This document shows positions 1 to 64,000 of a stretch of DNA of 64,000 nt, one piece after another. Position numbers and translations under genes: made by a program. Source of the stretch: Methanococcoides methylutens. Lineage in GTDB: Archaea > Halobacteriota > Methanosarcinia > Methanosarcinales > Methanosarcinaceae. The stretch's first letter is position 1. Each line of letters opens with the position of its first letter. Location of the stretch: the NCBI RefSeq assembly GCF_000765475.1, contig NZ_JRHO01000014.1, positions 217,574-281,573 on the forward strand. Direction: 5' to 3'. The notes under the pieces are model-generated. The model saw only the letters and a program-made list of their open reading frames with translations, made no database searches and had not been told where the DNA came from.

Positions 1-554
1 GGGTTTCTCAGAAGCGGGTTCATACCCTGTCCATCCACAAGCGGGTATGCTGATACAAATGGATTCCAGTTGGAAATGTCAACGTATGCACCTACGCCCC
101 CATAATACATGGAGAACGGATTCTTCAATACCAGCAACATAAGGAAAACTGTAATGATGCACAGGCATATTGCACGTGTGATGTTCATTAGCCTGATGTC
201 GTACAGCTCTTTTGTGTGGCCTGTGTACTGCATTGCCAGAAGCATCAGCAGGGTGAACCATGTCCAGAGCAGGAATGAACCTTCCTGGCCTGCCCACAAT
301 GCGGAAAGACGATAGACAAATTCAAGATCGATACTTGAATGCATGTAAACATAAACGTAAGATGCGGATACCGTGAGCAGATAGTAGGTAAGCATCAGGA
401 TAGCGAGTGTGATGACGGCTGTACATCCAACCTCAAGCTTTCTGGAAAGTGAACCTGCACGAATATTATTTGTACGCAGATCGATGATAGAATATATCGC
501 TGAGCCAGCACCAAGGATAAAGGCAATCCATATGAGAATCATTCCAAAGTTCAT
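1..554 (-). CDS. ccmF1: Cytochrome c heme lyase, N-terminal part (CcmF1), partial
   Basis: N-terminal half of the CcmF/CycK heme-lyase family, which attaches heme to apocytochrome c on the outer face of the membrane. About 184 codons are visible before the window edge. The frame shows several hydrophobic helices, the family signature LWAGQEGSFLLW near residue 80, and a later stretch ending MNPLLRNP that matches the CcmF G-x-NPLL-x-NP motif. The ATG at 554 overlaps the stop of ccmF2 as ATGA, so the two are probably translationally coupled. The C-terminal part of the protein is encoded upstream, the reverse of protein order. The 3' end is cut by the window edge. Family call is firm; the split is seen directly. 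Confidence 0.85.
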   Translation of the reverse strand, partial: MNFGMILIWIAFILGAGSAIYSIIDLRTNNIRAGSLSRKLEVGCTAVITLAILMLTYYLLTVSASYVYVYMHSSIDLEFVYRLSALWAGQEGSFLLWTWFTLLMLLAMQYTGHTKELYDIRLMNITRAICLCIITVFLMLLVLKNPFSMYYGGVGAYVDISNWNPFVSAYPLVDGQGMNPLLRN

Positions 555-1537
555 TTCTTACCCCCCTTAGGACGTTCTGAACCCTTGTTTCTTTTTCCTT
601 TTATCTTAGCCACAGGAGTTGTGGCCTTTCCATCAGTTGAATAATCGATCACTCCAAGAACAGCCATGCCGCCGAGCATCATGAACAGGCCGCCCCAGAT
701 GAATGTGATGAAAGGTACTGTCCTAACATATATGCTGACTTCACCACTGGTCTCGTTTACCGCTTTGGGTGCGATGAACAGTTCCTCGAATATGCCACGA
801 TGTACATAGGTAGTTGTGTACGTCTGGCCCCATTTGAAATCAGTTATGTATTTGATCTGACCACTATCAAAATAAGCGCCTTTTTTGTAGACATCGAAAT
901 CCACATAGGTTGCATAAGAAGAACCGTGATACTCCTTATAGTGAGAACCTTCAAAAGTTGAATCCATTCCGGTAACAGAAACCATGTAGTTCTGCCCTTC
1001 GAACTAGCCGGCAGAGTCCATGGAGACCACAGAAGAACCATCTACCTTCAAATTGCTGCTGGCAACGATCCCTATGAGTATCAGAATTATCCCAAGATGG
1101 ATAACATGTGCACTGACACCTCGCAGTTTCATTGCACGTGAGTCCCTCTGGAGAGACATATAGATCTTATAGAATGTAGCGACCAGAGCCATGCTCACCA
1201 CAGGCACTGTAACATCAAGAGGAAGGTTTCCAAAAGGAGACAGAAAAGCAAATGCTATGGAGATTGCAACTGTGAAACCACCAACGAACAACGTTCTCTT
1301 CGCATCGAAATAACCATAAAGCAAACCCATCGTAAGCAATACTACCAGCGCTGCTGTGGGAAGAGCACTCCTGTTGTTAAAATATTCAGCACTCATGCCC
1401 ATCTCGACGCCTGTGGTCAGCCTGACTATCAGTGGTGTTAACATGCCCACAGTTATAAGAGCAGCAAGGAGCAGCATGGTCAATACCGCTGCCAGCATTA
1501 TATTACTGCTGTTTACGAGGTCTTTGCTTTTTTTCAT
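551..1537 (-). CDS. ccmF2: Cytochrome c heme lyase, C-terminal part (CcmF2), with in-frame TAG
   Basis: The C-terminal half of CcmF. The first ~175 codons contain a GMLTPLI element, a downstream YFN, and a His-bearing helix (AHVIHLGIILILIGI) typical of CcmF transmembrane heme contacts. After codon 178 the same frame continues through TAG at 1004-1006 into a soluble segment and a final helix (YVRTVPFITFIWGGLFMMLGG), again typical of CcmF. Neither piece is a complete CcmF C-terminus alone, so I annotate one 328-residue gene with TAG as a sense codon (candidate pyrrolysine) or read-through. Start: ATG 1537; GTG 1546 is an alternative and neither has a strong ribosome site. Ends in TGA, overlapping ccmF1. 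Alternative: recent nonsense mutation or sequence error. Confidence 0.75.
1004..1006 (-). other. In-frame TAG in ccmF2 (candidate pyrrolysine codon)
   Basis: TAG at codon 178 of ccmF2. The frame stays open for 150 codons afterwards and retains CcmF C-terminal features. The nearest ATG after the TAG lies six codons downstream, has no Shine-Dalgarno sequence, and would give a fragment lacking most of the family domain. Confidence 0.6.
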
Positions 1538-1663
1538 GAAATTCACAATCGTTACGTCTGTTCAAATATGTATCGGTACTGACATTAAAAAAACAGGATC
1601 AATAATGATAAAATAGTGATGATATTTTGATAGATCCTGATAGAATATTTATAACATGCAGAT

Positions 1664-1703
1664 ATCTGAAAAAAATGTTGAAAGGCGGTATGACCCCGCC
1701 TCA
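1664..1703 (-). terminator. Hairpin terminator after rubrerythrin
   Basis: On the minus strand AGGCGG and CCGCCT (1696-1701 and 1683-1688) form a 6-bp stem with a 7-nt loop, followed by a T run (A run at 1669-1675 on the plus strand). It lies directly after the rubrerythrin stop. Confidence 0.6.
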
Positions 1704-1720
1704 TAGAAAATGCATGTTCT

Positions 1721-2212
1721 TTAATCCACTTTACTGAACTTTGAATGTACAGCTCCGCAGATCGGACACCTTTCAGGTGCTTCACCCTCTACGGTATATC
1801 CGCAGACCTCACAGACGTAGTAATCAGTATCTTCGTTGTCATCCATATTGTCCAGTGCTTTCTGATAGAGCTCAGCATGTACCTTCTCGACCTTATTCGC
1901 CAGATCAAAGCTACGGACAGCCTTTTTGTTACCCTCTTTTTCTGCTTCCTCGATGAAGGCAGGGTACATCTCGTTGAATTCCATGGTCTCACCAGCTATT
2001 GCTTCCTGAAGATTTTCTTCAGTGCTCTTTACCTCTCCCAGAACCCTCAGGTGGCTGTGAGCGTGTACTGTTTCTGCAGCAGCAGCAGCCCTGAACAATT
2101 TAGCGATCTTTGTGAATCCTTCTTCATCAGCCATTTTTGCAAAAGCAAGGTACTTCCTGTTTGCCATTGATTCGCCAGCAAACGCTTCTTTCAGATTTTC
2201 GATAGTACTCAT
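1721..2212 (-). CDS. rbr: Rubrerythrin
   Basis: Cytoplasmic non-heme diiron peroxidase that removes hydrogen peroxide in anaerobes. The 163-residue protein has a ferritin-like four-helix domain (residues ~1-120) with two Glu-rich iron-ligand segments (EAFAGES and ETVHAHSH; EAIAGETME and EKVHAELY). A C-terminal rubredoxin-like domain follows, with CEVC and CPIC pairs binding the electron-entry iron. Start ATG 2212 is chosen because GGAGG lies seven bases upstream; longer frames run into this ribosome site. Transcribed alone, with its own terminator. With hcp and the flavoproteins nearby it indicates an oxidative-stress repertoire. Confidence 0.92.
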   Translation of the reverse strand: MSTIENLKEAFAGESMANRKYLAFAKMADEEGFTKIAKLFRAAAAAETVHAHSHLRVLGEVKSTEENLQEAIAGETMEFNEMYPAFIEEAEKEGNKKAVRSFDLANKVEKVHAELYQKALDNMDDNEDTDYYVCEVCGYTVEGEAPERCPICGAVHSKFSKVD

Positions 2213-2275
2213 GAGATTCCTCCATTTTTTACGATATTGAAAGATAACTGTGTACATATCAAATATATGATTAAT

Positions 2276-2395
2276 GGAAGGAAGAATGTAAAGAAGAATA
2301 GATGAGTGAGGAAAAGTAAAGGGAAGAAGAGATGAAAGAAAAAAGAGAGGAATAAAAGCAGATCGAGAAGAAATAAAAGTGGATATTATAGTTGG
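2276..2395. other. Polypurine tract between rbr and carS
   Basis: The plus strand is almost entirely A and G for about 110 bases between the divergent rbr and carS genes, with only scattered T and C. No open frame, hairpin or clear promoter is visible in it. The carS promoter is probably the TATATA-like sequence just downstream (about 2398-2405). Confidence 0.5.
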
Positions 2396-2445
2396 TTTTA
2401 TATATCAATGAAGCAGATTAGAGCAAAACCTAATGAGTTGATAAC

Positions 2446-3006
2446 ACGATCGAGCTAATTGTTCTTGCAATATGGTTAATGCTTCCTGCATATCTTCCGA
2501 ATCCTTTTGCAGCTGTCTTTGGAGGCGGCAGGCCTATCGACGGAGGAAAAACAATGTCTGATGGCAGGCGCATCCTTGGAGATGGAAAGACCTTCCGCGG
2601 TTTCTTTGCAGGACTTATATGCGGTACTCTTGCAGGACTATTACAGATGCGACTGATCGAAAGCTATCCTGTAATATTGGGAGCACAACTACCAACATTC
2701 GGAACAGGCGGACTGAACACGACCATCGTGGTATTCGCACTTGCTTTTGGCTCCCTTTTCGGGGACATGTTCATGAGTTTCTTCAAACGGCGTATGGGAT
2801 TAAAACGCGGAGCTCCGCTACCTGTTGTAGACCAGCTTGATTTCGTCATGGGAGCATTGTTATTTGCCTACCTTGCATCCCCATACTGGTTCTCCGAACA
2901 ATTCACATTCACGATCATATTGGTTATACTGATCATCACACCCCTGCTTCACCTTGTGACGAATGTTATAGGATATTTCATGGGTGTCAAGAAAGAACCA
3001 TGGTAA
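2446..3006 (+). CDS. carS: CDP-archaeol synthase
   Basis: Integral membrane enzyme that activates digeranylgeranylglyceryl phosphate with CTP to CDP-archaeol in archaeal phospholipid synthesis. The protein shows LPAYLPNPFAAVFGGG followed by IDGGK, ILGDGKTFRGF and a later VVDQLDF element, all typical of CarS, plus about five hydrophobic helices. The first ATG in frame (2479) would cut the first helix. The likely start is ACG at 2446: it is preceded by the same GAGTTGATAAC that precedes the ATG of argF (7922), at identical spacing, and restores the usual N-terminus (IELIVLAIWLMLPAY). This gives 186 residues. Followed 24 bases later by pyrE, probably co-transcribed. Confidence 0.88.
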   Translation, partial: TIELIVLAIWLMLPAYLPNPFAAVFGGGRPIDGGKTMSDGRRILGDGKTFRGFFAGLICGTLAGLLQMRLIESYPVILGAQLPTFGTGGLNTTIVVFALAFGSLFGDMFMSFFKRRMGLKRGAPLPVVDQLDFVMGALLFAYLASPYWFSEQFTFTIILVILIITPLLHLVTNVIGYFMGVKKEPW

Positions 3007-3030
3007 TACCAGAAAAAGGAAAGGATCACA

Positions 3031-3576
3031 ATGACAACATCATCAAATGACAAAGAAGAACTTATAGATGCACTCAAAGCCTGTGGAGCTGTTAAGTTCG
3101 GGGACTTTACCCTTGCATCAGGAAAGAAGAGCAAATATTATATCGATATCAAAAAGGCCAGTTCCGACCCCGGCACATTGAAGATCATTGCAAAACAGGC
3201 AGCTGCACTGATCAAGGCAATGGACATCGACATCATCGGAGGTGTTGCACTGGGAGGCGTTCCGATCGCCACAGCCGTATCCCTTGAGACGAACATGCCA
3301 CTACTACTAATACGCAAATCTGCAAAAGAGTATGGCACCGGCGGCAGGTTCGTGGGTGATGTTACAGAAGGTGACAGGATCATACTGCTTGAAGATGTAA
3401 CCACCAGTGGTGGTTCCGTTCTTGAGGCAATTGGTGCTGTACGTGAAGCCGGATGTATCATTGACAAAGTGATCACTGTTGTGGACCGTGAAGATGGTGC
3501 AACAGAGAACCTAAATGAAATCAATGTTAAGCTGGTCCCTCTTGTACGTGCCAGTGACCTGCTTGCTGACAATTAA
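3031..3576 (+). CDS. pyrE: Orotate phosphoribosyltransferase
   Basis: Transfers ribose-5-phosphate from PRPP to orotate to give OMP in pyrimidine synthesis. The 181-residue length is normal. The PRPP-binding motif ILLEDVTTSGGS lies at about residues 113-124, and the N-terminal FGDFTLASGKKSKYYID and GGVALGGVPIA segments are family hallmarks. It follows carS closely, and a strong hairpin terminator lies just after it. Confidence 0.95.
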   Translation: MTTSSNDKEELIDALKACGAVKFGDFTLASGKKSKYYIDIKKASSDPGTLKIIAKQAAALIKAMDIDIIGGVALGGVPIATAVSLETNMPLLLIRKSAKEYGTGGRFVGDVTEGDRIILLEDVTTSGGSVLEAIGAVREAGCIIDKVITVVDREDGATENLNEINVKLVPLVRASDLLADN

Positions 3577-3587
3577 GATCATATAAT

Positions 3588-3628
3588 GCAGCAGTAAAGT
3601 TGTGCTGCTGCAACGAACTTTTTTTTTA
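3588..3628 (+). terminator. Terminator after pyrE
   Basis: GCAGCAG (3588-3594) pairs with CTGCTGC (3605-3611), loop 10 nt, followed by a run of nine T. Confidence 0.75.
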
Positions 3629-3869
3629 CTTTATTCCACTTACGGTTCCACATAAAGAGTTTTGCTGCTCGGATTATAAATAGGTGTATAGACATAATAT
3701 TTAAGGGAGTGGGCTTAGAAGTATTCATTTTGAAGTATCAAAGTGGAAACTAGCTCTATAAATAACAGTATCTCAAATATACTGGCACTGACCATAATTT
3801 TGAGCTAATGGGTCCTTCTACGTACTTACCTATCTACTTACTACCGGCCTACAAGATAAAGGTGATAAA

Positions 3870-5489
3870 ATGTTCTGTTACCAGTGTGAAGAAACAATGA
3901 ACGGAGAAGGCTGCACAAAGAACGGCATGTGCGGTAAGAAAGGTGAAGTCTCAGACCTTCAGGACGATCTTATCTATGTGCTTAAGAGTGTTGCATACTA
4001 CAACCAGAAAGCAAGAAAGGCAAAGATATCTGAAGAGAGCACTGATGATTTCATGCTCGATGCGCTGTTCTCCACCATAACAAATACCGATTTCAGGGCG
4101 ACCGGAATTCAGGACCGAATTGACAGAGGATTTGAACTGCGGGATGAGATCAGACAAAAACTACTGGACAACAATGCACTTGATGAGAGCGACCTTCCTG
4201 AGATCGCAACCGTAACCCCGGAAAACCTCAAGGACAGGGATACCGGCATACTTGCAACAGAGAACGAAGATATCCGGTCATTAAGGGAATTGCTGATCTT
4301 TGGTATCAAAGGAATTGCAGCATATGCACATCATGCAATGATGCTTGACCAGATCAATAAAAAAGTAAATTCATTTGTGGAAGAAGGCCTTGTAGCAACT
4401 ACAGATGATAGCCTGACCGATAAGAACCTCATCTCAATGGTCCTGAAATGCGGGGAAAAGGGCTTTGACGCAATGGCAGCACTTGACACGGCAAATACAA
4501 CTGCATTCGGAAATCCGGAACCTACAGAGGTCAATATTGGAACAAGGGATAAACCAGGAATACTCATCAGCGGACATGACCTGAATGACCTGAAACAGCT
4601 ATTGGATCAGACCGAGGGAACAGGTGTCGATGTCTATACTCACGGTGAAATGCTGCCTGCAAACTCATATCCTGAATTTAAGAAATACGAACACCTTGTC
4701 GGAAACTATGGAGGCTCCTGGTGGCACCAGAAGCAGGAGTTTGAAAGTTTCAACGGACCGATACTGCTGACAAGTAACTGTATAGTCCCTCCAAAGAAGA
4801 CCTACATTGACAGAATATACACCACCGGTTCTGTTGGTTTTGATGGCGTCACACATCTCGTACCCAAAGATGGGAAGAAAGATTTCTCAGCGATAATCGA
4901 GCAGGCAAAGAAATGTGAACCTCCGGTACAGCTGGAAGAAGGTACCATAATGGGCGGTTTTGCTTACAATTCCGTACTATCCAATGCCGACAAGATCGTT
5001 GATGCCGTCAAAGCAGGCAAGATAAAGAAGTTCATTGTAATGGCAGGATGTGACGGTCGCCACAAGGACAGGCAGTACTACACTGACTTTGCAGAAGCAC
5101 TACCAAAGGATACTGTCATACTTACCGCAGGATGTGCAAAATATCGATACAATAAGCTTAACCTTGGAGACATTGACGGCATTCCAAGGGTACTGGATGC
5201 AGGGCAGTGTAATGATTCATTTTCACTTGTGATCATTGCCCAGGGGCTTATGGCCAGACTTGGATTTATAGATGTTAACGAAGCACCGATCTCGTACAAT
5301 ATCGCATGGTACGAACAAAAGGCAGTCCTTGTGTTGCTTGCCCTCCTGAGGATGGGAATACAGGATATTGTCCTTGGCCCAAAACTACCTGCATTTGTCT
5401 CACCAAATGTTCTCAAGGTGCTGGTGGATGAGTTCAACATATCACCTAATACCACCGTGGAAGAGGACATGGAGAGACTCTTAAAATAA
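3870..5489 (+). CDS. hcp: Hydroxylamine reductase / hybrid cluster protein
   Basis: Hybrid-cluster (prismane) protein; reduces hydroxylamine in vitro and acts in nitrosative-stress defence, probably on nitric oxide. The N-terminal cysteine motif C3-x2-C6-x8-C15-x5-C21 holds a [4Fe-4S] cluster. Downstream segments supply hybrid-cluster ligands ([34 protein letters not shown]). The 539 residues match the full-length class. The leader of ~240 bases carries AT-rich promoter-like sequence; an AAGGTGAT ribosome site precedes the ATG. A cupin gene follows after 27 bases and is likely in the same operon. Confidence 0.95.
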
Positions 5490-5516
5490 ACATTCATAAA
5501 TGGAGACGAAGAAATT

Positions 5517-5831
5517 ATGAAAATTATAGACCTAGAGAAAGCACCTGAGAAAGACAACCCCCACAACGTACTTGCAAAAGGACTCTTTGATACCGATCAG
5601 GTACAGGTCGTACACCTTGAGCTTAAACCCGGAGAGTCACTGAAGTTGCACAAAACACCAATGAACGTGTTCTTCTACGTACTCGAAGGAACCGGCATTG
5701 TTGTGATCGGAGATGAGGAAGAAACTGTTTCAAAGGACATGCTTATCGACAGTCCAAAAGCCATCCCTCACTTGCTGAGGAATGAAAGTGACAGCCTTTT
5801 CCGTTTCCTCGTTGTGAAACTGAAAGAGTGA
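5517..5831 (+). CDS. Small cupin-domain protein
   Basis: A 104-residue single-domain cupin. The first cupin motif is partly kept (GESLKLHKTPMNVFFYVLEG) and the second ends in PHLLRNES, so one or two metal-ligand His positions remain (H in KLH and PHLL). The substrate cannot be deduced. Position directly after hcp suggests a role in redox or nitrosative stress, but this is only context. An Hcp-linked cupin could also be a sensor or metal-binding accessory. Confidence 0.8.
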   Translation: MKIIDLEKAPEKDNPHNVLAKGLFDTDQVQVVHLELKPGESLKLHKTPMNVFFYVLEGTGIVVIGDEEETVSKDMLIDSPKAIPHLLRNESDSLFRFLVVKLKE

Positions 5832-5848
5832 ACGAACTACAGTAAAGA

Positions 5849-5903
5849 GGTTGCATCCACAACAAGGATGCTTCCTGTAACCACTTTTTCTTATTTTTTA
5901 CCT
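5849..5903 (+). terminator. Terminator after hcp-cupin
   Basis: GCATCC and GGATGC form a 6-bp stem with a 7-nt loop inside a weaker GGTT/AACC outer stem, followed by T-rich sequence. It sits between convergent genes and may serve both. Confidence 0.55.
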
Positions 5904-5911
5904 GTTTATTA

Positions 5912-6316
5912 TCAGACCGTGATCTCGCCTATGCTTAGAGTGCCATCATATATCTCGATACTCGGATCGTTCCAAAGATGATAATTTATCGTCATGTTTT
6001 TGGTGACATTATTATCCAATGTAGCATACACCGTGTATCTGTCCTCACCCCATGCAAAAACTGAACGGGGCACCATATACAGTGGCTTTGGATGTGACCA
6101 GTGTTCATCCGAGTCCAGATCCCTTGAATCATTAAAGATAGAAGTATTGTCAGGGGCGATGATCTCAACAGCTACTGTATGTGAAACATTATCATAATTA
6201 GAAACTGAGAACAAAGGAGTTGGAGAACCGGCAATAAAAAAGGTGAACCAGAACGGGAATGATATGACAACTAAAAAAAGCAGAATAAAGATCAACAATG
6301 TTTTGCGGGAAACCAT
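5912..6316 (-). CDS. Membrane-anchored hypothetical protein
   Basis: 134 residues. One N-terminal hydrophobic segment (residues ~6-30) is followed by an outward-facing beta-rich domain with several Asn-x-Ser/Thr sites. Start ATG 6316 is chosen because GGAGTGAT lies six bases upstream; an upstream TTG start would overlap that site. I do not recognise the family; the domain resembles the single-anchor beta-sandwich proteins common in methanogens. Convergent to the hcp operon. Confidence 0.6.
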   Translation of the reverse strand: MVSRKTLLIFILLFLVVISFPFWFTFFIAGSPTPLFSVSNYDNVSHTVAVEIIAPDNTSIFNDSRDLDSDEHWSHPKPLYMVPRSVFAWGEDRYTVYATLDNNVTKNMTINYHLWNDPSIEIYDGTLSIGEITV

Positions 6317-6597
6317 TTTATCATCACTCCACAATCAATGGAAAGTAATTGTACGTTAAAGTATAAAAATATATAAAGAAACTGTCGGTTTTTTAGAATT
6401 GCACAGGAATCGAATCTAAAAAATATAAGATTTCATTGTTTAGTACGAAACCATGTCGGAAACTATTTATTTAATACAAAGAAAACTAGCTCCCTTAACA
6501 TATCTAAATAAACAGATCAACGTTATTTTTCAATAATATAATAAAATAAATTTATTATTAATATCAATACATTTTTTGATCAAATGAGGTTATACAG

Positions 6598-7899
6598 ATG
6601 AATGTTCTAATCGTTGGTGGCGGCGGCAGAGAAAATGCTATCGCAAATGCTGTTGCAAGAAGTGAACGCAATCCCACTATGTTCTCAGTTATGGCAAAAA
6701 AGAATCCGGGAATTGCCAGCTTGTGCGAAGATGTGCTTTTAGTTAAAGAGACAGAAGTGGAAAAGGTAGTCGAGTACGCAATATCAAAGAACATCGAAGT
6801 CGCTTTTATCGGACCGGAAGCACCTCTTGCAGCCGGCCTTGCCGATGCCCTTGAGGATGCAGGGATCGGGGCTGTCGGACCCAGAAAGGATGTCGCACGC
6901 ATCGAGTTCGACAAAGCATGGGCACGCAATTTCATGAGGGACAACAACATCGATGGCTGTCCTGCATTCAAGGTATTCTCCAGTGAGGAAGGACTTGAGG
7001 ACTACATTGAGGAATTGGGCAACGTTGCGATCAAGCCAGCAGGACTTACAGGAGGCAAAGGCGTCAAGGTCATGGGCGACCAGTTACCTGACACAAAGGC
7101 TGCTTTTGAATATTCAAGATCATTACTCGATGGTGACAATCTTGTTGTGGAAGAAAACCTGATCGGCGAGGAGTTCACATTACAGGCATTTGTTGATGGA
7201 AAGAACCTTGCATTCACACCATGTGTGCAGGACCACAAACGTGCCTTTGAGAACGACCTCGGACCAAACACCGGTGGCATGGGATCATATTCCAGCGCTG
7301 ATGAGCTTCTTCCTTTCATGAACGTCGATGATATCGAACCTGCAAGGGAGATCATGAAGGCAACCGTGAAAGCCCTCCATGAAGCAACAGGCACGCCATT
7401 CAAGGGAATCCTTTACGGCCAGTTCATCCTTACAAAAGACGGACCAAAGGTAATCGAGTTCAATGCAAGATTTGGTGACCCTGAAGCAATGAACGTGCTT
7501 CCACTGCTAGATACCGACATGGTTGATGTCATGTCTGCAGTTGCCAATGGAACACTTGATGAGCTGGATGTGAAATTCGCTCACAAGGCAACAGTTTGCA
7601 AGTATGCAGTACCTGCAGGATATCCTGATGAGCCAACAAAGGACAAGGAAGTTATCGTTGGTGATATCGGTGATGCGATATTGTTCTATTCAAGCGTATA
7701 TGAAAAGGATGGAAAAGTTTACACCACCGGCTCCAGGGCTGTAGCTGTCGTGGGTATCGAGGACACCATCGACAAAGCTGAGAAGATCGCACAGAATGCA
7801 CTTGAGAACATTATTGGAGACCTTCATTTCAGAAGTGATATTGGAAAGCCTGAGCTTATCCAGAGAAGAATAGACCACATGGAAGAGATCCGTGGTTAA
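6598..7899 (+). CDS. purD: Phosphoribosylamine-glycine ligase (GARS)
   Basis: ATP-grasp enzyme of purine synthesis: joins glycine to 5-phosphoribosylamine. The 433-residue protein begins with the Rossmann-like motif [11 protein letters not shown]. It carries [14 protein letters not shown], the ATP-binding [21 protein letters not shown] and [10 protein letters not shown], all diagnostic. Length is normal. The leader is very AT-rich, and a GAGGT-type ribosome site lies shortly before the ATG. argF follows after 22 bases and is probably co-transcribed. Confidence 0.96.
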
Positions 7900-7921
7900 C
7901 TCTCGAAACTGAGTTGATAAC

Positions 7922-8827
7922 ATGAAACATTTACTATCAATGACCGACCTGACATCCGATGAGATCATCGAGATCCTTGATATGGCAGAAGACCTCAAGG
8001 AGAAGAGGGTACGCGGAAAGGTCACAGACCTGCTTAAGAACAAAAGCCTTGCGATGATATTCGAAAAATCATCCACAAGGACAAGGGTTTCATTCGAGGT
8101 TGCTATGAGCGACCTTGGAGGACACTCCATTTACCTTAATTCAAGAGATATACAGATCGGACGCGGCGAAACCGTTTCAGACACTGCCCAGGTGCTCTCC
8201 CGCTATGTTGCAGGGATCACTGCAAGGGTGAACAGCCACAAGACCGTTGAGGATCTTGCTGCTCATTCACAGGTACCGGTAATTAATGCACTTTCCGACC
8301 TTGAACACCCATGCCAGATACTGGCGGATTTCCTGACCATCCGTGAATACAAGAACAGCCTTAAAGGATTGAAGTTCGCATGGATCGGTGACGGTAACAA
8401 CGTATGTAATTCACTTATTCTCGGCTGTGCTCTCGTTGGCATGGAGATCGCTGTTGCATGTCCTGAAGGCTACGAGCCAAATGCAGACATCGTAGCAAAG
8501 GGAAGGGAACTTGGCGGAAATATTAACGTCACGAACGATCCGCAGGAAGCCGCAAGGGATGCAGATGTATTGTATACCGATGTGTGGGTATCCATGGGTG
8601 ATGAGGAAGAGAGGGACAAAAGGCTAAGCGACCTCGCAGACTACCAGATCAATTCCGAACTGGTCGCTCTCTCAAAACACAACGTGATCGTTATGCATTG
8701 CCTGCCTGCACACAGAGGCGAGGAGATCTCAGCAGAGGTTATGGAAGGACCTCATTCCGTGGTATTTGACCAGGCAGAGAACCGCCTGCACGCACAGAAG
8801 GCTCTTATACTGAAACTGATGGCATGA
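7922..8827 (+). CDS. argF: Ornithine carbamoyltransferase
   Basis: Condenses ornithine and carbamoyl phosphate to citrulline in arginine synthesis. Motifs: carbamoyl-phosphate loop SSTRTR (residues ~46-51), HPCQILADF, the ornithine-binding YTDVWVSMG, and [11 protein letters not shown] near the C-terminus. 301 residues is normal. The start ATG is preceded by GAGTTGATAAC, a near match to the anti-16S sequence, identical to the sequence before the proposed ACG start of carS. Confidence 0.96.
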
Positions 8828-8850
8828 TATGCCATCCACATTTTCTTTTT
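8818..8850 (+). terminator. Terminator overlapping the argF stop
   Basis: GATGGCAT (8818-8825) pairs perfectly with ATGCCATC (8829-8836) across a 3-nt loop, followed by T-rich sequence. Confidence 0.65.
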
Positions 8851-8948
8851 TCTTCCATTGAGAAGGCTTTGTCCAATTTTAAAGCCGTTGTCCATTTTGA
8901 GACCACATTCCATTTTACGCATCAGTCGCCGATTAGAAATGGGTTAGG

Positions 8949-8956
8949 TTATATAT
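8949..8956 (+). promoter_or_regulatory. TATA box for the candidate RNA
   Basis: TTATATAT in the context AGGTTATATATG, an archaeal BRE/TATA arrangement. It lies about 25-30 bases upstream of the first stem of the RNA candidate. Confidence 0.45.
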
Positions 8957-8977
8957 GAACGACAACAATCTATAAAT

Positions 8978-9095
8978 TAGATCAAGAGTCCTGTTTCTTC
9001 TTCTCTTGATCGACTCCTTTATTGACTCTTTTGAAGACCGGGGCATTCAAGACAACCTCCGAACCTCTTTTGAAAACCTCCCCGGATCTTTTTTC
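8978..9095 (+). ncRNA. Candidate small regulatory RNA with anti-SD-like loops
   Basis: No open frame. A TATA box is followed by a perfect 9-bp inverted repeat (GATCAAGAG 8980-8988 with CTCTTGATC 9003-9011). A second stem follows (CCGGGG 9038-9043 with CCCCGG 9080-9085) that closes on ATCTTTTTTC, like an intrinsic terminator. Inside the second stem a weaker TTCAA/TTGAA helix presents CAACCTCCGAACC in its loop, and AACCTC occurs three times (about 9054-9080). ACCTCC matches the 16S rRNA tail, so the loops could pair with ribosome-binding sites of mRNAs, as described for methanogen sRNAs. Structure and promoter are read from sequence; the role is inference. Confidence 0.45.
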
Positions 9096-9213
9096 AATAC
9101 AATACCAAATACTTTCTAACTTATTTGATCCAAATCAGCAAATTGCCTAACGTTCTAAATTAAGGGAAAGAGATATTAGTTATGTTGGTTATATATGCAT
9201 ATTGGTGATAGAT

Positions 9214-9408
9214 ATGTGGACATTCTCAAAATTAAGCAAAGAAAATATGGATGCAATTAGTGCTGCAGAAGGAAAACTGGGCATAACCCTTATCGCTTTC
9301 TCTGATGAGGACATCAAATATGCAGAACTCGATGATGAAGGCGTCAAAGAAGTAAAAGAGCTGGAAAAGAAATTAGGCCTTTCCCTTGTAGCTCTTGAAA
9401 CAGACTAA
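9214..9408 (+). CDS. Small acidic hypothetical protein
   Basis: 64 residues with two similar halves: KLGITLIAFSD and KLGLSLVALETD each follow a helix-forming stretch, suggesting a small alpha-beta fold with internal duplication. Start ATG 9214 is preferred because GGTGAT lies just upstream; a TTG at 9202 would include that site. A TATATATG promoter-like element lies at about 9189-9196. No family recognised; single-gene unit followed by T-rich sequence. Confidence 0.65.
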   Translation: MWTFSKLSKENMDAISAAEGKLGITLIAFSDEDIKYAELDDEGVKEVKELEKKLGLSLVALETD

Positions 9409-9620
9409 AAGTGGATGTAACACCTTACACCCCTCTCTTTTTCTTTTTTCCCAATATTAAAGACATAGTTCTCTAAAAAGAACTCTATTTCTCGAAACCA
9501 TAAAGAAAAGAACAGTTGTTCTACATTCTATAGCTGGTTCCAGGCAACCAAATCAAGCCAACAGATTTCCATAACCACAACGCTTAATAATGAAAAACAC
9601 TACTATTGGCTAACCACGTT

Positions 9621-9708
9621 GCGAGGGTTGCCCAGCCAGGCCAAAGGCGCTAGGTTCAGAGCCTAGTCTCGTAGGAGTACAAGGGTTCGAATCCCTTCTC
9701 TCGCACCA
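9621..9708 (+). tRNA. tRNA-Leu (anticodon CAG)
   Basis: 88 bases with encoded CCA. Acceptor GCGAGGG pairs with CTCTCGC (one G-U). The anticodon stem CTAGG/CCTAG encloses the loop TTCAGAG with anticodon CAG. A long variable arm (about TCTCGTAGGAGTA) fits a class II tRNA, and the T arm is AAGGGTTCGAATCCCTT. Discriminator A is usual for Leu. Confidence 0.93.
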
Positions 9709-9873
9709 ATTCTTTTAAGCTGTTTTATTGGCAATAGTATATTTGCCAGATGTTTTACCTATCCAAAAGATCTTTCTGCGTTTTTAGAACAATCCGATAA
9801 AAAAAGATATAAAAGTTGATGCTCTAAAAATAGTTATTAGAACATTGAATTGTTTTGATTTGGAAGGTTACAA

Positions 9874-10464
9874 ATGAAGCTAGAGTGGAGTAAGGATAAC
9901 ATCGTTTTTAGCTATTGTACAGAAGCAGACCTAAAAGAGATAGCAGAAATGCTTTCTAAGGAAAGTGTTTGCAAGTACATGTTCTTCGGACCAACTACAG
10001 AAGAAGATACAATTGCCTATTTTTCACCACTTATCAGCTCAATAGAGGGATCCTTAAAAGAAGATAAGATACCGCACATCAATGTATTCACGATCAGGGA
10101 AAAGGACACGGGTAAATTTATAGGCCAATGTGCCTTGTTCCCGATAGAGTTCACCAATGGGAATTACCTCATTGGATACCAGATCGATGATAGCCAATGG
10201 AGAAAGGGATATGGAAGTGCTGCCTGTGAGTTCCTTGTATATTATGCATTCAATGTACTTGATGCATTCAGGATCACAGGTGATTGTACAGAAGGTAATG
10301 TGGCCTCTGAAAAAACAATGAGAAGATCAGGTTTCCAGTCGGAAGGAAGACAAAGAAAATACTGGTCACATAACGGCAAATGGCATGACAGGCTTCTTTT
10401 CGCTTTATTGAAAAAAGATATTTCCAAAGAGAGAATGGAAGCATTGAAAACCACATACCAATGA
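9874..10464 (+). CDS. GNAT-family acetyltransferase (RimJ/RimL type)
   Basis: 196 residues. GNAT fold of the ribosomal-protein N-acetyltransferase type: GQCALFPIEF (strand region), YQIDDSQWRKGYGSAACEFL (acetyl-CoA-binding R/Q-x-x-G-x-G/A loop appears as RKGYGSA), then NVASEKTMRRSGFQSEG and a final KWHDRLLFAL. The substrate is not deducible. Start supported by GGAAGGT a few bases upstream. Stands alone downstream of tRNA-Leu. Confidence 0.85.
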   Translation: MKLEWSKDNIVFSYCTEADLKEIAEMLSKESVCKYMFFGPTTEEDTIAYFSPLISSIEGSLKEDKIPHINVFTIREKDTGKFIGQCALFPIEFTNGNYLIGYQIDDSQWRKGYGSAACEFLVYYAFNVLDAFRITGDCTEGNVASEKTMRRSGFQSEGRQRKYWSHNGKWHDRLLFALLKKDISKERMEALKTTYQ

Positions 10465-10627
10465 TAGTGAGTAACACGGAATCAAAAGTATCCCAAGATC
10501 AAGCTGAGCCAAAGACAATATTTCAGGGATATCCGACACCAGCAAAAAACATATATTACTTGCAGTAATTAATTAGAATAGATATATATATTATTGAGAA
10601 TGCTTTGTAGTTACAGGTGATGATACA

Positions 10628-10807
10628 ATGAGTCGTATAACTGGACTAAATCCCCCTTCGTTTACGGTTGTCCCAAAAAAGTTTGCAGACAGAGTATTTA
10701 ATGCTATTTTTGTTAGTGGGGAACATTCCATGTCCAAGGGTCTCTACAATTGCTCGGGCGGTTCCTCTAGATCTTCAGTTGCAGAGAACATAGTTGATGG
10801 AAATTAA
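10628..10807 (+). CDS. Small hypothetical protein
   Basis: 59-residue open frame starting at ATG 10628, preceded by AGGTGATGATACA (a good ribosome site) and a TATATATA element about 40 bases further up (10578-10590). The product has a Ser-rich C-terminus and no recognised domain. The next gene starts inside its last codons. A short gene is plausible from promoter, ribosome site and overlap, but there is no homology support. Confidence 0.5.
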   Translation: MSRITGLNPPSFTVVPKKFADRVFNAIFVSGEHSMSKGLYNCSGGSSRSSVAENIVDGN

Positions 10808-11099
10808 GGAATACAAAACCCACCATCGAAATAATACCCAAAAGGATCAACATGCTACATTATTTCTTCTTCAATGGTCTGAAATAATGAGAGCCTTCCT
10901 TGAGTTCACCAGTTTCATTATCAATGAACGGCTGAGAAGAAGCCTTTCAGAAAATCGCATGATAGAGCGAGATCTTCTCCTTTACAGCTATTGCCTGCTC
11001 GCGTGGAATGATTATAAAAATACTCTCGATGAAGCCGTTGCTCCATCTGTGTACCTTTTCACCAGTCCCAATACACCGAATATGCATATGGTTATATAA
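10797..11099 (+). CDS. Hypothetical protein
   Basis: 100 residues, start ATG 10797 overlapping the previous gene by 11 bases. A central helical stretch is rich in Arg and Leu (RAFLEFTSFIINERLRRSL, then MIERDLLLYSYCLLAW). No recognised family. Its place between the 59-residue gene and the J-domain gene suggests a small accessory operon. Could also be a decayed fragment. Confidence 0.45.
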   Translation: MEIKEYKTHHRNNTQKDQHATLFLLQWSEIMRAFLEFTSFIINERLRRSLSENRMIERDLLLYSYCLLAWNDYKNTLDEAVAPSVYLFTSPNTPNMHMVI

Positions 11100-11148
11100 A
11101 GGTGGATAGTACTAGTGAATTCTTCAAAAACGAAAATGAGTGAATTAA

Positions 11149-11682
11149 ATGGTAAAAATAAAAGGACACGAGATCGATCCCATCATAATAAAGAGTGCTG
11201 GCAATCGAAGAGCTATGCAATTTAAGAATAATATTATTACTGTATTAAGAAAGATCGGCATTAACGAAAATGATATTGATATTCCTCTCGAACGTCTCGC
11301 GATGAAAAAAGCTAAAGCTTCTGCAACCTGGTATCTATCAGACCATCGGATGCATTACAGTCATAACCTGCAAAATAAATATGTCGAAAATCTTCATATC
11401 CTATCCAGGGTCATTGAGATCGAAATCGATAGAGTCCTTTCTGAAGAAAAAACACTATCGGATTTTATATTAGAGTTTAAAGAAGATTCTGATGTTTATA
11501 ATAAGCGAGCAGAGGCACGAGAATTTTTTGATTGTGACCATGATGAGACCGATTTTGAGATCATTAATAAAAAATACAAATTGATGGCAAAAGAATTGCA
11601 CCCGGATATGCCAACTGGGGACACTGAAAAATTCAAGAAGCTAAATATTGCACACAAGATACTGAAGAGAGAATTGACATAA
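11149..11682 (+). CDS. Protein with C-terminal J domain
   Basis: 177 residues. The last ~45 residues read as a DnaJ J-domain: helix II with KKYKLMAKELHPD, the diagnostic HPD tripeptide, then a loop and helix III (EKFKKLNIAHKILKREL). The first 130 residues are unrecognised, helical and charged. A C-terminal J domain without Gly/Phe or zinc-finger regions indicates a specialised co-chaperone that would stimulate DnaK on a target bound by the N-terminal part. Inference beyond the J domain is open. Confidence 0.65.
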   Translation: MVKIKGHEIDPIIIKSAGNRRAMQFKNNIITVLRKIGINENDIDIPLERLAMKKAKASATWYLSDHRMHYSHNLQNKYVENLHILSRVIEIEIDRVLSEEKTLSDFILEFKEDSDVYNKRAEAREFFDCDHDETDFEIINKKYKLMAKELHPDMPTGDTEKFKKLNIAHKILKRELT

Positions 11683-11818
11683 GATCTCTTCAACTTCAAA
11701 TTATTAAAAAATATTTTAATTTTCATTGTTTAATTATGCGACTACCTCCAATCTTGTCATTTCAACGAGTATAAGTAGATCAATACTTTTCTTTCTCAAA
11801 AACTCGGCCTTGATATCT

Positions 11819-12070
11819 TCCAATAATTATATATTAAATCACACACCTTTTTTTAGCGGGGAAATGCAATTCGGGGTATTGCAGATTTTCTGGATCAATA
11901 CAGATTGAAGTTCGTCTTTGTGCTGAAATTCATACTGAGACCTATGCTGAAATGTTGACGAATGGACATGATACAGAAAATCGCAATCTATCAGAAAGGT
12001 AATGGCCAGGACATTTGCTATTACCAGCCTATTGCACCCTACAAGCAAACTGAACAAGCAGCTTCAATAA
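11819..12070. repeat. ~250-bp dispersed repeat, copy 1
   Basis: Aligns along its whole length, with substitutions and small gaps, with 21574-21813 in the same orientation. Shared blocks include CCAATAA followed by TATATATTAAAT, a GGGGAAATGCAATT block, AGATTTTCTGGAT, CTATGCTGAAAT, TGTTGCACCC/ATTGCACCC and GCTTCAATAA. Neither strand has an intact common frame, so it looks like a non-coding repeat or the decayed end of a mobile element. Each copy ends about 50 bases before a small gene. Other sequence in 11683-12122 shows nothing else I can name. Confidence 0.7.
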
Positions 12071-12122
12071 GGTACTAATCAAGATCTGAATATTTCATAA
12101 ATAACAATGGGAGTGAAAATAA

Positions 12123-12464
12123 ATGGACAAGATGAAGAAAATGGGTCTATTAGGGGCAACAGCTTTGATCGGTGCAGGACTGGCAGCACTATCAGAAGAG
12201 AAGATCAAGGAATTAGTCAAGGACAAGATCGAAGAAGGCACAATGAGCAAAGAAGAAGGAAAGATGCTCGTTGAAGACCTTGTGAGTGAAACAAAAAAGC
12301 AGAAGCTTAATCTGGAAAAGAACATCATTGAAAAGCTACACTGTACGATCAAGATGGCTGATCAGGAACTGGAAAGCCTTTCAGATAAGATCGATGAAAT
12401 GAAGATCCAGGAACTTGAAGCTGAACTTGACAAGATGAAAAGTATGAGGAAGGCTAAAAATTAA
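12123..12464 (+). CDS. Phasin-like small coiled-coil protein
   Basis: 113 residues. A short hydrophobic N-terminal segment (GLLGATALIGAGLAAL) is followed by a long amphipathic helical region with KIKELVKDKIEEGTMSKEE. This resembles the archaeal and bacterial phasin/PhaF-like family in which a G-x-hydrophobic helix precedes an (E/K)-rich coiled coil. Function is not clear: granule or membrane surface association is inferred from the family only. GGGAGTGA precedes the start. Confidence 0.6.
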   Translation: MDKMKKMGLLGATALIGAGLAALSEEKIKELVKDKIEEGTMSKEEGKMLVEDLVSETKKQKLNLEKNIIEKLHCTIKMADQELESLSDKIDEMKIQELEAELDKMKSMRKAKN

Positions 12465-12598
12465 ATAATCAGGTCACTGATAGTTGATCGGCATGAAAGC
12501 CACTTACTCTTTCTTTTTTTACTTGATCCCTATTTAGCATTGATATTGTTCGTATCATACTACTAATTCGATCTATTTCGGAAAATCGGAGGAATATC

Positions 12599-13174
12599 AT
12601 GAAAGTTGTAGCATTCAACGGAAGTCCCAGAAAAGAAGGAAACACATCACACCTTGTCGGACATGTACTGGAAGAACTTGAGAAGGAAGGAATTGAAACT
12701 GAGATGGTACAGATTGGTGGTAATGCTGTTCGTGGCTGTACCGCCTGCATGAAATGTTTTGATAAAAAGGACAAGCGTTGTGTCATTGAGAATGACATTG
12801 TCAATGAGTGTATTGAAAAGATGATCGAAGCCGATGGTATAATAATTGCAACTCCTACATATTTTGCAGACCTGAGTGCAGAAACAAAAGCACTGATCGA
12901 AAGAGCCGGATTTGTTGGTAAAGCAAACGGAGAGCTTTTCAAACGTAAGGTCGGAGCAGCGGTCGTGGCTGTGAGAAGAGCAGGCGCACTCCATGCTTTT
13001 GATTCTATCAACCATTTCTTCACGATATCTGAAATGATAATCCCGGGTTCGAGCTACTGGAATGTAGGAATAGGCCTCACGCCAGGAGATGTGGAGTCAG
13101 ACGGAGAAGGAGTTCAGACCATGGAAACTCTTGGTAAGAACATGGCATGGCTAATGGAAAAGATAAGAGATTGA
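12599..13174 (+). CDS. isf: Iron-sulfur flavoprotein (ISF family)
   Basis: 191-residue FMN-binding flavodoxin-fold protein. The phosphate-binding [12 protein letters not shown] at residues 5-16 is typical. The compact cysteine motif C-x2-C-x2-C-x7-C (CTACMKC then ...KRC) carries the [4Fe-4S] cluster, the hallmark of methanogen ISF, which takes electrons from ferredoxin and can reduce oxygen or peroxide. Length equals that of characterised ISF. Excellent ribosome site GGAGGAATATC before ATG. Followed by a GTCTG/CAGAC terminator. Confidence 0.88.
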
Positions 13175-13176
13175 AA

Positions 13177-13203
13177 GTCTGCAAAACAGACATTCTTTTT
13201 ACG
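13177..13203 (+). terminator. Terminator after ISF gene
   Basis: GTCTG (13177-13181) and CAGAC (13187-13191) form a stem, followed by TTCTTTTT. Confidence 0.55.
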
Positions 13204-13348
13204 GTACCATAGGGAATGTTTCCCCATCGTCTTTTTTAAGTAATATATTGAAATTTATACATACAGTCATCATGCTTATATGTTTTTAAATATATAAAAT
13301 GAGTAGCATATATAATTTTGACAGGGAATAAAGCAGGAGGAAAATATC

Positions 13349-15061
13349 ATGGGATGGTTTGATGTCGTTGCGGGTGTTTGTACAGGCGGTTTATACACTC
13401 TCGGAAAAGCTGCTTACCAGGCAGGTAATGCTGCAGAGTCTGCCGGAGATGCAGCAGAACAAGCAGGACTGGCGATCGCAGTCATTGGTTCAACAATTGA
13501 AGCTGTGGGAGAACAGCTGGAATCAACACTTAAAGAAGCAGAAGAGCTGCTGACAATAAAAAGAATGACCCCAAGGGATGAAGATGATCTCTGGGATGAA
13601 GAAAAGGACAGGCTGAGTGCACTTCGACAGGAAGAGACACGTCTTGTGAACAAGCTTACCGAAATGGGAGTCGAAGACACAAACGATTTCAGCTTTGATT
13701 TCTGGGACATGATCAGTGATATGCAGAATGTCATTAAGAAGTTCCAGATAATGGCAAGGCTTGCAACTGTCAGGAAAGAGATCCATGACATATTCTATCA
13801 GGAACCGGGCGTCCTTGCCAACAGTATTTATAATGCCAAAGAAGCACTTGAGCGCTTCAATACCATTGAACAGCCAATGATCGAGGACATACTGGATTCC
13901 CTTGATGACAACTTGGAGGTCAGCGAGGAAGTACTTCAGGAAGTCAAAAAACTTTTTATTACGAAAAAGAAGGTTCCGGTTGCTATCACAGAACTCAGCC
14001 CCAGCATACAGGCCCATCTGGAAATGCTCCAGAAGGACAAGCAGTATTATCAAGGCCTGATCGCCAGAAAGGACACGGTCACTGCCCAGCTTTCAAATGT
14101 CATCGAGCAGTTCCCGGAGAAGAAGTTCGATATAAACATGGGGTCCATTGGTATCGCCGGAGCAAACATCCATGCAGGAGATATTGTACATGAAGGGACT
14201 CATGTAGGAAACCTCGGAGACATAGTAGCAGAAAAGCCATACAAGGATGATATTGTCAGGGAAGAAGATCGAACCGATATTAGAAATGCAGCTACGGATA
14301 TCAGGCACGAAAGAATAACTGATGAGGATCTCATCGAAAAGGAAGAACCACACCGAGCCGATATCGAAAGAACAGGTACAGCGATCAGACATGAAAGGAT
14401 AACTGACAATCATTTCATCAAGAGAGCAGAGAGAACCTCCGGAACGGATATTGACAGGGAAATTTCAAGAGACATGGCCGTAGAAGAACGTGAAATGCGT
14501 TCAGCAGCAGCCACTTACACTCCCGAGGCAGCAAAAGCCAGCATGGAGAACATGCATAAATTCAACATGGCTGTTGCGAAATCTCCTAAATACTCAATGC
14601 TCACAATGCAGCCACATGGTGCGAAAATATCTGCATCCCTTAGCACAAAATTCGATGGATACCAGAGAAACTACGACCTGCTCAAAGCCCAGAAGACCTT
14701 CTACTACAGACAGTCCCTGAAGCTCGAAAGGAAGTACGAACTCCTATCAAATAAGTGGGTGGAAGAGCCCGGAATAATCCCGAAGACGCTGGACGAACTT
14801 CACGGAGTGCTGGAAAATGTCAGGACAGAAGAGCAACCACGCATAGACCAGCTCCTTGACAACCTGAACGCGAACCTGACAGAGTCCCAGGAGACCCTTT
14901 CAAAAGCGAATGACACAATGGATTCCGTCCAGAATGCTCTGTCCTTCCTGAACATGGATACCGGAAAGATCAAGATGGGTGTCATGGTCATTGGCGGACT
15001 GGTCGTGCTCAACCTTTTAGTTGGACTGATAGTGCTGATCCGCATGGCACTTGGGTTCTAA
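13349..15061 (+). CDS. Large coiled-coil protein with C-terminal membrane anchor
   Basis: 570 residues, no recognised family. An Ala/Gly-rich start (residues ~1-50) has semi-hydrophobic character. Long charged helices follow, and the end is one transmembrane segment (about 540-567). Two regions are clearly duplicated: QEPGVLANSIYN... at about 150-200 matches EEPGIIPKTLDE... at about 472-521, with shared EQP-x-I-(E/D)-x-(I/L)-LD. Between them lies a charged section with a tandem motif (IRHERITD twice, 23-26 residues apart). GGAGGAAAATATC precedes the ATG. Monocistronic, with a hairpin after it. Could be a cell-surface or membrane-remodelling protein; no function is assigned. Confidence 0.75.
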   Translation: MGWFDVVAGVCTGGLYTLGKAAYQAGNAAESAGDAAEQAGLAIAVIGSTIEAVGEQLESTLKEAEELLTIKRMTPRDEDDLWDEEKDRLSALRQEETRLVNKLTEMGVEDTNDFSFDFWDMISDMQNVIKKFQIMARLATVRKEIHDIFYQEPGVLANSIYNAKEALERFNTIEQPMIEDILDSLDDNLEVSEEVLQEVKKLFITKKKVPVAITELSPSIQAHLEMLQKDKQYYQGLIARKDTVTAQLSNVIEQFPEKKFDINMGSIGIAGANIHAGDIVHEGTHVGNLGDIVAEKPYKDDIVREEDRTDIRNAATDIRHERITDEDLIEKEEPHRADIERTGTAIRHERITDNHFIKRAERTSGTDIDREISRDMAVEEREMRSAAATYTPEAAKASMENMHKFNMAVAKSPKYSMLTMQPHGAKISASLSTKFDGYQRNYDLLKAQKTFYYRQSLKLERKYELLSNKWVEEPGIIPKTLDELHGVLENVRTEEQPRIDQLLDNLNANLTESQETLSKANDTMDSVQNALSFLNMDTGKIKMGVMVIGGLVVLNLLVGLIVLIRMALGF

Positions 15062-15080
15062 GACTTTTTGTGGATTTATG

Positions 15081-15107
15081 GCGGGTGGTTTTTAGCCATC
15101 CGCTTTT
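15081..15107. terminator. Bidirectional terminator
   Basis: GCGGGTGG (15081-15088) pairs with CCATCCGC (15096-15103), one G-U, loop 7 nt, followed by TTTT on the plus strand. It lies between convergent genes and overlaps the last codons of the minus-strand Fe-S gene. Confidence 0.55.
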
Positions 15108-15829
15108 CCATAAGGACACACGAGGTTGCAGATGGTGCATGATACAAAACCAAAATTGGAGATCTGTTGAAAGTGTTTTGCCCACTTATCTTCGAGATCC
15201 TTGTCAAATTTATGCGCCACCACGCACTTATCGCGGATCACCTTCTCACCGGGAGCTACCCCCTGAGAAGGACCTGGAATTATAGCCTGATATGGACAAC
15301 TTTTGACACATATTGACCTTTCCTGACAGCGTGGTTGCTCTGCACAAAGATCATGAGCATATGGCTCATCCGGCTCGAGTTCTGCATCGGTCAATACTGC
15401 TATCCATCGAACTCTTGGACCATACTCAGAAGTTATTACCTGAGTATTGTGTCCGATAAAACCTAATCCTGCAAGATGTGCTGCTACCTTTATGTGTACA
15501 TCATGGCTTGGTGTGGCATTATAGCCCATATCTTTAAGCCAGGATACGAGCCTCCAGGCACGAGCTTCGGTTACTTCATAATAAAGGATATGACATTCAG
15601 TATTTTCAGCCGATGATGACCCAGTATTCTATATAGCAGTATTCATTCCGTTATCACTTATAGCCATACCCAGAACAAACAGGGACCTTGCATCCGACAT
15701 GACCTCAGATGGTCGCATAAGTCCGCGACCGGATGGAAATTCAACTTTTTCCAGCTTATTGATATCTGAAACACCAAAGAGCTGGAACCCCTCGGATAAA
15801 GCCTTTTTTGAAATCGAGGGCTTGCCCAT
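15092..15829 (-). CDS. QueG-like double [4Fe-4S] reductase with in-frame TAG
   Basis: 245-codon frame, including TAG at codon 67 (15629-15631). Before the TAG the protein has the family start ...LFGVSDINKLEKVEFP and DARSLFVLGMAIS. After it come AAHLAGLGFIGHN, GPRVRWIAVLTDAELEPDEP and two cysteine clusters (CQERSICVKSCP; CTICNLVCPYG), as in epoxyqueuosine-reductase-like ferredoxin-domain proteins. Each half alone lacks part of the domain. Start ATG 15829 has AGAGGA four bases upstream. A paralogue without TAG lies at 26079-26882. Short 13-bp repeats overlap and precede the start. Either a UAG-decoding gene or a pseudogene; the otherwise clean frame favours the former. Confidence 0.7.
15629..15631 (-). 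other. In-frame TAG in the QueG-like gene
   Basis: TAG at codon 67, sitting in a segment variable between this protein and its paralogue. The frame is open for 178 more codons with both Fe-S clusters intact; the first downstream ATG (15529) has no ribosome site and would remove the N-terminal third. Confidence 0.6.
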
Positions 15830-15836
15830 AAAGTCC
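15817..15836. repeat. 20-bp inverted repeat, left copy
   Basis: AGGGCTTGCCCATAAAGTCC here is exactly the reverse complement of 18754-18773. This copy covers the start codon region of the QueG-like gene; the other lies in non-coding DNA about 2.9 kb away. The pair brackets the two exported-protein genes. Confidence 0.75.
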
Positions 15837-15891
15837 TCTTGACCACAAACTACGCAATTTGACCACAAAGTGCTACAGTTGACCATAAAGT
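15822..15891 (+). repeat. Array of 13-bp units, left (4 units)
   Basis: Units of the form TTGACCAYAAAGT start at 15822, 15839, 15859 and 15879; the last three are spaced exactly 20 bases. The first unit (TTGCCCATAAAGT) lies over the start codon of the QueG-like gene, so this looks like an operator array or a binding array just upstream of it. Confidence 0.65.
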
Positions 15892-16034
15892 CAAGTGGTA
15901 TTACCATCTATTATTATCGATTCCTGAAAAATGTATCAAATTTCAGCATTTGTAATTCACAGTTGTCATATTTGTCCGATGTATTGATATACTACCAACT
16001 AAAATATATTCCCAATGTTGAGGAGTTGTTATAG

Positions 16035-17468
16035 ATGCAAGTGAAATCACATCACATTTTTTACATTATAATGGCAATTGGTTTTTTAACTATGGTCACA
16101 GGTAGTGCTGCGGCAGATACGATTATTGTCGACGATAGTGGGACTGTAGATTATACTACCATACAGGCAGCCATCGACGCTGCAAATAATGGTGATACGA
16201 TCTTTGTTTATCCTGGGAAGTATTCAGAAAACGTTGATGTAAACAAAGAATTAGCAATAGTTGCGGAATCTGGAAATCCAGATGATACGGCTGTTCAAGC
16301 CGCAGACTCAAATGATTCTGTATTTCATGTGACTGCAAATAACGTAACAATCAGCGGATTTAACATAAAAGGTGCCAATAGCACTGAAAAAAACAGTCCT
16401 GCCTATGGAATATATCTTGATGGAGTTCCTGTATTTGTTCCCGTAAAGGATACTGAGGTCCAAGGTTGTATTATTACTAACAATCGATTGTTCAACAATA
16501 GCATAGGTGTCTTTTTGGAGGGATCCAGCAATAATGTACTGAGTAATAATACTGCGTCAGGCAACCGTATCGCCATCTTTTTGTCGAGTTCCAACAACAG
16601 CGAACTGAGTAATAATGCTGTACTGAACAATGAAGGAGGCATCCTTATGTATGGAGGCTCTAATAACACATTTAACAATAACAACATTTCGAACAACGGG
16701 ATTGCTATTGTTTTGCACTTTTATAGCAACGACAATACGTTTATCAATAACAGAGCTTCGGACAACGAACATGGTATCTACATTAGAGAAGCCTCAAATC
16801 TCACACTTATAAATAACACTGCAAACTTCAACAAACGTGACGGTATCTACCTTGATTCTTCTCATTACAACGTGCTGGAAGGCAACACAGCAAATTCAAA
16901 CGGTGAACATGGAATCTATCTTAATGATTTTTCCTGGGGCAATTATCTGGGAAACAACACTGCTTCGAATAATGAGCACGGAATCCTGTTGTATTATTAC
17001 AGCGACCATAACTCATTGATCAATAATACTGCAAATTCGAACGAACAATATGGTATCTATCTGAATGAAATCAGTAACAACAGTATCGAGGGAAACACTG
17101 CAAACTCGAACAAAGTGCATGGGATATACCTTAAGTCTTCCACCTTCAATACGATCATTGATAATACTGCAAACTTGAACGGTTATCACGGTATCAATCT
17201 TAATCAATCCAATAATAAAAGAGTGAATACCGATGTCATAACACATGATTTCAAATATTGCAAGTTCCTTGAAGATTCCAGCAATAACAATACCGTGAGT
17301 GGAAATCATCTATTCGACAATGGCAAAGGTCTCGTTGCAAATGTTTCTGAAAATAACATCGGTATCAACTACATCAACGACAGGGGAATTGCTGAGATGC
17401 CTTTCATCGGTTCCGTGCTGACATTGATTATGGTGGGAATCGCATTCATGATTATGAGAAGAGAATAA
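16035..17468 (+). CDS. Exported parallel beta-helix protein (NosD-like)
   Basis: 477 residues. Signal peptide at the N-terminus (hydrophobic ~10-28, ending near GSAAAD). Then come many right-handed beta-helix repeats rich in Asn, of the form NTANSNxxHGIYL, matching the NosD/carbohydrate-binding PbH1 family. A C-terminal hydrophobic segment ends in Arg-Arg-Glu (EMPFIGSVLTL...MRRE), which resembles archaeal PEF-CTERM-type sorting tails. Likely an S-layer-associated surface protein. GAGGAGTTG precedes the ATG. Followed by a second exported-protein gene; both lie between the 13-bp repeat arrays. Confidence 0.8.
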   Translation: MQVKSHHIFYIIMAIGFLTMVTGSAAADTIIVDDSGTVDYTTIQAAIDAANNGDTIFVYPGKYSENVDVNKELAIVAESGNPDDTAVQAADSNDSVFHVTANNVTISGFNIKGANSTEKNSPAYGIYLDGVPVFVPVKDTEVQGCIITNNRLFNNSIGVFLEGSSNNVLSNNTASGNRIAIFLSSSNNSELSNNAVLNNEGGILMYGGSNNTFNNNNISNNGIAIVLHFYSNDNTFINNRASDNEHGIYIREASNLTLINNTANFNKRDGIYLDSSHYNVLEGNTANSNGEHGIYLNDFSWGNYLGNNTASNNEHGILLYYYSDHNSLINNTANSNEQYGIYLNEISNNSIEGNTANSNKVHGIYLKSSTFNTIIDNTANLNGYHGINLNQSNNKRVNTDVITHDFKYCKFLEDSSNNNTVSGNHLFDNGKGLVANVSENNIGINYINDRGIAEMPFIGSVLTLIMVGIAFMIMRRE

Positions 17469-17510
17469 GATGCAACAGACTTGATAAAGAGACTGTTGAG
17501 AGTATGGGAA

Positions 17511-18491
17511 ATGCTTAATTTGAAAACTATTAGGAAATTTGGTATAATCTTGTTGATTCTTGCATCTTTAGTGACTGCAGGATACATATTCGGAGATCAT
17601 TTTACGAAAACAACCGAAATTCCAGATGAGAACAGAATATTTGAGAAAATCGATTATGACATAAGAACAATTGATAGATTCTCCTGGTTATTGAATGATT
17701 ATGAAATTGTAGTTACCAATCCTGAAAAATTTAAGACATCTGCTGCCAATGGTACCGTGGAATTAAGATTGCTGGATGAAGATGTTGAAGTGGAGCTCCA
17801 GGAAACGATTACGTCCACTAATCCAGATATATCTTCACGTATCAAGACTTACAAAGGAAAAGTTATTGGAAGCTCAGACAGCTCTGCCCTATTAACAGTA
17901 GCAGATGATGTTATATTAGGCAAAATCGATACTGGATCTAAATCTTATTACATAGAGCAAACCAATAAAAAATATGATGGAAAAGTTGTCCATGTCATCT
18001 ATAGTTCGGGTTCACTCAGAGCACCATTGCTTGGTTATGCGGTTACTTGTTTTGAAAGAACTATGAGTAAATTCATACCAAAAAACCAAAAGGGAGAATT
18101 GAATTTCACAGTCATTCCTGAAAAGACAATCGTTCTAAAGAACGAAACATTTGATATTCACTTAACATTGACAAACATTGGAGAAAATACTATCAATGTC
18201 TGGAATATGGAAGAACAAGTGAGTTATGATATTCATTTCTATGATTCAAACAATAATGAAGTCTGGTATGAGTGCGGGGTAATTTCAAGGGTTAGGTTAA
18301 CAAATGAAGCTCTCGTAGAACTTCGACCAGCTCAATCCATCAATGATACGAGAAGCTCAAAATGCTGGAATTTGACAGAGGGAGAATACACACTTAATGC
18401 AGTGTACCATACTTCTATGGGCGAATCCATCACTGAGCCTTACTGGGTAGGAGAAGTGCAATCCAATAATGTAACGATAATTGTAGAATAA
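17511..18491 (+). CDS. Membrane-anchored surface protein
   Basis: 326 residues from ATG 17511 (a TTG at 17481 is an alternative). One N-terminal transmembrane segment (~10-26) is followed by an extracellular domain. Residues ~75-175 resemble the propeptide-like beta domain of reprolysin-type secreted proteins (GKVIGSSDSSALLTV, YYIEQ). The C-terminal ~130 residues look like an Ig-like/BsuPI-type domain (FDIHLTLTNIGENTINVW). No protease motif is present, so it is probably a surface protein of unknown role, co-transcribed with the preceding beta-helix protein. Confidence 0.6.
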   Translation: MLNLKTIRKFGIILLILASLVTAGYIFGDHFTKTTEIPDENRIFEKIDYDIRTIDRFSWLLNDYEIVVTNPEKFKTSAANGTVELRLLDEDVEVELQETITSTNPDISSRIKTYKGKVIGSSDSSALLTVADDVILGKIDTGSKSYYIEQTNKKYDGKVVHVIYSSGSLRAPLLGYAVTCFERTMSKFIPKNQKGELNFTVIPEKTIVLKNETFDIHLTLTNIGENTINVWNMEEQVSYDIHFYDSNNNEVWYECGVISRVRLTNEALVELRPAQSINDTRSSKCWNLTEGEYTLNAVYHTSMGESITEPYWVGEVQSNNVTIIVE

Positions 18492-18697
18492 AAGATGTAT
18501 TATTGGATAGGATTCACAAAAACACATCAATGGATGTTATGTTTTGCATCTTGTCCGAAAATTTATGTTGTTGTCCAATAAGTGTTCTATTTTTCGGGCA
18601 AAGTGGTAATATTGATGAAATTTGAATATCACATTTTACAACCAAATAATGATTTTCTGTCCTTGTAATAGTCGGAAATTGGTTGCCTATATGTAAT

Positions 18698-18768
18698 TTG
18701 ACCACAAAGTAGGCTATTTGACTATAAAGTGGGGCATTTGACCACAATGTAGGGGACTTTATGGGCAA
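18698..18768 (+). repeat. Array of 13-bp units, right (3 direct + 1 inverted)
   Basis: TTGACCACAAAGT-type units begin at 18698, 18718 and 18738 (20-bp period). A fourth unit in reverse orientation (ACTTTATGGGCAA, 18756-18768) sits inside the 20-bp inverted repeat. Same motif family as the left array. Confidence 0.65.
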
Positions 18769-18773
18769 GCCCT
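18754..18773. repeat. 20-bp inverted repeat, right copy
   Basis: Exact reverse complement of 15817-15836. It reads like the start of the QueG-like gene (ATGGGCAAGCCCT with its upstream GGACTTT), but the frame stops three codons later, so it is a relic or a binding site, not a gene. Confidence 0.75.
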
Positions 18774-18970
18774 GAAATCGATCCCTTGAGATCCATGAGT
18801 TCGGTAGAAGGGATTCAAAATTATAAATGAATTCATTATAGAATTTATTTGGATTGTTGTAAATTGGATGTATAATTTGGGGTATTAATTACATTCTAAT
18901 TGCCTGAGGTCTTGTCCTTCTTGTCCACTATGTACCAGATAGGGAGGAATGTATATATATATGAAAAAAA

Positions 18971-21316
18971 ATGGTAGGGCGCCAAAGTTCATATTTGTTA
19001 AAAATCATACAATCTGAGTTTATTGAAATGGAATTAAGTAATATATCCCTGGGAAAAAAAGTATTTTTATATGTTACCTTAGGTGCTTTTTTAGTTCTGT
19101 CTGTATCTGCAATAGTTAGTATTTCTACAGTAACAGATCAACAGGAGGAAATGGCATATCAGCAGTCCATAGAACTTACCAAGAACTATGCAAATTATTT
19201 CGATGGTAATGCAAGAACAAACCAAGGTATTGTTAAAACGATCTCAACAGCAATGAGCAATTACGATTCAGCTGACAGGGATGAGGTCAACGATATGCTA
19301 AAAGGCATACTTCTGGAAAACCCCCAGCTGGTTGGAGTTTATGTTGGTTATGAACCAAATGCTTTTGATGGGAAGGATGCTGAATTTATAGGAGAGGAAG
19401 GTCATGATGAGACTGGACGGTTTATACCATTCTGGAACAGGATAAACGGTCTAATCAGTGTTGAACCTCTTGTGGATTATGAAACTTCAGAATATTACCA
19501 GCTTCCAAAAAAACTCAAACAAACCGTGGTCATAGAACCTTACTTTTACCGGGGAATACTGATGGTGAGCTATGATTCTCCTATTATCAGAAATGGTGAG
19601 TTCGTTGGAATTAGCGGGGTTGATGTGTCGCTAGAATATTTTGACGAGGTTGTTTCTAATATTGATGCTTTTGAGACTGGTTATGCTTTTGTTACAAGTA
19701 ATAGTGGAATGCTATTGTCCCATCCGGAGCATAAGGAATGGATTGGTACAAAGACGCTAAATGACTTTGGTGTTCCAGAAATATCGGAGATGGCAACCGA
19801 CATCAAAGAGGGGAAGAGTGGATACATCGAAACAATGGACCCTGACACGGGCAGAGAAATTGTGATGTTCTATGAACCTATTAATGAAGGGACCTATAGT
19901 TTTGTACTCTGTGCTCCAAAAGATGAAATGCTTGCAGGAGTAACGATTTTAAGGAATCGGCTCATCTTTATGTCGCTATTTTCAATTATTCTAGTGGGCG
20001 GGATCGCTTATATGATCTCACGGTCGACAGACCAGACCATAAAAAAGATGCTAAATGATTTTAAATTGATATCCGATAATGCATTAACTGGAAATTTTGA
20101 TACAAGGGCTGATACCAATGTACAGGTTGATTTTAAGAAGATTCCTCTGGGCCTCAATCAAATGCTGGATAATATGAACAAGCTTACAAAGAGCAATGAA
20201 AAAGCAATTGTTGCTTTGCAGAGATCGGAATCTAAATTCAAATCATTTTTTAATAATTCTAATGATCCAATTATAATATACGATTCAGAAGGTACCATAT
20301 TGGAAGTAAACGAAGTTGCTTGTGAATTCACAGGTTACAGCCGGGATGAAATACTGAGTATGACATTAAAGGATCTGGATTCTTCTGAATATGCATCAAA
20401 AGTATCCGATAGTATCAAACAATTACACGAGGATGGACATGCTATATTTGAAAGCATGGCTATCCGTAAGGACGGTACTCCCATTCCTATAGAAACAAGC
20501 AACCGTATTATTGAATATGCTGGCAAGCCAGCCATAATCTCCACTGCAAGAGATATTAGAGAGCATCAGAATGCAGTGGAAGCAATGCTAAAAGCAAAAC
20601 TCGCTGCCGAAGATGCAAGCCGGGCCAAGTCAGAGTTCATCTCTAATATGAGCCATGAGCTAAGAACTCCTCTTACTTTGATCATCGGATTCTCTGATAT
20701 ACTTTCCAGTGAAAATTACGGCTCTTTGAATGAAGATCAGAAGAAATACATATCTAATGTTCTTAGACATGGAAACCATCTTTTGGAGCTGATCAATGAT
20801 CTTCTTGACCTCTCAAATATCGAAAGCGGAAAAATGGAAGTTCAGATTAATGAATTCTTTGTATCCGATGCTATTGATGAAGTAGAAGCATTGATGGTAC
20901 CTATTGCATCAAAGAAGGACATTGACCTGACATCTGACATCGATATTAAAGTGTCTACCATAAAAGCAGACATGCAAAAATTCAAGCAGATCCTTTACAA
21001 CCTCTTGAGCAATGCCATAAAGTTCACAGATGAGGGAGGATCAGTGACAATCGAAGGAAAAGTCTCAGAGGACTTTGTGCATATTTCTGTAAAGGACAGT
21101 GGTATCGGCATTTCACCAGAAGACCAAGATAAACTGTTCAACCATTTCTATCAGGTGGATTCTTCAACTACCAGAGACTATGAGGGCACCGGCCTTGGCC
21201 TTGCACTCGTCAAGAAGTTTGTTGAAATGCATGATGGTGAGATCTGGGTCGAAAGTGAAGTTGGAAATGGAAGTACCTTCACATTCGCAGTTCCTATTGA
21301 GGGCAAAGTTCAATAA
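18971..21316 (+). CDS. Sensor histidine kinase (dCache-HAMP-PAS-HisKA-HATPase)
   Basis: 781 residues. Transmembrane helix at ~32-52, an extracellular dCache sensor (~60-330, with FVTSNSGMLLSHPEH), and a second helix ~335-355. Then come a HAMP-like segment, one PAS domain (FFNNSNDPIIIYDSEG...), a coiled linker, HisKA with phospho-His in NMSHELRTPLTLIIG, and the ATPase N box NLLSNAIKFTD and G boxes DSGIGIS and GTGLGLALVK. It should sense a small extracellular ligand and pass phosphate to an unlinked response regulator. ATG 19028 is an alternative start. A TATA-like element lies ~15-20 bases upstream of ATG 18971, favouring a short-leader or downstream start. Confidence 0.88.
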   Translation: MVGRQSSYLLKIIQSEFIEMELSNISLGKKVFLYVTLGAFLVLSVSAIVSISTVTDQQEEMAYQQSIELTKNYANYFDGNARTNQGIVKTISTAMSNYDSADRDEVNDMLKGILLENPQLVGVYVGYEPNAFDGKDAEFIGEEGHDETGRFIPFWNRINGLISVEPLVDYETSEYYQLPKKLKQTVVIEPYFYRGILMVSYDSPIIRNGEFVGISGVDVSLEYFDEVVSNIDAFETGYAFVTSNSGMLLSHPEHKEWIGTKTLNDFGVPEISEMATDIKEGKSGYIETMDPDTGREIVMFYEPINEGTYSFVLCAPKDEMLAGVTILRNRLIFMSLFSIILVGGIAYMISRSTDQTIKKMLNDFKLISDNALTGNFDTRADTNVQVDFKKIPLGLNQMLDNMNKLTKSNEKAIVALQRSESKFKSFFNNSNDPIIIYDSEGTILEVNEVACEFTGYSRDEILSMTLKDLDSSEYASKVSDSIKQLHEDGHAIFESMAIRKDGTPIPIETSNRIIEYAGKPAIISTARDIREHQNAVEAMLKAKLAAEDASRAKSEFISNMSHELRTPLTLIIGFSDILSSENYGSLNEDQKKYISNVLRHGNHLLELINDLLDLSNIESGKMEVQINEFFVSDAIDEVEALMVPIASKKDIDLTSDIDIKVSTIKADMQKFKQILYNLLSNAIKFTDEGGSVTIEGKVSEDFVHISVKDSGIGISPEDQDKLFNHFYQVDSSTTRDYEGTGLGLALVKKFVEMHDGEIWVESEVGNGSTFTFAVPIEGKVQ

Positions 21317-21864
21317 GATCCTATTCAGGAGTATTAGTGACATTATCACTGATTATCACTGACACTCATCGTTTGTAAAACACCCTATATTGAGATCAGT
21401 AATATCACTAAATCTGCTATTGCCATCGATATTGCCTTTAGCTATGCACCACCTGTTGATACCATTGATCTTACCGTGTAAGTTATACATTTACACTGAT
21501 CCCGTTACCCCCATCCATTCAGCATAAAGCATGTCGATGATCATCTCCCTCAACAGATCCATCTTGGGGTCATCCAATAAATATATATTAAATTGAACAC
21601 ATTTTTTTATTGGGGAAATGCAATTTGGGGTATTTCAGATTTTCTGGATATACTGTATTTACGTTCATATTTATGCTGAGATCTATGCTGAAATATTGAC
21701 GAAGAGAAATGATTCAGAAGATCAGTATCTGGCAGAAAGGTTATGCCCATTTCATGTGTTATGACCAACCTGTTGCACCCCCTGCAAGCAAACTGGACAA
21801 GTAGCTTCAATAAAGCATTGCGTGGAATATAAGTAGTTCATATGTGACAAAGGGAGGGAGACAA
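21317..21864. other. Intergenic region, includes repeat copy 2
   Basis: 548 bases. 21317-21573 shows no gene or clear signal beyond a short ATCACTGA direct repetition just after the kinase stop. 21574-21813 is the second ~250-bp repeat. The last 50 bases carry the ribosome site of the zinc-ribbon gene. Confidence 0.5.
21574..21813. repeat. ~250-bp dispersed repeat, copy 2
   Basis: Direct, diverged copy of 11819-12070. Both start with CCAATAA plus a TATATATTAAAT stretch and end with GCTTCAATAA. Both lie 50-60 bases before the start of a small gene. The TATA-like sequence near their left ends could act as a promoter. Confidence 0.7.
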
Positions 21865-22020
21865 ATGAAAAAAATAGATTTCAAAGGGCCAAGAGATATG
21901 CACAAATCAAAATGTACTAACTGCGGCCAGGAAACACACGTACCTTTCGTACCGGACCCAAAAAGACCGGTATACTGCAAGGAGTGCTTCCAGAAACACA
22001 AACCACCTAAAAAAGACTAA
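21865..22020 (+). CDS. Small zinc-ribbon protein
   Basis: 51 residues, start ATG 21865 after a strong GGGAGGGAG ribosome site. Two CxxC pairs (CTNC at 17-20 and CKEC at 38-41) separated by a 17-residue Pro-rich loop. This is the CxxC-x17-CxxC zinc-ribbon family seen in archaea and bacteria, thought to bind nucleic acid or protein. The Lys-rich ends fit RNA binding. The upstream repeat copy may supply its promoter. Confidence 0.75.
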   Translation: MKKIDFKGPRDMHKSKCTNCGQETHVPFVPDPKRPVYCKECFQKHKPPKKD

Positions 22021-22452
22021 GTGGATGTGAATGATAATATTTTTTAAAAGCTCAAAGTGAAATGTGCGGTTAGATAGAACATTTCTATAATGATCGCACG
22101 ATTTATTTTCGGATTAAATTTTGAAACTATTTTTTAAGCAGTCTTGCTTATGATTTGCAGGAGCCGTTCAGGTTCATTGTGGAATTGCTGTAACATCTTG
22201 GTTTTCATGTACATCCTCCACACTAAACATTCTCTTATACTCCAATATCATTACCTACCTCTACCTTCTAACTCATTGTAGCTGTTCATTATGAATTTAA
22301 CATTTCAGGATTCTAGTTACTCAACATTCTAAGATTCAAAATTTGTGAGGTAAGTATTATATCTCAGAACTGCCTAAAGATTGTTGCTTGCTAACAGATG
22401 AAAATAAGTGATCTGTTGTTTTAATATATTCGAATAATAGGCGAGAACAATC
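22021..22452. other. Intergenic region
   Basis: 432 bases, AT-rich. Only a possible 24-codon minus-strand frame (22134-22208) stands out. A TATATT sequence at about 22423-22428 may promote the following small gene cluster. Confidence 0.4.
22134..22208 (-). CDS. Possible micro-ORF
   Basis: 24 codons on the minus strand, start ATG 22208. A GGAGG lies six bases upstream and a TATAAG-like element some 30 bases further up. Product begins MKTKMLQQF and is unrecognised. The signals are good but the frame is too short to judge; it could be the surviving 5' end of a lost gene. Confidence 0.25.
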   Translation of the reverse strand: MKTKMLQQFHNEPERLLQIISKTA

Positions 22453-22605
22453 ATGATGTCTAAATTTAGAAATTTTTTGGCAATTAGTATACCAATAGCG
22501 ATTATCATATTATTCATATCGTTATCTGAAAGATGGGATACAATTGGTCCTTTAAGCATTCTTTATATCTTAGTAGGTGGACTGTTCTGGAAATTTGTAA
22601 AATAA
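22453..22605 (+). CDS. Small two-helix membrane protein
   Basis: 50 residues from ATG 22453. Two hydrophobic stretches (FLAISIPIAIIILFI and a second around ILYILVGGLFW) separated by a polar SERWDTIG turn, so a probable hairpin in the membrane. No clear ribosome site. First member of a run of small genes that continues to 23580; no family recognised. Confidence 0.5.
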   Translation: MMSKFRNFLAISIPIAIIILFISLSERWDTIGPLSILYILVGGLFWKFVK

Positions 22606-22632
22606 GCAGAACTTAATTGAGATGATTTTTGT

Positions 22633-23022
22633 ATGAAACCTAAAATCGAAGTCTTGGCATATATTGAACAACTTGATAAGATGATTGAAAGATGTATGGA
22701 GTTAAAGGAATACAGTAGCTCAGACTTATTCTAGAGTAAAAAGCGCGGTGTGGAATGGACATTAAAAGAGAGCTGCCACAACGATTTCACAATATGGAAA
22801 CCAGATCCTCACAGGAAAACCGAGGATGAAATCGCTGACCGCATATATGAGCTTAAACGGCTTATAGAACGTTGTAATAGATATGGGGAACCATCTGCAA
22901 CGACATTTATAAAAAGTCAGCTCGAAGGTTTAGAATGGGTACTAGAAGACAGCAATCGTATGTCATATGAGAGAGGACGACGCTATCTCAAAAATCAAGA
23001 AAACAAAGAATGCAAGGATTAA
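22633..23022 (+). CDS. Small duplicated protein with in-frame TAG
   Basis: 129 residues reading TAG 22732-22734 (codon 34) as sense. The protein consists of two ~45-residue repeats offset by exactly 60 residues: IERC, E, S, S, G-x-EW and L-x-x-S positions all coincide (for example GVEW at 39-42 with GLEW at 99-102). In that gapless alignment the TAG at 34 matches Lys 94. The second repeat alone (from GTG 22750) would lack the first one entirely. Function unknown; helical, charged, cytoplasmic. Overlaps the next gene by 13 bases. A nonsense mutation remains possible, but the aligned Lys supports pyrrolysine or read-through. Confidence 0.6.
22732..22734 (+). other. In-frame TAG aligned to Lys of the internal repeat
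   Basis: Codon 34 of the duplicated protein. The equivalent codon in the second repeat (22912-22914) is AAA. Lys to TAG needs one (from AAG) or two base changes. Confidence 0.6.
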
Positions 23023-23381
23023 ATTTCAACCTTCCTACAATCTCGCACATTAATCGTTCTAAGAATTGTGGTAAAAATTTATTTAACAAATCTAATCATT
23101 TTTTAAGTGAAATGAGACCTGATAGATCATTAAGTGATATCATCGAAAGTTTGGTGATTGGACTTGTAGTTAGCAGAAGCCAAAAATATTTGCCGATCAT
23201 CACATTATGCATTGGTGTGGTTGTACTATTCCTAATTTTAGATTGCTCCTCAAAAAGAGCATTAGATGCTGGTAAAGCTACGTGGGATATGATTATGCTG
23301 GCAACAATAACTCCTACCAAGCTTATTGTAAAGTCAATAATTCAGAGCATCTTTGATGTAATTCGTGGTTTTCATGGCTGA
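23010..23381 (+). CDS. Small membrane protein
   Basis: 123 residues from ATG 23010, overlapping the previous gene by 13 bases; ATG 23112 is an alternative start giving 90 residues. One strong transmembrane segment (about 65-80, LPIITLCIGVVVLFLIL) and a second weaker hydrophobic or amphipathic region near the C-terminus. Not recognised. The overlaps with both neighbours suggest a single transcript. Confidence 0.5.
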   Translation: MQGLNFNLPTISHINRSKNCGKNLFNKSNHFLSEMRPDRSLSDIIESLVIGLVVSRSQKYLPIITLCIGVVVLFLILDCSSKRALDAGKATWDMIMLATITPTKLIVKSIIQSIFDVIRGFHG

Positions 23382-23580
23382 TAATATTAATGTGCCTAAT
23401 CTGTTAGACCTATTGAATCAATCCTTAAGCATTTTAAGGAATTCATCTCATCGATTCATGGATGAAACAGAATCGTTTTATTCAGGTAAAATCGAACTGC
23501 CAAACGGGGAGAAACAGCAGACATTCATATCATTAAACGAGCTTGGCAAGTACAGAATAATGCTACCAGAAGACTACTAA
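23374..23580 (+). CDS. Small hypothetical protein
   Basis: 68 residues from ATG 23374, overlapping the previous gene by 8 bases. Begins MADNINVPNLLDLLNQSL, amphipathic helices then a beta-like C-terminus (GKYRIMLPEDY). No family recognised. Last gene of the cluster 22453-23580. Confidence 0.5.
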   Translation: MADNINVPNLLDLLNQSLSILRNSSHRFMDETESFYSGKIELPNGEKQQTFISLNELGKYRIMLPEDY

Positions 23581-23656
23581 AAGCAACATAAATCTTCTTT
23601 TTTTTGATTTTCTGCATCACAAACATCCATAGAACGAAATCAAAAGCTTTATCAAT

Positions 23657-23678
23657 GTTATGCATTATAATGCATAAC
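23657..23678. promoter_or_regulatory. Perfect 22-bp palindrome at the DUF134 gene start
   Basis: GTTATGCATTATAATGCATAAC is its own reverse complement and ends one base before the ATG of the DUF134 DNA-binding protein. Upstream GCTTTATCAA (about 23646-23655) could be the TATA box, which would put the transcript start within the palindrome and make the mRNA leaderless. It is the obvious candidate operator for autoregulation. Confidence 0.6.
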
Positions 23679-23679
23679 T

Positions 23680-24195
23680 ATGGGACGCCCGAGAAAAAGA
23701 AGAATGGTTAATTTCGACCACAATGTAAGGCATTTCAAACCATCAGGCACTTGCCTGAAAGATCTGGAAGAGGTCAACATAACTATTGATGAACTGGAAA
23801 CCCTTAGGCTGAGCTATCTTGAAAAGATGAAGCAGGATAGTGCTGCCCAAACTATGGAAATACACCAGTCCACCTTTCAAAGGACGCTCCAGAGAACACT
23901 GCAAAAGATCGCAGATGCTCTTGTACATGGAAAATCAATTCGAGTAGAAGGAGGAGACTATACAATGCCAGGAAAGGACGGAACAGGACCGATGGGCCAG
24001 GGACCAGTCGGAGGACAGAATCAGGGTCAGGGTAGAGGACAGAGAGGCTTCCGCGGAGGAAAGGGAGCAGGAACTGCCGGACCCGGAGGAGAATGTAAAT
24101 GCCCAAGCTGTGGTTATGAACAAGCTCATCAGCCAGGAGTTCCCTGTGCTCAGATGACCTGTCCCGAATGCGGGAAACCTATGATCAGGAAATGA
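23680..24195 (+). CDS. DUF134 (UPF0251) DNA-binding protein with zinc ribbon
   Basis: 171 residues. Residues ~1-95 are a DUF134 helix-turn-helix protein (MGRPRKRR start, IDELETLRLSYLEKM, then AAQTMEIHQSTFQRTLQ as the recognition region). A Gly/Gln-rich linker beginning MPGKDGTGPMGQGP resembles the separate DUF5320 family, so this looks like a fusion. The C-terminus is a zinc ribbon (CKCPSCG ... CPECG). No ribosome site before the ATG, so probably leaderless. The perfect palindrome at the start suggests autoregulation; the following radical SAM gene overlaps in context and may be co-regulated. Confidence 0.8.
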   Translation: MGRPRKRRMVNFDHNVRHFKPSGTCLKDLEEVNITIDELETLRLSYLEKMKQDSAAQTMEIHQSTFQRTLQRTLQKIADALVHGKSIRVEGGDYTMPGKDGTGPMGQGPVGGQNQGQGRGQRGFRGGKGAGTAGPGGECKCPSCGYEQAHQPGVPCAQMTCPECGKPMIRK

Positions 24196-24263
24196 TCAGG
24201 CAGAGAAGCAAACTTGCAGGATCTCACAGGAACACCGGAATGCCATCAACAAAAGTGATCAAA

Positions 24264-25244
24264 ATGAAATCAAGGATCATCTACGGACCTATACTTTCAA
24301 GAAGGCTTGGAAGATCGCTTGGAATCGACATTATCAAAAAGAGAGAGTTCAGGAAGAACTGCAATTTTGACTGTGTATACTGTCAGCTCGGACATGTGGA
24401 CTGGAAAATATCGACCCCTTCAGACGTTACCGATCCCGTAACAACTGAAGAAGTGATCGATGGCATCACTAACTACCACAAGAAAGTGGATGATCTTGAC
24501 TACATCACATTTTCAGGAACATGTGAACCTACACTGAACCTGGAACTGGGAAACATGATAGAGCAGATCAGACAGATCAGCGATATTCCCATTTGTGTGA
24601 TCACGAACTCTTCACTCGTTAACAGGAAGGATGTCAGAGAAAATCTTTCGAAAGCAGACCTTGTGGTCGCGACCCTGGTCTCAGGGAACGAAAAGACATT
24701 CCAGGCCATCAACAGGCCAGCGGGAGGGATCGAACTTCAGGACATCATCGAAGGACTTCGGGAACTGCAGAAGATGAAGGGGCCGAAGGTTGCCATAGAG
24801 GTCATGCTGCTTGACTCGACCAACGACTATCCTGTTAATTCAAGCGACGAGGAGGTCGGGAAGCTGATCGAAGTCCTCAGATATATCGATCCGGATGAGA
24901 TAGAAATTCTGACCACAAGCCGACCTCCGGCTGAAGATTTTATCATACCTGTTCCTGAGACAAGGCTCAAGGAGATCGCGCAGAAGTTCGATGAGGAGCT
25001 GGGAAGAGAAAGAGTCAGACTTGTACTTAAGGGACTCAAGAGAAAAAGATCGAACATAAAGCACGAGAACCTTGTGGACGAGGTATATGACCTCATACTC
25101 CGCAGGCCCTGTACATTTGAGCAGGTGGTGCAATCGCTGGATATCGGTAAGGAGGAGCTTGCCCCGATACTTGAAGGACTGGTCGGAGAACAGAAGATCA
25201 TTGAGATCTTATCTGAGAACGGGACATACTATCGTCCCACATAA
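24264..25244 (+). CDS. Radical SAM protein (COG0731-like)
   Basis: 326 residues from ATG 24264, chosen because GTGATC (anti-16S match) lies three bases upstream. The SAM/[4Fe-4S] motif is C-x3-C-x2-C in NCNFDCVYCQLG (about residues 32-43), followed by FSGTCEPTLN, a SAM-binding GE-like loop. The C-terminal ~90 residues contain a winged-helix-like part (RPCTFEQVVQSLDIGKEEL). Related proteins are annotated as radical SAM enzymes of unknown reaction, some grouped with wyosine-synthesis enzymes; I would not assign a substrate. Located 68 bases after the DUF134 gene. Confidence 0.8.
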   Translation: MKSRIIYGPILSRRLGRSLGIDIIKKREFRKNCNFDCVYCQLGHVDWKISTPSDVTDPVTTEEVIDGITNYHKKVDDLDYITFSGTCEPTLNLELGNMIEQIRQISDIPICVITNSSLVNRKDVRENLSKADLVVATLVSGNEKTFQAINRPAGGIELQDIIEGLRELQKMKGPKVAIEVMLLDSTNDYPVNSSDEEVGKLIEVLRYIDPDEIEILTTSRPPAEDFIIPVPETRLKEIAQKFDEELGRERVRLVLKGLKRKRSNIKHENLVDEVYDLILRRPCTFEQVVQSLDIGKEELAPILEGLVGEQKIIEILSENGTYYRPT

Positions 25245-25268
25245 CTTATTCAGTTTATTACAATTATT

Positions 25269-25380
25269 CGGGAGATATGTGGACCTCCGGGTAAATTGCA
25301 CCCATCACACTCCGTGCAATGAACCTATTAGTCACAATATCTCCCGTCCATTCAAAATTTCCAAAAATTGGAAATTGTTT
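25269..25380. ncRNA. Structured non-coding element
   Basis: Outer perfect 10-bp stem CGGGAGATAT (25269-25278) with ATATCTCCCG (25337-25346). It encloses a perfect 7-bp stem ATTGCAC (25295-25301) with GTGCAAT (25314-25320). A separate perfect 9-bp hairpin AATTTCCAA/TTGGAAATT with a 3-nt loop follows at 25356-25376. No frame crosses it. It may be a small RNA, a processed 3' UTR of the radical SAM gene, or a short mobile element with terminal repeats. An ACCTCC stretch lies in its first bulge, as in the 8978-9095 candidate. Confidence 0.4.
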
Positions 25381-25517
25381 CATAGATAGGAATCCATAAA
25401 CTCATAACTTCATATATTGCTCATATAGTATTCACCAAACGAATTTGCTGCTATCCATAGGACTAAATAGCCCGGCACACCACAAATAAAACAGAAATAA
25501 CTAAGCAGGTGAGATAC

Positions 25518-26033
25518 ATGCTATTAAAATTCAAGGACAAGGGACCGATCGTTGCTGAAACTGCATTCATTGCAGATTCCGCAGACATCATCGGAGACGT
25601 GTTCGTAGGCGAGAACTCAAGCATCTGGTTCAATGCAGTCCTCCGGGCAGACATGGATAAAATAAAGATTGGAAACCGCACAAGCATCCAGGACAATTCA
25701 GTTATCCACACCGACCCCGCAACTCCAACCGAGATCGGGGACGATGTGACCGTAGGTCACGGGGCGGTCCTGCATAGCTGTAAGATCGGGGACAATGTTC
25801 TCATAGGCATGAACTCCACAGTACTTGACGAGGTCGAGATCGGAGAGAATTCCATCGTTGGTGCCAATGCACTTGTTCCACCAGGCAAGAAATTCCCGCC
25901 TAACAGCGTTATCACAGGAGTTCCCGGGAAAGTAAGAAGGGAAGCCACACCTGAGGATGCTGTAATGATAAGGGAAAATGCAGCAGAATATGTGAGGCTG
26001 GCAGCAGAATATAGGAAGCAGAAGAAGAACTGA
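25518..26033 (+). CDS. Gamma-carbonic-anhydrase-like hexapeptide protein
   Basis: 171 residues, left-handed beta-helix. Hexapeptide repeats run from ~20 to ~140 and the zinc-type His set is present (HTDP, then GHGAVLH). It lacks the acidic loop of the Cam enzyme, so it is closer to CamH/YrdA-type proteins, some of which are weak carbonic anhydrases. Start ATG 25518 has AGGTGAG just upstream. Followed by a QueG-like gene after 45 bases. Confidence 0.85.
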   Translation: MLLKFKDKGPIVAETAFIADSADIIGDVFVGENSSIWFNAVLRADMDKIKIGNRTSIQDNSVIHTDPATPTEIGDDVTVGHGAVLHSCKIGDNVLIGMNSTVLDEVEIGENSIVGANALVPPGKKFPPNSVITGVPGKVRREATPEDAVMIRENAAEYVRLAAEYRKQKKN

Positions 26034-26078
26034 TCGATCATCACATATCCGTTAATTGATCCAAAGGAATGAGGTACT

Positions 26079-26882
26079 ATGGAACAACAACTGAAAGAAG
26101 CCCTTCTGGAAAAATGCAGGGAAATGGAGATCCCTCTGGTAGGGGTGGCCAATGTTGAGCTCTGGGAAAAGCCCCGGTTCCATCCATGGATACCTGAAGA
26201 ATTCCATCCTCAGTCCATCTACCCTGAAGCAAGGTCTGCAATAGTCATCGGACTGCCGGTAACACTCCCTGTGCTGGAGACGTCTCCGTCGATATACTAC
26301 CGCGAGCTCTACAAGACAGTGAACAACCTGCTGGACCAGTACACCTACCGACTGTCAAACTTCCTTACTGAGAAAGGTTATCCTTCTATCTTCATTCCAA
26401 GGGATGGATACGGTTCTATCAAGGTACTTCTGGATAATCCCGTTGCTTTCTTTTCACACCGACATGCTGCATTCCTTGCAGGTCTTGGAAACTTCGGGGT
26501 CAACAATACCATCCTCACTCCTGGATACGGACCAAGGGTGCGCTTCGGCACGATCCTGACCACTGCCGAGCTCGAACCGGACAACATCATAGAAAAGCAG
26601 CTATGCAACCATTGCATGCGTTGTGTCAGGATGTGTCCGTCAAATACACTTGAGGAAAAGGACTATCCGGAAGGAATAACCGACAAGAAAGCCTGTGCAT
26701 CCTTTAGCGATGAGCTGAACAAACGAGAGATTTCACCTTGCGGGATATGTATAAAGGTCTGTCCGATCGGAGAGGATCGCAAAACCTACGGAAGGGAAGA
26801 TGCTTCAATGTATGAAAAGAAGGATAAGTTTAAAGATTACCATCGTGCCTGGGAACATGTCCGATCATATGGCGGAAAATAA
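26079..26882 (+). CDS. QueG-like double [4Fe-4S] reductase
   Basis: 267 residues. The N-terminal domain resembles epoxyqueuosine reductase (YPEARSAIVIGLPV, GLGNFGVNNTILTPGYGPRVRFG, TTAELEPDN). The C-terminus carries two cluster motifs, CNHCMRCVRMCP and a second built from a Cys near 207 with CGICIKVCPIG. Archaea of this group do not use the usual queuosine route, so the substrate is unknown. Paralogue of 15092-15829, which carries a TAG. Ribosome site GAGGT upstream. Confidence 0.8.
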   Translation: MEQQLKEALLEKCREMEIPLVGVANVELWEKPRFHPWIPEEFHPQSIYPEARSAIVIGLPVTLPVLETSPSIYYRELYKTVNNLLDQYTYRLSNFLTEKGYPSIFIPRDGYGSIKVLLDNPVAFFSHRHAAFLAGLGNFGVNNTILTPGYGPRVRFGTILTTAELEPDNIIEKQLCNHCMRCVRMCPSNTLEEKDYPEGITDKKACASFSDELNKREISPCGICIKVCPIGEDRKTYGREDASMYEKKDKFKDYHRAWEHVRSYGGK

Positions 26883-26955
26883 CTGAAAAATGGAAGGATA
26901 GGGAACAACTGACCTGTGCTGAGTGATAAGATCAGAAAGAAAAAAAGGAAAAAGA

Positions 26956-27255
26956 TCAGAGGACATCCTTTAAAGCATTTGCAGCAACATAGACACTTCC
27001 GACACCGCAGATGTAATGAGTGACCTTTACTGCCTGCATAACCTCTTCTTTTGTAGCTCCTGCTTCCATTGCCTGTACTGCAAGGGATGTTACGCCGTTC
27101 ACAGCACCTTTTGATGCATCAAGTACCATTGCCATAAGGAGCTTGTATTTTAACGGGATGCCATCTTCTTCGAAAGAAGTTATACGTGTATCCTCAAGAA
27201 GCTGGAAAAAGTCTGCATCGGAATCTATTATGACCTGAAGTGGATTTTCTGACAT
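26956..27255 (-). CDS. Carboxymuconolactone decarboxylase (AhpD)-fold protein
   Basis: 99 residues with the all-helical CMD/AhpD fold (MAMVLDASKGAVNGV ... AMEAGATKEEVMQAVKVTHYICGVGS). The CxxC and catalytic His of true AhpD are absent (AVNGVTSLA in their place), so thiol peroxidase activity is unlikely. Role unknown. Divergent from the M23-like gene. Confidence 0.8.
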   Translation of the reverse strand: MSENPLQVIIDSDADFFQLLEDTRITSFEEDGIPLKYKLLMAMVLDASKGAVNGVTSLAVQAMEAGATKEEVMQAVKVTHYICGVGSVYVAANALKDVL

Positions 27256-27319
27256 TTTATGATCACCTTCATTTTAAGACTGACAGGAATATATATGAAT
27301 TTGTTCATAATCAAAATGG

Positions 27320-27862
27320 ATGAAAAAGTTTCCCTTACCTGAAAAGACGGAGAACATTCTTCGGAAGAACGGGGAAAGCGGTTCCTTCTGGGAGGATAGG
27401 AAAGACCGTCACCATTGCGGTATCGACATTTATGCACCTGAAGGTGAACCTGTTATTGCTATTGAGAGTGGGGAAGTTATTGACGTCGGTATAATGACAT
27501 CACCCGAAATGATATCTTACTGGAATGAAACACATTACATAATCATCAGAAACCATTCCGGACTTTTCTGCAAATATGGAGAACTTGGTTCCTCGAACGT
27601 AAAGGTAAGAGATACTGTTGAAGCCGGGCAGCTGATCGGATATGTCGGTACTGTGCTGAACAGTGACAAGATTGACGGGAATGCTCCCGAATACATTCAG
27701 AAACTAAAAGATAAAAATCCCAGCATGCTCCACTTAGAGCTGTGGGAAAAAGATCCTGTCGTTGAAGACAAGGATTATCTAGGAGGCAACTGGTTCGGAG
27801 ACGAACGGCCAAAAAAGCTTCTCGACCCTACTGAATACCTTAGGTCTATTGAAAGTCATTAA
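27320..27862 (+). CDS. M23-family (LytM-fold) protein, degenerate active site
   Basis: 180 residues. The first zinc motif HxxxD is present (HCGIDIYAP, about residues 33-41), followed by GEPVIAIESGEVIDVG and VEAGQLIGYVG as in M23 peptidases. The HxH motif is altered: the usual H-L-H appears as M-L-H (SMLHLELWE), and the mid His is missing (YGEL for YAHL). Archaea have no murein, so this is probably a binding or structural relative. TATA-like GGAATATATATGAA lies ~25-30 bases before the ATG and no ribosome site is seen, suggesting a leaderless mRNA. Confidence 0.7.
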   Translation: MKKFPLPEKTENILRKNGESGSFWEDRKDRHHCGIDIYAPEGEPVIAIESGEVIDVGIMTSPEMISYWNETHYIIIRNHSGLFCKYGELGSSNVKVRDTVEAGQLIGYVGTVLNSDKIDGNAPEYIQKLKDKNPSMLHLELWEKDPVVEDKDYLGGNWFGDERPKKLLDPTEYLRSIESH

Positions 27863-27895
27863 AATAGAAAAGAAGGTGAAAATCTCAATAAATAA

Positions 27896-29434
27896 TCACA
27901 GAACCCTGACCGTAAGGTCAAGGGTCTGCTCATATCCTGTAAGGTTCACTTCTGGTTGCATGTATATGGCAGAAATATTCTGCTCACCAGCTGCAATTGC
28001 CTCTATTTCCCATTCATGCTGTCCATAAAGGGAACCTTCAGATTGCGGGATGAACTCATCCCCTCTTACCTGGAGACCGTCCGTCAAGGTCATGTTCCAG
28101 ACATAGGTATCTGCTGTTGATTCGAACAGCCTGATAAGCATCCATTCGCCTTCTTTTATCTCGATCGCATCTCCAAAATAGTAGCCATCTACGATGAAGG
28201 ACGGATAAAATTCATTATCCCCTTCCACGACCAGGGTCATCTCGAAATCGTTCGGGACATAGGAGTCTCCATTCCAGGAATTGTATTCTGCCAATATTGA
28301 TTTCTCACCAATGGACAATGTCCCAAAGGTCCATCCATATGCAGAATCATCATCCACAGGGCTGTATGTTGATGAGTATCCATATCCTTCTTCCATAATG
28401 GAAAGGTCATCGCGATCTGAAAGAGACCAGTAGCCTTCCGATGGTGCATCAACATCAATGCGTACTATACTTCCAGCTTTGACAGATACTGTAGTACCAT
28501 TGTCCTCTTCTGTGAAAACATAGTCCGCCGGTATTTTCTCGATCTCAGGGAAAGCGAACTGATCATCCTCCGCCGGGGCCATTCCCACGGAAAGTGCAGC
28601 TATCACCACTCCAACGAGCATAAGAGGTAGAAGATAGCGTTTTACAGACCTCTTAGTAGAACTGCTGGCATTGTCATAGTAGCGTCCTTTTAACATCATT
28701 AGCAGGACAGCAAAAAGACATCCCAGGAAGAACCAGAGACCGATGTTATCGGAAAAGTTCGAAAAGAACGTATGAACGCTGTCCATCAGCTGGGGAGCAG
28801 CTTCCTCATGAACTACCTTTGCAACTTCTCCTGCAGCCTCATCAGCAACAAGCGAAGGAGCCATATCCATAGGTGCTTCACGCAGAACTTCCTCTTCCAC
28901 ATCATAAGCCATCATGGCAGGTGCTGAGAGCATGCCTCCATCCTCGATAGCAACAGGCCTTGACAAGTACTGAAGCCCTGCAGCACCAAGGAATGCAGCA
29001 CCGATAACACCGATATACTGCTGTAGCATGCTGATTATGGAAGCCCTGTTGACATTCATGTTCCCGGGAGCCACTACGATCAGTTTCTGCACAGGCTCGT
29101 AGATCTTGACCTCACGACCTTTCTCACTCCATTTGATCCTGTGAACTTTGATAAGATCAGCTTCCAGCAAACTGTCAATGTTGTACTTAATAGTGGTAAT
29201 TGAAAGACCGAGCTTTTTAGAGATATCCGTTGCAGACATCGGCTCTTCGGAAAGAAGGTCCAGGATCTTCAGGGACTTCTCATTGGAAAGCGTCTGCGTG
29301 ATCTTCTTTGAATCCTCATTGAGCGGAAGTACAACTACATTGTCCGAACTGTCCTGATCTGCATCTTCAGTTTCAGCCTTGTTCTTATTTTCAACGTCTT
29401 TAGTGACCATGTTCGCACCAGAGGTTGATCTCAT
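27896..29434 (-). CDS. Membrane-tethered winged-helix regulator
   Basis: 512 residues. The N-terminal winged helix (about 45-115; LKILDLLSEEPMSATDISKKLG ... NIDSLLEADLI) is ArsR-like. Three transmembrane segments (~133-155, ~232-252, ~268-290) follow, then a large extracellular C-terminal domain (~225 residues, beta-rich, acidic). The architecture is a one-component system: an outside sensor with a DNA-binding end in the cytoplasm. The start overlaps the stop of the small regulator upstream (ATGA). ATG 29410 is an alternative start. Confidence 0.75.
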   Translation of the reverse strand: MRSTSGANMVTKDVENKNKAETEDADQDSSDNVVVLPLNEDSKKITQTLSNEKSLKILDLLSEEPMSATDISKKLGLSITTIKYNIDSLLEADLIKVHRIKWSEKGREVKIYEPVQKLIVVAPGNMNVNRASIISMLQQYIGVIGAAFLGAAGLQYLSRPVAIEDGGMLSAPAMMAYDVEEEVLREAPMDMAPSLVADEAAGEVAKVVHEEAAPQLMDSVHTFFSNFSDNIGLWFFLGCLFAVLLMMLKGRYYDNASSSTKRSVKRYLLPLMLVGVVIAALSVGMAPAEDDQFAFPEIEKIPADYVFTEEDNGTTVSVKAGSIVRIDVDAPSEGYWSLSDRDDLSIMEEGYGYSSTYSPVDDDSAYGWTFGTLSIGEKSILAEYNSWNGDSYVPNDFEMTLVVEGDNEFYPSFIVDGYYFGDAIEIKEGEWMLIRLFESTADTYVWNMTLTDGLQVRGDEFIPQSEGSLYGQHEWEIEAIAAGEQNISAIYMQPEVNLTGYEQTLDLTVRVL

Positions 29435-29760
29435 ACAACCATGCTTTTGTCTTCAGAAGAGAATGCTACAAACCTTTTAGCAGGTCCGTAGATATCTTCT
29501 TTCCCCTCCAGACCGGAGGATCTGCTCTTTATCTCTACAAGATCGGACTCCATCAGGGCCATGACCTTAGCTTCAGCATCCACAAAGGGAAGACCGGTCT
29601 TCCGGGAAATTTCCCTGACAGAAAGCAAATCTTCAGAAAGCACTTCCAGTATCCTGAAAGAGCCTTCTCTTGAAAGCACTTCAGTTACGGTTCTTGACCC
29701 TTCAGAAATAGGAAGGATCAGGAACTTATCTACGTTTACGGGATTTGATGCACATTCCAT
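29431..29760 (-). CDS. Small winged-helix regulator
   Basis: 109 residues, paralogous to the N-terminal domain of the next gene (FRILEVLSEDLLSVREISRKTGL aligns with LKILDLLSEEPMSATDISKKLGL). DNA-binding only, no membrane part. Translationally coupled to the membrane-tethered regulator through an ATGA overlap. Together they may act as a sensor pair in which the small one competes or heterodimerises. GGGGAC precedes the ATG. Confidence 0.7.
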   Translation of the reverse strand: MECASNPVNVDKFLILPISEGSRTVTEVLSREGSFRILEVLSEDLLSVREISRKTGLPFVDAEAKVMALMESDLVEIKSRSSGLEGKEDIYGPAKRFVAFSSEDKSMVV

Positions 29761-29794
29761 GACGATAGTCCCCTTTTTTCTTTAGACGTTATTA

Positions 29795-30310
29795 TCAGAT
29801 CATTTCCACATGAACATCCAGATCATGTACTCCAGGTTCATTAGGCACCTTATGTGAAGTAGTAGTGTAGTAGTCACCGTTTGAAAGGCTTCCATCACCA
29901 TCTACATCTACGTGTACTGAAAGTGAATATGTCATTCTTTCATCAAGCTCAGGATGATAGATCATGTATGGAACTGGCTGAATGTCACCAGCATCCATGG
30001 AAACATCATCAATGGTGTCTTCTGACATGACAACTGATGCAACGTCCTGAAGACTTACGTCATTAACCTTCAGATATATGGTAGCATTAGAGAAAGACTC
30101 CACAGGTTCGTCAAAGATTATCATTCCCTGAACACCATTTTCTCCCAGTGTCAGATCTCCATTATCTTCACCCGCTTCGTGATCGTTTACTTCATCAGTT
30201 TCACTAACGTCATCTGCTGGCCCATCTGAACCGTTTTCCGTGCAGCCCATTGAAAATGCAGCGGCCATTACTAACAAAAGTGTCAGGCTGAATACAAAAT
30301 ATTTTTTCAT
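29795..30310 (-). CDS. YbaY-like lipoprotein
   Basis: 171 residues. Signal peptide with lipobox FSMGC, so lipid-anchored outside the cell; a Glu/Asp-rich linker follows. The folded part (ATIYLKVNDVSLQDV, PVPYMIYHPE, YSLSVHVDVDGDGSLSNGD) matches the YbaY/YscW-like beta-sandwich lipoprotein family. Start ATG 30310 leaves GTGAGGA nine bases upstream; ATG 30319 would touch it. Faces the same way as, and sits ~35 bases downstream of, the fetAB-side intergenic region's opposite neighbour, the regulator pair; no operon link is certain. Confidence 0.65.
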   Translation of the reverse strand: MKKYFVFSLTLLLVMAAAFSMGCTENGSDGPADDVSETDEVNDHEAGEDNGDLTLGENGVQGMIIFDEPVESFSNATIYLKVNDVSLQDVASVVMSEDTIDDVSMDAGDIQPVPYMIYHPELDERMTYSLSVHVDVDGDGSLSNGDYYTTTSHKVPNEPGVHDLDVHVEMI

Positions 30311-30439
30311 GTTGACCATTCCTCACTATTAACTAAATGAACAAATGATCCGTAGATATAAATCATTTATTTAAGCTACAAAATAATTCGTAGTCTTGGA
30401 ATCGGGAAATTTAGTGAAAAAAGAGAGGAAATATCCATA

Positions 30440-31237
30440 TCAGGCCTTTGTTGGCCTGAAGATATCTTCCTTAAGGATACCATAATCATCGAAACTTGAA
30501 CGCATGGTCATAAATATACCAATGGCAACCGTCATTACGGTGGAAACATAGATCCCAACCATTATGGCCATCTGATATTTGATAGCGAGGATCGGACTGG
30601 AACCTGCTATTATCTGACCGGTCATCATCCCTGGCAGTGAGACGATACCAATTGTGGACATGCTTGCGATCGAGGGCTTCAATGCAAGGTTAAGACTTTT
30701 TCTGGCATAGGGAAGAATAGCTTCATGTTTTTTCGCACCCAGAGACAGACTGTACAGATAACGATTCTCGTTTCTCCGTATCGTATCATAGAAGTTACTG
30801 ATGCTTACGAGATTTCCTCTCAGGGAATTTCCAAGGAACATGCCGAATATGGGTATCAGGTACCGGGCATCAAAGAGATTCTCAAGATCTACAACAAACG
30901 CATTGAAGTAAACGATTATCAGGAAGTTTCCTACTATAAATGAAGCAAGTGTCGGCAGTAGCAACTTTTTCAGGTCAAGACCAACATCATTTATGGTGGA
31001 ATGAGTTGCTGCAAGGACCATTAACATTAACCACAAAAGATTCACGACTGAATTGTTCAGGTCAAAAAGCACTGTAAGGAAAAAACCCACAAAAGAAAGT
31101 TGTACGACCATTCTTGAAGCCGAAACAACTGTATCATGGATTATCCCGAGCTTAAGATAATGACTTACAAACAGAGGAATTGCAAGTAAAAGGAAACATG
31201 CCATGAGGGATAGATAGGTAATATCAACAGCTTCCAT
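30440..31237 (-). CDS. fetB: ABC transporter permease, FetB type
   Basis: 265 residues, six to seven transmembrane helices. The central block (FGMFLGNSLRGNLVSI, then LGAKKHEAILPYARKSLNLALKP and SLPGMMTGQIIAGSSP) matches the FetB/YbbM family, which in Escherichia coli exports iron with FetA. Starts on the base after the fetA stop, so one operon. With ferritin, rubrerythrin and Fe-S genes in the window an iron-export role is plausible. The transported ion is inferred from family only. Confidence 0.85.
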   Translation of the reverse strand: MEAVDITYLSLMACFLLLAIPLFVSHYLKLGIIHDTVVSASRMVVQLSFVGFFLTVLFDLNNSVVNLLWLMLMVLAATHSTINDVGLDLKKLLLPTLASFIVGNFLIIVYFNAFVVDLENLFDARYLIPIFGMFLGNSLRGNLVSISNFYDTIRRNENRYLYSLSLGAKKHEAILPYARKSLNLALKPSIASMSTIGIVSLPGMMTGQIIAGSSPILAIKYQMAIMVGIYVSTVMTVAIGIFMTMRSSFDDYGILKEDIFRPTKA

Positions 31238-31867
31238 TCAAACACCCACCGGCACGATTCTTACATTTTGCTTTTCCCAGACATCATCATGGGATATCAC
31301 CACGAGTGTCCATTCCTTGCGCTCCAGGAAATAATTAGCCACCTTTTCTTTCAGTGCAACATCAAGGGACGAAGTGATCTCATCGAGCAGGTAGACATCC
31401 TTTCCAATCAGCACTGACATGATTATGCCTATTCTCTGCTTCTCGCCACCGGACAGGTCCTCGAAATCCATTTCAAGAACGTCTTTCTCAAATCCCAGAT
31501 AAACAAGAAGCCTTCTGAGCTTGGTCCTGTCCAGTTTTCCTTCATTGAAAGAATAGGAGAATACTTCCTCGATAAATTCGTTCACCGAACCTTCGTAGAT
31601 ATCAAGGTCCTGTGAAACATAAGCGATCCTTTTCCTTGCATCCCATACAGTATTGCTATCAAGCAACCGGTTGTTAAAATAGAGGCTTCCGCTTGTAGGA
31701 TGGGCAAAGCCCATTGGCATCTTTAAAAGTGTGGACTTACCTGAACCGGACCTGCCTTTCAGCAGAATCCGATCCCCTTTCTTAATATCAAGGTTGAAGT
31801 GAGACAATACCTCCTTCTCCCCATAGCGGATGGAAATATCTTCATATTTCAAAAGTTCTGAGCTCAT
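31238..31867 (-). CDS. fetA: ABC transporter ATPase, FetA type
   Basis: 209 residues. Walker A GRSGSGKSTLL, signature LSGGEKQRIGI, Walker B VYLLDEITSSLD and the switch His (VISHD) are all intact. Partner of the FetB permease directly downstream. AAGGTGA lies about 11 bases before the ATG. Confidence 0.88.
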   Translation of the reverse strand: MSSELLKYEDISIRYGEKEVLSHFNLDIKKGDRILLKGRSGSGKSTLLKMPMGFAHPTSGSLYFNNRLLDSNTVWDARKRIAYVSQDLDIYEGSVNEFIEEVFSYSFNEGKLDRTKLRRLLVYLGFEKDVLEMDFEDLSGGEKQRIGIIMSVLIGKDVYLLDEITSSLDVALKEKVANYFLERKEWTLVVISHDDVWEKQNVRIVPVGV

Positions 31868-32223
31868 AAGCTTGTTTTCACCTTATTATTTGGAGATGAT
31901 ATTAGAATATATAACATTCAACAGGGTAACATATAAATCACTGTTGGCAAAGGACATAAAAGCTAGTGTACATGAATATTATATGAAAGTATTTATCCAA
32001 AAATTACTCTTTTTACACATCCATTAATACATATTTCACATTTCATGTTATTTTAGTTAAATCAAGATTATAGTAATAACATTAACTCATCAGATGGTTA
32101 TTTGACAGAAATGAAGAACAATAAGCTTATCCAAATCCTGCTGAATGATCAATTTATCAGCATTTTTGAAATGAATTTGCCCTGACGTTACTTATATATT
32201 CCATCTTCTCAATACTTTTTAGT
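31868..32223. other. Divergent intergenic region fetA / tfoX
   Basis: 356 AT-rich bases with promoter-like TATA sequences for both directions (for tfoX, TTATATATT at about 32190-32198). A 24-codon frame with no ribosome site was seen and not called. Confidence 0.4.
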
Positions 32224-32649
32224 ATGACAGCGTGGAAGAAAGCTTCAGAGGAACTTGGGGAACTGATGGGAGAAGCCGTTTCTGAATATGATGTTGAGTT
32301 TCGGAAGATGTTCGGCAGCCCTGTCTATTTTGTAAATGGCAACATGTTCATCGGTGTTCATGGTGACGGGATCATGCTGCGCCTGCAGGAAGAAGATCAG
32401 CAGAATCTCTATGAAGAATACGATGAAGCAGCACCTTTCACACCAAACGGCAGGCGCATGAGGGAATATGCCCTGATTCCACTGGCAGTATATGATGATG
32501 AGATCGAGTTCAGGAAATGGCTGGATATCTCGTATAGCTATGTGAGTTCCTTGCCGAAGAAAGAGAAAAAGGAAAAGAAGAAAAAGCAACTTCCGGGAAA
32601 ACAAAAAAGAGCGAGAAATGATGCTGTGATCACATCTTTTCTTTTTTAG
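32224..32649 (+). CDS. TfoX N-terminal domain protein
   Basis: 141 residues. Residues ~18-108 match the TfoX_N fold (VEFRKMFGSPVYFVNGNMF, then PLAVYDDEIEFRKWLDISY). A Lys-rich tail (KKEKKEKKKK) suggests nucleic-acid contact. This domain occurs in many anaerobes without competence; role unknown. It ends with TAG, the only such stop I found among complete genes here; the next in-frame stop is TGA three codons later. The ribosome site of the next gene lies over this end. Confidence 0.75.
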   Translation: MTAWKKASEELGELMGEAVSEYDVEFRKMFGSPVYFVNGNMFIGVHGDGIMLRLQEEDQQNLYEEYDEAAPFTPNGRRMREYALIPLAVYDDEIEFRKWLDISYSYVSSLPKKEKKEKKKKQLPGKQKRARNDAVITSFLF

Positions 32650-32659
32650 GTGATGTGAG

Positions 32660-33364
32660 ATGTTTCAAGCCCTGAGAACTCGTAAGAGATTATCTATACT
32701 TGTTTTATTGTCCCTGTTAGCTATTTCCATCTATGTAGTATCCACATATCTGATAATTGGCCCGGGATTACCTCCTGCTGAGATCATGAAAGAATGGTAT
32801 CTACCTGATAGAGCAAGTGATAATGAAGAAGATCTTTCTTTATTCCCAGCTATTTCTGAATACTCAGCAGCCGGAAGGTACTCAAATTCCACGATCATGT
32901 GTGTGTGGTATTTTGAAAAGGAATCTTCTTTTCTAGAAGGTGAGCAAAAATTATCAGAATATTTAAAGGAATCAGGACAGGTTGAAATTGTCGAAGTAAA
33001 TATCACAAACGAGCTGAACAAAGTTATCAATGATCGCGGAAAAAATTGGCAACCTACCAACGGACCACGGGTATTTGATGTAACCAAATACCAAGGAACA
33101 AAAACATCAGGTTACTTCATCGTTTATAAAACCCCGTTCCTTGAAAAGAGCGAGGATTATTTCATAGCATATTACGGTACAAAAGACACGAACAATTTCA
33201 CTACTAAGAAAAATGACCTTTTGTATCTGATAGCCCGGTCATATTATCTCGGAGAAGGAAATGTAACATCTCTGGATATCGAAAACAGCGAGAACAGGAA
33301 GAGCTCTCCCCTGTCCTCTTTAAAAGACTTTATTGGCTGGTACTATTGTCCTATTGCAATCTGA
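32660..33364 (+). CDS. Membrane-anchored hypothetical protein
   Basis: 234 residues. N-terminal transmembrane segment (~10-32), then an extracellular domain with several Asn-x-Ser/Thr sites. No recognised family. AGGTGATGTGAG directly precedes the ATG and overlaps the end of tfoX, so the two are co-transcribed. Ends 12 bases before the convergent FAD/HdrD gene. Confidence 0.6.
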   Translation: MFQALRTRKRLSILVLLSLLAISIYVVSTYLIIGPGLPPAEIMKEWYLPDRASDNEEDLSLFPAISEYSAAGRYSNSTIMCVWYFEKESSFLEGEQKLSEYLKESGQVEIVEVNITNELNKVINDRGKNWQPTNGPRVFDVTKYQGTKTSGYFIVYKTPFLEKSEDYFIAYYGTKDTNNFTTKKNDLLYLIARSYYLGEGNVTSLDIENSENRKSSPLSSLKDFIGWYYCPIAI

Positions 33365-33376
33365 CCTTGTTTTGCA

Positions 33377-36300
33377 TCACATATCTTCCTTGATGTACTT
33401 GATCATCCTCGGCGTAAGCAGTGGAATGATCTGCGGAAGCATGTTAGGCATCAGGTTCTCCATTGACTGTGGCATGAGATCAGGCATCTGTTCCTTCATG
33501 TCATCGGACATCTGCACACGTTTCTCCACAGCCTTGAGCATGTCAGGCATGACCTTTGGCATTATGCCTGGTAGAAGCATTGGCATCATGACAGGCATCA
33601 TTGGCTTCATCATGAGGTCCATACCAGGTACGTACTTGACCATCTTCATCATACCACGCAGTGGAGCAGGCATTGCAGCCATCATCTGTGGGAGGAGTTC
33701 CACCATCAGATCGGTCATGTTCTCAGGCTTGAGGAGGGCGATCATCTGGTCGAATGTAACCCATGCTGTGAGTGCGGTGTTCGTTGTATCAGGAATATCA
33801 TATCCCATGCTACGGGCGACTGTTGCTGAAAGGTCCTGGACATCCACCGGACTGCCACTCTTCTCTGCAGCGATCCTCAGCTGTACCTGGCAGCATGGAC
33901 AGGCAGCGACCATAATGTCAGCACCGATATCCTCAGCTTCCTTCAGCCTCATGTTACCAACGACGTTAGCGATAGCCGGGTCAGCGACCAGTGTCAGAAC
34001 TGAACCACAGCAGTGACCTTCTGCCCTGTTGTGCTCCATTTCACGCAGTTCGACACCTGGAACAGATTTGATAAGATCCCTTGGTGGCTCATAGATACCA
34101 CCGGCACGACCCATGTGGCATGCATCGTGGACTGTGACGACTTTGTCAAGAGGTGTTACGAACTTCTCGGAAAGTACGTCGAGCTTGTCCTGAAGCACCT
34201 GTGAGTAGTGCTTTGCCTCGAAATCGTATTCGATGCCAAGCTTCTCCGCCCACTGGCGATAGAAGGTGTCCCATACCAGCCAGCATGCAGGACAGGATGT
34301 GATAACGGTCTTTACACCTTTCTTCTTCATGTTCTCGATGTTCATCCTCATGATCTTCTCGAAAACATCCCACTTACCGGCAGCAAGCATAGGGATACCA
34401 CAGCAGGACTCTTCCTTGCCGAGATATGTGATCTCCATTCCTGCATCTGTCAGCAGACGAACTGAAGCTTCAGCGATGTCCTTCTCAACAAAGGAAGCTG
34501 TACAGCCTGCGAAGTAAGCATATTCAGCCTTGTCCTTTATCTTGGGTTTAAGGTCCTCAGGCATCCATTCTTCCCTGTTCTTGAGGTACTCTCCCCAGAT
34601 GTTCCTTTCCTTGAGCAGGCTGGAAGCCATGATCTCGAACGGTGGGATGGTCATCATGCCACGTTCCACGACAAGTTCTTCTCTCATGGTCATCCAGGAA
34701 TCGTTGATCGGAAGGTCAAGCTGGCATCTGTGATCACAGAGCTCGCAGGTCGTACAGGCAAGGAAAGTATCCACTTGCTCCTGTGTCATCTTGTCCCTGC
34801 CGGCAAGGTATTCCTTGATAAAAAACCACTTACCTCTCGGGGACTGGGATTCCCAGCCGCGACCGTAGTACTGGTCACACTCTTCCACACAGTAACCACA
34901 CTGTGCACAGGTGTATGCATGTGATACGATGTCTGCAGGGATATCTTTCTGCTTTTTGAAGGTCTCTTCACCTACACCGCTTCTGTTTCCGACGAACCTC
35001 ATGATCGGCTCGAATGCCTTGGACATTGAGATACCGGCCTTGAGGATGCCTTTACCTGAAATTGTCTCCGGGTTCATGATATCATCCGGATCGACCTGCT
35101 GCTTGAGGACGAGCATCTTCTTCAGGCGGTCTCCGTAAACCTTCTCGGCCTCCTTTGCGAAGTAGAGACCTGAAGCGTATATCCTGCCACCATTCTCCTC
35201 GGCGATCTTGATGATGCTGATTCCAAGTGTGAATGCAAGGTTGAACTTGAAGGATCTCTCAGAGTGAGGAATGAAACAGAGCAGTATCACGTTTCCGTTC
35301 TTCTCCACCATACCTTCTATTAGTACAGGAAGATCTACCTTAGCTTTGATCTCATTGAAGACCTTGCCGACCTTGTCGACAGGAACAATTATCTCCGCAG
35401 GGATGAACGAAGGACCAAGCCTCTTGACCTTCATGGAGCGGAACCACTCGCCTGCTTCATGTTTGGATATTTCTTCAGAAAGGATCTTGCCACCATTACT
35501 GGTTATGATATTTTCAAGGGCACTAACATCCCTTGACTCAGGATAAATAAAGTTACAAATATATGACGCAGGCAATTCCGGTCTGTCCTCAACAACCGGT
35601 TCGCCGTGATGGGTTGAAAATGGCATTTCATTCTTCATGCCTGCCCAATCGGGATTTATAAATGATATTGACCAGAGTGGCACTTTTTCTGCAGCTACTG
35701 CCTGAAGGGCCTTCTGCATGGATTCTGAATCAGCAAATTCTGCTGAAATGGATGCAGTATCTTCCATATTGCGGACCTTAAGGGTGATCTGTGTAATGAT
35801 ACCGACAGTACCCATACTTCCGATGAGGCTGTCCATTTCATCGCCTGTGAAATCCCTGACCTCACCGTTTGGCAATACTGCCCTTGCAGATACCATGGTG
35901 TCCTGCGACCAGCCGTATTCATAGCTGCCGTATCCTATACCGTTCTGTGCAAGCCAGCCACCTACTGTTGCTGCGGGGGCACTTGAAGGCATGGCACATA
36001 CAGAAAGGTCCTTTTCATTGAGCTTTTTCTCAAGGCGCTCCCATACGATACCTGCACCGACTGTAACGGTCATGTTCTCAGCATCGATGGATATGATGTC
36101 GTTCAACAGGTTGACATCTGCAATGATACCGCCCTTTGTAGGAATGACACCACCGTAACCGGATGATGCACCGGCACGAGGAACAATAGGAATGGAATGT
36201 TTACGGGCAAAGCCCATTAGCTTGACAATGTCTTCCTCTGTGCGAAGTTTTACTATCGCTGCAGGGTCGGTATTTCCTAACATCATCTTTGCCATTGACG

Positions 36301-36424
36301 GAAGTGCACCGACATCATGACAGTAGAAGTGTCTTTCTCGTTTGCTGAAATTCACGCGGTCGCCAAATATGCCACCGAGTTCTTCCTCCTGAGAGGAGGT
36401 GAGGTTTGCTGTGTTTTTTGCCAT
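33377..36424 (-). CDS. FAD-linked oxidase fused to HdrD-like Fe-S protein, Met-rich tail
   Basis: 1015 residues. First ~450: GlcD-type FAD-linked oxidase (VPRAGASSGYGGVIPTKGG flavin region). Then two [4Fe-4S] motifs (CAQCGYCVEECD; CTTCELCDHRC) and two CCG-type domains as in HdrD (CCGIPML with SCPACW; HCCGSVL with CPCC). The last ~113 residues are 25 percent Met (28 of 113) with MPxxMP-type repeats. Such fusions oxidise 2-hydroxy acids such as lactate, or pass electrons to a heterodisulfide-type site; the substrate is not shown. Start ATG 36424 has GGGGGAAG upstream. Neighbours are a membrane polyferredoxin and a regulator. Confidence 0.82.
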   Translation of the reverse strand: MAKNTANLTSSQEEELGGIFGDRVNFSKRERHFYCHDVGALPSMAKMMLGNTDPAAIVKLRTEEDIVKLMGFARKHSIPIVPRAGASSGYGGVIPTKGGIIADVNLLNDIISIDAENMTVTVGAGIVWERLEKKLNEKDLSVCAMPSSAPAATVGGWLAQNGIGYGSYEYGWSQDTMVSARAVLPNGEVRDFTGDEMDSLIGSMGTVGIITQITLKVRNMEDTASISAEFADSESMQKALQAVAAEKVPLWSISFINPDWAGMKNEMPFSTHHGEPVVEDRPELPASYICNFIYPESRDVSALENIITSNGGKILSEEISKHEAGEWFRSMKVKRLGPSFIPAEIIVPVDKVGKVFNEIKAKVDLPVLIEGMVEKNGNVILLCFIPHSERSFKFNLAFTLGISIIKIAEENGGRIYASGLYFAKEAEKVYGDRLKKMLVLKQQVDPDDIMNPETISGKGILKAGISMSKAFEPIMRFVGNRSGVGEETFKKQKDIPADIVSHAYTCAQCGYCVEECDQYYGRGWESQSPRGKWFFIKEYLAGRDKMTQEQVDTFLACTTCELCDHRCQLDLPINDSWMTMREELVVERGMMTIPPFEIMASSLLKERNIWGEYLKNREEWMPEDLKPKIKDKAEYAYFAGCTASFVEKDIAEASVRLLTDAGMEITYLGKEESCCGIPMLAAGKWDVFEKIMRMNIENMKKKGVKTVITSCPACWLVWDTFYRQWAEKLGIEYDFEAKHYSQVLQDKLDVLSEKFVTPLDKVVTVHDACHMGRAGGIYEPPRDLIKSVPGVELREMEHNRAEGHCCGSVLTLVADPAIANVVGNMRLKEAEDIGADIMVAACPCCQVQLRIAAEKSGSPVDVQDLSATVARSMGYDIPDTTNTALTAWVTFDQMIALLKPENMTDLMVELLPQMMAAMPAPLRGMMKMVKYVPGMDLMMKPMMPVMMPMLLPGIMPKVMPDMLKAVEKRVQMSDDMKEQMPDLMPQSMENLMPNMLPQIIPLLTPRMIKYIKEDM

Positions 36425-36534
36425 ACGTTCTTCCCCCTTATAATGTGGGTCGTTTTTCAATATAAACTTATTACATTAATTGTGAGATTTATCCAATTTT
36501 AAAAAAGAAAAAATTGGAAAACATGTTCTTCATT

Positions 36535-37173
36535 TTAGAATGAAAGTGAATCCTTCGGACATTTGTCAACACATCTTCCGCATTTGATACAGTCAGGGTT
36601 GTTGCCGATATCGCGAACCTTCAATTGCATCGGACAGACCTTCTCACAGAGCTTGCAGTCAACACAGGTATCATGATCCATCTGAAGCTGGTATTTGTTA
36701 CCGCCGATGATCCTCTGCATTGTTCCCATTGGACAGAAGTTACACCAGGACCTTGTGTTGAAATGCCCACCAAGGATTGTGCCGATGATTGTCGTCATAA
36801 GACATACCGAGACAAAGATGGTACCGATGAGATCAAAGGTGTTCTGTGCAGCAAATGTGACCGAGATACGATACATCATGAAAGTGATCATTGCTGTGAA
36901 TACAGGGATCCTGAGCCACATGCTTGACAGGATCTTCGGGATCTTCCTTTTCTTTGATATCTTGATTATGCCGTAATCGAAGTAGCTTCCACGTGGACAG
37001 AGATTACCACAGAACCAGCGACCTCTGAAGATACTGGTGATGAACAGTGTTCCCATTACAACGAGCATAAAGTAACCCAGTATAGGATACCAGAGACCTC
37101 CAAGGGAGACTATGATGACCAGTGAGCCAAGATAAGGTCGTATTTTATCAAGATATGGTTTTGTGTTAAACAT
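36535..37173 (-). CDS. Membrane polyferredoxin (NapH-like)
   Basis: 212 residues. Four transmembrane helices and the two NapH/CcoG-type Cys motifs CGNLCPRG and CNFCPMG. They are followed by a ferredoxin domain with two [4Fe-4S] motifs (CVDCKLCEKVCP and CIKCGRCVDKCP). It can carry electrons across or along the membrane. The regulator gene stops exactly one base before this start (TAA then ATG), and the FAD/HdrD gene follows 110 bases downstream, so this is likely the membrane partner of that oxidoreductase. Confidence 0.8.
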   Translation of the reverse strand: MFNTKPYLDKIRPYLGSLVIIVSLGGLWYPILGYFMLVVMGTLFITSIFRGRWFCGNLCPRGSYFDYGIIKISKKRKIPKILSSMWLRIPVFTAMITFMMYRISVTFAAQNTFDLIGTIFVSVCLMTTIIGTILGGHFNTRSWCNFCPMGTMQRIIGGNKYQLQMDHDTCVDCKLCEKVCPMQLKVRDIGNNPDCIKCGRCVDKCPKDSLSF

Positions 37174-37521
37174 TTACCAGTCCTCCAGTTCCTGTTCGAC
37201 CTTCGCCACCCATTTGCTGACAATGCCCATAATCAGCTCTTTTATCTCTGCTTTGTTGTTTATCCTGTAAATGAATGAATATCCGCCTCCATCGAGGTTG
37301 TTTTGTGATTTTGTGAGTATGCCTTTCTCATGCAGTTTCTTAACAGACCTCTGGACGGTTGAAAGGTCGAGTTCTGTCAGGGTTGCAATCTGTTCCGTTT
37401 TGCTCCAAATATCAGGCTCTTCAAAGAAGTACTCCAGCACTTTCATGTCAGCCCGTGTCAGGTTCAGAGCACATTTTATCACATCTTTAATTTTGAATTC
37501 CTTACATGCGAAATCGATCAT
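37174..37521 (-). CDS. Winged-helix transcription regulator
   Basis: 115 residues from ATG 37521, chosen because AAGGTGATT lies just upstream; longer frames run through it. A MarR/TrmB-like winged helix spans ~20-85 (RADMKVLEYFFEEPDIWSKTEQIATLTELDLSTVQRSVKKLHEKGIL). First gene of the presumed operon with the polyferredoxin and FAD/HdrD genes, so probably their local regulator. Confidence 0.8.
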   Translation of the reverse strand: MIDFACKEFKIKDVIKCALNLTRADMKVLEYFFEEPDIWSKTEQIATLTELDLSTVQRSVKKLHEKGILTKSQNNLDGGGYSFIYRINNKAEIKELIMGIVSKWVAKVEQELEDW

Positions 37522-37928
37522 TGAATCACCTTCATTTATTGTCAGTACTGCTAAATTCTCACAGTTGTATATAAACATGGTTAAGTACTGGAAAAAGAGG
37601 GATGGTTTTGGCAGTACCGTGGATAACTGCGAGGATCTGGCAGTCTCCAAAATGCACTAGTTATTTAACTTTGAATTGGATCCATATAAAGTGCCTCAAA
37701 CAGTAAGTTTGTGCATTAGGAAGGCGGCTTAAAAACAACTCATATTTTCATTTACGACTCTAAAGCTGTATATCCCCACCTCATATCTTAAATTGGTATC
37801 ATCAGACCTGTTCTCGGGTTTTGAATCACAAACACCAGGTTGCTGAAAATTCCAATATTTAAAATATCATCAGACCATGGCGAGATTTTTAAATAGTTAT
37901 AATCTTATAGATAATTGGGGGTATTGAA
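37522..37928. other. Intergenic region
   Basis: About 400 bases. ATCATCAGACC occurs twice (37799 and 37867 areas). Beyond that I see no gene, hairpin or array. It separates the regulator from the AT-rich pentapeptide-repeat gene. Confidence 0.4.
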
Positions 37929-39392
37929 ATAAACAATCAAGTATCTTCAGATTGTGATTGTGAAAAAAACTCTTTAGAGCCTAAACGCATCGAAGATAAA
38001 GATTAGTCCGAAACAGATGTAGATGGGTGTGATTTCTCAGATTACATTATTAAAAATGTAATCTTTTCTAAGGAAGGTCAGCAAGGTAGAATACTTAATA
38101 ATGTTATATTTAAAGGTGCTCAACTTGAAAATGTAACATTTGATAATGCATTTATAAAAAACTCCAATCTTGATTTATCAAAGATTAAAAATGTTACATT
38201 TAAAAAGAGTCAACTTGAAAATGTAACATTTGATAATGCAAATGTATAGGACTGTAATTTTAGTCTATCTAATATTAAAGATGTTACATTTAAAGGTGCT
38301 CAACTTGAAGATGTGAAATTTGATAATGCATTGATAAAAGATTGCAATTTTGATTCATCAGAAATCAAACATGTTACATTTAAAGATATACAACTTGAAA
38401 ATGTAATATTTGATGATACACTTATCGAAGACTGTAATTATGACCCTTCGAATATTTATGATGTTACTTTTAAAAATGCTCAACTTGAAGATGTTACATT
38501 TGAGAAATCACTTTTAATAAACTGTAATTTTGATTTATCGGTACTTAAAAAGATTAACTTCAGGAGATGTGAACTAATAGAGTCTAGATTTCGTAAGGCT
38601 AAGGTCTCATGGGGTGATTTTAAATATTGTGATATAAATCTGGCAACATTTCAAGATTCAAATATTAAATATTGCGACTTTTATAGAGCTCTTTTTAAAA
38701 ATGTAGTCGTTTTTCGACATTGTAAAATAAGAAATAGTAGCTTGTATTGTACGTATTTTAGCGAAGGTGCAACTATAAGAAAAGATAATCTTAAAGATGG
38801 CAAAATCTTACAGCAAGATGAAGATACTTACAGAGACTTTCTGGAATACTCAAAAGAGCGTGGCATTAAAAATAGAGATTGGAATTTGGAAAAATCATTA
38901 AATGATCGATTTTTAGATGCAGAAGATATCTTTAGATCTCTGAGTGGGTTTTGGTTGACTAAAGGTTATATGCACGATTCCAATTGGGCTTATGTACAAG
39001 CTAAAAGGATTGAACGCAAACGATTGAAAAACGAATTGGAGATTAAGAAGAAGAAGAGCTCATATTATGTAAAATTTAAAATGCATAATGAAATTTTTTG
39101 GAATTATATTGCTGACATTTCATGTAAATATGGCGAAAGTCTGACAAGAATAACACGAACGTTGTTTGCTACACTACTAATTTTTGCTCTTATATATTAC
39201 ATTGAACTATCTTTAACATCCATTAACCAAGCACTATGGATAAGTTTTCAAAGAATGGTGACAATCAATCCCGAAGAATTGACAAATGTACCTAATCTGA
39301 TTCAATTAATTAGTCTAATACAAACAATAATAAGCATATTATTGATTGGATTACTTGGATTTATTTTAGGTAATAAAGTAAGACATCAATAA
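37929..39392 (+). CDS. Pentapeptide-repeat membrane protein with two in-frame TAGs
   Basis: 487-codon frame. After a ~50-residue leader come five 90-bp (30-residue) units built of A(D/N)LxX-like pentapeptides, then more repeats, a helical middle part and two C-terminal transmembrane segments (ending LLIGLLGFILG). TAGs lie at codons 26 (38004-38006) and 107 (38247-38249). At the second, the aligned codons of units 1-5 are AAA, TAG, AAA, GAA, ATA, so TAG replaces Lys. No ATG starts the frame; GGGGGT six bases before ATA 37929 suggests a start codon changed from ATG. The AT-rich composition differs from neighbours. Either UAG-decoded with an unusual start, or a decaying gene. GTG 38313 gives a shorter 359-residue alternative. 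Confidence 0.5.
38004..38006 (+). other. First in-frame TAG in the pentapeptide gene
   Basis: Codon 26, in the leader before the repeats. No internal repeat helps here, so its nature is less certain than the second TAG. Confidence 0.35.
38100..38549 (+). repeat. Five 90-bp tandem units
   Basis: Units start at 38100, 38190, 38280, 38370 and 38460 with a constant 90-bp period (six pentapeptides each); each begins with a TGTTAYWTTTAAA-type sequence. Coding tandem repeats. Confidence 0.85.
38247..38249 (+). other. Second in-frame TAG, aligned to Lys
   Basis: Offset 57 in the second 90-bp unit. The same codon is AAA in units 1 and 3, GAA in unit 4 and ATA in unit 5. Confidence 0.55.
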
Positions 39393-39414
39393 TTATAGAG
39401 ATATTGATAATGAT

Positions 39415-39452
39415 AAAATGTGGATTACGAATATAATCCCATTTTACTTTTT
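39415..39452 (+). terminator. Terminator after the pentapeptide gene
   Basis: AAAATG-GGATTA and TAATCC-CATTTT pair with one bulge each, followed by TTTTTT. Confidence 0.5.
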
Positions 39453-39666
39453 TACAATTTATTAAAATCAAATATAGAATTGCAATCTAAGGGCATTATT
39501 CCTATTAAAAACTAAAAATTGAAACATAAAAAGTGAACAAAAGCTCTCAAATCCAATACATATACACCAACGTACAACAACAGACATTCCAAAAAAGAAT
39601 CACCTGCCGGATTTTACCTACATATTTATCAATGATGGACTATTATCAAAACGGCAGGAGATTAAC

Positions 39667-41472
39667 ATGAGCACACGCGAGTATATGCTTGGAAACGTGG
39701 CGATCGCACGCGGTATTGTGGAAGGAGGAGGTAAAGTTATCTCCGGGTATCCCGGTACACCTTCTTCTGAGATCGTTGACACGTTATCTGCAATGAAAGA
39801 ACGTGATTTTTACGTTGAATGGTCAGTTAATGAAAAAGTTGCTATGGAGGTTGCTGCAGGAGCTGCCATGACAGGTGTGCGTTCTGTGGTAACAATGAAA
39901 CACGTCGGTCTAAACGTTGCAGCAGACCCTCTTATGACACTTGCCTACATGGGTGTCAAGGGTGGAATGATCATCATTGTCGCTGATGATCCTGCATGTC
40001 ATTCATCACAGAATGAACAGGACACACGTAAGTATTCCGAATTCTCACTTATGCCATGTCTTGACCCTTCCACACCACAGGAAGCAAAGGACATGATCCC
40101 ATACGCTTTCGAGCTTTCCGAGAAGTTCGAGATCCCTGTGATCTTCAGGCCAACAACAAGGATATCACACGGCAAGTCTGAGATCGAACTTGGAACCATC
40201 ACCGACCACAAGATAGAGGCAAAGTTCGAGAAGGACACCTCACGCTGGGTAATGGTACCAAGCAATGCAGTAATTCGTCACCCACACCTTCTTGGAATAC
40301 AGGAAGGCATCATGGAAGAGCTTGAGAACTCACCATGGAACGAGCTCAACATCAATGAAAACTCAAAGATCGGTGTCATCGCATCAGGTCTGGCCTCAGT
40401 ATATGCTAAGGAAGCAATGGAGAACCTCGGTCTGGAAGCATCCTTCCTGAAGATCGGAGCATATCCTGTTCCTGAAGGTCTTATCAAGAAGATGTACGAG
40501 CAGTGTGATACAGTGCTTGTGATCGAAGAGCTTGAACCAATAGTCGAAGACCGCTGCAAGGTCCTCGCAAAGGATATTGACAGCCCTGTAAAGATACTCG
40601 GCAAGACAGGAGGATACATCCCAAGGGTCAGCGAGCTCAATACCGATGCCTGCGTAAGGGCAATTGGAAAAGCATTCAACATCGAAGTCGATGTTCCGGA
40701 GATCGCTGAAGCAGAACTTGAACTCCCACCAAGGCCACCAGCACTCTGTGCGGGATGTTCACACCGTGCTACCTATCACGCAATGAAGAAAGTGTTCGGC
40801 AAGAACGCTGTGTTCCCAAGTGACATCGGTTGTTACACACTCGGAGTTCAGAATGGAACAGTCGATACAACACTCTGTATGGGTGGCAGTATCACCGTTG
40901 CATCAGGCATCTACAATGCAGGCGAGAAGCAGCCTATCTGCTGCTCCATTGGAGATTCCACATTCTTCCATACAGGAATCAACGGACTGCTCAATGCTGT
41001 CTACAACAAGTCCAACATCACAATAGCCATCCTTGACAACCGCATCACCGCAATGACAGGACACCAGCCAAACCCAGGTATGGGACTCACATCCACAGGT
41101 GAGCCTACAAAGGAGATCGACATGGAACTCCTCTGCCGCGGACTCGGTGCAGAGTTCGTGGAAACGGTCGATCCATACGATGTCAAGGCAACAGAAGAAG
41201 TGTTCAAACGTGCAAAGGACTTTGAAGGTCCTTCCGTGGTGATCACCAGACAGGCATGTGTCATCCACGCACGCAGAGCAGGTGTCAGGCGCATTCCGTT
41301 CAGGGTAGATACAGAGAAATGTATCGGATGCAGAATGTGCGTCAACCTCGGATGTCCGGCAATCGAGTTCGATAAGGAAACAAAGAAAGCACATATCAAT
41401 GCAATGTGCACAGGCTGTGGACTCTGCAGTGCGACCTGCAAGTTCGATGCTATCGTGGAGGTGCAGAAATGA
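39667..41472 (+). CDS. iorA: Indolepyruvate:ferredoxin oxidoreductase, alpha subunit
   Basis: Oxidatively decarboxylates aryl pyruvates from Trp, Phe and Tyr to aryl-CoA, reducing ferredoxin (or runs in reverse to make aromatic amino acids from aryl acids). 601 residues. N-terminal pyruvate-binding part (GYPGTPSSEIVDTL). The thiamine diphosphate region is GDSTFFHTG ... ILDN. Two [4Fe-4S] motifs lie at the C-terminus (CIGCRMC ... GCP; CTGCGLCSATC). Ribosome site AGGAG upstream. Overlaps iorB by 4 bases. Confidence 0.95.
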   Translation: MSTREYMLGNVAIARGIVEGGGKVISGYPGTPSSEIVDTLSAMKERDFYVEWSVNEKVAMEVAAGAAMTGVRSVVTMKHVGLNVAADPLMTLAYMGVKGGMIIIVADDPACHSSQNEQDTRKYSEFSLMPCLDPSTPQEAKDMIPYAFELSEKFEIPVIFRPTTRISHGKSEIELGTITDHKIEAKFEKDTSRWVMVPSNAVIRHPHLLGIQEGIMEELENSPWNELNINENSKIGVIASGLASVYAKEAMENLGLEASFLKIGAYPVPEGLIKKMYEQCDTVLVIEELEPIVEDRCKVLAKDIDSPVKILGKTGGYIPRVSELNTDACVRAIGKAFNIEVDVPEIAEAELELPPRPPALCAGCSHRATYHAMKKVFGKNAVFPSDIGCYTLGVQNGTVDTTLCMGGSITVASGIYNAGEKQPICCSIGDSTFFHTGINGLLNAVYNKSNITIAILDNRITAMTGHQPNPGMGLTSTGEPTKEIDMELLCRGLGAEFVETVDPYDVKATEEVFKRAKDFEGPSVVITRQACVIHARRAGVRRIPFRVDTEKCIGCRMCVNLGCPAIEFDKETKKAHINAMCTGCGLCSATCKFDAIVEVQK

Positions 41473-42059
41473 GCAGCAAAGCTTCTGAATTCGATCTTGT
41501 GATCTCAGGTGTTGGCGGGCAGGGAACCATCCTTGCATCAGACATCATCGGAAGGTCAGCGGTCCTTGAAGGAAAAGGCGTAAGGGCAGCAGAGACCCAC
41601 GGAATGGCACAGCGTGGCGGTTCAGTGGTCAATCACGTTCGTATCGGATGTGAGCTCGGTTCCATGATCCCACTCAAGGGAGCAGATTGCCTCCTGGCAC
41701 TTGAACCCGTGGAAGCCCTGCGTTACATCGAGTACCTCGCAGACGACGGCGTGATCATAATGAACACCGAATCGGTTTACCCGGTAACTGTCACAACAGG
41801 AAAGGCAACTTACCCATCCGTTGACAGCATCGTGGAAAAGTTGAAGGAAACACACCGTGTCATCGCTTTCAATGCAAGCGAGAAGGCAGCAGAGGCTGGA
41901 AGCAGGCAGGCAATGAACGTCGTGCTTGTTGGAGCAGTCTCCAACTTCCTGCCGATCAAGACAGAAACCCTGCTAGATCGCGTTAAAGAAATGGTCCCTC
42001 CAAAGACCATTGACACGAACGTAAAGGCTTTCGAAATGGGAAGAAGCATGGTCGAGTAA
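41469..42059 (+). CDS. iorB: Indolepyruvate:ferredoxin oxidoreductase, beta subunit
   Basis: 196 residues from ATG 41469 (ATGA overlap with iorA). Gamma-type domain of 2-oxoacid oxidoreductases: ISGVGGQGTILASDI, ETHGMAQRGGSV. Partner of IorA. Longer upstream starts would lie inside the iorA iron-sulfur region. Confidence 0.94.
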   Translation: MSSKASEFDLVISGVGGQGTILASDIIGRSAVLEGKGVRAAETHGMAQRGGSVVNHVRIGCELGSMIPLKGADCLLALEPVEALRYIEYLADDGVIIMNTESVYPVTVTTGKATYPSVDSIVEKLKETHRVIAFNASEKAAEAGSRQAMNVVLVGAVSNFLPIKTETLLDRVKEMVPPKTIDTNVKAFEMGRSMVE

Positions 42060-42097
42060 GACCATACTTCAATTTCTTTTTGTTTTCAAGACCAGAG

Positions 42098-42937
42098 ATG
42101 TACACCATCAAGACAGAAGATTTCGACCTGGATTATACGCTTGACTGCGGCCAGGTATTCCGCTGGGACAAGGACGGAGACTGGTGGACAGGAGTGGTCA
42201 ACGGTGCCGTTGCACGCATAAACCAGGATCCTAAGACAGGTGAACTTCTGGTTGATTCATCCCTAGATGAAGATTTCTTTTATCATTACTTCAGGCTCGA
42301 CGACGACCTGCCTGCAATTTTTGAGCAGATCAACAAGGACGAGCACATGGACATCGCGATCAACAAGTATCGCGGATTGCGTCTTATACGCCAGGACCCC
42401 TGGGAATGCCTGATCTCCTACATGCTTGCCACCGCCTCGAACATCCCGAGAATAAAGAAGAACATAGCCATGCTTTCAGCAATGTTCGGGAAAAAACTGG
42501 AAGACGGCCTTTACAGCTTCCCGAAAGCAGAAGACCTCGCTTCCACCTGCTGCGATGATCTCTGTGAATGCAAGATGGGATTCAGGACAGCCAGGATAAT
42601 CAAGGCAGCATATGTTGTTGTCACCGAGGATATCGTTCTTGATAACCTCTTCAGACTTGACTACACCGCTGCAAAGAAGGAGCTGATGTCACTGGAGGGT
42701 ATCGGTGAGAAGGTCGCCGACTGCATCCTGCTGTTCGCCTTTGACAAAATGGAAGGCTTCCCTGTGGATACCCATGTTGAGAAGATCGTCAGGACCTACT
42801 ATGGCGACGATCCGTTCTTTGAAGGCAAGGCCACCAAAACAAAAATAGGGAACTGGGGCAGGCACTATTTCGGGAAATACTGCGGCTATGCACAGCAATA
42901 TTTGTTTTACCAGAAGCGTCTCGAGGGACTTATCTAA
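42098..42937 (+). CDS. ogg: 8-oxoguanine DNA glycosylase
   Basis: 279 residues from ATG 42098 (TTG 42080 is an alternative). Removes oxidised guanine and nicks abasic sites. OGG1-type N-terminal domain (LDYTLDCGQVFRW, GLRLIRQDPWECLISYMLA). Helix-hairpin-helix LMSLEGIGEKVADCILLFA with the catalytic Lys in GIGEKVAD and the Asp in PVDTHVEKIV. Closely follows iorB. A second base-excision gene (nth) lies at 56747. Confidence 0.9.
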   Translation: MYTIKTEDFDLDYTLDCGQVFRWDKDGDWWTGVVNGAVARINQDPKTGELLVDSSLDEDFFYHYFRLDDDLPAIFEQINKDEHMDIAINKYRGLRLIRQDPWECLISYMLATASNIPRIKKNIAMLSAMFGKKLEDGLYSFPKAEDLASTCCDDLCECKMGFRTARIIKAAYVVVTEDIVLDNLFRLDYTAAKKELMSLEGIGEKVADCILLFAFDKMEGFPVDTHVEKIVRTYYGDDPFFEGKATKTKIGNWGRHYFGKYCGYAQQYLFYQKRLEGLI

Positions 42938-43264
42938 TCCTACTCAGTATATTCCCACGCTGTTCAAATAATTTGGTTAAAATTGCCCCGATTGTTAAAC
43001 CATAGTTGCTGTCCTATACAAAAGTGAGATGGTTCGACTCCAACCCCCCGCATGGCACGTTGGGGATATATACAACGCTAGAAAAGTGAACGGGATTGTG
43101 TGAATCCACTATACAACCAATGCCTAAACATCAAAGTATAAATAAAATGTTTTTTCATGAAGTTGTGCATAATTTTTACAAATCACACTTTAGATTCTAG
43201 AACAAAAAATGCATATTAAAAATTTAGATATCTTTTTAAAATATGGTAACCATTCTAGATTACA
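42938..43264. other. Intergenic region with a tRNA-like T-arm fragment
   Basis: 327 bases. At 43026-43050, GATGG-TTCGACT-CCAAC followed by CCCCCCGCA resembles a tRNA T arm and 3' acceptor strand, but no anticodon or D arm is present. No gene. The downstream genes are AT-rich and of unknown function, so an old integration site is conceivable. Confidence 0.3.
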
Positions 43265-43681
43265 ATGAGTGAAAAGAATGAAAAGAGTGCTAAAAGTGCC
43301 ACTCATGAAATTATGTCGTTAGCGGCATATTATCTAATTTTGCTTATAGTATACCAAGTAGTTCTATATTTTTTAGGGGACATTATAGTCTTTGATCGTT
43401 TCTCATCACTAATTTTAATCATATTCATTATATTGCCGTTGTTTTTGATATTTACCGAAATTGAAATATATGGGTTTAAAATTAAGAAAGAATTGGATGA
43501 GTTTAAAGATTCGGTGGTCACAAGGTTAGACCGTTTTGAAAATACTTTAACTCAATCATCAAATCAATATACGACAGTAATTGTTGATGGAAAAACATCT
43601 GAACCAAAACAGATTGATCTAAAAGATATTGATAATCTGGAATTTAAATTTAAGAAGGAATACGAAGATGCCAAAAGATGA
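43265..43681 (+). CDS. Small membrane protein
   Basis: 138 residues. Two transmembrane helices (about 20-40 and 45-65), then a cytoplasmic charged tail that could form a coiled coil (KIKKELDEFKDSVVTRLDRFENTL). No recognised family. Overlaps the next gene by 14 bases. AT-rich compared with its surroundings. Confidence 0.6.
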   Translation: MSEKNEKSAKSATHEIMSLAAYYLILLIVYQVVLYFLGDIIVFDRFSSLILIIFIILPLFLIFTEIEIYGFKIKKELDEFKDSVVTRLDRFENTLTQSSNQYTTVIVDGKTSEPKQIDLKDIDNLEFKFKKEYEDAKR

Positions 43682-44174
43682 ATTTTCAGTTACTTTTTGG
43701 ATTCGAATCTCGGAAAATCCAAAATGGAGTAATTTAAATAGTACAATTCGTTTTCCTCCAATCTATACGCAAGAGGGCGTTAGTATATTTATTACTAAAT
43801 TGGGATCCCAATTGAGAGTTTTTGTACTTGACCCTGAAATAGGATATAGAAAGATTAAGACCGAAATAGCTACCTATATTAAAGATGATACTTTCGTTGC
43901 ATTAGTTGTGAAAGGTGATTATACAACACTATATCTCAATGGTGAAAAAGTAGAAACCGTAGATAAAAAATCAATGGATAAAGAAGTTGAAATTGGAGAC
44001 TATGTAATCGTTGATGTTAAAGAAGGAGACCTCTCTGGAGTTAAAATGACCAACGACTTTTCTGTTATGTTTCCAGCTGAAGTGAAACAAATATTTGGAG
44101 ATAATGGGACTTTTTATTTCTTTGGTCTAAATCAAACTGTTGTTCTACCAATAAACAGAATACATCGTTGGTAA
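43668..44174 (+). CDS. Hypothetical LamG-like protein
   Basis: 168 residues from ATG 43668 (overlap 14 bases with the preceding gene). Concanavalin-like beta pattern (FSVTFWIRISENPKW ... IFITKLGSQLRVFV ... YTTLYLNGEKVETVDKK), as in LamG/laminin-type domains, but without a signal peptide. Function unknown; paired with the preceding membrane protein, so perhaps held at the membrane. Confidence 0.55.
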   Translation: MPKDEFSVTFWIRISENPKWSNLNSTIRFPPIYTQEGVSIFITKLGSQLRVFVLDPEIGYRKIKTEIATYIKDDTFVALVVKGDYTTLYLNGEKVETVDKKSMDKEVEIGDYVIVDVKEGDLSGVKMTNDFSVMFPAEVKQIFGDNGTFYFFGLNQTVVLPINRIHRW

Positions 44175-44214
44175 AAAAGTAAAGAATACCATCAAGCGTC
44201 GATAGTGAATATCT

Positions 44215-44545
44215 TCCTCATCACCTTTGTATCCAACTTAAAATTCCCTTCCCCTACTCGATCTTTTATTTTTCCAGCGTGCTCCTATGCTTGATTCCAA
44301 TTTCCCTAGCTCCATCAGGAGTTTAAGATAGAATTGTCTTCTTAATCTCATCTTCATCAACAAATACCTGAGCCTGCCTCACATCCAATTCCTGCTTATC
44401 AATATTATTTGCTTCCTTCCCAATGTAAACAACACCATCAGCATGAACATGTCTCCTCTCAAGAATCCCAATCTCTCCATTAGACTTATGCTCAGGATGT
44501 TCCACATACTGCCCGATTGTCCTACTAAAATCGTTGAATTTGGAT
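44215..44545 (-). pseudogene. Gene remnant, family not identified
   Basis: A reading frame on the minus strand codes for GQYVEHPEHKSNGEIG..., YIGKEANNID and a DEIKKTILS end, then continues past TAA as TPDGAREIGIKHRSTLEK and is stopped again by TAA and TAG. The continued, protein-like sequence across several stops indicates a decayed gene. I do not recognise the family. It lies in the same AT-rich patch as the two preceding genes. Confidence 0.4.
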
Positions 44546-44603
44546 AGATTTTAATTTTGCTAAGGATCAAATTTATCTTTTTAAATACTGAAACAGTATA
44601 GTT

Positions 44604-45098
44604 ATGGAACAAGATCTCTCTATTCCACCAGTAATTATCCGACCTGCAACCGAGATTGACACAGCCCAAATAATGATCTTCATCAGATCCCTTGCTGAAT
44701 TCGAAAAATTAGCTCACACTCTGACCGCAACCGAAGATGACATGAAAACTTCTTTATTCGGAAAAGAACCATGTGTAGAAGCAGTGATAGCTGAGATCAA
44801 CAACAACCCCGCCGGATTAGCACTCTATTTCCACAACTTTGCTGCATATATTGGAAAACGCGGACTCTACATTGAAGCTATATATGTTGATTCTAAATAT
44901 CGCGGATTAGGGGTTGGAGAAGCACTTCTAAAACATTGTGCGAAGATTGCAAAAGAGAGAGATTGCGGGACAATGGATTGGGTGGTTTTGGACTGGAATC
45001 CTGCAAGGAAATTTTATGAGAAAATGGGTGCTAAAGCTGAAGATGAATGGGTTGTTCACACTCTGGATGCGAAAGGAATAGATGAGCTTGCAGAATGA
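44604..45098 (+). CDS. GNAT acetyltransferase (SAT/diamine type)
   Basis: 164 residues. IRPATEIDTAQIMIFIRSL start, AIYVDSKYRGLGVGEALLKH (acetyl-CoA loop R-G-L-G-V-G), CGTMDWVVLDWNPARKFYEKMGA and a final EDEWVVHTLD, like spermidine/diamine or thialysine acetyltransferases. Polyamine or amino-acid-like substrate by family. Promoter-like AT stretch upstream; no ribosome site, possibly leaderless. Confidence 0.85.
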   Translation: MEQDLSIPPVIIRPATEIDTAQIMIFIRSLAEFEKLAHTLTATEDDMKTSLFGKEPCVEAVIAEINNNPAGLALYFHNFAAYIGKRGLYIEAIYVDSKYRGLGVGEALLKHCAKIAKERDCGTMDWVVLDWNPARKFYEKMGAKAEDEWVVHTLDAKGIDELAE

Positions 45099-45317
45099 AT
45101 ACATTCGTGTACGTTATTTCAAATTCATTTTCATCTATTTGATAGCTTCAAGACTCAGAGATCCACTTCTGCTATACACAGCAATACTATATCCCCTCAA
45201 TTCTCTACTAGAGGTTGTAAAGTTATTAGATATTGAGAATAGTAAACAGGATTGAAAGTCAAAATTAATCAAAGGGCAATGTACAAAGATTTAAAAAAAG
45301 AAAACAGGAATATTCGG

Positions 45318-45815
45318 TCACTGGACCTTTGCCTGAATTTCCTTTGCAAATTCCTTTGCTTTCTGAACACGGGATTCATCGGGCTGTCCTTTTGTGGAAG
45401 GACCCATCTCACCAAATGTTTTCATCTGAGGGTCATCGGACTTTAAGAGCATATCAATAATAGGTTGTGCAAGTTCACCCTGACATTCAAATGTACCAAG
45501 ATAATTTCCACTGGCTGCGAGATCCTTGCAGGAACCAGTCCATGAATGTATGGCTTCAAATCCTTCAGGAACAGCATGGGTCATGAAGAATGCTACGTTC
45601 TTGCCAGCTACATTCTCTTTTACGAATTTTGAAACATTCTCAGGAATGTTGAATTGCATTACCGGGAAGCCCACAAATACAAGATCATAAGCTTCAAAAT
45701 TATTTACATCCTTAATGTCTTTGATGTCCTTTTCGCCAGCAATTTCACCATAAATAGCTTCTGCGATCTTCTTTGTGTTTCCTGTCTGTGTCATATATGC
45801 TACTAATGTTTTCAT
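45318..45815 (-). CDS. Flavodoxin-family protein
   Basis: 165 residues from ATG 45815, with GGTGTGAG upstream. FMN phosphate loop TQTGNTKKIAEAI, VFVGFPVMQFNIP, FFMTHAVPEG, typical of flavodoxin-like proteins used by anaerobes as electron carriers. Partner unknown. Transcribed alone. Confidence 0.85.
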   Translation of the reverse strand: MKTLVAYMTQTGNTKKIAEAIYGEIAGEKDIKDIKDVNNFEAYDLVFVGFPVMQFNIPENVSKFVKENVAGKNVAFFMTHAVPEGFEAIHSWTGSCKDLAASGNYLGTFECQGELAQPIIDMLLKSDDPQMKTFGEMGPSTKGQPDESRVQKAKEFAKEIQAKVQ

Positions 45816-46046
45816 GAACTCACACCTTATGATTGATATAAAAACTAGGATATATACATTTATAAAGACAGAGGTTAGTAAAATGTACAAACATTAAATT
45901 AGTACAGAAAAATATACTATAATAAGGAATCTTTACAAACTTTATCCCCAACAAATCAGATCAACACCAACTTTTAATCTTAATAAAGCATTGATATATA
46001 TTGCATTTCATTATTTTTCTAAAGTGCATTGCCAGGAGATGTATGT

Positions 46047-46199
46047 GTGTCGAGAAATATGTGTACATGGAAAAAAGACGACATCAGAGACAGGGAAGAT
46101 GAATTCAAAGAACTTGTCACAGGCGCGAAATTCTACTGCAAAAACTGCGGAAGAGCATCAAATGATATGAAGTACCTTTGCAGACCGGGGAAACTATAA
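46047..46199 (+). CDS. Small four-Cys protein
   Basis: 50 residues from GTG 46047; AGGAGAT lies six bases upstream, while the in-frame ATG 46059 has no site. Cysteines at CTW, CKNC and LCRPG form a possible zinc site. Charged. A likely conserved small methanogen protein, function unknown. Confidence 0.55.
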   Translation: MSRNMCTWKKDDIRDREDEFKELVTGAKFYCKNCGRASNDMKYLCRPGKL

Positions 46200-46260
46200 A
46201 GCGATCCCGGAACACATTGTCAATGTGATCATGGTTTCCTGAGGGGTAATTTCCATAAGT

Positions 46261-46491
46261 TTATCCGTCATTTCCAATAGCTTCTGCAGGACATGATTCC
46301 ATGGCATATTCGCAATGCTTCTTTTCAGTATCATTCTCCGGCTGTTTGTATACGTAAGAATGTGAGAAGTTTTCGTTCATCCTGAAATTTTCCGGAGCTT
46401 CATCGATACATCTCTGACAAGCGATACACTGATCATCTACGTAAAAAAGTCCTTCCACATTTTCGGCTACTTTGTTATTTATATCTGCCAT
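46261..46491 (-). CDS. Ferredoxin (single cluster)
   Basis: 76 residues. Cluster motif C-x2-C-x2-C (CIACQRC, residues ~22-28) with a distal CP (ESCPAEAI), so a single [4Fe-4S] or [3Fe-4S] ferredoxin. Acidic Asp/Glu surface. GGGGGGC ribosome site. A 52-bp dyad immediately upstream may control it. Confidence 0.85.
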   Translation of the reverse strand: MADINNKVAENVEGLFYVDDQCIACQRCIDEAPENFRMNENFSHSYVYKQPENDTEKKHCEYAMESCPAEAIGNDG

Positions 46492-46505
46492 GAATAAGCC
46501 CCCCT

Positions 46506-46557
46506 AATAAGTATTTATGAAAGCTTTCAATTTTTGAAAGCTTTGTATGTACTTATT
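46506..46557. promoter_or_regulatory. 52-bp dyad upstream of the ferredoxin gene
   Basis: AATAAGTA (46506-46513) and TACTTATT (46550-46557) form the outer arms. AAAGCTTTCAA and TTGAAAGCTTT, separated by three T, form the inner arms. Near-perfect inverted repeat within the 5' leader or promoter of the ferredoxin gene: either an operator or an RNA hairpin. Confidence 0.55.
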
Positions 46558-46627
46558 GATTTTCAGTAATTTATAGCACTCGCTTGGTTGCTGAAATCCA
46601 AAATAAAAAAGATTTGTCAGATGACTC

Positions 46628-47968
46628 TCAGAGCCATCCGTTGAGGAAGCTTCGCAATCCCTCATCCTTCAGATCAAGTATCTGTTCACCCTCGAGAACG
46701 GTGAAGCCTTCCCTTACGCTCTTAGAGATGTGCTTCCCGAGGGAACATCCGCCAACTTCGGATTCCAGAAATACAACTGCATCAGTATGTTTGCGTGGGA
46801 TCTCGGCAACATAGAAACCATCCTGAATTGTCAGCGAATAGGCATCCGGGTTGTCCACATATTTTGCCCTGAACGCCTCGGCATGAGCTCGCACCCACAC
46901 AGGTGGCCCCCTATGCCTTTTAACATCCGGCAGATTCTTTGACAACAGTTCCAGGAATACAACCGAATCCTCACCGCTCCACTTGCCTGCCTTCAGAACG
47001 GTAAATTCATTCTTCTCAAGCATTGGTACGATGGAATGCTCCATCTTCGCAAATTGCGGATAGAAAATATCATCCACAACATCAGGCGTCTTGAAAACAA
47101 TTGCTACAAGCGATGTACCACGGAGGTCCATCCTGTCCAGCAACTCTGCATCAGAGATGGCAGGTTCTGCAGAAGCAAAGAACATGGTTTCATCGGGTTT
47201 CTCAAGGAAGCTCCTGGAAACATCTATGAAAGTGCAGAACTTGTCTAGGGACAGTGCAGCAGCCACATTCCTTCTGGGGTCTGTGGGATCGATGACAACA
47301 AGAGGGTCATCGAATTTCTGGGCACCGTGTTCCATGAGATCCAGAAGCAGACCCGGGCGCCACTCAGAGGCAGCCTCCAGCACTTTCTCGAAAGAACCGT
47401 AGTTGATCACCAGAAGCTCTGTTAGATAACCTGAGAATCCTTCGGTCTTCAGCTCGGAGCCATAGACACCTGTGCCTTTCATGAACTGCTTGAGCAACAG
47501 CACATCATCCTCGCGACCATTGAGATGAGCTTTTATGAACTCATTGTGGAAAGGTGTCCTGTCCACTGCAGAAAGGATGCACGATGCACTGGAAACACTG
47601 TAACATGGAACAAGATCGACATCAAAGCCACCGTATTTCATCTTCACATAAGGATGCTCTGCATAGTGCTCATCCCACTCCTGTGCCTCTTTTGCTATCT
47701 GGCGACCAACGGAAAGGCCATAGCTTTCAAGGTCCTCGCGGCTTGTGGTTTCAGGGAACATGATGAATATATCAAGATCATGGGTTCCGGATATCCAGGT
47801 ACCCCTGGCTGCTGAGCCTACAAGTTGTGTTTTCACACCGGTCAGGCCGACCTTAAAGGTGATGCAATCGATCTTGTACATCAGCTCATCGGCCACTTTG
47901 GTCAGGTGCTCCCTTTCTTCATCTGATGGCTTGATCTTATCCAGAATTCTGTTTTTGATATCTTCCAT
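46628..47968 (-). CDS. cca: CCA-adding enzyme (archaeal tRNA nucleotidyltransferase)
   Basis: 446 residues from ATG 47968 with GAGAGAGTGA upstream (GTG 47974 is inside that site). Class I catalytic motif GSAARGT ... HDLDIFIMFP at ~50-70; body and tail domains of archaeal CCA length. Adds CCA to tRNA 3' ends and repairs them. Confidence 0.92.
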   Translation of the reverse strand: MEDIKNRILDKIKPSDEEREHLTKVADELMYKIDCITFKVGLTGVKTQLVGSAARGTWISGTHDLDIFIMFPETTSREDLESYGLSVGRQIAKEAQEWDEHYAEHPYVKMKYGGFDVDLVPCYSVSSASCILSAVDRTPFHNEFIKAHLNGREDDVLLLKQFMKGTGVYGSELKTEGFSGYLTELLVINYGSFEKVLEAASEWRPGLLLDLMEHGAQKFDDPLVVIDPTDPRRNVAAALSLDKFCTFIDVSRSFLEKPDETMFFASAEPAISDAELLDRMDLRGTSLVAIVFKTPDVVDDIFYPQFAKMEHSIVPMLEKNEFTVLKAGKWSGEDSVVFLELLSKNLPDVKRHRGPPVWVRAHAEAFRAKYVDNPDAYSLTIQDGFYVAEIPRKHTDAVVFLESEVGGCSLGKHISKSVREGFTVLEGEQILDLKDEGLRSFLNGWL

Positions 47969-48212
47969 GTTCACTCTCTCGATGATAGTCCTTGTACGTA
48001 CTACTCCTCAAAGGTATAAAACCATTTGAGATGAACAATTTGATAGTCGAATAGATTCAGATTTAAAGGTGCTGTATCCCCATTCAAAATCTGCCAATAC
48101 AGATAACCATTTATACAGATTGAAACTATATTTCAATGTACTTTCAGAAGAAAAATACCATTCGGAGGCTCAGGGGGAACACCGGAAATATCGGGGAGCC
48201 AGTTCTGGAATG

Positions 48213-48239
48213 GAAGAAGAAGAAGAAGAAGAAGAAGAA
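48213..48239 (+). repeat. (GAA)9 microsatellite before the ferritin gene
   Basis: Nine perfect GAA units about 25 bases upstream of the ferritin start and ~12 bases before its GGAGGAG ribosome site. In the 5' leader or spacer of the gene, so a change in unit number would shift the distance between promoter and ribosome site. Confidence 0.85.
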
Positions 48240-48265
48240 TACATCACTACGGAGGAGTCTCTAAA

Positions 48266-48796
48266 ATGATAAGTGAAAAGATGACAGATGCGCTTAACAC
48301 GCAGATCAACAAGGAAATGTATTCCGCATATCTCTACATGGCAATGTCAGCTCACAGCTCTAACATCGGGCTTAACGGATTTGCGAACTGGTTCATGGTC
48401 CAGTACCAGGAAGAGATGCTCCACGCCATGAAGCTCTACAATTATGTTAGCGATCAGGGAGCACCTGTCAGGCTCATGCAGATCGACGAACCACCACAGG
48501 AGTTCGGCACTGCACTGGACATGCTCTATGCAACCCTTGAACATGAGCAGTTCATCACAAAGTCCATCAACGACCTCGTGGACCTTGCCATCGAAGAGAA
48601 GGACCATGCAACCCATATTTTCCTCCAATGGTACATCACCGAGCAAATCGAGGAAGAAGGCAATGACAATGAGATCATCGACAAGCTCAAACTTGCAGGC
48701 GAGGAAGGCAACGGCCTGTTCATTATCGATAAGGAACTCTCTGCAAGGGTATTCAACCCGCCTGCAGCAGTAACCGACTGGACACAGATCAGGTGA
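48266..48796 (+). CDS. ftn: Ferritin
   Basis: 176 residues, non-heme iron-storage four-helix protein. Ferroxidase ligands are present in the usual places (NTQINKEMYSAYLYM; QYQEEMLHAMKLYNY; LEHEQFITKSINDL; LQWYITEQIEEE). Excellent ribosome site GGAGGAG. Followed after 5 bases by a CMD-family gene whose ribosome site lies over the ferritin stop, so they form an operon. Confidence 0.94.
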   Translation: MISEKMTDALNTQINKEMYSAYLYMAMSAHSSNIGLNGFANWFMVQYQEEMLHAMKLYNYVSDQGAPVRLMQIDEPPQEFGTALDMLYATLEHEQFITKSINDLVDLAIEEKDHATHIFLQWYITEQIEEEGNDNEIIDKLKLAGEEGNGLFIIDKELSARVFNPPAAVTDWTQIR

Positions 48797-48801
48797 TATC
48801 A

Positions 48802-49161
48802 ATGACAGGAAATACAGAAGAAATAAAGCAGGTCAAAGGCTCCATGCCAAAGGCCATCAAGATGGCAAAAGAGATGGACGATGACTTCGGACAGGGACTT
48901 GCAGGATTCTACAAGGCCATCTGGAAGGACAGGGAAGACGGACTTTCAATGAAGAACAAGCACCTGATGGTCTTTGCCATAGCATGTTCAAAGAACAACA
49001 CCAACAGTGCCAAGAAGATCCTAGTGAAGCTCAAGAAGCACGGTGCTACAAGAGCAGAGGTCCTGGACGCAATGATGATGGCAGCATGGACCGGCGGCAT
49101 CCAGAACTTTACTGACATCAGCACCGATGTGCTGCCGGAAATGGATAAACTTGGATACTAA
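48802..49161 (+). CDS. Carboxymuconolactone decarboxylase family protein
   Basis: 119 residues from ATG 48802 (AGGTGAT just upstream). Fold as in AhpD (HLMVFAIACSKNNTNS ... HGATRAEVLDAMMMAAWTGG), but only one Cys of the CxxC pair remains. Co-transcribed with ferritin, suggesting a redox or iron-related role. Confidence 0.8.
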   Translation: MTGNTEEIKQVKGSMPKAIKMAKEMDDDFGQGLAGFYKAIWKDREDGLSMKNKHLMVFAIACSKNNTNSAKKILVKLKKHGATRAEVLDAMMMAAWTGGIQNFTDISTDVLPEMDKLGY

Positions 49162-49190
49162 GACCTGATCCTGGTCTTAACTTTTTTTTT
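49159..49190 (+). terminator. Terminator after ferritin operon
   Basis: TAAGACC (49159-49165) pairs with GGTCTTA (49173-49179), loop 7 nt, followed by nine T. Confidence 0.75.
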
Positions 49191-49311
49191 GATGTTAGCG
49201 TTCTCGATAGAACATTAGCACAGCTATCTGACCAATTATGTCAAAAAACAAACCCTGAAGAAAGACTTTTTTAGAACCGAATAATAAAAACAAGAATCGA
49301 AGAGCGAAAGC

Positions 49312-50517
49312 TCACTCTTCGCCGTCGTAATAACCGATCTCTTCTTTTGTCAGGTAGCATGCAGGGTCATCTGCCCAGACATTGTCATAAACAGCCTCGG
49401 CTCGTACACGGAAATTGCCATTGCAGACATCGAACCATTTGCACTTTGCACACCTGTCGGCATTTGCCTTGATGAGAGGTTTCCTGTCCTTAAGGCCTGC
49501 CATGAGTTCATCGTCAAGATCGGTCCAGATCTCGCTGAACTTCCTGTCCTTCACGTTTCCGAAGCTGTAGTGTCTCCAGAACTGATCAGGGTGTACTGAG
49601 CCGTCCCATGAAACGCAACCAAAGCCGATACCTGTGGAATTACCGCGGTTCATCTGCAGGAGCTCGTAGACATCATCTGCACGTTCCGGGTTCTCTTTTG
49701 CCAGTCGCATGTATATGTATGGACCATCACAGTGATTGTCCACTGTCAGTACCTCAACAGGCATTCCTTTCTCATGAAGCTGCTTTGTGCGGTCCATGAT
49801 CAGGTCAACTGTCTTGCGGCTGTCCTCCAGTGAGAGGTCTTCGTCGATGATCTTGGTACCCCTTCCGGCATAGACCAGGTGGTAGAAACAGATACGAGGG
49901 ATGTTCTCTTCCTCGAGCATATCGAATATCGCAGGAATGTCAGCTACATTCTGCTTGTTAATAGTAAAACGCAGTCCGACCTTGATGCCCTCTCTCTGGC
50001 AATTGCGAAGACCTGTCATTGCAGCATCAAAAGCACCTTTCATGCCACGGAACTTGTCGTTGGTCTCACGCACACCATCAATGGAGATCCCCACATATGA
50101 AAGACCGATCTCCTTGAGCGTCTTTGCCATCTCCTCATCGATAAGAGTACCGTTGGTAGAGATCACCGCACGCATTCCTTTGGAGATCGCGTATTCTGCC
50201 AATTCAGGAAGGTCCTTGCGCATCAGCGGTTCACCGCCTGAGAAAAGGATCACAGGGGAGCCGAACTCTGAAAGGTCGTCGATCAGTTCCTTGCCCTGCT
50301 CGGTAGTAAGTTCGTCCTTGAACTCGATGTCCTTTGCGTGTGCATAGCAGTGAACACAACGAAGGTTGCAGCGCCTGGTCATGTTCCAGACGACAACAGG
50401 CTTCTTGTCCTTTGCGAATTGCAGCAGGTGTGAAGGAAGTCGTTTTGAATCCCGCCCGTAACGAAGGGCGTCTGATGGTTCAACAGTTCCGCAATAGAGT
50501 TTTGAGATTCCTATCAT
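49312..50517 (-). CDS. ahbC: Radical SAM heme-biosynthesis protein (AhbC-like)
   Basis: 401 residues. Radical SAM motif CNLRCVHC (C-x3-C-x2-C, ~50-57) with FSGGEPL. A C-terminal Cys-rich SPASM-like part (GFGCVSWDGSVHPDQFW; CAKCKWFDVCNGN). In methanogens this family includes AhbC (12,18-didecarboxysiroheme deacetylase) and AhbD (heme synthase) of the siroheme-dependent heme route. The nearby hemD and cobA favour that pathway; AhbC versus AhbD cannot be settled without alignment. GGAGGATCACA before the ATG. Confidence 0.8.
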   Translation of the reverse strand: MIGISKLYCGTVEPSDALRYGRDSKRLPSHLLQFAKDKKPVVVWNMTRRCNLRCVHCYAHAKDIEFKDELTTEQGKELIDDLSEFGSPVILFSGGEPLMRKDLPELAEYAISKGMRAVISTNGTLIDEEMAKTLKEIGLSYVGISIDGVRETNDKFRGMKGAFDAAMTGLRNCQREGIKVGLRFTINKQNVADIPAIFDMLEEENIPRICFYHLVYAGRGTKIIDEDLSLEDSRKTVDLIMDRTKQLHEKGMPVEVLTVDNHCDGPYIYMRLAKENPERADDVYELLQMNRGNSTGIGFGCVSWDGSVHPDQFWRHYSFGNVKDRKFSEIWTDLDDELMAGLKDRKPLIKANADRCAKCKWFDVCNGNFRVRAEAVYDNVWADDPACYLTKEEIGYYDGEE

Positions 50518-50579
50518 TGTGATCCTCCTGCAATATTAGTTAATGAACAAAATTTCGTTTCTCATTTTAAATTTTTAAT

Positions 50580-51383
50580 TTAGTTGTTATCAAGTGCTGC
50601 TTTTGCAACCTTGAGTATCTCTTTGAAAGTGTATTCATCCGGTGTGACGTTCACTTCAACATCATATTCCTTCAATGTATTGGCCGTAGGAATACCGATA
50701 GCAGCCACAAGTGAATCGGCAAGCACTTCCCTGATCTTTTCACCTGCACCCATTGCTGCTGCCTGGTCGAAGAAACTTCTTACCATCATGGAGCTTGTGA
50801 ATGCAAAAACATCGATCTCTTTGTTGAGACTTCTGGTAATAAGCTCCTCCTGCAATGGTCCTTTGGGCATTGTCAGGGTGTAGACCTTTGTCTCAAGAAC
50901 GTTCGCACCACAGTCCCGAAGTCCGGTAATAAGAAGTGTTGAACCGTATGCACTCCTTGCAGTATCTATGTTCTTACCCTTAACTTCAGGACAGAGGAAT
51001 TCCACAAGTCCTTCTGAACTGTAAACACCAGGCATTCCCATTACTTCGATACCAAGATTTTCCAGTTGCTTCCGGGTCGTTGGACCAATAGCAATAACTT
51101 TGGTGATGTTGAGCGCTTCGATGAATTCATCACGCCTGTCCACCGGGATCTTCTCCAGGGTAAAATCAATGCCATTAGCACTTGTAAATATAACGTAATC
51201 GGACCTTCCGGAGAATACGTTCTCTGTGAACTCGTCGAAGTACTCGTCTTCCATAGCCTCAAGCTCGATCATGGGAACAGCCACTACATCGAACCCAAAG
51301 GATTCCGCAAGTTTTCTGGAACCCTCAACATATCCCTGAGGCCTCATTATTGCAATAACAGGCTTACGATCAGTTAGATCCAT
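50580..51383 (-). CDS. hemD: Uroporphyrinogen-III synthase
   Basis: 267 residues. Two-domain HemD fold with weakly conserved sequence (VVAVPMIELEAME, DYVIFTSANGIDF, VIAIGPTTRKQLENLGI, FAFTSSMMVRSFF, VAAIGIPTANTLKEYDVEVNV). Cyclises hydroxymethylbilane to uroporphyrinogen III. Beside cobA, so in the siroheme branch. Confidence 0.88.
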   Translation of the reverse strand: MDLTDRKPVIAIMRPQGYVEGSRKLAESFGFDVVAVPMIELEAMEDEYFDEFTENVFSGRSDYVIFTSANGIDFTLEKIPVDRRDEFIEALNITKVIAIGPTTRKQLENLGIEVMGMPGVYSSEGLVEFLCPEVKGKNIDTARSAYGSTLLITGLRDCGANVLETKVYTLTMPKGPLQEELITRSLNKEIDVFAFTSSMMVRSFFDQAAAMGAGEKIREVLADSLVAAIGIPTANTLKEYDVEVNVTPDEYTFKEILKVAKAALDNN

Positions 51384-51474
51384 ATGAACATCTCTTAAAT
51401 ATTTACGATTGATTTTCAGTTATCAGTAATATATCAATTACCAATTTATTATCACATAGCCGTCAGTGAACTCT

Positions 51475-52227
51475 TCAGATCATGGAACCCAGTATCTCAT
51501 GGAGCTTGACAACATCACCAATTACGGTAAGTGCCGGTGCTTTTACATTCTGGTCCTTTGAGATCTGTGCGATTGTCTCAACTGTACCGAGAGTCACGCG
51601 CTGGTCAGGACGTGTTCCCCTTTCTACCATTGCAACAGGGGTCTTTGGATCCTTACCGAATTTCATGAGCTCGTTCATGTTGCGCTCAAGCATCTTGACA
51701 CCCATGAAGATAACGATAGTACCACCAAAGGCTGCAAGGGTCTCCCAGTCGAGAGCTGTCTCTTCCTTGGTAGGGTCCTCGTGTCCGGTGATAAAAGTCA
51801 CCATTGAAGCATGGTCCCTGTGAGTTACAGGAATACCTGCATAAGCAGTAGCTGCCAGTGCAGATGTTATGCCGGGCACAACTTCGAACTCAATGCCTGC
51901 CTTAACAAGCTCTTCAGCTTCTTCGCCACCACGGCCGAACATGTACGGATCCCCGCCTTTAAGACGGAGTACCATCTTGCCTTGCTTTGCTTTCTCAACG
52001 ATCACATCGTTGATCTCGCTCTGAGTAAGTGTGTGATCGCCTGCATGCTTGCCTGCATCTACTTTCTCAGCTGCCTCCGGCATGGTATCCAGGATCTGCT
52101 TTCCCGGAAGCTGGTCATAAACTATGACATCAGCTGTATCCATAAGCCTGCGAGCTTTCACGGTCATCAGTTCAGGGTCGCCGGGGCCTGAGCCTACAAG
52201 ATATACTTTTCCGTATTTTTGAGCCAT
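51475..52227 (-). CDS. cobA: Uroporphyrinogen-III C-methyltransferase
   Basis: 250 residues from ATG 52227 (an upstream TTG is possible). SAM-dependent; makes precorrin-2, the branch point to siroheme, heme, cobalamin and F430. Motifs VYLVGSGPGDPELMTVKA, GDPYMFGRGGEE, VPGITSALAATAYAGIP. Same direction as hemD, 90 bases apart. Confidence 0.93.
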   Translation of the reverse strand: MAQKYGKVYLVGSGPGDPELMTVKARRLMDTADVIVYDQLPGKQILDTMPEAAEKVDAGKHAGDHTLTQSEINDVIVEKAKQGKMVLRLKGGDPYMFGRGGEEAEELVKAGIEFEVVPGITSALAATAYAGIPVTHRDHASMVTFITGHEDPTKEETALDWETLAAFGGTIVIFMGVKMLERNMNELMKFGKDPKTPVAMVERGTRPDQRVTLGTVETIAQISKDQNVKAPALTVIGDVVKLHEILGSMI

Positions 52228-52429
52228 ATTACCAGATATCCTCAATTTCTATTTTGCTGATGGTAAGAACCTGATGTAATAAATAGATTGATATGCGTAT
52301 CTTCCGGGATTACAAAAAGATGTTCAGAATAAAAGCTCTCATGATTTGGAAAATAGCACAACGTGTAGAAAAATGCCTATCGAAAAGAAAGAAGAGGTTA
52401 CCCAATGAAAACTGAGTAACATGAAATGA

Positions 52430-52828
52430 TCAGCTTTTGTCCAGAATATATAGAAGCATTTCCTTGTTCAGTTTTCCTTCACGTGAAAGCTTCGCAGCAA
52501 TATCATCATTTACAATTCCTTCAGATTTCATCTCCTTGATCTTCTCAATGATCGCAGGTGAAATGCTGTAGTATTCATTTATATCCTTCCTGTGTCCCCA
52601 GACATCGCCTTCAATGAGCTTTATCTTCTGCATTTCAAGGAACATTTCAATCGACTTGGAAACAGTACGGCGGTATGATGCAGGTATCTGGATAACTTCT
52701 ACATCCTTGCATCTTTTTATGAGATTGAAGATATCCTCATTCGATGGCCTGAATGCAAGATGGATCACTTTTTCGCCGGTGTCAAGATTTTGAATTTCAT
52801 CTCTTTTGCTTACGACTCTGATTTTCAT
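52430..52828 (-). CDS. DUF1699-like protein
   Basis: 132 residues. Sequence MKIRVVSKRDEI ... HLAFRPSNEDIFNLIKRC ... IQIPASYRRTVSKSIEMFL resembles the Methanosarcinales DUF1699 family, which often occurs near other genes of mixed function. Role unknown; compact, Lys-rich. GAGGTG ribosome site. Confidence 0.65.
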   Translation of the reverse strand: MKIRVVSKRDEIQNLDTGEKVIHLAFRPSNEDIFNLIKRCKDVEVIQIPASYRRTVSKSIEMFLEMQKIKLIEGDVWGHRKDINEYYSISPAIIEKIKEMKSEGIVNDDIAAKLSREGKLNKEMLLYILDKS

Positions 52829-52933
52829 AGAAACACCTCATTATATTCAAACAGTCTGATTTAACTTATCAAATTTATTATTAATCGGCGACCTATTAAA
52901 TAATTAACGACTGAAAATTTCTTTCGAAACCGA

Positions 52934-54214
52934 TCAATCATTGAGGCGAAGTTTTACAGAATCAGCATGCGCCTGCAACCCTTCCTTTTCAGCAAGAGAG
53001 ATTACCGTATCCCCGATAGAGCTTAAGCCTTCCTTCGAGATCTTCTGTATGGTAGAATACTTCAGGAAGTGGTGGATGTTCAGACCGGAGTATATCTTAG
53101 GATACCCAGCTGTCGGGAGTACGTGGTTCGTACCTGATGCATAATCACCTGCTGCCACAGGAGCATAGTTTCCCACAAAGATTGAACCTGCGTTCTCGAT
53201 CCTCTCAAGTACGGAATCCTCATCTCTGACCATGATCTCAAGGTGCTCAGGTGCAAAGTCATTGGAGATCTCAATGCACTCATCCATGGTATCGGTCACG
53301 ATGATAGCTGCATTCTCAAGGGAAGAATCAACTATCTCTTTACGGACAGCTGCATCTGCCTGTTTTTTGACCTCATCGTTCGTCTGCTCTGCAAGTTCAG
53401 AAGATGTTGTCACAAGCACTGAAACGGACTTTGGATCGTGTTCAGCCTGTGCAAGAATATCGGATGCGATCATAGCAGCATCGGCAGAATCATCGGCAAT
53501 AATAAGCACTTCACTTGGACCTGCAGGGAAATCGATCTCTGCCTTATCACGCACCATCATCTTGGCAACGGTAACAAAGACATTTCCGGGTCCCACGATC
53601 TTATCGATCTTCAAAACAGATTCTGTACCATAGGCCATTGCTGCGATTGCCTGAACACCGCCAAGCTTGTAAATATGATCTGCACCTGCAACCTTAGCTG
53701 CTGCAAGTGTAAGCGGATTGATCTTGCCATCCGGACCCGGTGGTGTGCACATTACAACGCTCTTCACTCCTGCTACTTTTGCAGGAATGATGGTCATAAG
53801 TGCAGTGGAAGGATAGGAAGCCCTACCCCCTGGCACATAAGCACCAACTGATGCAAGCGGTGTTGCCATCTGGCCAAGCTTGATACCTGGAGTAGGTTCG
53901 ATGAACCATGTCTTCTCCGGAAGTTGTGCTGCATGGAAGTTCCTGATGTTCTCTGCTGCGATCTTGAGATGTCTGATAAGTTCGGCATCGACAAGTTCCA
54001 TTGCCTCTTCGATCTCTTCAGGAGTAACTTCTATGGCCTGGATATCTGCTTTGTCAAACTTCTTCGTGTATTCACGCAACCCATCGTCGCCTTTTTCCTG
54101 CACATCATGGAGTATTGCTGAAACGGTATCGGTTACGTCCATCAGCTCTCCTGTGCGATCAAGAAGCTTATCCATCTCTTCTTCGGTGACATCGGATAGG
54201 TGTTTATACAGCAT
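52934..54214 (-). CDS. hisD: Histidinol dehydrogenase
   Basis: 426 residues. Last two steps of histidine synthesis. Motifs [61 protein letters not shown], and [16 protein letters not shown]. Start supported by its position before the adjoining hel308 stop region. Confidence 0.95.
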
Positions 54215-54294
54215 GTGATCATCTCGTTTAAGGTTAGAAAGGACAGAAGCTGCACCACAGATCGCAGGTTTGTCCGCATCAAATTATTTTAACA

Positions 54295-56631
54295 TTACTG
54301 GAAATCACTGAATGTTTTCTGGTCTTTGTCCAGTAATGTATCTAGAGTATTTGAATTTATAGGTGTGCTCTTATCCACCTGTTTCCTGACACGAACACCG
54401 ATGTTTGAAAGGATATTTGCAGCCACATTAGGCCCAACAAGCTTCGATAATATTGAATAATCCGCCTTTTTAAGTTCTGCAAGTGAAACAAATCCGGCTT
54501 TGTGGAGCTTACGTGCACGCACACGTCCAACTCCCCTGATACCAACAAGCTCCATGAGCTCCGGACTGGCACCGTAATGTATCCGCTTCTCAAGTCCGCG
54601 TGCATATCCCAAATACTTCACGCCGATAAGTTCCGCTAGTTTCGTGGTCGCATGCATCAGCCACTCTGCAGTATCCGCAAGAGCATGAATGTCACCTTCA
54701 CCCACATTGAAGTGTTGTGTTATGTCGTCTGCAGGAACCTCGGTGATCCACTCTTCAAGAAGCATGGCGGTCTTTACCTCACTCATGAACCATTCGTGAT
54801 TAGCCTTCACCTCAGCCATGAGCCACTCATAATCAGCATCATCTAATTCATCAAGAAGATTATGGAAATCGTCATGAATCTTAGGGGGAGAATCAGAAAC
54901 CTTATGGAATGCATCTGCAAGCTTATGAAATATAGAGTGAATGTTATAGAACTCATCATTATGGCTCATGATATATTCAGTAACTATTGTATAGTCAGCA
55001 TTACGAAGATATAACTGCCTCATGTCAGGCGTACTGCATATCAAATGTAGAAGCGTAAGATCAGTAACATTGACAGCCTTTTTCAGCCCGTCCACGATCT
55101 TTGCCCCTGACATCGGATCAATATAAAGCATCGAGATAAGCTTCCCGAGCTGGGTCGAGCTTAAAGAGATCGAATCCGGCGTTTCATTCTTCACGATCAT
55201 GTCATTGTCAGCCAGGAAATCGATACAATCGTCAATAACATCCTCAAGGCTCCAGGTATCCTGCTGGAATGCAAAGAACGTCGCACCCATGAATTCCATG
55301 AGCTCTGCCCGATCAGATGCAAATCCGTTCACAATGGTGGAAAGAACGTGTGTCCTCAGAGCATTTTCAGTACCAAGCTTCGACCATATATCCTCTGCAT
55401 CAGCTTCCACATAGTTTTCCAGCAACTGCTCGAATTCCGCATACTCCTTAGCAAGCAGCACGGATTCCCCATAAGGATCGAGATGGGGACGTCCCGCCCT
55501 TCCGGCCATCTGCTTATATTCAAGCACAGGGATCGGTTTCATCCCGAAATTTGAATCGAACCTGCGATAGTTCCTGATGACCACCCTTCTGGCAGGAAGG
55601 TTCAGGCCAGCCGCCAGTGTCGGAGTGCTCGAGATTACCTTGATAAGGTTCTGCCTGAAACCGTCTTCCACAATCTTCCTATGGGATGAGTTAAGCCCCG
55701 CATGATGGAAAGCCACACCCTTCCTTATACAATTCGCAAGCACCTTTGCAGTATCTGTCTCACCGGTAGATTCCACTTCATCCGCCATTTGTGCCAGTTT
55801 CCCGCGAACATCAGAATCAAGCAATTTCACAACCTTGTTCGAGGAAGATTTTGCAAACCCCGTACAATTTCGGCGGCTGCTCTCAAAAACAAGGCATTGC
55901 CCGCCTTCAATGATGGTATCAAGCACAAGATTTGTGGCATTATCCTTGTCCCGCCGTTCAATCTTTTTCTGTTTTCCTAAGAAATTGATGGCCTCTCCAA
56001 AGAAAACGCCTTCATGCAGATCTGTGGGTCTCCATTCGCTCAGGACAAGAGCTGCATCAAGCCAGTCTGCCATCTCCCGGGCATTGCCAACAGTGGCCGA
56101 CAGCGCGATTATCTGGCAATCCGGATTCAGACGCATGAGTTTTGTTATGGTGACCTCAAGGGTCGGCCCCCTGTTCTTAGAATCCAGCAGGTGGACCTCA
56201 TCAACAACGATAGTTGTGATCTCTTCCATCCATGAGGTCCCATTGCGGAGAAGAGAATCGGTCTTTTCAGAAGTTGCCACTATGATGTCATTTACGCCAA
56301 GCCATTCATCCCTTGATTCAAAATCGCCTGTGGATATGCCAACCTTGATACCAAAAGGTGCAAGCTCCCTGAAACGATCGAACTTCTCAGAAGCAAGAGC
56401 CCTAAGCGGAACTATGTATAGTGCTTTCCCACCATTACGGATCGCCTTGAGCATTGCAAGCTCTGCCAGAAGCGTCTTTCCTGAAGCAGTTGGTATTGCA
56501 GCAAGAAGGTTCTTCCTTTCAAGAAGACCATTATCGACAGCCTCAGCCTGTGGAGGGTAAAGCTCCTTGATACCGGAATCTTCGTAGAAACGGATTATAT
56601 CATCGGGAATGTCAAGCTCTCTTATCAGCAT
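54295..56631 (-). CDS. hel308: Hel308-type Ski2-family DNA helicase
   Basis: 778 residues. Unwinds lagging-strand forks in archaea. Walker [22 protein letters not shown] (motif II), [43 protein letters not shown] (motif VI). C-terminal winged-helix/ratchet region, and a helix-hairpin-helix near the end ([18 protein letters not shown]). Slightly longer than usual; an insertion with repeated HDDFHN-like segments lies near residues ~575-625. Confidence 0.92.
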
Positions 56632-56746
56632 GGGAATTTCACATCACTTTACAGCGATTGCTCCAGTATCGTATAAGTAATTTCTTAAAACCGGAAAATT
56701 AGTCCCACCACAAAAGATTAAATTACCAGGGACCTTTCACTATCTG

Positions 56747-57358
56747 ATGGACGTCGAAGAGATCATTTCCCGCCTTAAGAAATTGTATCCGAAAGGTTAT
56801 TTTCACATTAACAGAGACCCTTACTACCTTCTTATTTCCACAGTATTGTCCCAGCGAACCCGGGATGAAGTAACGATCCCGACAACCCAGAAACTCTTTT
56901 CTGTTTTCGACACTCCTCAGAAAATGGCAAGTGCCGACGTAGATGAAATTCGGGAACTGATAAGGGAAGTAGGATTCTATAACGTCAAGGCACAGCGTCT
57001 GATAGAGATCTCACGTGTGCTTCTGGATGAATACGACGGCATCGTTCCGGATGATATCGATGAGCTTGTTAAGCTCCCGGGAGTTGGCAGGAAAACAGCT
57101 AATTGTGTCCTTACCTATGCTTTTGATAAAGATGCCATTGCTGTGGATACCCATGTACATCGCATATCCAACAGGATGGGACTCGTTGAAACAGATACTC
57201 CGGAGGAAACGGAGATCGAGCTTGAAAAAGTGGTCGATAAGGAAATGTGGAAGGATATCAACGGGCTGATGGTACTATTCGGAAAGAGCATCTGTCGGCC
57301 AGTATCGCCAAAGTGTGATGTATGCATTATGAATGATATTTGCCCGAAGCTGATCTGA
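56747..57358 (+). CDS. nth: Endonuclease III
   Basis: 203 residues. DNA glycosylase/AP lyase for oxidised pyrimidines. HhH motif [13 protein letters not shown] with catalytic Lys, VDTHVHRI with catalytic Asp, and a C-terminal [4Fe-4S] [17 protein letters not shown]. Divergent from hel308. Confidence 0.94.
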
Positions 57359-57390
57359 AGACCAGCAATTGGATCAGGTGACAATAGTGT

Positions 57391-57912
57391 TCATTCAAAT
57401 GTAACAGGTTCACCATCTATGAGAAGCTGTTTTATAACGGGTGAACAGCCCGGACCAACTGAAACTATTACTGATGCGTTTTCCATCTGCATCTGTATCG
57501 GGATACCTTCACCTTCAGGTACAAAGTAGCTTTCAATACCCCATCTAACGTGAAGCGTATCGTCGTAATTACCCGTAACCACTCCCTTCATGCATACTTT
57601 CTTATCACTAATATCAGGTCTTGTATGACTTATCGAATCTATCATCCAGTAATTTTCTTTTTCAGAAAGCGTGGCGTATACTGACTCGCCAAACAGAAAA
57701 TCACGATCATAAGGAGTTTTGTCAAGGTCTATTGTGGAGATTTCATAGTTCAGGTTAACATAGTCTCCCCGGAACACATCCCTTGGGTCCACAGGTTCGG
57801 TTTTCAGTAAAATATCATCACCAAAGCTCAATGCAACCATCTTTGGCAGGAATATCAATGTAATTATGATCAGAGAATAGACCATAAGCATAAGAAATCT
57901 CTTTGAGTTCAT
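57391..57912 (-). CDS. GDYXXLXY family membrane protein
   Basis: 173 residues. N-terminal transmembrane segment (~8-28) and the signature FRGDYVNLNYEI (GDYxxLxY). Starts within the stop of the DUF2157 gene (ATGA). The pair commonly occur together; role unknown. Confidence 0.85.
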   Translation of the reverse strand: MNSKRFLMLMVYSLIIITLIFLPKMVALSFGDDILLKTEPVDPRDVFRGDYVNLNYEISTIDLDKTPYDRDFLFGESVYATLSEKENYWMIDSISHTRPDISDKKVCMKGVVTGNYDDTLHVRWGIESYFVPEGEGIPIQMQMENASVIVSVGPGCSPVIKQLLIDGEPVTFE

Positions 57913-59195
57913 GCAACAGGACCTCCTCTGATCTCGTTTATGATCGAACGCCTCTTATTTTCCAGATACCATCCAAGTGTGATCAATATCAGACCCCCGG
58001 CAATGAAAGCAAGAGACCTTGGCAATAGTTCGTAAAGCGTTGTAAAATACAGATGCAGCACACCCAGCACAAAGAAGAACATACCGATATTGACGAACGG
58101 TACTGTAGCTTTATAATATCCGATCAGGATGCTGCCGACGGATAGTATAAAGAATATCAGGTTGAACAATATGAATAATAATGTAGCTATTGTCGGGTCT
58201 ATTCGAGTGTAGGTATGACCATATTCTGTGACCGATGTTGTCAATGAATTTATGAAGAAGGTTAGCAGCCATGCACCTATCCACCCTGAAAATGCCAGTG
58301 CAAGTACGATGAGCTCGTATTTTGTATTCTTGACCTTTCGGTACATTGAAATGTTCGATATCAAAAAGATAACTGATGTTACTGCAAATAACAGGAAGAA
58401 CAACTGGACCTGCCAGTTTACCGGCGTGAGCCGTGTCAGGATGTCCCTGTATGGTGTTTCTAAACTAAAATAGAAGTATGAGATCAGGATGAAGAACAGA
58501 CCAAAGCCCTGATGGATGATCCTGAAATGAGCATATTTTTCAAATTTCAGATGCAATTGCCCAAGACCATAGAGATTGATACCTAATAGCAGGTATAACA
58601 TGAATATCTCGAAGCTGCTCAGTGCCAGATACCTGGCCTGTGAGATATAGAACGTTGTCCAGAGAGCAAATGTGACTATATTCAAAGATATAATAATTGA
58701 AGACCTGAAAGCATAACCGAACGGAAGTATTGCCAGGAACCACACCAGTAAAAGCCAGTGCTCATTGGCATTCACATTGAATATCTGGGCAGTCAGGAAT
58801 ATGGTTGCACCAACGAACAACGAAGCAAGGAAAAGCAATGCTTCACCCATTGCAGGATGTGTTCTCCTGTTAAATTTCAATTCCCATCCAATGAAGTAAG
58901 TTCCATACGTTGTACCAAGCAGAAGCACCATTTTTACAATGGTAGGAATCTTTTGCCAGTTCGATGCAACAAATAGTATTCCGCCGATGCCGATCAGGAA
59001 GGCACCCAATATTGAAAGTACTGTGACAAGTTGTGATGCATCTTTTTTATTGCTGAGGTTTTTATTGCTGGAAGGTGCCTCAGTAAGTCCGTATCTTGAT
59101 AGGATCAGCTTTGCCTGATGATCGTCAATTATTCCTTCCCTGTTCCAGTCCTCAACCTCTTGCTGAAGCCACATTTTATGCTCATGTTCCCCCAT
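57909..59195 (-). CDS. DUF2157 multi-pass membrane protein
   Basis: 428 residues. A cytoplasmic N-terminus (VEDWNREGIIDDHQAKLILSRYG, the DUF2157 start) is followed by about 11 transmembrane helices. Partner of the GDYXXLXY gene. No ribosome site, so perhaps leaderless. Function unknown. Confidence 0.85.
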   Translation of the reverse strand: MGEHEHKMWLQQEVEDWNREGIIDDHQAKLILSRYGLTEAPSSNKNLSNKKDASQLVTVLSILGAFLIGIGGILFVASNWQKIPTIVKMVLLLGTTYGTYFIGWELKFNRRTHPAMGEALLFLASLFVGATIFLTAQIFNVNANEHWLLLVWFLAILPFGYAFRSSIIISLNIVTFALWTTFYISQARYLALSSFEIFMLYLLLGINLYGLGQLHLKFEKYAHFRIIHQGFGLFFILISYFYFSLETPYRDILTRLTPVNWQVQLFFLLFAVTSVIFLISNISMYRKVKNTKYELIVLALAFSGWIGAWLLTFFINSLTTSVTEYGHTYTRIDPTIATLLFILFNLIFFILSVGSILIGYYKATVPFVNIGMFFFVLGVLHLYFTTLYELLPRSLAFIAGGLILITLGWYLENKRRSIINEIRGGPVA

Positions 59196-59361
59196 TGCAA
59201 TACTATTAAAGAATTTATGGATATTTAATGTTTTTGTTACGATGTTGTAATAAGAACTTCTTTTTGAAACTTTGAGTGAGATATTATGACAAAATGATCA
59301 AATCGTACAAAAGAAAACAAACTATCTTTTGAAAGGGGTTAGAAATATCAATTTTGGTATG

Positions 59362-59394
59362 TAAAAAAAGAAATGATTGGCCCATATCAGGCCA
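59362..59394 (-). terminator. Terminator after the collagen-like gene
   Basis: Minus-strand TGGCC and GGCCA (59390-59394 and 59378-59382) form a stem, followed by a T run (A run at 59363-59369 on plus). Confidence 0.5.
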
Positions 59395-59406
59395 TCATGC
59401 TTATTT

Positions 59407-60519
59407 TCAGGTATTTATGGTATGGTTATGACTTGGGATCTGACGAACCGTTAAGGTCACAGTCTCAACTCCACCTTTTTGACCCAAGATTATTGGCGTA
59501 AGTCCAGGCCCAGGTTCCGGTCCTGCATGTACTGGAGCACGTCCTCGCATATCTGGGAGTGCGAAAGTGGTCCGTCCATCGCCGCCATAGGTTGTACCAA
59601 GGATGACATATAATAGCGGATAGTCACTAACCTGCAAAAGTCGTCCATCACAGTAAGCCCAGCCATCCGGCTCATAATTTCCTGCAAACATTCGAATTTC
59701 ACCAACATATGGCCCTGGACCTGAACCACCATTAAGATCACCACGTGGAGGAAAATCCCCATTACCGCAAATAATATAGTTTACGCCCAGATAAGGATCC
59801 CTATTTTCATGAGACTCACCTTCGCCTGCCAAGCCTGTTGATTCTGGAACCTCACCGGGGTCACCCTGGAGACCTTGGGGGCCTTGGGGGCCAACATCGC
59901 CTTGATCACCCTGAAGACCCTGGGGTCCTTGAGGACCCTGAGGACCGACAGGACCAGTTTCACCTTGATCACCCTGAAGGCCTTGAGGACCCTGAGGACC
60001 GACAGGACCAGCTTCACCTTGATCACCCTGAAGGCCTTGAGGACCCTGAGAACCGACAGGACCAGTTTCGCCTTGATCACCCTGGGAACCTTGAGGACCA
60101 GTCTCACCCTGCGGACCCGTTGAACCTACTGCACCTGTTGCACCAGTTGGACCAGGTTCACCCTGAAGACCCTGCTCACCTTGAGGACCAATCGCACCCT
60201 GTGACCCCGTTGGACCAACATCGCCTTGTGGACCCGTTGGACCTCGTGAACCCCGCGAGCCTTGTTCGCCCTGAAGACCGACCTCACCTTGAGGACCTGC
60301 TGGACCAGTATCACCCTGAGGACCAGGAATTTGTTCACCACTGCCACTTGGCCCTCTTAAGTTATCTAAACCACCAAATAATGCACCCCACATGTCAAAG
60401 AATGTGCGGCCTTGAGTTCCATTATTCTGTTGATCGCCATTGTCCACAGCTGATGCCGGGATCGCTATCATTGCAATAGCAAGAATAATGGAAACTATGA
60501 GTACTACTTTTTTCACCAT
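59407..60519 (-). CDS. Exported collagen-like protein with phage tail-collar domain
   Basis: 370 residues from ATG 60519. Signal peptide ([20 protein letters not shown]). A Gly-x-y collagen-like region spans ~60-225 with an 18-residue, 54-bp unit repeated ([18 protein letters not shown]-like). The C-terminus is a tail-collar domain ([44 protein letters not shown]). That domain stops at SHNHTINT, while relatives usually continue ~50-70 residues, so it may be truncated or a minimal form. Likely a trimeric surface fibre. No promoter seen; single-gene unit. Confidence 0.82.
59900..60108 (-). repeat. 54-bp coding repeats of the collagen-like region
   Basis: Near-identical units begin at 59947, 60001 and 60055 (GACAGGACCAG anchor) with exact 54-bp spacing; more diverged GXY repeats flank them. 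Such units can change number by recombination. Confidence 0.75.
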
Positions 60520-60909
60520 AATTTTACCTATTTGAGTTTTTATAATTACATGAATCTTAGTCATCCACCTAACAAAAGTTGCATGATATGAAATATATAT
60601 TCAAAATGAAATTAATTTCATGTGGCTTAAATAGAGTATTTAACAACATATAAAGGTGATCACAGATAAATTTTATTTTATGGAAGTATAAAATGAATAG
60701 AATAGATAATCAAAAAATAAGAACAATAGGTTCAAAAAGAAGAGTTCTGAACCATAAATGTAAAGAAGAAATTCCCAGTCAATGTTCCTATTAAAACAGC
60801 AAATTACAGCAACAAAAAGCGAGCACATAGTGCTACTAGTATTATAAAAGAAGGAAGTAAAATTAAAAAAGAAAGGAAAGGAACACGGCTGTTAAGCCGC
60901 TTTCCAGAA
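60520..60909. other. Intergenic region collagen-like / trpB2
   Basis: 390 AT-rich bases. Contains the leader of the collagen-like gene and, at 60868-60902, the trpB2 terminator. A 33-codon frame near 60693 lacks a ribosome site and was not called. Confidence 0.4.
60868..60902 (-). terminator. Terminator after trpB2
   Basis: CGGCT (60886-60890) and AGCCG (60895-60899) flank a 4-nt loop; T-rich on the minus strand after it. Confidence 0.6.
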
Positions 60910-62214
60910 TTAATCGTTGCTAAGCTGGCCGCTGAAGTACTTATCGTAAGAGTACATATCGAAGTGACCGTGGCCGCTAAGGCAGAACAGGATGGTCTTC
61001 TCTTCGCCGGTCTGCTTGCACTTGAGAGCCTCATCGATAGCGCATTTGATAGCGTGGGTGGACTCTGGTGCTGGTGGAATACCTTCACTGCGGGCGAACA
61101 TAACGCCTGCTTCGAATACCTCTACCTGATGGTAGCTGGTAGCTTCCATAAGTTTGTCTGCGGTCAACTGGCTGATTATTGGTGAGCAACCGTGATATCT
61201 CAAGCCGCCTGCATGGATGGCAGGTGGGATGAAATCGAATCCCAGTGAATACATCTTAAGGAGTGGGGTCAGTTTTGCCATGTCACCATAGTCATACTGG
61301 AATTTGCCATCACAAAGAGTCGGACAGGCAGAAGGCTCCACAGCAATGATACGTGGATCGTGGGTTCCTTCGATCTTATCCCTCATGTATGGAAGGCTGA
61401 TACCTGCAAGGTTACTTCCTCCACCACAGCATCCGATGACGATATCAGGATATTCCTCGACCTTGTCGAGCTGCTGCTGGGCTTCAAGACCTATGACGGT
61501 CTGGTGTAACATGACATGGTTGAGCACACTGCCAAGAGCATATTTTGTGTTATCGTGCTTCACAGCATCTTCTACAGCTTCTCCGATAGCAATACCAAGA
61601 CTGCCTGTTGTGTCTGGGTATTTTTCAAGCATGTGACGTCCAAACTCAGTGTCAGGACTTGGTGAAGGCACTACCTGTGCACCCCAGAGATTGATCAGGG
61701 ATTTACGGTATGGTTTCTGCTCGAAGCTGGAGCGTACCATATAGACCTTACATTCAATATCAAAATAATTACAGCTAAGTGAAAGTGCACTTCCCCACTG
61801 ACCGGCTCCGGTCTCGGTGGTTATCCTTTCAGTGCCTTCTTTCATATTATAGTAAACCTGTGCCACAGAGGTATTTGGTTTGTGACTGCCTGCAGGACTG
61901 ACACCCTCATATTTGTAGTAGATCTTTGCAGGAGTGTCAAGTAATTTTTCAAGCCTGTGTGCACGGAACAGAGGAGCAGGTCTCCAGAGCTTGTAGATCT
62001 CAAGAACCTCATCAGGGATATCAATATATCTCTCACTGCTCATTTCCTGTTTGATGAGCTCCATCGGGAAAAGAGGAGCTAGGTCCTCTGGATTCAGTGG
62101 CTCATTATTTGCAGGATTAAGTGGAGGAGCCAATGGAGTGGGCATATCCGGAAGGATATTATACCATTTTTTTGGCATCTCGTTTTCATCAAGTAGGATC
62201 TTAGTCTGTTCCAT
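60910..62214 (-). CDS. trpB2: Tryptophan synthase beta-like protein (TrpB2)
   Basis: 434 residues, the longer TrpB2 type, not partnered by trpA here. PLP Lys in [49 protein letters not shown] at the end. Makes tryptophan from indole or phosphoserine. GAGGAATATCT before the ATG. Confidence 0.93.
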
Positions 62215-62504
62215 AGATATTCCTCATATAATGCACAAATAAGTACTATGATGTAGATTTAATTATGATATATAGATGTTGTGTTCTAAAATGAGCAGAC
62301 ATTCCAAGAAACGACTGCATAATAACTAAAAATATCACAGAAAAGATAGCATTAAAGGCATTAGCAGAACAAAAAAATCAGAAAAACTAAATTGTTTATC
62401 TGAAGTTATCTACCTGAAACCGGATAATGATATTGCCATCATGATTTATGATTAGATATTATGGTTATATATTGGTTAGATGTTGTTGAGGATCTAGTTA
62501 GAAA

Positions 62505-63071
62505 TTAGGGTTTACATCCAAGAGATATCCGTTCTTCAGGAGAAAGTGACAGATAAAAATCAATTACCTGAAAATCATTGAATTCATTTTCATGCAATGA
62601 GTCAAAGAACCTGTCAAGAGTTTGGATGGTCTTTTTATCCATTGGTTCCGTCGAAGCAAGTTTTTGTGCCTCTTTTTCCAGACCGATCTTGCTCAGACTT
62701 GAGGTTATGCGTTCGATTGCCTCATTGTCATGTTTAATAAAATCCTTTCTGATCCTGTCAAGGTCGCCATATCCGGGATTAATGCTGAAACCTGAACCAT
62801 TGGAATTGCTAAGTTCCATTTCCCTGCAATCCTTTGCAGTTATGTCAGAATAAAGATTATTATACCTACGGGTCAGATCACTATGCTTTTCAAGATACCA
62901 AGCCCAAAAACCATTGGTATTATTATGGTCAGTCATCTCCTGATAGACTTCTAGCTGCCTGGACTTCGCATTTTCTACGATCCATTCCTTGCGCCATTTA
63001 TTGAACTCCTCTTTAGAATTGGAGTCTAACCTGGCAACATGACCCATTGTAAGACTGTTCGAATTAATCAT
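62505..63071 (-). CDS. Hypothetical helical protein
   Basis: 188 residues, charged and helical, no transmembrane segment. Clear AGGTGG ribosome site. Not recognised. Last ~40 residues (FDSLHENEFNDFQVIDFYLSLSPEERISLG) look structured. Transcribed alone. Confidence 0.6.
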   Translation of the reverse strand: MINSNSLTMGHVARLDSNSKEEFNKWRKEWIVENAKSRQLEVYQEMTDHNNTNGFWAWYLEKHSDLTRRYNNLYSDITAKDCREMELSNSNGSGFSINPGYGDLDRIRKDFIKHDNEAIERITSSLSKIGLEKEAQKLASTEPMDKKTIQTLDRFFDSLHENEFNDFQVIDFYLSLSPEERISLGCKP

Positions 63072-63511
63072 TCAATACCACCTATGTAAACACATGCCCT
63101 GAATTCTCTATAAAGAACACATAGACAAGTGCAATTAATCCTTGAATGACAACAACCAAACCGCTGAATTACGGTTCGTTTCATCCCTCTCTTGTGAACC
63201 CATACCAGAGATATGGCTTCCTTAAAAATATTGGTATTTTAATATTTAAGCTTATCTGCACTTCAGTTAATACTAATCATCATCATTATAGATAGAGGAA
63301 ACTATTTAACCAATTTACAAAAGAGGATAAAACAGAGAAAGAAGTCGTTTGATGCTGATTTACGGAATATGAACCTATAAATATCATCAAATACTATAAT
63401 CAGCGACCAATAACAGGAATTTATTGAACATATTTTTACCGAACTGCGGAAAAATATTCATTCTAAGATCATCTGGCATTAACAATCTACATCATACAAA
63501 AGGGGAATACC
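63072..63511. other. Divergent promoter region before hmgA
   Basis: 440 AT-rich bases between the hypothetical gene and hmgA. An imperfect AT dyad lies around 63226-63250 (AAATATT ... AATATTT). No gene seen. Confidence 0.4.
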
Positions 63512-64000
63512 ATGGCATCAAACACCGAACCCACATTTAACGAAGAGGAATTGATTGAGAAAATCGTATCAGGAGAGATCCCCCTAAGGAAGATCGATGC
63601 ATATACAGACAAGGATACTGCGATCAGGCTGAGGAAATGTGCGATCGAGAAGATGGCAGGTGTCCAGTTCGAACATGTTCAGAACTATACAATTGATGCC
63701 GAATCAGTTACAAAGCGCAATATTGAAAATATGATCGGTGCCATACAGATCCCCCTTGGAGTTGCAGGAGCCATTAAAATAAACGGCGAATATGCTAACG
63801 ATGAGTTCATGCTTCCACTTGCCACCACCGAAGGAGCACTTGTTGCAAGTACCAACCGCGGATGTTCTGCCATTACAGCTTCCGGCGGTGCCACTGTCAG
63901 GATATTCCAGGATCAGATGACACGTGCACCTGTTTTCAAAATGGACAATGTTGCACATGCAAGGAAATTCGTGGACTGGATAAGAAAGCCTGAGACATTT
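63512..64000 (+). CDS. hmgA: HMG-CoA reductase, 5' part
   Basis: Makes mevalonate for archaeal isoprenoid lipids. 163 codons visible before the window edge. ENMIGAIQIPLGVAG, EFMLPLATTEGALVAS and NRGCSAI are class I HMGR hallmarks. Start ATG 63512 after AAAAGGGGAATACC. Truncated by the window; the catalytic His region is missing only for that reason. Confidence 0.95.
   Translation, partial: MASNTEPTFNEEELIEKIVSGEIPLRKIDAYTDKDTAIRLRKCAIEKMAGVQFEHVQNYTIDAESVTKRNIENMIGAIQIPLGVAGAIKINGEYANDEFMLPLATTEGALVASTNRGCSAITASGGATVRIFQDQMTRAPVFKMDNVAHARKFVDWIRKPETF

Follow-up and report, generated by a model that had tools for sequence, protein, structure and literature searches.

The 64,000-nucleotide stretch of Methanococcoides methylutens DNA that we analysed (the window) carries an orphan gene interrupted by a single in-frame TAG, and the sequence of the gene and its genome makes pyrrolysine the most likely meaning of this codon. 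The genome contains the pyl genes, rarely ends genes with TAG and holds TAG inside conserved proteins, and for these reasons pyrrolysine is the best reading of the target TAG. We regard as probable a joint account in which TAG is mainly a sense codon in this genome, the gene lies on an acquired 1.5-kb segment, pyrrolysine would be inserted at codon 34 if the gene is translated, and the site is near-neutral.

Translation bore out the claim of a preliminary description that the frame runs through the TAG, which is preceded by 33 codons and followed by 95 codons and a TAA. The TAG was the sole break across the 129 codons, which were free of frameshifts, and the computed probability of a stop-free run of 95 codons at the same DNA composition was ~5×10−4. 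The codon-usage score of the frame was positive both upstream and downstream of the TAG (0.16 and 0.09 per codon, respectively), though low among the scores of coding genes; the other five frames scored negative. When the protein was aligned with itself without gaps and with the TAG column treated as unknown, the best alignment had an offset of 60 (residues 2–47 versus 62–107, 16 of 46 identical) and a score of 77 (controls: next best offset, 29; maximum of 5,000 shuffles, 50). The motifs IERC and G-x-E-W match between the two repeats at this offset. The segments before and after the TAG also aligned in register when scored separately (32 and 34), so the frame is genuine before and after the TAG and has not shifted. 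Codon score and repeat similarity thus agree that coding sequence flanks the TAG on either side, as expected of a pyrrolysine protein. In a single-sequence structure model (mean pLDDT 54.7), helices were predicted at residues 6–27, 37–50, 64–84, 87–106 and 109–128, with the TAG position just before the second helix. This low-confidence model, which was of too low quality for a fold search, suggests two helical-hairpin repeats. Coordinates are given in Table 1.

Table 1. Features of the orphan gene and of the island that carries it (positions in the window)
Feature	Position	Strand	Basis or remark
Low-GC island, 1,492 bp	22088..23579	.	Absent at the same site in closest relative G001; ends share CTA
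Small membrane protein, 50 aa	22453..22605	+	66% identical copy in G005
Orphan two-repeat protein	22633..23022	+	129 aa with TAG as amino acid; translation, repeat alignment
Repeat 1 (residues 2–47)	22636..22773	+	Offset-60 self-alignment
In-frame TAG, codon 34, proposed pyrrolysine	22732..22734	+	Translation, repeat alignment, genome context
Repeat 2 (residues 62–107)	22816..22953	+	Offset-60 self-alignment
AAA, Lys94, opposite TAG in repeat 2	22912..22914	+	Self-alignment
Orphan ORF, 123 aa	23010..23381	+	Starts inside end of TAG gene; codon score not coding-like
Truncated gene	23365..23580	+	C-terminal 66 residues of a 118–126 aa family

A search of the genome for pyl genes, proposed in the preliminary description as a check, recovered the complete set of pylT, pylS, pylB, pylC and pylD. 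The four protein-coding genes are consecutive in the same assembly, each scoring over its curated model cut-off, and tRNA-Pyl (anticodon CTA) adjoins pylS. Competition between Pyl-tRNA and release factor at UAG has been reported in these archaea (PMC9499178). The pylB gene (L003:7458-8591, − strand) itself ends in TAG, one base ahead of the pylC start, and readthrough would add 42 codons. This TAG end is known in related species (PMC2933860) and is possibly a means of self-regulation. An MtmB homologue in the same genome (L069:1501-2850) is without an in-frame TAG; it may belong to the non-pyrrolysine type that the title of PMC13044021 mentions.

Among non-overlapping ORFs of at least 100 aa in ~716 kb, TAG was the terminator in 10 of 575, whereas 17.8% was expected from the TAG share of all TAA, TAG and TGA triplets (binomial p ~3×10−35). 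Five TAG-ended ORFs reach 200 aa or more; apart from pylB, all of them continue into coding-like sequence. Beyond the target, at least seven further genes with recognised domains hold an in-frame TAG in the ~716 kb, and the codon lies within Pfam-matched stretches of UvrD-type helicase, histidine kinase, FrhB/FdhB-like and CcmF-like proteins. Taking TGA or TAA as sense gave about as many readthrough ORFs as taking TAG did; we therefore did not take the bare readthrough count as evidence and used stop usage and orthologue alignments instead. Rare as a terminator and present inside conserved domains, TAG appears from the sequence to be mainly a pyrrolysine sense codon in this genome.

Two of these TAG sites are shared within the genus. 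The CcmF-like gene (window 551-1546, − strand) has its TAG at codon 181, which G000 and six related Methanococcoides genomes share at the same codon; three other genus relatives have His in this column, and Thr, Gln, Glu, Ser, Ile, Asn, Tyr and, once, Lys occur further out. This Lys, from a distant CcmF relative in a highly variable column, was the only one among the TAG-site orthologues. In the FrhB/FdhB-like gene (L024:2558-3763, + strand), an in-domain TAG at codon 356 is common to G000 and five relatives (six genomes of the genus) at the same codon, and the four other species compared have Tyr. The UvrD-type helicase/nuclease gene (L052:2163-5219, + strand) carries its TAG in this genome only, at the conserved stretch NYRSSSQIV-Q; at this site its relatives encode Gln (CAG or CAA) and, in one case, Glu. 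Orthologues of the histidine kinase have Tyr, His or Ser, and those of an MTHFR C-terminal protein Glu, Met, Gln or Arg. Over the five TAG genes with readable orthologues, the commonest residues were thus His, Tyr, Gln, Tyr and Glu/Met; a sensor gene (L058) was excluded from this tally because its TAG is probably upstream of the true start. Judged by these alignments, TAG in this genome stands in for many residues and seldom for Lys.

These results bear on the argument that Lys94 is the protein's own control for what the TAG encodes. The underlying observation, a gapless alignment at a 60-residue offset with the TAG opposite Lys94 (AAA), was reproduced, as the score above the shuffle maximum indicates. 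The inference drawn from it was not upheld. With the repeats only 35% identical, a match in a single column is not strong evidence; in the second half, three of 46 aligned residues are Lys, and AAA is two substitutions away from TAG. Together with the varied residues at the other TAG sites, these figures defeat the own-control argument. We consider the Lys opposite the TAG to be weak evidence, a coincidence of roughly one in ten by our own estimate. Its failure as a control leaves the pyrrolysine reading uncontradicted.

The target protein and its repeat profile found no orthologue in genomes of the genus, family, order and phylum or in phages, plasmids, and viral and genome contigs, and searches of Pfam, PHROGs and NCBIfam gave no convincing match. 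For the TAG site, Lys94 of the internal repeat is thus the one residue at hand for comparison. In the phylum, the best of the weak matches had E 0.003 and came from one of 393 genomes; we dismissed these matches as chance. Viral contig L177 contains a 59-aa hairpin-like ORF, upstream of a gene related to one on the island, that was alike by eye, but profile comparison gave a probability of 0.2%. Similarity to the methylamine methyltransferases MtmB, MtbB and MttB was absent in Pfam and NCBIfam searches, so the site does lie outside these enzymes, as had been proposed. It is not special in this respect, since at least seven other genes here hold a TAG and Thg1 is a published case.

The gene lies on an island with a GC content of 34%, compared with 42% for the window. 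In G001, the island flanks are joined directly (blastn junction; empty site in L117), and the target was not found in the other genomes of the genus searched. The copy of the small membrane protein in G005 has different neighbours. The last ORF of the island is the truncated gene, which retains residues 54–119 of its family. Members of this family occur in several Methanosarcinaceae, where they usually stand behind an acidic protein of 67–71 aa, and in one tailed-virus contig. The viral member (L177:4827-5198, + strand; 123 aa, uncharacterised family) adjoins genes that resemble, by inspection, those for terminase, portal and head proteins. No relative of the target was found among the neighbours of the island-gene relatives. 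The island probably derives from a virus or plasmid, and the target is probably a mobile-element gene that was acquired recently and whose amber codon is tolerated. The simplest history is that mobile DNA was gained and then partly decayed; alternatively, the empty site in G001 could reflect a deletion there.

The truncated gene within the island makes decay plausible, and the main rival, which we hold to be unlikely, is that the target is a decaying or untranslated mobile-element remnant in which the TAG is one meaningless lesion. The absence of the island from the closest relative, its low GC, the truncation downstream, the failure to find orthologues and the weak codon score all fit this alternative; the lack of an orthologue showing purifying selection and the low codon score likewise count against the joint account. 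Against the remnant stand a single TAG and no frameshift over 129 codons, repeat similarity kept on each side of the TAG and the improbable stop-free run, and in this genome a TAG need not truncate. It is very unlikely that the TAG instead ends a 33-residue peptide and that a separate 90-residue protein starts at GTG 22750. This in-frame GTG, 15 bases past the TAG, does open a 90-aa ORF, and TAG terminates pylB here and in related genomes (PMC2933860), but no ribosome-binding site ahead of the GTG was obvious by inspection, the first 33 residues resemble repeat 2 and have a positive codon score, and TAG terminators are rare in the genome.

A further alternative, to which we give next to no weight, holds that pyrrolysine at codon 34 was selected for a lysine-like or reactive role, as played by Lys94 in the other repeat, and would represent a use outside methyl transfer. 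The alignment of Lys94 with the TAG speaks for it. The low repeat identity speaks against it, as do the mainly His, Tyr, Gln and Glu residues replaced at other genomic TAG sites, and the searches found no orthologue in which the site could be conserved. A search for a PYLIS-type stem-loop 3′ of the target TAG found no structured element (z −0.59; 48 of 200 shuffles folded equally well or better). Such an element is optional, and pyrrolysine insertion does not require one.

We return to the pyrrolysine reading with a near-neutral site. In a Methanococcoides genome where TAG would have been turned mainly into a pyrrolysine sense codon, a segment of ~1.5 kb may have been acquired recently, bringing the orphan two-repeat gene, and a TAG would have arisen at its codon 34. 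On translation, tRNA-Pyl (CUA anticodon) would place pyrrolysine there to give a protein of 129 residues, with some termination at UAG presumably competing with insertion. The pyrrolysine would be a tolerated, near-neutral substitution and not a catalytic residue. What the analysis shows is the frame, its repeats, the pyl genes, how seldom TAG terminates, the TAG within other conserved genes and the island; expression of the gene, insertion at codon 34 and neutrality of the site are what we infer. Neutral gain predicts the variety of residues that orthologues show at other TAG sites, and from this analysis we judge codon 34 to be near-neutral, as in Thg1.

Kivenson and co-workers (Science, 2025) are said to have described archaea of which some read all TAG as pyrrolysine. 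This genome, which seldom ends genes with TAG and has it within many conserved genes, fits such a code; unlike those conserved genes, the target is without known orthologues and adds one more putative site. MtmB, MtbB and MttB share with the target an in-frame TAG and the same tRNA and synthetase as decoder, but pyrrolysine is catalytic and conserved in these enzymes, and the target is dissimilar in sequence. A closer parallel is the tRNA-His guanylyltransferase Thg1 of Methanosarcina acetivorans, in which pyrrolysine was gained by neutral evolution according to the account in PMC2933860, citing Heinemann 2009. In both cases, a pyl-proficient member of the Methanosarcinaceae has one in-frame TAG in a gene other than those for methylamine methyltransferases, and nothing suggests that the residue is essential. 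Thg1, however, is a conserved enzyme in which pyrrolysine was observed, whereas the target is an orphan gene, known from its sequence, on an island that looks mobile.

The target thus extends a known phenomenon by one case, fairly ordinary in a genome reading nearly all TAG as sense. The plausible pyrrolysine site that it contributes lies on DNA that was probably acquired recently. For proteomics, the CcmF-like TAG gene is a better target than the orphan gene. Our findings also show how poorly an aligned residue predicts the meaning of a TAG. Under the standard code, automatic annotation would truncate the target at this codon, and would do the same to conserved genes at other loci of the genome.
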